The position numbers and the translations under genes are program-made. Below are positions 1-32,170 of a stretch of 32,170 nt of DNA, piece by piece. Every line of letters begins with the position of its first letter. The stretch's first letter is position 1. This DNA is from Sphaerochaetaceae bacterium (GTDB taxonomy: Bacteria > Spirochaetota > Spirochaetia > Sphaerochaetales > Sphaerochaetaceae). The stretch covers positions 1 to 32,170 of the forward strand of contig JAQVSP010000007.1 in assembly GCA_028700425.1 (NCBI GenBank). Direction: 5' to 3'. The notes under the pieces are model-generated. The model was not told where the DNA came from. It searched no databases and saw nothing but the letters and a program-made list of their open reading frames with translations.

Positions 1-1868
1 ATCTGAATCTGAGTGTCGACGCGGCTTACTACTACCTTAGAGGCCTTGAGGACATAGGTGGACTCGCTTGCATCAACGCTGTAGATCAAGACAAGGCTGA
101 TTATTGGGATGTCCTGCCTGAAGAGGCTGTCGAATACCTCGATGCGCTGCTTGTAGAGGGCATTCTCGGCTTCGTTGCCTGTGCGCGGCAGATCGAAGCC
201 TGTTACCGTCTTGTAGCCAAGGAACAGGGAGAAATCAAAGGAGCCCTCAGTTGCCGAAAGCTTCTTCACAGAGGTGACCTTCACATGCCAGCCCTTTCGC
301 GCTTCATCGTAGGCGTCGAACTCCAGGTTCAGCTCACCATAGAGAGAGTTGTCCCTGTATTCCTTTGCTCCGATGGCGATGCTCTGGTAGTAGACATCGG
401 TGTAAAGGCTGTATAGTGCAAGCCTGAAAGCCTGGTCAAGCTCCTTCTTCTTTTCAGCCTTGCTGCTCTCTGCCTGGATCTTCAGCGCCTCGATCTGGGC
501 TTCCCTTGCAGCCTTGGCTGCTGGAGATGGGGAGCCATTCTCCAGCTCCTCGGGGCCGTAGGAGGCAAAGTTGATCTGCATTATTGCATCGGTTGTCGAC
601 CTGTCGGTCGCAGAGACAAAAGCCTTGTACTGGCTGTCATACTCCCCTTTCCTGGCCATCAGCGAAGCCTTGACAGCCTCAACGGCCTTGAGGTCCTCAT
701 CGGAGCCCTGGCTTTCATAGCCCTCCAGCTGTATGCGGGCGAAGTTGGACAGGACAGCATTGATGTAGGAGTCGATCTGGGCCTGGACCTCAGAATCTCT
801 TGCTCTCTTGGCTTGCTGCTCAGCAAGGCTCTTCTGGGACTGAACCTCTACCTGGGCTGCCAGCTCTATGGCCTGGCCCAGCTGCTCCTCTATCAGGGCC
901 AGCGAGAGCTGAGCCTCCTGGAGCATCCTTGTCTCGGCAAAGGTGGCTATCTTATAGGACTTGGGCGTATACTGCTCGATGATGGCCATTACTGCAGCCT
1001 TCTCCTCTGTCCACTTGTTCACCATGGCCTCGGCTACCTCATTGCTCATGAAGTAGTAGTCGCCATCGCCTTGGGCTATCCTAAGCTCTCCATCTCCAGA
1101 AAGGCCGCTGTATCGCGTCTCAATGGAGGCAAGTATCGATGCAACTGGCGTCATGACCAGCGAGAACTCATCCTTTATAAGGACAGACAGGATAGAGGAC
1201 TTGTCCTTGTCTCTTTCGAAGGTCGAGGCATAGTCCTTGAAGCAATATACATGGTTGCAGTTCGAGGCTTCCACAGCGGCCTTCTCAGCGGCCTTGTACT
1301 CAGCTGTTCCTTCAAGGTCTCTCTTGAGCTTGAGGATTATGCGGTTGATGTAAGCCTCCATAGCTCCCTCCTCCTCGCTGAGAGAGGCTGCAGGGCTTGA
1401 GCTGTCCGAGGCTGCCGAAGGCTCAGTGGAAGGCTCATCGTAGTAGTCTGCAAAGGCATCAAGGGCAACGATAGACCGAGGATTGGTTATCTTGGCAAGT
1501 ATGGAGTTGAGGCTGTACGGATCCCTTCCGTCTATGGCGGACAGCAGGATGTCTGTCTCAAGGCGCTGCACAAAGCCAGTGAAGAAGAAGAAAACCAAGG
1601 CATCAGGATTTGCATCAAGATAGATGGAGAAATCATCCAGCTCGCTCTTGAGTGCCTGGCTGTCAAGGTTGATGAGCTCCGTGACCTCAAATCCTGAAGC
1701 CTGAAGGGCCTTGCTTATCATCGAGGTGTCTGTCATGACATCGGTAAGCGGATGATCCTCATAGCTTCTGTTTCCAATGACCAATGCGACTCTATTCTCA
1801 GAGGCCTCTGCATACGCAGAGGCCATGATGCATAGAATAAGCAATGAAAACACGAGAAACTTCTTCAC
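1..1868 (-). CDS. Secreted caspase-fold (peptidase C14-like) protein with both catalytic residues replaced; 3' end outside window
   Basis: The frame stays open from a GTG at 1868 to the window edge (622 codons), so the C-terminus is missing. Residues 1-20 form a signal peptide (KK, hydrophobic core, cleavage near AYA-EA), so the protein is exported. Residues 26-145 follow the caspase-like p20 pattern: ALVIGNRSYEDHPL, then a GFEV turn, then a hydrophobic strand. In active family members that strand ends in GHG, and a later strand ends in LDAC. Here the first reads FFFFTGFVQ (94-101) and the second LDAFADYY (136-143), so the catalytic His and Cys positions both hold Phe. A Ser/Glu-rich linker (146-168) follows, then a long Ala/Glu/Gln-rich region, probably coiled coil (about 275-350 and 430-470), and a C-terminal part I do not recognise. 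I infer a non-proteolytic binding or scaffold protein in the periplasm. The start is supported by a promoter directly upstream. Fold call fairly confident; role unknown. Confidence 0.75.
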   Translation of the reverse strand, partial: MKKFLVFSLLILCIMASAYAEASENRVALVIGNRSYEDHPLTDVMTDTSMISKALQASGFEVTELINLDSQALKSELDDFSIYLDANPDALVFFFFTGFVQRLETDILLSAIDGRDPYSLNSILAKITNPRSIVALDAFADYYDEPSTEPSAASDSSSPAASLSEEEGAMEAYINRIILKLKRDLEGTAEYKAAEKAAVEASNCNHVYCFKDYASTFERDKDKSSILSVLIKDEFSLVMTPVASILASIETRYSGLSGDGELRIAQGDGDYYFMSNEVAEAMVNKWTEEKAAVMAIIEQYTPKSYKIATFAETRMLQEAQLSLALIEEQLGQAIELAAQVEVQSQKSLAEQQAKRARDSEVQAQIDSYINAVLSNFARIQLEGYESQGSDEDLKAVEAVKASLMARKGEYDSQYKAFVSATDRSTTDAIMQINFASYGPEELENGSPSPAAKAAREAQIEALKIQAESSKAEKKKELDQAFRLALYSLYTDVYYQSIAIGAKEYRDNSLYGELNLEFDAYDEARKGWHVKVTSVKKLSATEGSFDFSLFLGYKTVTGFDLPRTGNEAENALYKQRIEVFDSLFRQDIPIISLVLIYSVDASESTYVLKASKVVVSRVDTQIQ

Positions 1869-1874
1869 GCCTCA

Positions 1875-1904
1875 AGTATAAGATAAGAACAAACCAAAGG
1901 GCAA
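1875..1904 (-). promoter_or_regulatory. Promoter of the pseudo-caspase gene, probably leaderless
   Basis: On the minus strand a -35 TTGCCC (1904-1899) and a -10 TATACT (1880-1875) are 18 bases apart. The -10 ends six bases before the GTG at 1868, so transcription should begin at or next to the start codon. A GAGG lies in that six-base gap, too close to act as a normal ribosome binding site. Confidence 0.5.
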
Positions 1905-2084
1905 GCGATACAATATAGTTACCACCTTTTAAGGTGGAATCTTAAGCCTTGATGCTCCGCCAGGACCCTCCGGACCAGGAACGGCTTCATCTGGCTTTAT
2001 CGCCAAGATGTCTGGATAAGCAGCGCAAGTGCTCGAAGCAAGCAGCCGTTTCCTAAAAGATGGCACAATATGAGGAGAGGCACT

Positions 2085-2625
2085 ATGATTGATATTCGAG
2101 AGATGGAAGAGGCGGAGCTGAAAGAGGCCATTCAAATAAAGGCTGGATGCTGAGCCAAGGAGCTTGTCGGGGTTTCAGATGAGGCTATAGATGAGCAAAA
2201 ACAAGTGAAGTTCTGCTCAAGATGAAGGCAGGAGGAAGAGATGGACAAGGACGTTCGCATCCTGCTAGGCGCCTTTGAGAACGGGATTCTGCTGGGCTGC
2301 GCCTTTGCAAGCCTGGCTGAGAAATCCGACATAGCTGAAAATGCAATTGAGCTCACCGGACTGTGTGTCCCTCAAGGTACATAGAGGCAGGAAGATCTCG
2401 CTTAGGCTGCTGCTTTGCGTCTTCGAGCGCTTTGAGAGGCGGGGAATGAAGCAGCCTGCTGCCTGCAACCATCACCTGGCTTTTTCGCACAGTCTCTACC
2501 GCAAGTTCAGTGCCACTGTGCTTAGGCAGGATAGACAGATGGACGGCAAGATGCTGGTTGAAGCATTTACCGCTGACATGAGCATGATGAAGGCTCTCCT
2601 TCAGGAATCCCTGGGACAGGCTTGA
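2085..2625 (+). pseudogene. Decayed GNAT-family N-acetyltransferase
   Basis: A start ATG at 2085 is preceded by a good ribosome binding site (GGAGAGG, 2074-2080). The reading begins MIDIREMEEAELKEAI, which resembles a GNAT N-terminus, then hits a TGA after 22 codons. The same frame continues with plausible protein to a second TGA near 2232. A further piece from 2241 reads MDKDVRILLGAFENGILLG and IELTGLCV, the GNAT beta-strand 4 region. It then shifts frame near 2375 into HRGRKISLRLL, which matches the R/QxxGxG/A acetyl-CoA loop region in position, and runs to a TGA at 2625. At least two stops and one or two frameshifts break about 180 codons. The tail (LYRKFSATVL, TADMSMMKALL) still looks protein-like, so the decay may be recent. 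The family call rests on pattern only. Confidence 0.6.
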
Positions 2626-2679
2626 AAGGCAAAGGAAATAGAGGTTGCCATCAAGACCCAGGAATCAGGCGCACAGTCT

Positions 2680-2707
2680 GTAACAAATTCCCATAATGTG
2701 TTTTAAT
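2680..2707 (+). promoter_or_regulatory. Promoter of the ABC-F gene, probably leaderless
   Basis: A -35-like GTAACA (2680-2685) and a -10-like TTTAAT (2702-2707) are 16 bases apart. The -10 ends seven bases before the ATG at 2715, and no Shine-Dalgarno sequence lies between. The -35 match is only four of six. Confidence 0.4.
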
Positions 2708-2714
2708 CACGTTC

Positions 2715-4556
2715 ATGAACCTTATATCAGTGCAATCCATCTCTAAGACACTTGATTCAAAGCCTCTGTTCAACAACCTGTCCTTTGGCGTCGATGCAGG
2801 AGACAGGCTTGGAATTATTGGTCGCAATGGAACAGGCAAGTCGACGCTTCTCAAGACCTTGGTGGGCATCATGGCCCCAGATGAAGGCAGGATATCCATA
2901 AACAAGGATGCCGAGCTTGCCTACCTTGAGCAGCAGACAGCCTTTGAGGATGGATGGACTCCCCTGCAATTCCTTTACAGCCTCTCGTCAAGACGCATCG
3001 ACACCGCCAAGAGGCTGACAACAGAGCCGCTTACTACACAGCTGGAGGCACAGGCAAATCTGCTTGATGCCTGGACCCTTGAAACTGACTTCAGGCTCTA
3101 TCTTCTTCATCTTGGAATGGAATGCGATCTGGATAAAAAACTCTCCAGCCTTTCTGGTGGAGAGGTAAAGAAGCTTGCCCTGGCTCGCATACTTGCCACA
3201 AGAGCTTCTGTGCTTCTTCTTGACGAGCCAACCAACCACCTTGACCTTATGGCCTCGGCAAAGCTTGAGAAGGAGCTGACCTCGACCAAGACCACCCTTC
3301 TTCTCATAAGCCACGACCGATACCTGCTTGACCGCATATGCTCAAGGACACTTGAGATCGAGGGCGAGCAGACTCATCTTTACGATGGAGGCTATGGCAG
3401 GTATGTCCAGGAGAAGGCTCAGAGGCTTGCCGACCTTCAGAAGCAGACCGACAGGCTGAAAACCATTCTCAGGCGTGAAGGCGAGTGGCTTCTTCGCGGC
3501 CCACAGGCCAGGGCCACAAAGGATAGTGGCCGAAAGCTGCGAATTGAGGAGATGAAGGAGGAGAAGGCTCAGGCCGATGCAATCCTTCTTGACCAGACCA
3601 AGCAGAAGGCAAGCCTTTCCAGCCTGACCCAGAGGCTCGGAAAGAAGATCCTTGAGATAAAGAACATAAGCAAGTCCTATGATGGAAGGCCCTTGATCAA
3701 GGACTTTTCCTATACCTTCGCCAAGTCAGACCGCTTTGGGATAATAGGGCCCAATGGCTGTGGAAAGACAACACTGCTGAAGATGATCACAGGCAGCCTT
3801 GAGCCAGACAGCGGGGCCATTGAGACTGGAGTGAACACTGTCTTTGGCTATTATGAGCAGACAAGCGAGAAGATGGACAGCTCGAAGACCGCACTTGAGT
3901 ACATTGAGGACATATCCGAGCACATCCAGCTAGAGCCAGGCTACATAGTCTCGGCATCTAAGTTCCTGGAGATCTTCGACTTCGATTCTGAGCTTCAGCG
4001 AAAGCCCATCGGCACCTACTCAGGCGGAGAGAGAAGAAGGCTTCATCTTATCTCCACCTTGGTTAGCAACCCTAACTTCCTTGTATTCGACGAGTGCACC
4101 AACGACCTAGACATAGCCACCATCAGGACACTTGAAGACTACATCGAGAGCTTTTCAGGCTGCGTGGTGCTAGTAAGCCACGACAGAGCCTTCATGGACC
4201 GCGTCTGCAGCGAGCTGTTCTGCTTCCAGGAAGATGGCAGGATTGTCCGCTATGAGGGAACCTGCTCTGAGTATCTGGAAGAGCTAACACGCCAGCAGCA
4301 GCCTCGCCAGGAAGCTCCTAAGGAAGCACCAGCCCCACAGAAGGCCAAGAAAGGGCTCTCCTACAAGGAGCAGAAGCGCTTTGAGCAAGTCGAGGAGACA
4401 ATAGCCGAGAAAGAAGATGAAAAGGCAGAGATCGAGGCCTTCTTCTCCAGCGGATCAATTGATTCAGATGGCTCTAAGTCAAGGCAGTACAAGGAAGTCT
4501 GCGATCTTCTGGAAAGCCTTTATGCAGAATGGGAAGAGCTGGGAAGCAGAGCATAG
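2715..4556 (+). CDS. uup: ABC-F family ATPase, Uup-like
   Basis: A soluble protein of 613 residues with two ABC ATPase domains and no membrane segments, the layout of ABC-F proteins, which act on the ribosome. Domain 1 has Walker A GRNGTGKST (36-44), signature SGGEVKKL near 149 and Walker B LLLDEPTNHLD near 170. The linker contains GPQARATKD. Domain 2 has Walker A GPNGCGKTT near 345, signature SGGERRRL near 437 and Walker B VFDECTNDLD near 458, where the usual DEPTN proline is a cysteine. The last 80 residues are Lys/Glu-rich and look like the Uup C-terminal coiled coil (YKEQKRFEQVEETIAEKE), which in Escherichia coli Uup binds DNA. The Uup subgroup is preferred over EttA because of this tail. 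It stands alone with its own promoter; start ATG as MNLISVQSISK fits the family. Confidence 0.88.
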   Translation: MNLISVQSISKTLDSKPLFNNLSFGVDAGDRLGIIGRNGTGKSTLLKTLVGIMAPDEGRISINKDAELAYLEQQTAFEDGWTPLQFLYSLSSRRIDTAKRLTTEPLTTQLEAQANLLDAWTLETDFRLYLLHLGMECDLDKKLSSLSGGEVKKLALARILATRASVLLLDEPTNHLDLMASAKLEKELTSTKTTLLLISHDRYLLDRICSRTLEIEGEQTHLYDGGYGRYVQEKAQRLADLQKQTDRLKTILRREGEWLLRGPQARATKDSGRKLRIEEMKEEKAQADAILLDQTKQKASLSSLTQRLGKKILEIKNISKSYDGRPLIKDFSYTFAKSDRFGIIGPNGCGKTTLLKMITGSLEPDSGAIETGVNTVFGYYEQTSEKMDSSKTALEYIEDISEHIQLEPGYIVSASKFLEIFDFDSELQRKPIGTYSGGERRRLHLISTLVSNPNFLVFDECTNDLDIATIRTLEDYIESFSGCVVLVSHDRAFMDRVCSELFCFQEDGRIVRYEGTCSEYLEELTRQQQPRQEAPKEAPAPQKAKKGLSYKEQKRFEQVEETIAEKEDEKAEIEAFFSSGSIDSDGSKSRQYKEVCDLLESLYAEWEELGSRA

Positions 4557-4749
4557 GGCTTTGTTTCATGCTCCCGCTACTCTTCTTTATTGAGTCACAA
4601 TGATTGACATCCTTAAATGCAATCCAGAATTGGGAATCCCCAATAGACAGCCTAGGACAAGAAAAGGACCTGGATTTGTGCACGCTTGTCCTTGACGAAA
4701 CGCCATTAGCCGACTAACTTGTTAGGAAGAAATCATATTGGAGATAGCA

Positions 4750-5568
4750 ATGAGCGAAGAATGCACACACGACTGCAGCAGTTGTCATGAGAACTGCGAT
4801 CACAGACCGCCAGAAAAGGCTTCTACAAACGCTGATACACACATAAAGCATGTAATCGGCATTGTCAGCGGCAAGGGCGGAGTCGGAAAATCCACAGTCA
4901 CAGGCCTTTTGGCCATGCTCTGCAATAAGATCGGCAAGAAGGTTGGAATCCTTGATGCTGATATCACCGGCCCTTCCATTCCAAGGCTTTTCGGAGTCCA
5001 CGGCATACTCAAGGCAAGCGAGAATGAGATCTATCCATGCGTATCCAAATCAGGAATAGAGATGGTGAGCTCAAACCTGATGCTTGACAATGAGACCGAT
5101 CCGGTTCTCTGGAGAGGCCCTATCCTGGCTTCACTGGTCAAGCAGTTCTGGACTGATGTCAAATGGGGAGACCTGGATTACCTTTATGTGGATATGCCTC
5201 CTGGAACTGGAGATGTCGGCCTGACAGTGTACCAGTCGGTCAAGCTTGACGGCATAATAATCGTCACTTCCCCCCAGGACCTGGTTTCCATGATTGTTTC
5301 CAAGGCTGTCAAGATGGCCCAGATGATGGACATCCCAATACTGGGAGTGATAGAGAACTACAGCTATGTTCTTTGCCCGGACTGCGGCAAGGCAATCGAC
5401 CTTTTCGGATCCTCTGCCACAAGCAAGGTATGCGATGACTACAAGCTCAAGCTTCTGGCTCGCATGCCTATCGATCCAGCTCTTGTGAAGCTCTGCGATG
5501 AAGGCCGCATAGATGAAGCTGCCGCTCCATTCATGCATGACGCCCTCGACGCGGTGCTGGCCCTATAG
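4750..5568 (+). CDS. mrp: Mrp/NBP35-family iron-sulfur cluster carrier ATPase
   Basis: A P-loop ATPase of 272 residues, expected to act as a cytosolic dimer that carries and hands over Fe-S clusters. It has the deviant Walker A GKGGVGKS (41-48), a DADITGPS switch region and MPPGTGD. Two Cys pairs are visible: an N-terminal CSSC (9-12) and a C-terminal CPDC (209-212), the latter being the cluster-binding CxxC of the family. I choose the ATG at 4750 because GGAG (4740-4743) lies six bases upstream; a TTG at 4738 would add four residues and also has an AGGAAG upstream. The 193-base gap before it holds two weak inverted repeats (4629-4644 and 4655-4691) with no T-run. Its last six bases overlap the end of the opposite-strand HAD gene. 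Confidence 0.9.
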   Translation: MSEECTHDCSSCHENCDHRPPEKASTNADTHIKHVIGIVSGKGGVGKSTVTGLLAMLCNKIGKKVGILDADITGPSIPRLFGVHGILKASENEIYPCVSKSGIEMVSSNLMLDNETDPVLWRGPILASLVKQFWTDVKWGDLDYLYVDMPPGTGDVGLTVYQSVKLDGIIIVTSPQDLVSMIVSKAVKMAQMMDIPILGVIENYSYVLCPDCGKAIDLFGSSATSKVCDDYKLKLLARMPIDPALVKLCDEGRIDEAAAPFMHDALDAVLAL

Positions 5569-6138
5569 GCCCCAATAAGCCTTGAAGGCTTCGTCGGTAT
5601 AGACGAGGCCATCAAGGCCTCCCTTTCTCGCGCCCTCGATGTTGGCCTTAAGGTCATCGAAGAAGAAGGCATCCCTTGCATCCACGCCCTGGTCCTGGAG
5701 TATCATCTCATAGAACCTGAAGTCTGGCTTTGTGACGCGCATCAGATGGGAGGCGTAGCATCCATCAAAAAGATCGTCGATGTGCATGACCCCAGTCATG
5801 TAGTTCCAGTGTATGTCGAAGGTGTTTGTGCCAAGAGCCACCTTGCAGCCCTGCTTTCTAAGGTCCGCTATCTTGTCGGTCACAAGCTTGTTGTACCTAG
5901 GATGGAATAGATCCAGGAAAAGATTGGTCCTAGGAGCCTTTACGCCGAACAGGGCCTCCACATGAGACCAATAGGCCTCCCAGCTCACAGATCCATCCAT
6001 CAGTGGAAAGTCATACTTGGCGTAATCCGCCTTGAAGGCATCTACATCCTTTATTCCCAGGGCCTGGGCGGCTGGGACAAGCACATTGATGTCTACGAGC
6101 ACTACATTGCCTGCATCGAATATATAAAGCTTTTTCAT
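5563..6138 (-). CDS. HAD-superfamily hydrolase, YihX-like subfamily
   Basis: A predicted cytosolic phosphatase of 191 residues. Motif I is IFDAGNVV near the N-terminus. The nucleophile Asp is present and the second Asp of the usual DxD is Gly, as in YihX-type proteins (FDLGNV). Motif II is LGTNT, motif III the Lys in VTKPD, and motif IV FFFDDLKANIEGA. The helical cap lies between motifs I and II. The ATG at 6138 gives the standard MKKLYIFD start; a TTG at 6156 is possible. There is no ribosome binding site, and a terminator-like hairpin ends five bases upstream, so how it is transcribed is unclear. It lies downstream of the sugar ABC operon on the same strand, which would fit a sugar-phosphate substrate, but that is inference. 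Confidence 0.78.
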   Translation of the reverse strand: MKKLYIFDAGNVVLVDINVLVPAAQALGIKDVDAFKADYAKYDFPLMDGSVSWEAYWSHVEALFGVKAPRTNLFLDLFHPRYNKLVTDKIADLRKQGCKVALGTNTFDIHWNYMTGVMHIDDLFDGCYASHLMRVTKPDFRFYEMILQDQGVDARDAFFFDDLKANIEGARKGGLDGLVYTDEAFKAYWGL

Positions 6139-6142
6139 TTTC

Positions 6143-6173
6143 AAAAAAGGGGCCAAGACAAAAGCCAGGGCCC
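6143..6173 (-). terminator. Intrinsic terminator after the sugar ABC operon
   Basis: On the minus strand GGGCC (6173-6169) pairs with GGCCC (6154-6150). An inner three-pair stem and TTTT loop are separated from it by a 2x2 mismatch. A run of six T (6148-6143) follows. It lies 19 bases after the MalG-like stop and just before the HAD start codon. Confidence 0.5.
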
Positions 6174-6192
6174 AAAACCTCTTTTTATATCA

Positions 6193-7068
6193 TCAGCCCT
6201 TTCGGGATTCATAAACAGCGGCACCGCCAAGGAAGTACTTGCTGAGGGCAAAGAACAGCAGAAGCATAGGTATTGACGCCAGGAAGGCGCAAGCCATCAT
6301 GGCTCCCTCATCAGTCTGCTTCTCCTCACTGAACTTTGTTATGTACTGCGGTATCGTCTTCATCTTCTCGCTCTGGGCAACAAGCAAGGGCCACAGGAGG
6401 TTGTCCCACTGGTTGCGGAAGCTAAGTATGCCCAGCGTTGCTATGACTGGAGTGCAGTTTGGAAGCACTATCTTCCAGTAGATTGCAAACTCCCCCAGCC
6501 CATCCACACGAGAGGCATCAAGGTACTCGGTTGGGAAGGTGATAAGATACTGGCGCATCTGGAAGACTCCAAAGGCGCTTACCAGGAAAGGTATGATCAT
6601 TCCCTGATAGGTGTTTATCATCTTCATGCTTGAGGCAACCATGTACAAGGGTATCATGATGGCCTCGAAGGGTATCATCATGGTGCTCATTATTGCCATG
6701 AATACAAACTGGCGACCCCTGAATCGATACTTAGCCAGGCCATAGCCGCATAAGGATGCAAGCAGTACAGTAGTCGCTGCACAGGTGATGGCGACTATCA
6801 GGGAGTTGAGGATGTTGCGCAGAAACACTGGATCCTCGTTGTTTCCCATTATGGCCTTGCGGAAGTTCGTGAAGAAGGTGCGGCCCTCGCCCTTGAAGTA
6901 GGATGAGCTTGGAATCCATCTATAGGGCATGTCCAGGATCTGCGTCTTGTCCATGAATGAAGCTGTAGCCATGAAAAGAATAGGCGTCACTGTAAACAGC
7001 AGGATAAGGATCAGAAGGATCCATGACAGCACTTCGCCAACAGTCAGCTTGCCAACGTACTTGACCAT
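6193..7068 (-). CDS. Sugar ABC transporter permease, MalG type (CUT1)
   Basis: An inner-membrane permease of 291 residues with about six hydrophobic segments; the first (WILLILILLFTVTPILFMATA) follows a short cytoplasmic N-terminus. The cytoplasmic EAA loop that contacts the ATPase reads EYLDASRVDGLGEFAIYWKIVLP, the MalG-type form. Length fits the family. The ATG at 7068 is preceded by AGGAGGG, and that site overlaps the TAG of the upstream MalF-type gene (7078), so translation is coupled. With 7078-8034 and 8090-9385 it makes a permease pair plus binding protein. No MalK/MsmK-type ATPase gene is nearby, so a shared ATPase encoded elsewhere is likely. The sugar cannot be told from sequence. 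Confidence 0.92.
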   Translation of the reverse strand: MVKYVGKLTVGEVLSWILLILILLFTVTPILFMATASFMDKTQILDMPYRWIPSSSYFKGEGRTFFTNFRKAIMGNNEDPVFLRNILNSLIVAITCAATTVLLASLCGYGLAKYRFRGRQFVFMAIMSTMMIPFEAIMIPLYMVASSMKMINTYQGMIIPFLVSAFGVFQMRQYLITFPTEYLDASRVDGLGEFAIYWKIVLPNCTPVIATLGILSFRNQWDNLLWPLLVAQSEKMKTIPQYITKFSEEKQTDEGAMMACAFLASIPMLLLFFALSKYFLGGAAVYESRKG

Positions 7069-7077
7069 GATTCCCTC

Positions 7078-8034
7078 CTAGTACTCAACATCATCCGTCT
7101 TGGATGTGGAGAATTGCAGATAAGTGAAGAGCAGCATAACCAGGAACAGTATGATGGACATGGCGCTTGCCCTGCCCAGCCTGCCGTTTCTTATGCCCGT
7201 GAAGTAGATGTTCATCGTTATGACATCAATTGGCTTTCGCGAGGCTCCGCCCTGGGTGAACATATACTGGGTGCTGAATGTCTTCAGGCATTGAAGCATG
7301 GCCATGATGGATACAAGCACCACAGTCGGCTTGAGAAGAGGAAGGGTTATCCTCCAGAAGGTGTGCCACCTTGAAGACCCATCGACAGTGGCTGCCTCAT
7401 AGATCGTAGGAGGTATAGCTGCCAGGCCTGTTATGAAGAGAATGACAAAGTAGCCTATATACTTCCAGAAGTAGACAAGCATTGTTGAAGCCTGCAGCAT
7501 ATTGGTGTCCACAAGCCACTTGTAGTCCTTTCCTGTGGTCATCATCACCACATTGGAGAGCTGGTTCACCAGGCCTCTGGGATCGAACATTATCATCCAG
7601 ATGGCTGTAGCCACAACGGATGAAAGCACTGCAGGAAGATAATAGGCTACCTGCAAGAAGCCTCTCTGCCTGTCCTTGCGCAGGCTCATGAGAAGCACTG
7701 CTACAAGCAAGGATATGACGACCATCGGTATGAAGGTTCCAATCGTGAAGGTCAGCGTGGCCCTCAGGGAATTCCACAGCGTGAAGCCGCCGTTGGCTGT
7801 ATCGTTCTGAGCGAAGAGGTAGGCGTAATTATCGAATCCCACAAACTTGCTGGTCCTTGAAAGGGCCTGCTTGTTTGTAAGGCTTGTGATAAACGCATTG
7901 ATAATCGGATAAAAGCTGAAAATGCTGAAGAATACCAGGCACGGCACGGTGAACAGCAAGCCCCACTTAGCCTGTTTTCGCTCTATGCTGTAAGCCTTCG
8001 TCCTATTACTCTTCACTTGAAGTATCTCTTTCAT
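7078..8034 (-). CDS. Sugar ABC transporter permease, MalF type (CUT1)
   Basis: An inner-membrane permease of 318 residues, partner of the MalG-type protein. The N-terminus is short and charged, followed by a first membrane segment (GLLFTVPCLVFFSIFSF), and about six segments in all. The EAA loop reads EAATVDGSSRWHTFWRITLP. I choose the ATG at 8034 (MKEILQVK), with AAGAGAG upstream. The frame is open back to 8106, but that would overlap the end of the binding-protein gene and run through the hairpin at 8047-8075. The ten-base gap to the MalG gene and the shared strand show one operon. Confidence 0.9.
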   Translation of the reverse strand: MKEILQVKSNRTKAYSIERKQAKWGLLFTVPCLVFFSIFSFYPIINAFITSLTNKQALSRTSKFVGFDNYAYLFAQNDTANGGFTLWNSLRATLTFTIGTFIPMVVISLLVAVLLMSLRKDRQRGFLQVAYYLPAVLSSVVATAIWMIMFDPRGLVNQLSNVVMMTTGKDYKWLVDTNMLQASTMLVYFWKYIGYFVILFITGLAAIPPTIYEAATVDGSSRWHTFWRITLPLLKPTVVLVSIMAMLQCLKTFSTQYMFTQGGASRKPIDVITMNIYFTGIRNGRLGRASAMSIILFLVMLLFTYLQFSTSKTDDVEY

Positions 8035-8046
8035 ATTTCTCTCTTG

Positions 8047-8075
8047 AAAAAGCTTGCGGCCGAAGCCGCAAGCTT
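8047..8075 (-). terminator. C(UUCG)G hairpin with T-run between binding-protein and permease genes (attenuator)
   Basis: On the minus strand 8075-8065 pairs perfectly over 11 bases with 8060-8050, around a TTCG loop closed by C-G, the very stable UUCG tetraloop. The stem ends in TT and runs on to give five T (8051-8047). It starts 15 bases after the binding-protein stop and ends 13 bases before the MalF-type ATG. A partial terminator or 3' stabiliser here would yield more binding protein than permease. Confidence 0.8.
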
Positions 8076-8089
8076 GATTTGAATCTAGG

Positions 8090-9385
8090 TTAGTTGACTT
8101 CGTCAACCAGCTCCTGCACTGCTGCCTTCAGCTGGTTGTATGCCTTCTCTGGCTCAAGGCCTTCAAGCATGACTGCTGCGACGGTCTCCTTCAGAAGGCT
8201 CTGGATCTCTGTTGAGTTGGCTCCGTAGTATACGATGTGGCCGCGCTCGAAATCCTGGCTGAACACTGCTGAGTACGGGGTGTTCTTGTAGGTCTCGCTG
8301 TTCATCAATGCAACTGTCGGCTGAATGATGTTGACTTCCTTAAGGTACTCCTCTCCGTGGCTGAGCATGTAGGAGATGAACTCCCATGCAACCTTCTGGG
8401 TGGCTTCATCAACATCGCCATTGACCATGTAGTAGTGGCCATAGTAGCAAGCTGCTGTGTCGTTTACTGCATTCTCGAATGTCGGGAATGGAACAACCAT
8501 CCAGTCTCCGCTGTTGTAGAAATCTGGGTTGTCGTTCTTGATCCTGGCTTCCTGGTAAAGGCCAGTCATAGCCATTGCAATGTCGTTGTTGTTTGCATTG
8601 AACAGGGATCTTGCATTCTTGTAGGTCGGTGATCCAAGGTTGAGTCCATTCGGTCCCCAGTTCTGCATAAACTCGAAGAACTTCACCCAAGCATCCTTTC
8701 CAACGATGGCTTCCTTGCCGTCCTCGCTGAAAAGCTGTCCGCCGAGCTGCTCCACCATCGGGACCATGGACTCGAGGTAATACGGATACCTGAAGTCAAA
8801 GCCTCTGCGGGTGAGGATGTCTCCATCGCGGAGAACCAGCTTCTGGGATACTTCGACAACCTCTTCCCAGGTCTTGGGATAGTCTGTCTCAGGATCGAGA
8901 CCTGCTGAGCGGAATACGTTCTTGTTGATGAACAAGCACCAGTTTGTCAGCTCGAGAGGAAGTCCATAGACATCGCCCTCGTATGTGACTGACTCAAGCA
9001 TGCCAGGAGCATAGGCATCGATGACAGCCTGTGCATCCTTGTAGCCGGCTGCTGCATAGTTGATTGGAGCTACGCGGCCTGCCACGATGTACGGATACTC
9101 ATCGTTGATTGAAAGGTTGAACACTGTCGGGCCCTGTCCGGCAGCGAATGCGGTCTGAACCAGCTCGATCATCTTTGTAGCGGCCTGGCGTGTTACGTTG
9201 ATGGTCACATTTGGATGAGTTTCGCAGAATTCCTTGATGTACCTTTCCTCAAGGCGCTGCCTGTTGGCATCCTCGTGGGTCCAGAACTCGATTGTTACGG
9301 GCTTGGCCTCCTCTGCCTGTGCGTTGGCGAATGCCATCGGGGCAAGCATCATAAGAGCAAGCAGAATGACAATAGCTTTCTTCAT
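8090..9385 (-). CDS. Extracellular sugar-binding protein of CUT1 ABC transporter
   Basis: A periplasmic solute-binding protein (family 1) of 431 residues. It has a clear signal peptide (MKKAIVILLALMMLAPMAFANAQA, cut before EE) with no lipobox Cys, so it should be soluble or anchored by other means. The mature start VTIEFWTHEDANRQRLEERYIKEF, the YGLPLE segment and the Trp/Tyr-rich core are typical. The ATG at 9385 is set by a strong ribosome binding site (TTAGGAGG) and the signal peptide; the frame is open further upstream but without sense. It is the first gene of the operon, with the hairpin directly downstream. I could not assign a convincing promoter in 9386-9492. Confidence 0.92.
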   Translation of the reverse strand: MKKAIVILLALMMLAPMAFANAQAEEAKPVTIEFWTHEDANRQRLEERYIKEFCETHPNVTINVTRQAATKMIELVQTAFAAGQGPTVFNLSINDEYPYIVAGRVAPINYAAAGYKDAQAVIDAYAPGMLESVTYEGDVYGLPLELTNWCLFINKNVFRSAGLDPETDYPKTWEEVVEVSQKLVLRDGDILTRRGFDFRYPYYLESMVPMVEQLGGQLFSEDGKEAIVGKDAWVKFFEFMQNWGPNGLNLGSPTYKNARSLFNANNNDIAMAMTGLYQEARIKNDNPDFYNSGDWMVVPFPTFENAVNDTAACYYGHYYMVNGDVDEATQKVAWEFISYMLSHGEEYLKEVNIIQPTVALMNSETYKNTPYSAVFSQDFERGHIVYYGANSTEIQSLLKETVAAVMLEGLEPEKAYNQLKAAVQELVDEVN

Positions 9386-9492
9386 AAGTTTTCCTCCTAA
9401 TGAAAATACTTCTGTGTTCATTCTCCTGCTCAATCCAAGCCAGCGCAAGTAAAGCTTCTTGAGATTAATTGAACATTTTTGAGATTGTGAAT

Positions 9493-9519
9493 AAAAAGCA
9501 AGGAGCTCCGAAGAGCTCC
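9493..9519 (-). terminator. Intrinsic terminator of the oadB operon, TTCG loop
   Basis: On the minus strand GGAGCTC (9519-9513) pairs with GAGCTCC (9508-9502) around a TTCG loop closed by C-G. After TTGC, five T (9497-9493) follow. It lies 23 bases after the stop of the 39-residue gene and upstream of the sugar operon, so it separates the two units. Confidence 0.8.
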
Positions 9520-9542
9520 CTGCATCGACAGAAGAAGATTTC

Positions 9543-9662
9543 TCACTTCTCCTTTTTCTTTCTATTAAGCCAAAGAGCTGCAACATAGACGCAAAGAATC
9601 ACAGCGAATATGGCGGCCATGCCTTTCCACATTATCTCAAGGGATGCAAGTACAGAATTCAT
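9543..9662 (-). CDS. Small OadG-related membrane subunit, 39 residues
   Basis: A tiny protein of 39 residues: a short polar start (MNSVLASLEIMWKG), one membrane helix (about 15-32, MAAIFAVILCVYVAALWL) and a Lys-rich tail (NRKKKEK). The gene is real by its ribosome binding site: AAGGAGG seven bases before the ATG at 9662. It follows oadB by 11 bases and is closed by a terminator. In biotin-dependent sodium-pumping decarboxylases the gamma subunit (OadG) is a small single-helix protein with a positive tail. This looks like a reduced version, without the longer soluble tail that binds OadA. Function as OadB partner is inferred from size, topology and position. Confidence 0.75.
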   Translation of the reverse strand: MNSVLASLEIMWKGMAAIFAVILCVYVAALWLNRKKKEK

Positions 9663-9673
9663 TTTAGACCTCC

Positions 9674-10813
9674 TTAAGCCAGGAACTGGGGAACCAGTCC
9701 AAGAATCACGCCGCCTGCGATGACAGATCCGATCTGTCCTGCAACGTTTGCTCCAATTGCATGCATGAGAAGATGGTTCTGAGGATCCTCAGCCTGCCCC
9801 ATCTTCTGGATGACCCTGGCGCTCATCGGGAATGCTGAGATTCCAGCTGCTCCGACCATCGGGTTGATCTTGTTCTTTGTGAACAGGTTGAGAAGCTTGG
9901 CAAAGAGGCATCCAGCAATTGTATCGAAGACAAATGCAACCAGTCCAAGCCCCATGATCATGAGAGTTTGCCAGTTGACAAAGGCCTCTGCCTTCATTGT
10001 GGAGGCAACGGTGATTCCAAGAAGCAGGGTGATGAGATTGGCCAGAGCGGTCTGAGCTGTATCGCTGAGAGAGCCAAGCACGCCGCACTCGCGGATCAGG
10101 TTTCCAAACATCAGAAGACCGACAAGGCTGACAGAGGCCGGAGCCACATAGCCGGCGATGACAGTCACGATGATCGGGAACAGTATCTTGGATGTCTGGG
10201 AGACAGACCTTGGATTATAGGACATCCTTATTGACCTTTCCTTCTTGGTGGTCACAAGCTTGATGGCCATTGGCTGGATTATTGGAACCAGAGCCATATA
10301 TGAATAGGCTGCAACGGCGATAGGTCCAACGAAGTTGCTCTTCAATACCTGGGAGACGAGAATGGATGTCGGTCCATCTGCTGCTCCAATGATTCCGATG
10401 GATGCTGCATCCTGAAGCGGGAATCCAAGCAGGCAGGCCAAGGTGATGGTTCCGAAGATTCCCCACTGCGCAGCAGCTCCAAACAGGAGCAGCTTCGGGT
10501 TGGAGAGAAGCGGTCCGAAATCAATCATGGCGCCTATTCCGATGAACAGAAGAAGCGGCATGGCTTCCGATGCTTCGATGCCGACGCGGAAAAGCCAGTC
10601 AAGAATGCCAGGGACATTCCCGATGCCTTCCATCATCTGGTCAATGGCTCCGTTGAAAGGAATATTGACCAGAATGGCTCCAAAGCCCATAGGTAGAAGG
10701 AGCGATGGCTCCATCTTCTTCTTGATCGCAAGGAACACAAGCAGTGCTCCGACGATATACATGACAACCTGCTGCCACGTGGTAGCTGCGAATCCTTCGA
10801 TTAGAAATTCCAT
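9674..10813 (-). CDS. oadB: Sodium-translocating decarboxylase beta subunit, OadB
   Basis: An inner-membrane protein of 379 residues with many hydrophobic segments. It is the beta subunit that couples decarboxylation of carboxybiotin to sodium export. The OadB pattern is visible: FIGIGAMIDFGPLLSNPKLLLFGAAAQ, then DAASIGIIGAADGPTSI with the conserved Asp near the membrane, and NHLLMHAIGANVAGQIGSVIAGGVIL at the end. I choose the ATG at 10813 (MEFLIEGFAATTW), with a GGGGG stretch upstream; the frame stays open to 11011 but that part lacks sense. The alpha (biotin-carrying) subunit is not here. A biotin ligase gene sits at 21487-22176. The operon is oadB plus the 39-residue gene. Confidence 0.92.
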   Translation of the reverse strand: MEFLIEGFAATTWQQVVMYIVGALLVFLAIKKKMEPSLLLPMGFGAILVNIPFNGAIDQMMEGIGNVPGILDWLFRVGIEASEAMPLLLFIGIGAMIDFGPLLSNPKLLLFGAAAQWGIFGTITLACLLGFPLQDAASIGIIGAADGPTSILVSQVLKSNFVGPIAVAAYSYMALVPIIQPMAIKLVTTKKERSIRMSYNPRSVSQTSKILFPIIVTVIAGYVAPASVSLVGLLMFGNLIRECGVLGSLSDTAQTALANLITLLLGITVASTMKAEAFVNWQTLMIMGLGLVAFVFDTIAGCLFAKLLNLFTKNKINPMVGAAGISAFPMSARVIQKMGQAEDPQNHLLMHAIGANVAGQIGSVIAGGVILGLVPQFLA

Positions 10814-10890
10814 CAAGGGACCCCCTGGAAAGTGATTTTGGGGAGAAGTTGACTCTGCCGCAAGGCAAGGGGTTCCCCCTATTAGTGATG

Positions 10891-10919
10891 ATAATAAAGC
10901 AAATGGACAAGCTAGGCAA
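10891..10919 (-). promoter_or_regulatory. Promoter of the oadB operon
   Basis: On the minus strand a -35 TTGCCT (10919-10914) and a -10 TATTAT (10896-10891) are 17 bases apart. Transcription would start near 10884, giving a leader of about 70 bases that includes a GGGG-CCCC palindrome (10870-10879). Confidence 0.5.
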
Positions 10920-11064
10920 TACAAAAGAATGGCTGCCTTGCAGTTCTTAACTTGCTGTTTACGGAAATTCTGCAAGGCCTGGCATCCAGGTAAAAGAATG
11001 CTGCCAGGCAATACAAGATAGGCCTTGGCAGCACTGTCATCAAGACAGGCCAGGACAAGTGTGA

Positions 11065-11272
11065 CAGACGTTGCAGGAAGTTTATCAGTCCAAGCGAAGG
11101 GGGCTTATTGGCAAGGTGGATATCAGGTCTGATTACAAAGCTGTGTGGTCATATCTTGGATAATATAGAAGGCAGGAGGCTCCTGTAGGAGAGGGCTTGA
11201 AGAGAAAGCTTGAGGACATGGCAGCCCGATTTCAGCTTATCTGGCACGTTGATATTCAGAGAGTGACTCCAA
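11065..11272 (+). pseudogene. Possible gene remnant in the 10814-11330 gap
   Basis: This 517-base gap has no intact gene. One plus-strand frame from 11068 reads protein-like (YQSKRRGLIGKVDIRSDY), meets a TAA near 11164, and resumes with GLKRKLEDMAARFQLIWHVD and IQRVTPRLGE. I do not recognise the family, and chance is possible. The left half (10815-11060) holds the oadB promoter and leader, plus two short imperfect repeats of AAAAGAATG(G)CTGCC (10922 and 10992) and of AGGCAATACAA (10914 and 11006). Confidence 0.25.
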
Positions 11273-11295
11273 GGCTTGGAGAAGGAGTCGTCCTG

Positions 11296-11322
11296 TTGCC
11301 TTTATTCCGACTTCGGTATAAC
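11296..11322 (+). promoter_or_regulatory. Promoter of the HTH/Fic-like gene, probably leaderless
   Basis: A -35 TTGCCT (11296-11301) and a -10 TATAAC (11317-11322) are 15 bases apart, slightly short. The -10 ends eight bases before the ATG at 11331 and no ribosome binding site is present. A small inverted repeat CCGA-CT-TCGG (11307-11316) lies in the spacer. Confidence 0.45.
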
Positions 11323-11330
11323 CTTCAGCT

Positions 11331-12119
11331 ATGGACTATATCGACGTTAGGCAAGCCTCGATGAACTGGGGCATAAGTGAAAGACGAATCCGCTACCTAT
11401 GTGCAGCAGGAAGGATCGAGGGATCCTATCAGCCGGGAGGCTACTCCTGGATGATACCAGCCTCTGCCCAGAAGCCAAGCGATGGCCGCAATCTTCGCAA
11501 GATGAAGAATCTTGGCCTTCGCCCTGGAATCCATGATTTCTCTGCTGTAAGCAAGGCATCAGGCCCGCCAAGCGAAGCCAGGATCGCTGATGCAATCATC
11601 AGCGCCCTGGCCTTTGGAAACAAGAGCCTCGACAAGGCTGATGTTCTTCGCGCCATGGCTCTTGAGCAATCCTCGCTTTCGCTTAGGGACTCATTGCTGG
11701 TGCTGAACCTTAAGAGCGCCTTGTCCCTTGCAGTCTGCCGAGGAGATGAGGCTGAGACCAGAAGAATCAACGCAGAGATCATGCATCACCTTGGTCCAAG
11801 CGACTATGCCAGCCAGCAGGCCCGCAAGGAGGCTGAGTCCCTTTATTACAGGGCAATCCACGAGTACAGCAAGCTCAATCCTATAGTCAGAAGCGCCTTC
11901 ATATTCGGCGAGCTTCTGAGAATCAAGCCCTTTGATAAGTGCAATGGAGAGACAGCCTATGCATGCCTGTGCTGCAGCCTGCAAAGCTCAGGCTATGGCC
12001 TAATAGCCCTGAAGGATGTAGATGAGATGCTCTCGGCCTTAGTGGTGACCAGGGCGCGAGGCAGCTATCAGGCCGTCATAGACCTGATCATGAGGGCCTT
12101 GGAAGATGAAGCTCAATAA
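11331..12119 (+). CDS. HTH DNA-binding protein with degenerate Fic-like domain
   Basis: 262 residues. Residues 1-47 are a MerR/excisionase-like helix-turn-helix (YIDVRQASMNWGISERRIRYLCAAGRIEG, then SWMIPASAQKP). The C-terminal 100 residues resemble a Fic fold: YYRAIHEYSKLNPIVRSAFIFGELLRI, then KPFDKCNGETAY (199-210), then a GYGLI turn. Active Fic enzymes carry HPFxxGNGRxxR in that place. Here the catalytic His is Lys, the first Gly is Cys and both Arg are replaced (Glu207, Tyr210), so AMP transfer is unlikely. The middle (about 75-170) is helical and unrecognised. There is no ribosome binding site; the promoter suggests a leaderless message. Its last 14 bases overlap the start of the amidohydrolase gene, so the two are made together. 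I infer a ligand- or partner-sensing regulator. The HTH is fairly certain; the Fic relation rests on pattern. Confidence 0.7.
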   Translation: MDYIDVRQASMNWGISERRIRYLCAAGRIEGSYQPGGYSWMIPASAQKPSDGRNLRKMKNLGLRPGIHDFSAVSKASGPPSEARIADAIISALAFGNKSLDKADVLRAMALEQSSLSLRDSLLVLNLKSALSLAVCRGDEAETRRINAEIMHHLGPSDYASQQARKEAESLYYRAIHEYSKLNPIVRSAFIFGELLRIKPFDKCNGETAYACLCCSLQSSGYGLIALKDVDEMLSALVVTRARGSYQAVIDLIMRALEDEAQ

Positions 12120-13608
12120 CGCCTTAATATATGATGGAAGCGGCAGCCTGCCTTATAGGGCAAGCATAGAGACAACTGGGTCGGTCATATCCAGGATACA
12201 AAGCCAGGGCTTTGATGACGGCCTTGATCTCAACGGCCTTGTTGTCTGTCCAGGCTTTATGGATATGCATGCCCACAGCGAGGCCTTGAGCCTCCGAGAT
12301 CCAGGGATGAGCATACGAGCAGTCCAGGGAATCACCTTCGATCTCTCAGGCAATTGCGGAGCCGGCCTCTGGCCTAGGAGGCCAGGCCAGCAGCGCTATG
12401 AGGACATCCTTGGCCCAAGCCAGGGCGACTGGAAGGACTTTGCCTCCTATGCATCCCAGTCAAAGGCATCCATAAACCAGGCCTTCCTGCAGGCACACGG
12501 ACCGCTGAGGCTGTTCTGCCTTGAGAACAACCCCAACAGGGAAGCTACAGAGGCTGAGATCAGGTCAATGGCCGAGATTCTGGAGACAAGCATGGACGAT
12601 GGCTGTCTTGGCCTTTCGACAGGGCTCTACTATGCCCCCTGCCTCTTTGCCTCCCGAGATGAAATGCTTGCCCTTCTCAGGACTGTTGCACACAAGGGCG
12701 GCATCTTCAGTGTTCATCACAGATGCGAGGGCTCCTCAATACTCCAGAGCCTTGATGAGATACTGAGCATAGCCAGAGAGGCAGAATGCAGGACCGAAGT
12801 ATCCCATCTGAAGGTCATAGGCCTGAGAAACCAGGGCTTAGTTGAGAAGGTCCTTGAAAAGATCGAGAGCTATGGCGCCACGTTTGACCAATATACCTAT
12901 GACTTTGGCTCAACAAGCCTGGAAAGCCTACTTCCCCCATTTTTGCTGGGCTTGCCTAAGGCCCAGAGGATGGAGGCCTTGCAGGACCCTCAGGTGCGCA
13001 ATAAGGCAAGGCTTCAGATGCTGCACCCAGAGGGCTGGGACAGCCTGGTTGACCTATGCTCCTGGCAGAACATCAGGATACTGCAGCTGCCAACCTTTGC
13101 AGAGCTTGAATCAATGAGCCTTGCTGAGGTCGCCGAAAAGCTTTCCAAGGACCCATTCGACTGTCTCTTCGACATCCTATCCAAGGAGAAGGGAGCCAGC
13201 CTGATGACTGATACGACCCAGACTGATGAGAGCCTGAGAACCATAATGAGACACCCTCTTGGAGTCTGGGGAACCGATGCTCTTTATACCGCAGGCCCTA
13301 TGCATCCTCGATCCAGCCAGGCAACCTTCCATCTGTTCAGAAGCTTCTACCTGGACAAGCCGGCAATGAGCCTGGAAGCCCTCATCCACAGGATGACAGC
13401 AAAGACAGCCCAGAGGCTTGGGATAAGGGACAGAGGTCTTGTCAAGGAAGGCTTCAAGGCCGACCTATGCGTGCTTGACCTATATCATATGGATGAAGAG
13501 AAAAGAGAGGGAATCCCTCTTGTGCTTGTAAATGGAAGGCCAATCGTCTCCAGATTTAGCTCAGTGATTGAGGAAAAGGCCTTCTTCCCGCCGGTTCTCA
13601 ATGCTTGA
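12106..13608 (+). CDS. D-aminoacylase-type amidohydrolase (N-acyl-D-amino-acid deacylase family)
   Basis: A metal-dependent amidohydrolase of 500 residues with no signal peptide, so cytosolic. Family marks in order: GFMDMHAHSEA with the metal ligands His55 and His57, SGNCGAG with Cys84 at the place of the metal-bridging Cys of D-aminoacylase, SVHHRCEG near 203-210, VSHLK near 232, YDFG followed by LLPPFL near 285, GTDAL with the catalytic Asp near 390, then MHPRSSQATF and a C-terminal KEGFKADLCVLD strand. Length (480-530 usual) fits. It would release D-amino acids from N-acyl-D-amino acids; dihydroorotase- or hydantoinase-like action is less likely given the Cys and HHRCEG. The ATG at 12106 lies inside the end of the HTH/Fic-like gene, so translation is coupled. 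It ends tail-to-tail, overlapping an amino-acid ABC permease by 11 bases; that importer might handle the products, but the opposite strand makes this weak. Confidence 0.85.
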   Translation: MKLNNALIYDGSGSLPYRASIETTGSVISRIQSQGFDDGLDLNGLVVCPGFMDMHAHSEALSLRDPGMSIRAVQGITFDLSGNCGAGLWPRRPGQQRYEDILGPSQGDWKDFASYASQSKASINQAFLQAHGPLRLFCLENNPNREATEAEIRSMAEILETSMDDGCLGLSTGLYYAPCLFASRDEMLALLRTVAHKGGIFSVHHRCEGSSILQSLDEILSIAREAECRTEVSHLKVIGLRNQGLVEKVLEKIESYGATFDQYTYDFGSTSLESLLPPFLLGLPKAQRMEALQDPQVRNKARLQMLHPEGWDSLVDLCSWQNIRILQLPTFAELESMSLAEVAEKLSKDPFDCLFDILSKEKGASLMTDTTQTDESLRTIMRHPLGVWGTDALYTAGPMHPRSSQATFHLFRSFYLDKPAMSLEALIHRMTAKTAQRLGIRDRGLVKEGFKADLCVLDLYHMDEEKREGIPLVLVNGRPIVSRFSSVIEEKAFFPPVLNA

Positions 13609-14218
13609 GACGCTTCTCAGCAATGTCAAAGGCCTTTGCCACTATGGCATTCATGATGAAGTAGAAGATGCCTGCCACAAAAATAGGAACCACTGAGAAC
13701 ATCCTGGAGCTCATTGTCTGGGCGCTTCTGAAGAGCTCTGCCACTCCGATTGTCTGGGCCAGCGCTGTATCCTTTACCAAGGTTATGACCTCGTTGCCGA
13801 TGGAAGGCAGGACTATCTTGAAGACCTGAGGTACGATGACATAGACAAAGGACTGCCACTTGGAAAGCCCAAGGCTGGCAGCAGCCTCTATCTGGCCCTT
13901 GTGAAGGGTCTGCATGCCGCCTCGATATATCTCGGCAAAATATGCAGCGTAGTTTATAGTGAATGCAATTATGACCGCGGTAAAGCGGTCATATGAGATT
14001 CCTACCAGATAGTAGGGTGCAAAATAAACAAAGAGGATCTGCAGCATAAGCGGAGTTCCTCTCATTATCATGATATAGATATTGACCAAGCCGCTGACAA
14101 CCTTGCTTTTGCTCATCCTTCCCCTGGCGACAATTACGCCAAGAGGAAGTGACAGAACAATGGTCAGGAAAAATATCCAAAGCGATGTAAGTGTTGCTTC
14201 TAGCAGCTGGGTGAGCAT
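13598..14218 (-). CDS. Amino-acid ABC transporter permease (HisM/GlnP family)
   Basis: An inner-membrane permease of 206 residues with about five hydrophobic segments. The family marks are IMRGTPLMLQILFVYF, AYFAEIYRGGMQTLHKGQIEAAASLGLSKWQSFVYVIVPQ (the EAA loop for the ATPase) and LPSIGNEVITLVKDTAL. The ATG at 14218 is three bases after the stop of the binding-protein gene and has no ribosome binding site of its own, so it relies on coupled translation. The usual GlnQ/HisP-type ATPase gene should follow but does not; the next gene is the convergent amidohydrolase, overlapping by 11 bases. The ATPase must come from elsewhere. Confidence 0.92.
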   Translation of the reverse strand: MLTQLLEATLTSLWIFFLTIVLSLPLGVIVARGRMSKSKVVSGLVNIYIMIMRGTPLMLQILFVYFAPYYLVGISYDRFTAVIIAFTINYAAYFAEIYRGGMQTLHKGQIEAAASLGLSKWQSFVYVIVPQVFKIVLPSIGNEVITLVKDTALAQTIGVAELFRSAQTMSSRMFSVVPIFVAGIFYFIMNAIVAKAFDIAEKRLKH

Positions 14219-14221
14219 AAG

Positions 14222-15028
14222 CTACTTGCCAACGGTTGTGATGTCTGCTCCAAACCACCTTGTTGAGATCTGGGCAAGAGTGCCGTCCTTGGCCATGGCC
14301 TTGAGGGCATCCTCGACAGCAGTGCAGAGCTTTTCATCACCCTTTCTAAAGCCGATTCCATACTCCTCAGCCTCAAGGGACTCTTCAAGGATCCTGAAGC
14401 TCTTTCCAGAGTCCTTGATGTTGAAGTTGGCTACAAAGAGGTCGATGACCACTGCATCGACTCCACCAATCTCAAGATCCATCAGGGCGGTGAGGAAATC
14501 CTTGAACTCAACCTCTCCCTTTATTGACTTGTAAAGGTCGCTGGAGCTTTCAAGTGCAACCTGCCCGCTGGATCCAGCCTGAACTCCAACTGCCTTGCCT
14601 GCAAGATCAGAGAGAGTCTTTATGGAGGAATCAGACTTGACGATGATCACCTGTGCATTTCCAACATAGGCTTCCGAGAATGTCAGGGCTTCCTGGCGCT
14701 CCGGGGTGATGGTGAAGCCATTCCAGATGCAGTCGATCTGCTTTGTAGCAAGCTCCTGCTCCTTTGCATTCCAGTCAATCGGCTGGCACTTGAGCTCAAC
14801 GCCCAGGCGCTTGCAGACTTCCCTTGCACAGTCGATGTCGAATCCAACTATCTCATTGTTCTCATCCCTGAAGCCCATAGGAGGAAAGGAATCATCAAGG
14901 CCGAGGACAAATACACCCTTCTTGACGACATACTCCAGCGAGTTGTCTGCTGACTCAGAGACTGGGCTTGAAAAAGCTGATGAAACGAATAAAAGGGTGG
15001 CAAGAGCCACAATGAAAATCTTTTTCAT
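14222..15028 (-). CDS. Amino-acid ABC transporter substrate-binding protein (family 3)
   Basis: A periplasmic binding protein of 268 residues. The signal peptide is MKKIFIVALATLLFVSSAFS with cleavage near AFS-SP and no lipobox. The mature part has the family start GVFVLGLDDSFPPMGFRDENNEIVGFDIDCAREVCKRLG, then IDCIWNGFTITPERQEALTFSEAY, and the AGKAVGVQAGSSG loop that holds the ligand carboxylate. Polar or basic amino acids are the likely cargo, but specificity cannot be read. The ATG at 15028 has AGGAGT upstream and a promoter 31 bases away. It forms a two-gene operon with the permease. Confidence 0.92.
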   Translation of the reverse strand: MKKIFIVALATLLFVSSAFSSPVSESADNSLEYVVKKGVFVLGLDDSFPPMGFRDENNEIVGFDIDCAREVCKRLGVELKCQPIDWNAKEQELATKQIDCIWNGFTITPERQEALTFSEAYVGNAQVIIVKSDSSIKTLSDLAGKAVGVQAGSSGQVALESSSDLYKSIKGEVEFKDFLTALMDLEIGGVDAVVIDLFVANFNIKDSGKSFRILEESLEAEEYGIGFRKGDEKLCTAVEDALKAMAKDGTLAQISTRWFGADITTVGK

Positions 15029-15058
15029 GAATGCACTCCTAATTTGAAAATTATGCAG

Positions 15059-15087
15059 AGTGTATTCATAATTGTTATTTTATTCAA
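15059..15087 (-). promoter_or_regulatory. Promoter of the amino-acid ABC operon
   Basis: On the minus strand TTGAAT (15087-15082) and TACACT (15064-15059) are 17 bases apart, each four of six to consensus, in an AT-rich stretch. The leader would be about 24 bases with an AGGAG site. Two TGAAT elements in this region resemble half-sites of an ArgR box, but no full box is formed. Confidence 0.45.
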
Positions 15088-15170
15088 CTACTTCGCTTTA
15101 ATAATTTAAGATTTATTGAAGCAATAATGCATATTAATGCACAAGATGCAAGACAGCTTGGGAAAGTCAA

Positions 15171-15674
15171 CTATTTCTCAATATAGTAGCATTGATCAAG
15201 GATGATGTCGCCATTGCCATCAGGCTCTGTGAATCTAGGGCAAGCATACCTTTCAAAGCACACGCTTCTATGATTCTCATCCTCAGCCCACTTCCAGCCC
15301 TCAGCCTTGAGAGTGTCCAGGCAGCAGTGGAAATACACATCCGGCTCCTTGCCCTTCACCCAGCAAACTCCAAGAGTGCCTGCTCTCAGCTCCAGGCTCT
15401 CATAGCCCTCTGGAACTGCAGCATCCATAGGAAGGAACACGCCTATCCAATAATCATAATCGGTCTTAGTGCAATCACTGAGCCCGATATAGGCATCATT
15501 GTCCTCGATGCCAGCATCCAAGCCTATCTCCAGAGGCTTGAACAGGCCTTCAGAGAACCACCTGAGCCAAGTATCAGCAAAGGTCCCATTGATCTTGTCC
15601 TTTTCCTTGTACTTGCGGCCTACCAGCTTCATGCTTGGCATTTTCTGGGTGTAGAACTTCACAATCTCTGACAC
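15171..15674 (-). CDS. Stand-alone GyrI-like / AraC effector-binding domain protein
   Basis: 167 residues with no DNA-binding part, so a single small-molecule-binding domain of the GyrI/SOUL type. Visible marks are the opening strand MPSMKLVGRKY, then AYIGLSDC, YDYWIGVFLP, VPEGYESLELRAGTLGVCWVKG and the closing EPDGNGDIILDQCYYIEK. Such domains bind hydrophobic or cationic ligands, and some hydrolyse xenobiotics. The GTG at 15674 is chosen because AGGAGAG lies about five bases upstream; an ATG two bases before it is out of frame. It has its own promoter. It is Cys-rich for its size (six Cys). Role unknown. Confidence 0.75.
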   Translation of the reverse strand: MSEIVKFYTQKMPSMKLVGRKYKEKDKINGTFADTWLRWFSEGLFKPLEIGLDAGIEDNDAYIGLSDCTKTDYDYWIGVFLPMDAAVPEGYESLELRAGTLGVCWVKGKEPDVYFHCCLDTLKAEGWKWAEDENHRSVCFERYACPRFTEPDGNGDIILDQCYYIEK

Positions 15675-15694
15675 ATGACTCTCCTTGATCCTGG

Positions 15695-15723
15695 ATTATA
15701 ATGCACATTATCTATTCAGGCAA
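15695..15723 (-). promoter_or_regulatory. Promoter of the GyrI-like gene
   Basis: On the minus strand TTGCCT (15723-15718) and a perfect TATAAT (15700-15695) are 17 bases apart. Transcription would begin near 15688, leaving about 14 bases including AGGAG before the GTG. Confidence 0.65.
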
Positions 15724-15744
15724 TAAAGTTTCAGGAGCATAAAT

Positions 15745-15771
15745 GAAAGGGGGGATCCCAATGGAATCCCC
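15745..15771 (-). terminator. Terminator of the rplU-rsfS operon
   Basis: On the minus strand GGGGATTCC (15771-15763) pairs with GGGATCCCC (15759-15751) over nine pairs, one of them T-G, around ATT. The following CCTTTCATTT is only moderately T-rich. It lies 26 bases after the rsfS stop. Confidence 0.6.
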
Positions 15772-15797
15772 TCTTCTCATCAAGGCTATTTCTGGCT

Positions 15798-16139
15798 TTA
15801 GTCCTCGAGCTTCTTCCAAAGCTTCTCAAGGTCATAGAAATCCCTGAACTCCTGGCTCATGAGGTGAACGACCACAAAGCCGCAGTCTATCAGCTCCCAG
15901 CCATCGCCATCTGGCGTCTTATGCCTATCTCGAACCTCTATGCCCTTCTCTGAGAGAAAGCCCCAGAGATCTCGTACTATTCCTCTGAGATGCGCTACGC
16001 TTGTGACTGTGGAAATGATGAAGTAGTCAGCCCAGTTGCACTGCTGGCTTACGTCTACCATGATGGTATTCAATCCCTTGCGCTCTTCTATAAAAGCCAT
16101 TAACTGCTGGGTAAAGTCCAGCTTCTCTTCGTTGGTCAT
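15798..16139 (-). CDS. rsfS: Ribosome silencing factor RsfS
   Basis: A small cytosolic protein of 113 residues that binds ribosomal protein L14 and blocks subunit joining when nutrients are low. The family pattern is clear: TIMVDVSQQCNWADYFIISTVTS, then GIEVRDRHKTPDGDGWELIDCGFVVVHLMSQEFRDFYDLEKLW, with the DGWELIDCG turn and the FY-LEKLW end. Length matches the usual 105-120. The ATG at 16139 has GGAGG four bases before it. It is the last gene of the rplU operon, next to yqeK and nadD as in many bacteria. Confidence 0.93.
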   Translation of the reverse strand: MTNEEKLDFTQQLMAFIEERKGLNTIMVDVSQQCNWADYFIISTVTSVAHLRGIVRDLWGFLSEKGIEVRDRHKTPDGDGWELIDCGFVVVHLMSQEFRDFYDLEKLWKKLED

Positions 16140-16171
16140 CGTTCCTCCGCTTAAATTATAACCTATATGCT

Positions 16172-16795
16172 CTAGCCTTGAACAGGCCAGAGTCTCTCGC
16201 CCCTGGCAAGAGCTGCCTCGATAGCAAGCTGATTTGGGCTTGCTGTATTGTATTTCGACCTGCTGTGCTCAAGTCTTGCATAGAACACCTTCTCAAAGAG
16301 CTGGTGCAGGTCCTGGGCCTCCCTGAAGAAGGATGCTCTTTGATCCTGAGTCAGAAACGGCCTCCCCTCTTCCAGATAGTCCGCGCAATATAAAGCAGCT
16401 CCAAGATAGCCCATATCCATAGATCCCAGCGTATGGCACTCAATGGCCTTGCACCATGAAATAGGGACATCGGGACAATAGAGGCTTGCCTTGTAGCTGG
16501 CAACATAGCCGTGATTGAGCACAGGGTTTGCCAGCTCATAGCTGTTCAGCTCAAAGCCTGCCTTGCGGCAAGTCTCAAGCACGCTTTCAAAGGAGTCCTC
16601 TCTTGAGCTGTCATGCATGAGCCCCAGAAAGCAGGGGGCATCCAGGCTGCCATGCCTCATTATGCTCCCGCCCTCTCCATACTGGCCGATTATCCTCTCA
16701 ATGCAGGCCTTTACCCGCATGCAATGTCCCAGCCTTCTTTGGGATATTCTCAAGCTGACATACTCATATAGCTTTTCAGGGCTATCGATCACCAT
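16172..16795 (-). CDS. yqeK: HD-domain hydrolase, YqeK-like (diadenosine tetraphosphatase family)
   Basis: 207 residues with an HD metal-binding domain. Likely ligands are His24 (RRLGHCMRV), His61-Asp62 (GLMHDSSRED), His95 (NHGYVASY), His121 (IECHTLGS) and Asp139 (YCADYLEEGRPF). The last motif, with Arg after Glu-Gly, is typical of YqeK, which splits Ap4A symmetrically to ADP. Position between nadD and rsfS supports the call. The start lies inside the end of nadD (14-base overlap), with GAGGAG about ten bases upstream of the ATG at 16795. The segment between His24 and His61 is somewhat longer and holds a Cys-rich stretch. Confidence 0.85.
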   Translation of the reverse strand: MVIDSPEKLYEYVSLRISQRRLGHCMRVKACIERIIGQYGEGGSIMRHGSLDAPCFLGLMHDSSREDSFESVLETCRKAGFELNSYELANPVLNHGYVASYKASLYCPDVPISWCKAIECHTLGSMDMGYLGAALYCADYLEEGRPFLTQDQRASFFREAQDLHQLFEKVFYARLEHSRSKYNTASPNQLAIEAALARGERLWPVQG

Positions 16796-17381
16796 AAAGG
16801 CCTTTCTCCTCTACATAAGCAAGAGCACGCGGTGAAAGCCCTTCCAGCCTTCCCTGCCTGACGGCAGTTGCGCTCTGCACCATGATCGGGTTGTCTATGC
16901 ACTCATAGACAAATCCTGGATATGAGACCTTGACCAGCGGCCTGGTCTCCATTCGCCTGAATATGAGGAACCTGACCTCCTGGCACAGGTCCTCAAACCT
17001 ATGCCATTGCTCAAGACGCCCCACCAGGTCATCTCCCATTACCAAGCCCAGCCTATCAGTGATTCCATGCTCTCTCTTGAGCTGGATCACTGTGTCGTAG
17101 GTATAGGAGATTCCCTTCCTTCTGATCTCAACATCGCTTATGAAGATGCGCGAGGCTTCTTGCCTGCCATAGATGTCGCTGTAGTCCAGAAGTGCAAGCT
17201 CAAGAAGCTTGAGCCTGTCCTCAGCGCCTGCCTGAGCAAGAGATTCCTGCTTGAAGTTGCTGACCCATGCGGGCACCATGGCAAGATTCTGTACGTTGGT
17301 GCTGCTAAGCACCAGATGAGCAAGGTTGAGATGACCTAGATGAACTGGATCGAAGGATCCTCCAAGCATCGCAAGCTTCAT
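16782..17381 (-). CDS. nadD: Nicotinate-nucleotide adenylyltransferase NadD
   Basis: Joins nicotinate mononucleotide and ATP to form deamido-NAD in cytosolic NAD synthesis. 199 residues. The nucleotidyltransferase motif GGSFDPVHLGH (7-17) carries His14 and His17. GISYTYDTVIQL occurs mid-protein, and the C-terminal VQSATAVRQGRLEGLSP replaces the usual ISSTxIR with a conservative VQSATAVR. The ATG at 17381 shares one base with the obg stop (TGATG); an upstream TTG at 17396 would overlap obg and is less likely. There is no ribosome binding site, so translation is probably coupled to obg. Confidence 0.92.
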   Translation of the reverse strand: MKLAMLGGSFDPVHLGHLNLAHLVLSSTNVQNLAMVPAWVSNFKQESLAQAGAEDRLKLLELALLDYSDIYGRQEASRIFISDVEIRRKGISYTYDTVIQLKREHGITDRLGLVMGDDLVGRLEQWHRFEDLCQEVRFLIFRRMETRPLVKVSYPGFVYECIDNPIMVQSATAVRQGRLEGLSPRALAYVEEKGLYGDR

Positions 17382-18436
17382 CACGTTTGCGACCAATGCT
17401 CGTCGGCAAAGTCAGCATCCATGCCAAGTGGCTTGGCAAAGCCGCTGTCAGGCTTGTGATTGACCATTGCCATGAAAGCCTGCTGAATTGCAAGAAGCTT
17501 GTCTTCCATATAGATGGACAGAGGAAGCACAGTCTTATCTGCATACTTGGCCTTGAGAAGCTCAAAGCGCTCCAGCGCTCCAGGCTCGTCAAGCTTTGTG
17601 CCGATTATGCACTCCTGCTTTCCAGTGACAAGCTCCTCAGAATAAGCAGCAACCTCCTTGTGCAGGATGTCATAGGCATCAAGGCAATTGGGATCTGATA
17701 GATCGACTAGATAGGCCAGGCCTCTGGTCCTGCTTATATGACGAAGGAACTTGAATCCCATTCCCGAGCCTTCGCTGGCGCCTTCGATGATGCCTGGTAT
17801 GTCTGCAAGCACTATGTCCTGGTCGGCATACCTCATCATCCCAAGAACCGGGATGCGAGTGGTGAATGGATATGGAGCCACTTCGCTTCGGGCATTGGTG
17901 AGCATGTTTATCAAGGAGCTCTTTCCAGCATTGGGGAATCCCACAAAGCCGATGTCTGCTATGATAAGGAGCTCAAGGCCCACCCTTGCTGCCTGGCTAG
18001 GCTCGCCAGGCTGTGCAAAGCGAGGAGTCTGCCTGGTTGCGGTGCGGAAGTGGTAGTTGCCAAGTCCGCCCCGTCCGCCTTCAAGGAAGACGAATCGGTC
18101 TGTGTCTGTGAGATCCTTGATTATGGCTCCTGTATCAGGATCCTTGATCACCGTGCCTCTTGGCACTGGAATCTCTATGTCGGCGCCCGCTCGACCATAG
18201 CATCGGGCTCCGCTGCCATTCTGTCCGCCTTCAGCCTTGAAGCTCCTTATGGTCTTAAGATGGCTGAGGGTGCGCAGATTGTCCTTTACTACGAATACAA
18301 CATCTCCGCCCCGGCCGCCATCGCCGCCATCTGGGCCCCCCTTCGGAACGCATCTCTCGCGCCTGAAGGAAACACAGCCGTTGCCTCCTTTTCCGGAGGC
18401 AACGTCTACATAGGTTTCGTCTGAAAAGCCGAACAT
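17381..18436 (-). CDS. obg: GTPase Obg/CgtA
   Basis: A GTPase of 351 residues for 50S ribosome assembly and stress control. The N-terminal Obg fold is glycine-rich (GKGGNGCVSFRRERCVPKGGPDGGDGGRGG, 15-44). The G domain has G1 GFPNAGKS (166-173), G3 DIPG (212-215) with IIEGASEG, and G4 TKLD in IIGTKLDEP, the TKxD form usual for Obg. The C-terminal OCT extension found in some Firmicutes is absent; the tail is short. It starts eight bases after rpmA, as in many genomes. Confidence 0.96.
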   Translation of the reverse strand: MFGFSDETYVDVASGKGGNGCVSFRRERCVPKGGPDGGDGGRGGDVVFVVKDNLRTLSHLKTIRSFKAEGGQNGSGARCYGRAGADIEIPVPRGTVIKDPDTGAIIKDLTDTDRFVFLEGGRGGLGNYHFRTATRQTPRFAQPGEPSQAARVGLELLIIADIGFVGFPNAGKSSLINMLTNARSEVAPYPFTTRIPVLGMMRYADQDIVLADIPGIIEGASEGSGMGFKFLRHISRTRGLAYLVDLSDPNCLDAYDILHKEVAAYSEELVTGKQECIIGTKLDEPGALERFELLKAKYADKTVLPLSIYMEDKLLAIQQAFMAMVNHKPDSGFAKPLGMDADFADEHWSQT

Positions 18437-18444
18437 AATGTTAT

Positions 18445-18696
18445 TTACTCAGTTACTATGCTGACGTACTTGCGGTTGTTCCTCTCATGAAAAAGAACAG
18501 TTCCACCAACCTTTGCATAGAGGGTATAGTCTGATCCGAGACCAACATTCTCTCCCGGGTGGATCTTAGTGCCGTGCTGGCGCATGATGATCTCACCGCC
18601 CTTGACGAGCTGTCCGCCATAGCGCTTTACGCCTAGTCTCTGGGAATTTGAGTCTCTTCCGTTTCTGGAGCTTCCGCCGCCTTTCTTATGTGCCAT
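18445..18696 (-). CDS. rpmA: 50S ribosomal protein L27
   Basis: 83 residues of the large ribosomal subunit, with an N-terminus reaching the peptidyl-transferase centre. [48 protein letters not shown] and the closing [10 protein letters not shown] are diagnostic. It starts directly with MAHKK, so there is no Firmicutes-type propeptide, which fits the absence of a prp protease gene between rplU and rpmA. AAGGAGG precedes the ATG. Confidence 0.98.
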
Positions 18697-18708
18697 GAAA
18701 TTGCCTCC

Positions 18709-19023
18709 TTAACCTTCAATTGCCTTGACTGAAATCACGCTGTAGGTTTCACGGTGTCCCTGGGTCCTTCTGTAACCCTTCCTCTTGTGGAACTTATAGA
18801 CTCTCACCTTGCTGTCCCTGAATTCGTCCTTCAGGGTCGCCACGACCTTGGCTCCCGCAACATATGGGGTGCCAAAACGAGCATTCTCTCCGTCGACAAC
18901 AGCGAGCACAGACTCATAGGACACATCAGATCCGACTTCCACATCATTGATGTGGTCGACTGTCAGGTCTGCACCTACTTCCGCCTTATACTGCTTGCCG
19001 AGGATCTCTACCAGTGCATACAT
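18709..19023 (-). CDS. rplU: 50S ribosomal protein L21
   Basis: 104 residues of the large subunit, binding 23S rRNA. MYALVEILGKQYKAEVGADLTVDHI and the C-terminal KVRVYKFHKRKGYRRTQGHRETYSVISVKAI are diagnostic. It is the first gene of the six-gene operon, with an AAGGAAG site upstream and a promoter at 19054-19082. The short leader (about 24 bases) leaves no room for a structured L21 leader element. Confidence 0.97.
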   Translation of the reverse strand: MYALVEILGKQYKAEVGADLTVDHINDVEVGSDVSYESVLAVVDGENARFGTPYVAGAKVVATLKDEFRDSKVRVYKFHKRKGYRRTQGHRETYSVISVKAIEG

Positions 19024-19053
19024 AGCATCACTTCCTTGTTTAGATTCTAGGAA

Positions 19054-19082
19054 CTTATAGCATCTAGCAGGAAAAAGCTCAA
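19054..19082 (-). promoter_or_regulatory. Promoter of the rplU-rpmA-obg-nadD-yqeK-rsfS operon
   Basis: On the minus strand TTGAGC (19082-19077) and TATAAG (19059-19054) are 17 bases apart, with a TTTTT stretch in the spacer. Transcription would start near 19047. It is back-to-back with the TetR promoter, the two -35 boxes being 33 bases apart. Confidence 0.65.
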
Positions 19083-19115
19083 CACAAGGCTGGAAAAAAC
19101 ATGGAAATGGCGCTA

Positions 19116-19144
19116 TTTACATCCGACCGTTCGGTTGGTATAAT
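19116..19144 (+). promoter_or_regulatory. TetR-gene promoter with operator palindrome in its spacer
   Basis: A -35 TTTACA (19116-19121) and a perfect -10 TATAAT (19139-19144) are 17 bases apart. The spacer holds an imperfect 16-base palindrome, CCGACCGTTCGGTTGG (19123-19138), with six of eight half-site pairs matching and an ACCG-TTCGGT core like many TetR operators. A bound dimer would cover the promoter. The -10 ends six bases before the ATG with no ribosome binding site, so the message is probably leaderless. Confidence 0.75.
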
Positions 19145-19150
19145 GAAGCC

Positions 19151-19735
19151 ATGAATACCACTAGACAAGCCTTGATGGACAGCTTTCTCGCCCTTTCAGC
19201 CCAAAAGGGCCTTGAAGGGCCCAGCATAAGCGAGCTTGCAGCCAGCGCAAAGATAAGCAAGCCCTCCTTCTATTCCCATTTTCCAAGCAGGGATGCGCTG
19301 CGCCAGGCTTCAATCGACCAGGCCCTCAGAGCCCTTGATGCAAGGGACCTCAAGATCAAGCTGACACCTCAGGACCCGCAGCAGAACCTCTTCGATTGCT
19401 TCAACCTGTTCTGGGATATGTTCAGCTCCACTCGCACCAGCCTTCTCTACAGGATCATCCGTGGCCAGAGATGGGTTGACAGCCAGGCTCATCTTCTGAA
19501 CAGGAGGATAGAGTCCATGGCCTTCAGCCAGGCTGAGGTTGTGCTTGAATACCTTGACCAAAGAGAGAGGCTGCACATCAAGGACCTTGATGCAGCTTCG
19601 CACCTGCTGGGACTGGCGATCCTTGATCTTCTTGACCGGATACAGGAAGAAGGAGTCCTGGACAAAAGCTCCGAGGACTCCTTCTTCTCCGAAGCAGAAA
19701 GCTTCATCGAGAGATTCTGCATTCTTCTAGGCTGA
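19151..19735 (+). CDS. TetR/AcrR-family transcriptional regulator
   Basis: A DNA-binding repressor of 194 residues. The N-terminal HTH is typical: ALMDSFLALSAQKGLEGPSISELAASAKISKPSFYSHFPSRDALRQASI (recognition helix about 33-45). The rest is a helical ligand and dimer domain of unknown specificity, with LFDCFNLFWDMF and LLGLAILDLLDRI. The gene is divergent from the ribosomal operon and tail-to-tail with argS, one base apart, so it has no obvious target gene next to it. The operator in its own promoter points to self-repression; the true target is probably elsewhere. Confidence 0.9.
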   Translation: MNTTRQALMDSFLALSAQKGLEGPSISELAASAKISKPSFYSHFPSRDALRQASIDQALRALDARDLKIKLTPQDPQQNLFDCFNLFWDMFSSTRTSLLYRIIRGQRWVDSQAHLLNRRIESMAFSQAEVVLEYLDQRERLHIKDLDAASHLLGLAILDLLDRIQEEGVLDKSSEDSFFSEAESFIERFCILLG

Positions 19736-19736
19736 T

Positions 19737-21476
19737 CTACATCTCCTCCAAAAAGGGTATGCCGATTATCTCATAGGCGCTCTTGAAGGTCTCAAGAAGC
19801 ATCAGGCAAAGCCCAACCCTAGCCTTTGAAAGCTCGGCCGTCTCGGCCTTGAGTATCTGGGTGTCATGATACCAGTGGGAGAAGACCTTGGAGAGCTCAA
19901 AGACATAGGTGCAGAGCAGGCTTGGGTCGTAGCTCTCGGCGCTCTTGTCCAGGACATCTGGATAAGAGGCAAGGGCCTTGATGATCGATCTCTCATCGTC
20001 AAGGGTCAGCAGGCTTGGATCAAAGCCGTCCAGGCTTCCTTCATAGCGCTTCAGTATGCTTGAAAGACGCGCTCCCATGTACTGCAGATATGGGCCGGAG
20101 TTGCCTGTGAAGGAGAGCGATTCGGCTGGATTGAAGGTCATGTCCCTCATGGGATTGACCTGGAGAAGGTAGTAGTTGATGGCGCCCAGGGCTACATAAT
20201 GAGCTGTCCTGGCTGCATCATCAAGCTCGCCTTCCCTGTCCTTCTTGCGAATCTCCTCAAGGGCCATCTCTGTCAGCTGCCTGAGAAGCTCGTCGGCATC
20301 GACCACTGTGCCTTCCCTGCTCTTCATCCTTCCATCAGGCAGGTAGACCATGCCATAGGCCAGATGATAAAGGCTCTTGGCCCAGTCGAATCCAAGAAGG
20401 CCAAGGATATAGAAGAGGACCTTGAAGTGATAGATCTGTTCGCTTGCAACCACGTAGATCAAGGTATCAAAAGGCCAGTCCTCGTGCCGCGCTATGGCAG
20501 TGCCGATGTCCTGCGTTATGTAGAGGGAGGTTCCATCGCGCCTGAGGAGCACCTTCTTGTCCAGCTTGATAGGAGCCAGGTCGACCTGAACAGATCCATC
20601 CTCCTCCCTGGTGAAGACTCCCTTTGCAAGGCCCTCGAGTATCTTGTCCTTTCCAAGCTTGTAGGTGTTGGATTCGTAGTAGTACTTGTCAAAGCTGATT
20701 CCCATGGCCTTGTAGCTCTCTTCAAGGCCGTCGAGAGTCCATCCATTCATCCTGGTCCACAGGGCAATTGTCTCAGGGTCCCCGGCTTCCCACTTCTCAA
20801 GCATCTCCTGGGCCTGGGCCTCGGCTGTAGGATCCTCCTTTGCCCAGTTGGCGAACTTCACATAGTACTCTCCGACCAGGTGGTCGCCCTTTATGCCGGA
20901 TGAAGCCGGATCCTCACCCTTGGAGAACTTCTGATAAGCCAGCATTGACTTGCAGATATGGACTCCTCTGTTGTTGATGAGATTGACCTTCCTTACATCA
21001 GCTCCGCAGGCCTTGAGCAGGCGTGCAACGCAGCTTCCTATGGAATCATTTCTCATATGGCCAAGATGGAGGGGCTTGTTTGTGTTGGGGCAGCTGAACT
21101 CAACCATGATCCTGCGGCCCTTGAGGCTGGATGTATGTCCAAAGCCTTCGGTCCTTGCCTGGGTGAAGAGCTGCATGGCCAAGTCTGCAAGCCCAAGGCG
21201 AACGTTCAGGTAGCCGCCTTCAATCAGGATCTCGCCCTTTGGGCTGGAAGGATCGGCCATAAGCGCTTCCCTTACAGCAGAAGCCAATGCAGCAGGGGCC
21301 TTGTGGAAGGCCTTGGAATAGGCGAACATTGCAATGGCTATATCCCCGAGCTCTGGCTTTGGAGGGGTGAGGACGACCGGCCTTGGCAGGTCTGCCTCTA
21401 TGTTGGCTTGACTAGCCATCGTGACTATGGCCTGGTATACTGCATCAGCCCACTTGCTTTTTGTCTCAGCGTTCAT
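19737..21476 (-). CDS. argS: Arginyl-tRNA synthetase
   Basis: A class I synthetase of 579 residues that charges tRNA-Arg. The HIGH motif reads HLGH within VEFSCPNTNKPLHLGHMRN, the class I catalytic loop is RMKSREG (normally KMSxRxG), and the C-terminal anticodon-binding domain ends in ETFKSAYEIIGIPFLEEM. The N-terminal Add1 domain includes RPVVLTPPKPELGDIAIAMFAYSKAF. I choose the ATG at 21476, with GGAGATG upstream; an open frame to 21515 overlaps birA. Third gene after the E2-like gene and birA. Confidence 0.95.
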   Translation of the reverse strand: MNAETKSKWADAVYQAIVTMASQANIEADLPRPVVLTPPKPELGDIAIAMFAYSKAFHKAPAALASAVREALMADPSSPKGEILIEGGYLNVRLGLADLAMQLFTQARTEGFGHTSSLKGRRIMVEFSCPNTNKPLHLGHMRNDSIGSCVARLLKACGADVRKVNLINNRGVHICKSMLAYQKFSKGEDPASSGIKGDHLVGEYYVKFANWAKEDPTAEAQAQEMLEKWEAGDPETIALWTRMNGWTLDGLEESYKAMGISFDKYYYESNTYKLGKDKILEGLAKGVFTREEDGSVQVDLAPIKLDKKVLLRRDGTSLYITQDIGTAIARHEDWPFDTLIYVVASEQIYHFKVLFYILGLLGFDWAKSLYHLAYGMVYLPDGRMKSREGTVVDADELLRQLTEMALEEIRKKDREGELDDAARTAHYVALGAINYYLLQVNPMRDMTFNPAESLSFTGNSGPYLQYMGARLSSILKRYEGSLDGFDPSLLTLDDERSIIKALASYPDVLDKSAESYDPSLLCTYVFELSKVFSHWYHDTQILKAETAELSKARVGLCLMLLETFKSAYEIIGIPFLEEM

Positions 21477-21486
21477 AACATCTCCA

Positions 21487-22176
21487 TCAAAGAGCGACGG
21501 AAACTTCGCCAGCACTAATTATCTGACGCTCACCATTCTCTCTTTCAACTATCAAGCGATAATCATCAAGAATCCCGACGGCCTTGGCCCTGTAGCTGGA
21601 CTGTCCGCTGACCATCAGGTCTTTTCCTATAATAAAGCAGTTTTTCCGGTATTCTTCAAGGCAACAAGCCCTGTCCAGATTAAGAAGGCTGTCGGCAATC
21701 GCCTGTCCAAGCTCCAGCTGGCTTGCAGGGCAGCTTTTCATGTCGTCAAACAGGCAGCCTGCCTTGTCTCTTATTTCAGGCGGAAAATCCTGGCCTGCAA
21801 GATTCACCCCGCAGCCGATTATGATAAAAGGACCGGCTACCTCGGCAAGAATGCCTGCAACCTTCCTAGAGCGATAGTAAAGGTCATTAAGCCACTTGAT
21901 TCTTGTCTCGATGCCGGTGGTGCCAAGGATTGCACGCCTAAGCGCAACGGCTGCCTGGCCTGTAGCCAGCAGGCAGTCAGGCCCCAAGGGCAAGGCAATG
22001 CTGATGTATACACCTCCAGGTGGAGAGAAGAATCCATGGTCGCTTCTGCCCCTTCCCTTGGTCTGTAGAAGAGCCTGTATTGCCAGGCCTTCATGCGCCT
22101 GGCCTGCTCTTGCCAGGTCCTTGAGATAAGCATTTGTGGAATCAAGGGACTCAAGGACCCTTACATCAGCTTTCAA
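21487..22176 (-). CDS. birA: Biotin-protein ligase, monofunctional
   Basis: Attaches biotin to the lysine of carboxylase or decarboxylase carrier domains, using ATP. 229 residues without an N-terminal HTH, so an enzyme only, not the biotin repressor. Motifs: LDSTNAYL, TKGRGRSDHGFFSPPGGVYIS (biotinyl-AMP loop), KWLNDLYYRSRKVAGILAEV and IIIGCGVNL, then a small C-terminal SH3-like part (YRAKAVGILDDYRLIVE). Loop residues RSDHG replace the more usual RxGR. It starts at a TTG (22176) that overlaps the upstream stop as TTGA, with GAGGG before it. Its substrate could be the missing OadA-type subunit of the OadB pump; this is inference. Confidence 0.9.
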   Translation of the reverse strand: MKADVRVLESLDSTNAYLKDLARAGQAHEGLAIQALLQTKGRGRSDHGFFSPPGGVYISIALPLGPDCLLATGQAAVALRRAILGTTGIETRIKWLNDLYYRSRKVAGILAEVAGPFIIIGCGVNLAGQDFPPEIRDKAGCLFDDMKSCPASQLELGQAIADSLLNLDRACCLEEYRKNCFIIGKDLMVSGQSSYRAKAVGILDDYRLIVERENGERQIISAGEVSVAL

Positions 22177-23090
22177 TTCGCACCCTCGGAAAGGGTTGCA
22201 TTGACAGCCACTGGAGCTGGCATTGGAATCTCCATGCTATCCTCATCCTCTCGGCCAAGCTTGTCGACAGGGCCACGGTCAGGGCCTTCAAGAAGCCTTG
22301 GATTGGTAAGGTAGGCCTTTATGTTGCGAAAGGCATTTGCAAAGTAGCTTCCGCTGCAGATCCTCTCATCCATGACCACCCCCAGAGGCAGGCACTTCTT
22401 GAAGACGATCTCCCCTTTCTCGCGAAAGGCCACCTCGCGCATATTGCCTATTGTGATGAACACGCTTGTAGTGCCAAACTCATAGACATGGTGATAGATG
22501 TGGTTTGTCTTGATCGATGCCAGGTTGGATACTGTCAGGCTTGTATGGAAGGGAGAGGCATTGATGATGCTGCTTGGAAGCCAGCCATGCTTGTCCATGA
22601 ACTTGAAGATGCCGACTCCAATGTTGCATAGTCCTGGAAGTTTCAGAAGCGTCTTGATCAGCTTGTCTGTGGAGTTCGAGTTCTCCTTGCTCCTGTTGTC
22701 GTTGATGTACTTGTCGATCTTGGATTGCACGACCAAGACGTCGTCATCCATGTCGAAGCGGATCTTGCTCATGGTGCCCTCATCATCAGCGCTGTTCTTT
22801 AGCACGACCATGGCCACATCAAATGCGTTTCGGTCATAGATCTTCTTGTTCACAACAAAGCGATTGAGAAGGGGGTAATGCTTGGCTGTCCTTAGATAGG
22901 CTGCAATGATGACGCCAAGGTGGCTCATGTAGACGCCTTCTCTTCTCTTTTCCTTGATGTAATCGCGAATGGTATCCACTGGAATATCCAGGGTGATCAT
23001 ATTCATAGCATCATAGCGCTTGTTCATTATATATGGCACAACCGTGTACATTGGGTCAGCGTCCTTGACCCTCCTGCCGTCTTTTCTCAT
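22173..23090 (-). CDS. 2-oxoacid dehydrogenase E2 / CAT-like acyltransferase-fold protein lacking the catalytic HxxxDG
   Basis: 305 residues related to the catalytic domain of E2 acyltransferases, without lipoyl or peripheral-subunit binding domains. It begins RKDGRRVKDADPMYTVVPYIM and has SHLGVIIAAYLRTAKHYPLLNRFVVNKKIY, SIINASPFHTSLTVSNLASIKTNHIYHHVYEFGTTSVFITIG and LPLGVVMDERICSGSYFANAF. In active E2 and CAT proteins the last motif is HxxxDG; here it reads DERICSG, so the catalytic His and Asp are missing. The protein also has a Pro/Asp-rich C-terminal tail. Similar stand-alone proteins occur in clostridia and spirochaetes with no known role. The ATG at 23090 has GGAG upstream and a promoter. 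First gene of an operon with birA and argS. Confidence 0.75.
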   Translation of the reverse strand: MRKDGRRVKDADPMYTVVPYIMNKRYDAMNMITLDIPVDTIRDYIKEKRREGVYMSHLGVIIAAYLRTAKHYPLLNRFVVNKKIYDRNAFDVAMVVLKNSADDEGTMSKIRFDMDDDVLVVQSKIDKYINDNRSKENSNSTDKLIKTLLKLPGLCNIGVGIFKFMDKHGWLPSSIINASPFHTSLTVSNLASIKTNHIYHHVYEFGTTSVFITIGNMREVAFREKGEIVFKKCLPLGVVMDERICSGSYFANAFRNIKAYLTNPRLLEGPDRGPVDKLGREDEDSMEIPMPAPVAVNATLSEGAN

Positions 23091-23114
23091 AAGGTTCTCC
23101 CTTTCGGGTGCAAT

Positions 23115-23142
23115 AGTATAATAAAACCATCCATAAGGTAAA
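23115..23142 (-). promoter_or_regulatory. Promoter of the E2-like/birA/argS operon
   Basis: On the minus strand TTTACC (23142-23137) and TATACT (23120-23115) are 16 bases apart. Transcription would start near 23108, leaving a leader of about 18 bases with GGAG. The divergent azlC start is 96 bases beyond the -35. Confidence 0.55.
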
Positions 23143-23237
23143 TATCGTTGCAAACATAGGCAAAGCAAGATTCTGTAGTGGCCTCTAGTTAATATTGGCC
23201 ACTTCCCTTTTCTTTCTGGAAACGATAGAACAGCTAT

Positions 23238-23942
23238 ATGCCAGTGTCCGCACAATCCCAAAAGGCCTTCAAGGCAGCCTTCCGTTCCACCCTCCCCATC
23301 ATGGCAGGCTTTCTGTTTCTTGGCTCAGGCTATGGCCTTTACATGCGCTCGCTTGGCCTTGAGCCCTGGTGGCCAATGCTCACAAGCCTCTTGATCTATG
23401 CAGGCAGCATGGAGTTTGTCACTGCCAGGCTGCTGCTTGGAGCCTTCGATCCTATCGGAGCCTTCCTAATGACCCTGGCTGTGAACTCAAGGCATGTCTT
23501 CTATGGTCTAGCCCTGCTGGACAGCTACCAGGTGCCACAGAAGCAGTATTTGATATTTGGGCTTTGCGACGAGACCTTCTCCATAAACAGCAGCGCCAAG
23601 GTGGATGAGGACATCAACAGAGGTCTCTTCTACACCTGGGTGACGGCACTAAACCAGCTCTACTGGCTTGCAGGCTCCACCATTGGAGCCTTTCTCTGGG
23701 GCCTTGTCTCGCGCGTAGAGCTCAAGGGTCTTGACTTTGTTTGCACTGCCTTGTTCGCTGTCATCTTCCTTGACAGCTTTCTCAAGGAGAAAAGTCACGC
23801 CAGCTCCACGCTTGGCATAGTGCTCTCAGGAGCCTGCCTCTTCATTCTTGGGGACGGCTTCATCCTGCCAGCCCTATTCCTGATTGTCTTGGCCCTTATG
23901 CTTCTGCATAAGCCTCTAGGGAGGTTCTATGAGCACGATTGA
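23238..23942 (+). CDS. azlC: AzlC-family branched-chain amino acid exporter, large subunit
   Basis: An inner-membrane protein of 234 residues with about five to six hydrophobic segments. The AzlC pattern is seen in FRSTLPIMAGFLFLGSGYGLYMRSLG, YAGSMEFVTARLLLGAFDPIGAFLMTLAVNSRHVFYGLALLD, GLCDETFSI and LDFVCTALFAVIFLDSFLKEK. With AzlD it exports branched-chain amino acids or analogues. The ATG at 23238 has no ribosome binding site and I find no strong promoter, so its expression signals are unclear. Its end overlaps azlD by 14 bases. Confidence 0.93.
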   Translation: MPVSAQSQKAFKAAFRSTLPIMAGFLFLGSGYGLYMRSLGLEPWWPMLTSLLIYAGSMEFVTARLLLGAFDPIGAFLMTLAVNSRHVFYGLALLDSYQVPQKQYLIFGLCDETFSINSSAKVDEDINRGLFYTWVTALNQLYWLAGSTIGAFLWGLVSRVELKGLDFVCTALFAVIFLDSFLKEKSHASSTLGIVLSGACLFILGDGFILPALFLIVLALMLLHKPLGRFYEHD

Positions 23943-24240
23943 GCGCCTTGCCACCATCGCCCTTGTCATCCTGGGAACCCAGCTGACAAGGCACCTCAGC
24001 TTCTGGATCTTCTCCAAGAACAATGAGCCCAGCTGGGTCAAATACCTCGGAAAGGCCCTTTGTCCAGCGATCTTTGGCTTTCTTCTTGTCTATTCCCTTA
24101 AGGGCTATGGAAGCACTGCCTGGCAGGCAGCAGCTGCCCTTGGCGTCACTGCTCTTCTGCACATCTTCAAGCGCCAGATGCTTCTGTCCATCGCAGGCGG
24201 GACTCTCTGCTACATGCTTCTAGTCAACTTGATCGGCTAG
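23929..24240 (+). CDS. azlD: AzlD-family branched-chain amino acid exporter, small subunit
   Basis: A small inner-membrane protein of 103 residues with about three to four hydrophobic segments. TIALVILGTQLTRHLSFWIF, WVKYLGKALCPAIFGFLLVYSLK and AALGVTALLHIFKRQMLLSIAGGTLCYMLLVNL fit AzlD. It pairs with AzlC. The start lies within azlC, with GGAGG upstream of the ATG, and the stop overlaps that of mtaB on the other strand by four bases (CTAG). Confidence 0.92.
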   Translation: MSTIERLATIALVILGTQLTRHLSFWIFSKNNEPSWVKYLGKALCPAIFGFLLVYSLKGYGSTAWQAAAALGVTALLHIFKRQMLLSIAGGTLCYMLLVNLIG

Positions 24241-25508
24241 ATGACAACATTTACCAGATCACCCTTCCTAAGGCCCGGCTTATCCGGGACCAGGACCTCA
24301 AGGTAATTGCCAGTAAGAGCCTTCCAGAAGTTCTTTTCCCTGCTCTCAAGAATTGCTTCGGCAGGGCGTCCCTCCTGTCTCTTCCTGTAGCGCTCCAGAT
24401 TCTCCTCTGCCATCTTTCTCAGCTCTGCTGCCCGCTGGTCCCGCACTGATTCGGGCACCCTGTCGGTGGCGTGGAAAAGAGGGGTGTCAGGCCTTGGTGA
24501 GTAAGGGAAGACATGAAGGAATGCAAAATCAAGGTCCTTGAGCCTCTGATAGCTTATCTTCCACTCCTGCTCATCCTCTGCAGGAAGACCCGCTATCACA
24601 TCGCAGGCGATGAACGGATCATCCTTGACCTTGCGCAAGGCCTCGATGACAAGGGCCAGCTGCCCCGCATTGTAATGCCTGTTGACCCTCTGTAGGACCT
24701 TGTCGGAAAGGCTCTGGACAGGAATGTGGAAATAAGGCTGGACACGAGGGTCGCTGAGGGCATCAAGCAGCCTCTGGTCTATGCTGTCGCTCTCCATGGA
24801 GCTGAGGCGGATCCTCATGTCAGGTCCAAGGACATCCAGAAGCCTTTGGACAAGGCCGCCAAGCCCCATCCCTCTTCTGTCGTACATGCTCAGGTTCACG
24901 CCAGTGAGAACCATCTCATGATATCCTGCCTTCTCAATCTCCAAGGCCCTTCTGGCGGCAACTTCGGCATCCAGGCTCACGGAGATGCCTCTGGCCACAT
25001 GCACGCGGCAATAGCCGCAGTTGTTGTCGCAACCATCCTGCACCTTGAGATAAGCCCTGCTGTGCCGTGTGAAGGAGTTGGCATCAAAGCTGAAGGGCCC
25101 TCCATCAAGACCCAGGTCGAGCTTGGTCCTGTCAGTCTGCTCGTTGGCTATGAAGCTGTCTACGCTGAAGCCCTTGGCCAGATGCTCAGGAAGCTTCAGC
25201 AGGGCTGCCTTGGCTCCAAGCCCAAAGACCTTGACAGGCCCCAGCTTGCGCAGCTCCTCTGCATTGAGCTGGGCATAGCAGCCTGTGGCTATGACAGTGG
25301 CGCCCTGGACTCCAAGGAACTTGCGGATCATCCGCCTGGCCTTCTGCTCGGCCTTCGTGGTCACGGTGCAGGTATCGACCAGATAGTAGTCGCAAATCTC
25401 GTTCTCATCATCAGCAAGCTGGAACCCAGCTTGCCTGAAGGCCTGCATCAGGGCCTCGCTTTCACATTGGTTGAGCCTGCAGCCCAAGGTATAGACAAAC
25501 GCTTTCAT
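24237..25508 (-). CDS. mtaB: tRNA t6A37 methylthiotransferase MtaB
   Basis: A radical-SAM methylthiotransferase of 423 residues that turns t6A37 into ms2t6A in ANN-decoding tRNAs. The N-terminal domain has cluster Cys10 (TLGCRLNQCES), Cys47 (DTCTVT) and Cys77 (ATGCYAQ). The radical-SAM core has Cys160, Cys164 and Cys167 (CDNNCGYC). A C-terminal TRAM-like part ends LEVLVPDKPGLRKGDLVNVVI. YTLGCRLNQCESE and the Arg/His after the second cluster (RVHVARG) favour MtaB over MiaB or RimO. The ATG at 25508 gives the usual MKAFVYTLGC; the open frame upstream to 25844 is antisense to pta. A promoter -10 ends seven bases before the ATG. Confidence 0.93.
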   Translation of the reverse strand: MKAFVYTLGCRLNQCESEALMQAFRQAGFQLADDENEICDYYLVDTCTVTTKAEQKARRMIRKFLGVQGATVIATGCYAQLNAEELRKLGPVKVFGLGAKAALLKLPEHLAKGFSVDSFIANEQTDRTKLDLGLDGGPFSFDANSFTRHSRAYLKVQDGCDNNCGYCRVHVARGISVSLDAEVAARRALEIEKAGYHEMVLTGVNLSMYDRRGMGLGGLVQRLLDVLGPDMRIRLSSMESDSIDQRLLDALSDPRVQPYFHIPVQSLSDKVLQRVNRHYNAGQLALVIEALRKVKDDPFIACDVIAGLPAEDEQEWKISYQRLKDLDFAFLHVFPYSPRPDTPLFHATDRVPESVRDQRAAELRKMAEENLERYRKRQEGRPAEAILESREKNFWKALTGNYLEVLVPDKPGLRKGDLVNVVI

Positions 25509-25515
25509 GGCCTTG

Positions 25516-25545
25516 ATGATAACAAATCTGAGATAATCTTCACAA
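25516..25545 (-). promoter_or_regulatory. Promoter of mtaB, probably leaderless
   Basis: On the minus strand TTGTGA (25545-25540) and TATCAT (25521-25516) are 18 bases apart. The -10 ends seven bases before the ATG, so transcription would start at or beside it. An AAGG lies in the gap but is only two bases from the ATG, too close for a normal site. Confidence 0.45.
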
Positions 25546-25548
25546 GCC

Positions 25549-25577
25549 TTGAAGAAGTCGGCCAAAGGCTGTATTTT
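25549..25577 (+). promoter_or_regulatory. Promoter of pta
   Basis: TTGAAG (25549-25554) and TATTTT (25572-25577) are 17 bases apart, each four of six to consensus. The leader would be about 31 bases with AAGGAGAG before the ATG. It is back-to-back with the mtaB promoter. Confidence 0.45.
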
Positions 25578-25614
25578 ATGGCTAGTCAGTTGATAATCTA
25601 CAAGGAGAGTAAAT

Positions 25615-26619
25615 ATGGCATTTTCAGATATCATGAAGGCCAAGGCCGTCAAGCTTGCAAAGAGGCTTGTCCTTCCAGAGGGAACAGAGCCAAGAACGCT
25701 CAAGGCAGCAAGCCTTATACTGGAGCAGAGGATTGCACGCTCAGTCACCCTGCTTGGCAATGTTGAGGCCATAAAGGCAGCAGCAAAGCAAAACGATGTG
25801 GATCTCAAGGGCCTGACCCTTCTCAACCCCTCCTCAAGCGACAACCGCCAGAAGTACGCAGACGAATACTATGAGCTTCGCAAGGCAAAGGGAATGACAC
25901 CCGATCAGGCTTACGCCGACATCATCGACCCGCTTCGCTGGGGTGCAATGATGACTCGCCTCAAGGATGCAGATGCCATGGTTGCAGGAGCGCAATCCAC
26001 AACAGCCGATGTGCTCAGGGCATCCTTCACCATCATCAAGACAAGGGCCGGAATCAAGAGCGCCTCAAGCTGCTTTGTCATGGCTACCCCTGCGGCCAAG
26101 TACGGCGCAGATGGATCCTTCATCTTCTCAGACTGCGCCACAATCCCCAATCCGACTGCCGAGCAGCTTGCTGAGATAGCTGAGCTTTCAGCCTTGTCCT
26201 GCAAGACCTTCCTTGGAGTCGAGCCGGTTGTCGCAATGCTCTCCTACTCAACAAAGGGCTCTGCCAAGGGAGAGCTCGTTGACAAGGTCATCCAGGCTAC
26301 CGAGCTTGTAAAGGCCAAGTGCCCAGAGCTCCGTGTAGACGGAGAGCTTCAGGCAGATGCAGCCATGGTCGCCTCTGTAGGCGCCCAGAAGGCTCCAGGC
26401 TCCACAGTTGCAGGAAAGGCCAACACCCTGATCTTCCCCGACCTCCAGGCAGGAAACATCGGCTACAAGCTGGTGCAGCGACTTGCAGGCGCCCAGGCTT
26501 ATGGACCTATCCTCCAAGGCTTTGCAAGGCCTGTCAGCGACCTGTCCCGCGGATGCAGCGTAGAGGACATAGTCGTCACAGCCGCGGTCACGCTGGCTCA
26601 GAGCGAGAGCCTGAACTAG
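25615..26619 (+). CDS. pta: Phosphate acetyltransferase
   Basis: Interconverts acetyl-CoA plus phosphate and acetyl phosphate plus CoA, so with acetate kinase (not in this window) it makes ATP from acetyl-CoA in fermentation. 334 residues, the short single-domain form. Family marks: KRLVLPEGTEPRTLKAA, ADAMVAGAQSTTADVLRASFTIIKT, FSDCATIPNPTAEQLAEIA, PVVAMLSYSTKGSAKGE, LRVDGELQADAAMV and APGSTVAGKANTLIFPDLQAGNIGYKLVQRL. The start has AAGGAGAG. A terminator follows directly, so it is a single-gene unit. Confidence 0.96.
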   Translation: MAFSDIMKAKAVKLAKRLVLPEGTEPRTLKAASLILEQRIARSVTLLGNVEAIKAAAKQNDVDLKGLTLLNPSSSDNRQKYADEYYELRKAKGMTPDQAYADIIDPLRWGAMMTRLKDADAMVAGAQSTTADVLRASFTIIKTRAGIKSASSCFVMATPAAKYGADGSFIFSDCATIPNPTAEQLAEIAELSALSCKTFLGVEPVVAMLSYSTKGSAKGELVDKVIQATELVKAKCPELRVDGELQADAAMVASVGAQKAPGSTVAGKANTLIFPDLQAGNIGYKLVQRLAGAQAYGPILQGFARPVSDLSRGCSVEDIVVTAAVTLAQSESLN

Positions 26620-26635
26620 CTGAAACGCTGATCAG

Positions 26636-26665
26636 AGGGGCTGTGCAATGCGCAGCCCCTTTTTT
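26636..26665 (+). terminator. Intrinsic terminator after pta
   Basis: AGGGGCTG (26636-26643) pairs perfectly with CAGCCCCT (26653-26660); two weaker inner pairs extend the stem. Six T (26660-26665) follow. It lies 16 bases after the pta stop and only 25 bases before the cysK ATG. Confidence 0.9.
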
Positions 26666-26670
26666 ATACT
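26642..26670 (+). promoter_or_regulatory. Possible cysK promoter embedded in the pta terminator
   Basis: TATACT (26665-26670) directly follows the terminator T-run and is a good -10. The 17-base-spaced -35 would be TGTGCA (26642-26647), a weak match in the hairpin. Transcription would start near 26677, just before the GGAGGG site of cysK. Confidence 0.35.
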
Positions 26671-26690
26671 TGATTTTGGAGGGACACCCA

Positions 26691-27586
26691 TGAACATTCT
26701 GTCTACAATAGGCAACACGCCTCTCATCGAGCTCGACAGGCTTGAGACCTCTGCTGTTCTCCTTGCCAAGGTTGAGCTGTTCAACCCAGGCGGATCGATA
26801 AAGGACAGGGTCGCCCTTTCCATGATCGAGGAAGCTGAGAAGGAAGGAAGGCTGCATGAAGGCTCGGTGATCATCGAGCCTACCAGCGGAAACACCGGCA
26901 TAGGGCTTGCACTGGTTGCAAGCATCAAGGGCTACAGGACAATCATAGTCATGCCCTCCTCAATGAGCGAGGAAAGACGGCAGACCATAAGGGCCTATGG
27001 TGCAGAGCTTGAGCTCACACCCGCTGAGACGGGGATGGCTGGCTCCATAGAGAAGGCCAACGAGCTTGCAGCCTCTATTCCAGGAAGCTTCATACCCTCC
27101 CAGTTCGACAACCCCGCCAATGTACTGGCTCACTACAGGACCACTGGACCCGAGATCTGGGAGCAAAGCGGCCACAAGGTGGATGTACTTGTCTCAGGAG
27201 TCGGCACAGGCGGCACTCTCACTGGAGCCGGACGCTATCTTAGGTCCTGCAATCCAGGGCTGAAGATCATAGCAGTGGAGCCAGCAGCCTCCGCTGTTCT
27301 TTCCGGCATGAGCAAGGGCAAGCACAACCTGCAGGGAATTGGAGCAGGCTTCATACCAGCCATACTTGACCGAAGCCTCATTGATGACATAGTCAAGGTC
27401 AAGGAAGAGGATGCATACGAGACAGGACGGCTTCTATGCCAGAGGCAGGGGAACTTCGCAGGCATCTCCAGCGGAGCTGCTGTGTGGGCAGCCCTGAGCA
27501 TCAGCAAGGCCTATGAAGGCAAGAGAATTGCAGTCATTCTTCCAGACAGTGGATCCAGATACCTGTCCACTCCCCTCTTTAAATGA
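26691..27586 (+). CDS. cysK: Cysteine synthase (O-acetylserine sulfhydrylase)
   Basis: A PLP enzyme that makes cysteine from O-acetylserine and sulfide. 298 residues. [18 protein letters not shown] opens the protein. Lys38 in NPGGSIKDR is the PLP lysine, EPTSGNTG (63-70) binds substrate, GVGTGGT (170-176) binds the PLP phosphate, and ISSGAAV is near the end. The ATG at 26691 has GGAGGG upstream and gives the family start; the frame is open to 26648 through the terminator but this is not coding. It overlaps the serine acetyltransferase gene as ATGA. Confidence 0.95.
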
Positions 27587-28413
27587 TGGACAAGAAGCAA
27601 ATTGAGATAATCGCCAACACGGCACAAGCCCTCAGCCAGGATAGGTCTGAGTCATTTATAGGGCTGAAGGATTCCACCCAGAGCCTGGCCGAGGACATCC
27701 TGGGGGCCATGTTCCCCTTTCACATGTCCTCGATCTCTCGCCAATGCCAGCCGCTATGCAACGGCATAATGGGAATAACCAACATCTTCATGAAGGCCAA
27801 GTCCGTCTTTTCCTTTGTAGCCCAGGATCCAGATGAACTAGCAGGCCTTCTGGTCGAAGGAATCCCTTCCATAAAGAAGGTCCTTGACACCGATGCCCAG
27901 GCAGCCTATGAGGGCGACCCTGCGGCAAAGAGCATAGATGAGGTGATTCTCACCTATCCAGGGTTCTTCGCCATCGCCATGCATCGCATAGCTCACTTCA
28001 TCCTTGGCCTTCAGATCCCTCTGGTGCCAAGGATCATCAGCGAGTACGCCCATATAAAGACCGGCATAGACATACATCCAGGCGCCACCATCGGCCCATA
28101 TTTCTTCATTGACCATGGAACCGGCGTAGTCATAGGCGAGACAACGACCATCGGCGAGCATGTGAAGATCTACCAGCATGTGACCCTTGGAGCGAAGAGC
28201 TTCCCAACAGCCCCGGATGGAACGCTGATAAAGAACCTCAAGCGCCACCCGGACATCGGCAACAATGTGATAATCTATGCAGGGGCGACAATCCTCGGAG
28301 GATCGACCCATATTGGCGACAACGCTGTGATTGGGGGCAATGTATGGCTCACCCATAGTGTGGAAAGCGGGATCATGGTCACTGTTGCAGGTCCCGAGCT
28401 GAGAAGCAGATAA
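27583..28413 (+). CDS. epsC: Serine O-acetyltransferase, EpsC/CysE family
   Basis: Acetylates serine with acetyl-CoA to give O-acetylserine for CysK next door. 276 residues: a helical N-terminal half with [15 protein letters not shown], then a left-handed beta-helix of hexapeptide repeats ([44 protein letters not shown]) carrying the catalytic His in DHGTG. Loop [13 protein letters not shown] is the EpsC form. The usual C-terminal tail that inserts into CysK is short here ([12 protein letters not shown], not ending in Ile), so a stable cysteine synthase complex is uncertain. Start overlaps cysK by four bases. Confidence 0.93.
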
Positions 28414-28428
28414 CCATCAAGGCCTGCT

Positions 28429-29274
28429 TCAAGCATGCTGCCTGAAGGCCTTGGCCATAGCCGCTATCTCGCTTACGCTAAGGGTCTCTGCCCTTCTGGA
28501 GGGTTCGATTCCAGCTTCTCTGAGCCTCTGCTCCACATTCTCAAAGCGTGCCTTGAGGTTGTTGGCTATCGTCTTTCTTCTCTGGGCGAAAAGGGTCCTG
28601 TTTAGGCTCAGGAAGACCTCCCTGTCCGCCTTGTCCACCTGGCTCTTGTCCAGGCGAGTGAGAAGTATGGCCTGGGAATCTACGTTCGGAGGGGGGAAGA
28701 AGCAGGAGCCGGGAATCTTCATCAGTGGCCTTGCGGCATAATCAGCCTGAACAAGGACTGACAAGGATCCCCACATGTCTGTGCCAGGCATTGCACAGAG
28801 CCTGTCTGCCACCTCTTTTTGCAAGGTGAATTCCATGACTGGGGCATGACATCCTGCCTCAAGAACCTTGGCAATGCAGATGGACCCTACATTGTAGGGA
28901 AGGTTGGCGCACAGGCAATCAGGAGCGCCGTGGGTCCTGTAGTATTCGTCGAAGGTCTTCAGAAAATCGCCTTCAACAAGCTCAAAGCCCTTCTCATCGG
29001 CAAAGGCCTCCTCTCGGAGTATTCGGCAGAATCCATGATCTATCTCAAAGGCTGTCACATTGGCTCCTCGATCAAGAAGCGCCTTCGTCAAGGTCCCAAT
29101 TCCAGGACCTATCTCCCATACCTTGCTCGCCTTGGCCGCTGCCTGGGCAAGCGTTGCCACCGCTGGTCGGGACAGGAGGAAGTTCTGGCCGAATTTCTTG
29201 GTAAGATTCAGCCCATGGGCTTGAAGCAAGGCTTTGATTGCAATTGGAGAATCGTAGGCGAAATCCCAGCTCAT
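28429..29274 (-). CDS. rsmA: 16S rRNA dimethyladenosine transferase RsmA (KsgA)
   Basis: Dimethylates the two adjacent adenines near the 3' end of 16S rRNA late in small-subunit assembly. 281 residues. LTKKFGQNFLLSRPAV, SAM loop EIGPGIGTLT (54-63), acidic strand AFEID, and the catalytic NLPYN (124-128) are all present, with FFPPPNVDSQAILLTRL in the second half. The ATG at 29274 has AAGGAGGG eight bases before it. The upstream comEC frame runs on through its first 203 bases in another frame. A 15-base gap separates it from epsC, coming the other way. Confidence 0.95.
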   Translation of the reverse strand: MSWDFAYDSPIAIKALLQAHGLNLTKKFGQNFLLSRPAVATLAQAAAKASKVWEIGPGIGTLTKALLDRGANVTAFEIDHGFCRILREEAFADEKGFELVEGDFLKTFDEYYRTHGAPDCLCANLPYNVGSICIAKVLEAGCHAPVMEFTLQKEVADRLCAMPGTDMWGSLSVLVQADYAARPLMKIPGSCFFPPPNVDSQAILLTRLDKSQVDKADREVFLSLNRTLFAQRRKTIANNLKARFENVEQRLREAGIEPSRRAETLSVSEIAAMAKAFRQHA

Positions 29275-30592
29275 AAGCTTCCCTCCTTCTGTTCATTCTC
29301 CGCCTAGAATAGCCAAGAAGGCCTAGAAGGGTCAACAAGACAGCGCAACAGACTATGTAGGTGCACAACCCTGCCGGCTTGAAGGCTGAGGCCCAGCCAA
29401 AGAGGCCTTTCATGGCCTTGCAGCAAATCTGCAGAAGCCAGTCCAGCCAGGACAAGGGAAACAGCAGGTAGAGAATCCCTACAGCCATCACAGAGAAGGC
29501 AAGAAGGCCTCCTAGATAGCTGACCAGCAGGGCCTGGGGCCTGAAGGAGCCTTCAAGAGCCAGGCTTGCAGCAGCGCTTGCCAAAAGAGCTGCCAGAGAG
29601 GAGGAAAGGATGCCGGAAAGCCACAGGGGCATGAAGGTCTTCAGCACTCCATTGACATATCTGAGCAGTCCGACCAGCCCTAGCATGGCTAGATAGCTGT
29701 ACAGGCCGCCAAGAGAGCATAGGCTAAGGGGATTGATGGCCTCCTGCAGGATCAAGGCTCCTAGCAGGCAGTCCAGGCCCTTGAGAGGAAGGCAGAGCAT
29801 TATCACCGACCTTAGCAAGGACGGCTTTGGCCCTGCAAGCCAAAGGAAGGCCAGGCAAAGGACGATTCCCAAGATCCTTCCTCTCTTTCTGAGAATCAAG
29901 GCAGCTAGGCCTGTGAAGAAGCCCAGGTGCATGCCGCTGAGGGCCAGTATATGGCTTGAGCCGGCTTGCTTGGCAAGGTCTGAGACCTGGCTTGGCTGCT
30001 GGCTTCTTCCCAGCAGGAGCATGAGAGCAAGATTTCTTGGCTCGTCAGGGCTAAGACGCTTCTCTATTGCACTGATGAGCCTCAGCCTCTGCTCAGATAG
30101 CTCTCCAGGGCTTGATAGAGCCTTAAAGCTAGATGCAATGAAAAGCCCATCAGAGAAGGATCCCTCCATCTCAAGCTCAGTGCCATGGCTTACCAGGCCA
30201 TAGGACCTGCAGATTGCTGGGCACAGTCCACGAGCATCCAGGCGATCTCCATTCTGGTCATAGCTGCCTTGAAGGGCCAGGCTGAAGAAAGTCCAGCCGG
30301 TCGAGGTGAGACGGCTGTCTTCAAGCAATCTGCCGCGAATCCGGGTGCAAGAAGCAGCTTCCTGGCTTAGGCAGGGTCTTGAGCAGGGGCTTATGGCAAG
30401 AGCTTGCAGAAGGCACAAGGACAAGGCCATAAGCCTTGCCAGAGAAGCCATCCTCTGCCTAGAGAAGGTCAGGGCGGCGCTTGAGATGCCGCTCAAGGCC
30501 ACAAGAGCAAGAAGCATCCAAGGTCTTGGCCTTAGGATGCCTGCACAGAGGAATATGGATATGAATGCTGCTATAAATGTCGCTGCGCCCAC
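29072..30592 (-). CDS. comEC: ComEC/Rec2-type DNA-uptake channel protein, short form
   Basis: An inner-membrane protein of up to 506 residues with the ComEC Competence domain. The diagnostic stretch HILALSGMHLGFFTGL is at 214-229, preceded by LALMLLLGRSQQPSQV and followed by GPKPSLLRSVIMLCL and several hydrophobic segments. The N-terminal part (about 83-160) is the soluble OB-like region. The C-terminal metallo-beta-lactamase domain of longer ComEC proteins is absent. Hydrophobic sequence ends near residue 430 (LLTLLGLLGYSRRRMNRRR); the last 66 residues overlap rsmA in another frame and look unlike ComEC, so the true end may differ or a frameshift may have removed the stop. The start is a GTG at 30592 with no clear ribosome binding site. 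Confidence 0.8.
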   Translation of the reverse strand: MGAATFIAAFISIFLCAGILRPRPWMLLALVALSGISSAALTFSRQRMASLARLMALSLCLLQALAISPCSRPCLSQEAASCTRIRGRLLEDSRLTSTGWTFFSLALQGSYDQNGDRLDARGLCPAICRSYGLVSHGTELEMEGSFSDGLFIASSFKALSSPGELSEQRLRLISAIEKRLSPDEPRNLALMLLLGRSQQPSQVSDLAKQAGSSHILALSGMHLGFFTGLAALILRKRGRILGIVLCLAFLWLAGPKPSLLRSVIMLCLPLKGLDCLLGALILQEAINPLSLCSLGGLYSYLAMLGLVGLLRYVNGVLKTFMPLWLSGILSSSLAALLASAAASLALEGSFRPQALLVSYLGGLLAFSVMAVGILYLLFPLSWLDWLLQICCKAMKGLFGWASAFKPAGLCTYIVCCAVLLTLLGLLGYSRRRMNRRREAYELGFRLRFSNCNQSLASSPWAESYQEIRPELPPVPTSGGNACPGSGQGEQGMGDRSWNWDLDEGAS

Positions 30593-30613
30593 ATAGTCAT
30601 AAGGCGCATCTTG

Positions 30614-31351
30614 CTATAAAAGCTCAAGAATCAGGCAAAGAAGAGCAAGATCGGATCCCTTATGGGCTTCCTTGAAGAGGCTCTGGCTGACCCTCTCTCT
30701 TTCCATGCCGTTTTTCCTGGCAATCTGGGCTTTCTCAAGAAGCTCATCAAGGCCTCTCTCGTTTCTCTTCAGATGGTTGAGAAGAAGGGCTCGAAGCTTC
30801 TCTGGGCAATGGAGGCTCCTGTTGTCGGGCCTCAAGCCAACAGCCATCTCGCTAAGCTCAAGGCTCTTGGTCCTGTCAAGGTCCTCCAGGGCATCCTCGA
30901 TGGCGCCTAGATCGCTGTCAAGGGCGGGCTTGTAGGCTCCAGCTCTTCTTTTGAGCTCCTCCCTCTTCTTCATCACCTTGGGATCATTCTTGTCATGGCG
31001 CACCATCAAGCCCCAGGAAAGGGCTGCGCCAAGGCCAGCAAGCGCCATCTCATCGATGACAGGCACAGGATCGCGGACTACAAAGGCAAAGAAGAAATAG
31101 ACAACCAGGAAGATGAAGGCTGATATGAAAAGGTGAGGAAAGTACTTGGTATCCTGCACCCAGCGATTGATGCCCGCATCGATGCAGGCATAAAGCTCAT
31201 GATCCACCTTCTGGACCTCATCATCATCCAGGCTGTGGCTTGAGTACACCTCAAGGTCCTCGTTCTCATCCCAGAAAGCTCCGCTTCTGGGATCCTGGTA
31301 CTCAGATAGAATCAGGTCCTTTTTGCTTCGTTTGATGAAGTATGCCTTCAA
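30614..31351 (-). CDS. Unknown membrane protein with two transmembrane segments
   Basis: 245 residues, family not recognised. An acidic cytosolic N-terminus (1-70, ENEDLEVYSSHSLDDDEVQ) is followed by two close membrane helices (about 72-92, FPHLFISAFIFLVVYFFFAFVV, and 98-117), then a long charged helical C-terminal half (RHDKNDPKVMKKREELKRR, ALEDLDRTKSLELSEM, LLNHLKRNERGLDELLEKAQIARKNG). It starts at a TTG (31351) overlapping the upstream stop as TTGA, with a strong AAGGAGG six bases before, so it is a genuine, translated gene. It sits between a phosphatase gene and comEC in one operon. Function unknown. Confidence 0.7.
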   Translation of the reverse strand: MKAYFIKRSKKDLILSEYQDPRSGAFWDENEDLEVYSSHSLDDDEVQKVDHELYACIDAGINRWVQDTKYFPHLFISAFIFLVVYFFFAFVVRDPVPVIDEMALAGLGAALSWGLMVRHDKNDPKVMKKREELKRRAGAYKPALDSDLGAIEDALEDLDRTKSLELSEMAVGLRPDNRSLHCPEKLRALLLNHLKRNERGLDELLEKAQIARKNGMERERVSQSLFKEAHKGSDLALLCLILELL

Positions 31352-32010
31352 GAAAGCCTCCTTGAAATCATCTCAGCCAGCTGGCCTGCATCATGAGCTA
31401 TGTCCTGGGTGAACGCCCTTAGATAGGCTTCATCCCTGTAGCCCCAGGACACCAGCACAACGCTTGCCGACATATTCTGAGCTGTCTGAAAATCGACTTC
31501 GCTATCACCAATATACATGAAATCTTCAAGCTTGACATCATTCTGGGTGCAGAAATCCACCAGGCCGGAGCAATCAGGCTTGTTGGGATATCTTCCACCC
31601 TGGCCGGCGACAAAGGCAAAGGGCCTGGAGGGGAAAAGGATGTCTATGACCTTTATTGCAAGCTCCTCCTTCTTGTTGGACAGCACGCCCAGTGCGCAGC
31701 CTTCCTGCTTCAGCCTGGCAACCAGGTCTCCCATTCCGTCATACAGTCTTGTCTGATCGCAAAAATGAGCGTTGTAGTAGGCCTCAAGGCTTTTCATGCC
31801 CTTATCTATCAGGCTTTTGCTATAGGATGCTCCAAGGCTGTCCATGCATCTTTCAAGAGCATTCCTGAGCCCATTGCCCACCACTGATCTCACAAGGCCT
31901 ATGTCAACGCCTTGATAGCCCATGGTCTTCATGGCGTGATTTAATGCCGCCTGAATATCTCCTAGCGTATAAGCCAAGGTTCCATCTAGATCGAAGACAA
32001 TGCCCTTCAC
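31348..32010 (-). CDS. HAD-superfamily phosphatase, phosphoglycolate phosphatase-like
   Basis: A cytosolic phosphatase of 220 residues. Motif I VFDLDGTLAYT is at the N-terminus (nucleophile Asp and acid Asp both present), a helical cap follows (ALNHAMKTMGYQGVD to YDGMGDLVARLKQEG), motif II is GVLSNKK, motif III the Lys in YPNKPD, and motif IV YIGDSEVDFQTAQNM. The cap type and GDSEVD motif fit Gph/PgmB-like enzymes; the substrate is uncertain. The GTG at 32010 is chosen over an upstream ATG because it starts at the usual place, has GAGGG before it and overlaps the previous stop as GTGA. Confidence 0.85.
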   Translation of the reverse strand: MKGIVFDLDGTLAYTLGDIQAALNHAMKTMGYQGVDIGLVRSVVGNGLRNALERCMDSLGASYSKSLIDKGMKSLEAYYNAHFCDQTRLYDGMGDLVARLKQEGCALGVLSNKKEELAIKVIDILFPSRPFAFVAGQGGRYPNKPDCSGLVDFCTQNDVKLEDFMYIGDSEVDFQTAQNMSASVVLVSWGYRDEAYLRAFTQDIAHDAGQLAEMISRRLS

Positions 32011-32170
32011 TTTATGACCCTCAGGATGTAGACCTTCAGGTATTCGCTTTCTGGGAAGCTGAGCCTGACTGGGTGGTCGGCTGCCTGGCCGAAGGTTGCC
32101 AGTATCTGGATCTCTACGCCGCTGTCCTTGGCGCTCCATGCAAGCATTGTGCGGAACTGCTCCCTGTCCC
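32007..32170 (-). CDS. C-terminal end of an RlmI-like 23S rRNA methyltransferase, cut by window edge
   Basis: The last 53 codons of a gene entering from the right. It ends FGQAADHPVRLSFPESEYLKVYILRVIK, which fits the C-terminal strand of class I SAM methyltransferases of the RlmI type (DHP followed by PE-YLK). These modify cytosine in 23S rRNA. The stop TGA overlaps the GTG start of the phosphatase. Only the tail is visible, so the family is likely but not proven. Confidence 0.65.
   Translation of the reverse strand, partial: DREQFRTMLAWSAKDSGVEIQILATFGQAADHPVRLSFPESEYLKVYILRVIK

Follow-up and report, generated by a model that had tools for sequence, protein, structure and literature searches.

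The locus considered here raises the question of what role may be left for a presumably exported caspase-like protein in which both catalytic residues have been replaced by phenylalanine. The gene lies at one end of the window, that is, of the whole 32,170-nucleotide stretch that was analysed, which is contig C116 of a Sphaerochaetaceae metagenome-assembled genome (G000; 210 contigs, 2.1 Mb). Its frame is free of stop codons up to the contig end (Table 1). An earlier note on this DNA had described a long intact frame, and this description is borne out, as the 622 residues in the window are encoded without a stop or frameshift and every segment of the gene shows native codon usage. The N-terminus (MKKFLVFSLLILCIMASAYA, with the presumed cut before E) fits a signal peptide, as judged by eye rather than by a predictor, and related architectures likewise start with signal peptides, in agreement with what had been proposed; these features suggest that the protein is exported. 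The promoter claimed for the gene did not hold up, because matches are at chance level (one 9-of-12 match on the minus strand, or two counting both strands, against 0.9 expected), and the putative -10 box is only about 6 bases ahead of the GTG. Upstream, between the caspase gene and an ABC-F gene, there is a GNAT acetyltransferase-like frame (window 2085-2700, plus strand) that appears, from its translation by eye, to be disrupted by multiple stops and changes of frame.

Table 1. Features of the pseudo-orthocaspase gene, with positions in the window and residues of the encoded protein.
Feature	Residues	Positions	Strand	Basis or remark
Pseudo-orthocaspase gene		3..1868	-	GTG start at 1868; 622 aa in window; open at contig end
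Signal-peptide-like N-terminus	1-20	1809..1868	-	Cut between AYA and E, by eye; AlphaFold helix 2-19
Caspase p20 domain (predicted fold)	24-142	1443..1799	-	Pfam, PDB match, AlphaFold, fold comparison
Asp47, one of two acidic S1-pocket Asp of p20, by alignment	47	1728..1730	-	Kept
Phe99 codon TTT at catalytic His position	99	1572..1574	-	Gapless alignment, homologue profile
Asp137 (DxC motif), second acidic S1-pocket Asp of p20	137	1458..1460	-	Kept
Phe139 codon TTT at catalytic Cys position	139	1452..1454	-	Gapless alignment, homologue profile
Inserted Ser/Glu-rich and helical linker replacing short post-Cys loop	143-205	1254..1442	-	Alignment, prediction
Putative, strongly diverged p10-like half	206-274	1047..1253	-	Position and predicted strand-helix-helix order only
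Long helical, coiled-coil-like stretch	276-440	549..1043	-	AlphaFold helices 276-300, 310-387, 390-434
Spirochaete 'C-module' (name coined here; no Pfam match)	441-619	12..548	-	Relatives

Profile matches and the predicted structure confirm that the N-terminal part has the orthocaspase/Peptidase_C14 fold. The sole Pfam match is Peptidase_C14 (residues 26-105, E 1.2e-9, above the curated cut-off), the best PDB sequence match in phmmer is MALT1 (E 1.2e-6), and a homologue profile matches MALT1 at 8e-25 over a region spanning p20 and p10. AlphaFold2 predicts p20 with a pLDDT of about 95, with low confidence past it apart from the helices. The top Foldseek matches of the predicted model are MALT1 and caspases, against which the predicted p20 reaches VIA-align Z scores of about 15-16. 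In addition, the p20 core residues R26, A28, L29, G32, N33, Y36, D47, G98, and D137 are kept. Structure prediction, which the earlier note had named as a check, thus agrees with the p20 pattern that it had seen in residues 26-145. By contrast, the end that it had set at about residue 145 probably does not stand, since a putative, strongly diverged p10-like stretch follows.

The catalytic positions were located by gapless alignment with the proteins of two relatives, G145 and G009, in which FTGFV of the window protein stands against YSGHG/YAGHG at the His site and LDAF against LDAC at the Cys site. An ungapped alignment that also includes the G132 protein places Phe99 in the His column and Phe139 in the Cys column, while phmmer against MALT1 alone moves the His region by one residue. 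In the profile alignment, all 172 rows carry Gly at the Gly98 column and all 172 carry His at the Phe99 column. An initial peptide-pattern scan of the genome contigs found no relative. Profile searches gathered 162 distinct domains, and both columns are filled in 151 distinct homologues, each of which has His and Cys; 50 of these come from profile searches in spirochaetes and the other 101 from a genome contig scan whose patterns accepted either Cys or Phe at the Cys position, with duplicates removed. The Phe/Phe form is present in only one genome. As every homologue is His/Cys, Phe/Phe would be the derived state. Further active-site consensus residues have been lost as well (N46, G100, P111, the p10 acidic column, which is R219 here, and Q261/P263). 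The sequence therefore lacks the His/Cys dyad of an active peptidase of this group and, because both residues are Phe, it is near certain that the protein is unable to use the caspase mechanism.

The replacement of both catalytic residues had been proposed with the proviso that homologues might reveal a local sequence error. Such an error, with His and Cys in the true gene, could be suspected in a metagenome assembly that mixes strains and in which a contig end breaks the gene. It is nevertheless very improbable, as a change from His to Phe (TTT) takes at least two base changes, codon usage is normal, and numerous substitutions, all in frame and without any frameshift, lie near both sites and across p10. 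Sequence error was rejected as the cause on account of these many in-frame changes, and for the same reason the change is considered to be divergence. Even harder to credit is a non-canonical hydrolase that would act through other residues, for instance, the SNCNHVYC cluster with which the p10-like stretch begins. This cluster does place Cys and His near the expected p10 strand, but no relative has such residues replacing the dyad, which relatives keep, and the active-site loops are lost.

Divergence from the two relatives varies strongly along the protein. The active-site loops are 22% and 15% identical to those of G145 and G009, respectively, against 70% between these two. For the rest of p20, the values are 34% and 33% (46% between the relatives); for p10, 19% and 13% (54%); and for the C-module, 26% and 27% (36%). 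In effect, identity has dropped by the same proportion in the p20 core and the C-module, and by far more in the catalytic loops and p10. This is the pattern that a fold kept without catalysis should produce, as read from one sequence, which allows no selection test. The p10-like residues 206-274 were placed by collinear alignment with the G145 and G009 proteins, and, with the predicted strand-helix-helix order, the structural match reaches as far as residue 234 or so. The stretch escapes a general p10 profile, and a two-sequence profile of the closest relatives detects it only with the adjoining coil; that it is a diverged p10 remnant is suggested, although not proven, by its position and predicted order.

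These values also bear on the main rival explanation, according to which the caspase part is a decaying relic with no role of its own, while the coil, the C-module, and the C-terminal domains are still used. Constraint has been lost in the active-site loops, in p10, and in the post-Cys linker, a broken GNAT-like frame adjoins the gene, and the C-module occurs elsewhere with unrelated N-terminal domains. Set against this, the rest of p20 is conserved as much as the C-module relative to the relatives, its core residues are kept, and the frame is intact with normal codon usage. Thus, a vestigial domain is somewhat unlikely, if a serious contender. The earlier claim that the gene shows no decay is to be divided accordingly: constraint on the p20 core was kept, but the active-site loops (15-22% identity) and p10 (13-19%) have lost it, so that part of the caspase domain is no longer under constraint.

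The acidic S1 pocket offers one indication of what the retained fold might do. The Asp47 column holds D in 150 of 156 homologues and is supported by the MALT1 alignment, and the Asp137 column holds D in all 167. The MALT1 equivalents, which likewise hold a basic P1 residue, are presumably Asp365 and Asp462. According to Klemencic et al. (2019; PMC6426788), the two residues of TbMC2 p20 with which Asp47 and Asp137 align are acidic and hold the basic P1 residue. In the window protein, Arg219 occupies the p10 acidic column, which is D or E in 150 of 157 homologues, in a region where the alignment is weak; since this third acidic position is Arg, the pocket may have lost its fit for basic residues. 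A pocket for a basic peptide is possible but not assured.

A search of 139 genomes of the family and 393 of the phylum found the complete order of caspase domain, coil, and C-module only in G000, G009, and G145. The G009 protein (1613 aa) and the G145 protein (Sphaerochaeta sp. MAG STF1_7, 1225 aa), both from Sphaerochaetaceae, have an identical order across all 622 residues. Unlike the window protein, they have retained both the His/Cys dyad and the active-site loops, and they carry extra repeats, RCC1 in G145 and Ig-like in G009. These two nearest relatives, from the same GTDB family, look active by sequence, which makes the states before and after the loss directly comparable. In the host genome, a 1094-aa protein (L179, contig C178, 3052-6336, minus strand) has Ig-like repeats that weakly resemble those at the C-terminus of the G009 caspase protein.

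C-modules without a caspase domain are common in a Treponemataceae-like spirochaete family (f24) and are also present in other Sphaerochaetaceae. Like the window protein, these proteins combine a coil with the C-module; they differ, by eye, in having an LPP20-like or CsgG/TolB-like N-terminus and a beta-barrel-like or FISUMP/FGE-like C-terminus. Such varied ends were seen at L070, L073, L074, L076, L077, L080, L082, L084, and L086. The C-module proteins of other spirochaetes appear as a modular, largely unannotated family of envelope proteins to which no Pfam model matched, and this family can help to interpret many spirochaete envelope proteins that lack annotation. A tentative and rather doubtful extension would be that N-terminal domains are exchangeable on a shared coil and C-module, and that the protease of one lineage became a pure binding receptor, with two Phe for a dyad and its fold under selection.

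The end of the gene, which is missing from the window, is probably carried by contig C203 of the same genome. The first 48 bases of C203 are 88% identical (42/48) to window positions 1-48, the end of the gene, and orientation and reading frame agree; three codons differ silently and one changes Ile to Ala. From there, the frame runs 296 aa further to a stop and carries CHB_HEX_C_1 (E 2e-15), together with an Lcl_C match just under the cut-off (34.7 against 34.9 bits) of the same type as the Lcl_C at the C-terminus of the G145 protein. The join is inferred from an inexact overlap, which fits a strain mixture also visible in the pair of contigs C36 and C169. One LPP20 lipoprotein gene cluster is present in nearly identical form on both contigs (L184 and L185), and, therefore, the genome bin appears to mix at least two strains.

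In G009, DUF4384 and LPP20-type genes follow the caspase gene, a grouping that was not seen next to the window gene. An adjoining LPP20/DUF4384 partner, as in G009 and G132, was considered and rejected for the present gene, as a convergent ribokinase follows it on C203 instead. A search of the host genome with the G009 query found no DUF4384-type homologue. No operon or partner gene was seen at the window locus and on C203, where the broken GNAT-like frame lies upstream and the ribokinase downstream.

Distinct from these proteins is a group of caspase-like lipoproteins of about 330 aa in the same GTDB family, of which 73 are His/Cys and one is Lys/Ala. The latter (L198, contig C53 of G075, 847-1797, minus strand), the sole one among 74 resolved, is a second pseudo-caspase of the family, of lipoprotein type. 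In several Sphaerochaetaceae, these lipoprotein genes adjoin, by eye, a UvrB-like gene (L030, L034, L037, L042, and L050). The pseudo-caspase could be a decoy that controls or competes with the active lipoproteins of its own cell, by analogy with c-FLIP, which acts so on caspase-8. Contigs C127 and C123 of the host genome do each encode a Peptidase_C14 lipoprotein with His/Cys. However, they belong to a different, distant subfamily (one scores 14 bits against the close-family profile), and their genes are unlinked and found in most family genomes, in which the window protein has no counterpart. Furthermore, the p10 half, through which caspases usually dimerize, has eroded more than p20. A decoy is thus improbable.

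The reading favored here, with a probability of roughly 55%, is that the pseudo-orthocaspase domain has retained a non-cleaving binding or assembly role within a modular spirochaete envelope protein. The gene product would be an exported envelope protein with a signal peptide, p20, a p10 remnant, a coiled coil, and the C-module, and its C-terminal end would probably consist of CHB_HEX_C_1 and a surface-type Lcl_C-like domain, encoded on C203. In this lineage, a protease domain with a His/Cys dyad would have turned into a pseudo-orthocaspase whose p20 fold was retained because it still served for binding or assembly, with the coil and the C-module tying it to the envelope. We infer binding by p20 from these features, and the bound partner may, more speculatively, be a basic (Arg/Lys) peptide held near the kept Asp47/Asp137 pair. 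The binding or scaffold role in the envelope that had been suggested earlier remains plausible and gains from the C-module and the Lcl_C-like end. Against it, the loops and p10 have diverged most, as a vestigial domain would also show.

Compared with known systems, the window protein shares its predicted fold, its Pfam match, and the core motif RxALVIGN...Y...L...D with orthocaspases (PF00656) and with the human MALT1 paracaspase; unlike these, it has no His/Cys dyad, and its p10 is barely recognizable. Asplund-Samuelsson et al. (2012; PMC3501461) report an intact dyad for 84% of bacterial homologues and for 89% of those from spirochaetes. Klemencic et al. (PMC6426788) count 858 pseudo-orthocaspases among 9,994 orthocaspases, with 90% of them in Alphaproteobacteria and Cyanobacteria and few elsewhere. 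Like those described there, the window protein has the p20 fold, as judged from sequence and model, with both dyad residues replaced and the two p20 pocket Asp kept, and it is a pseudo-orthocaspase by this definition. Such proteins are thus already known, and the Phe/Phe dyad, the eroded active-site loops, and the architecture make this one a variant. Dyads named there include YS, YN, YA, FS, YY, YG, QC, and HA, a list that does not contain Phe/Phe. The same paper describes the surroundings of the catalytic site as the most conserved part of pseudo-orthocaspases, whereas in the window protein no part of p20 is less conserved.
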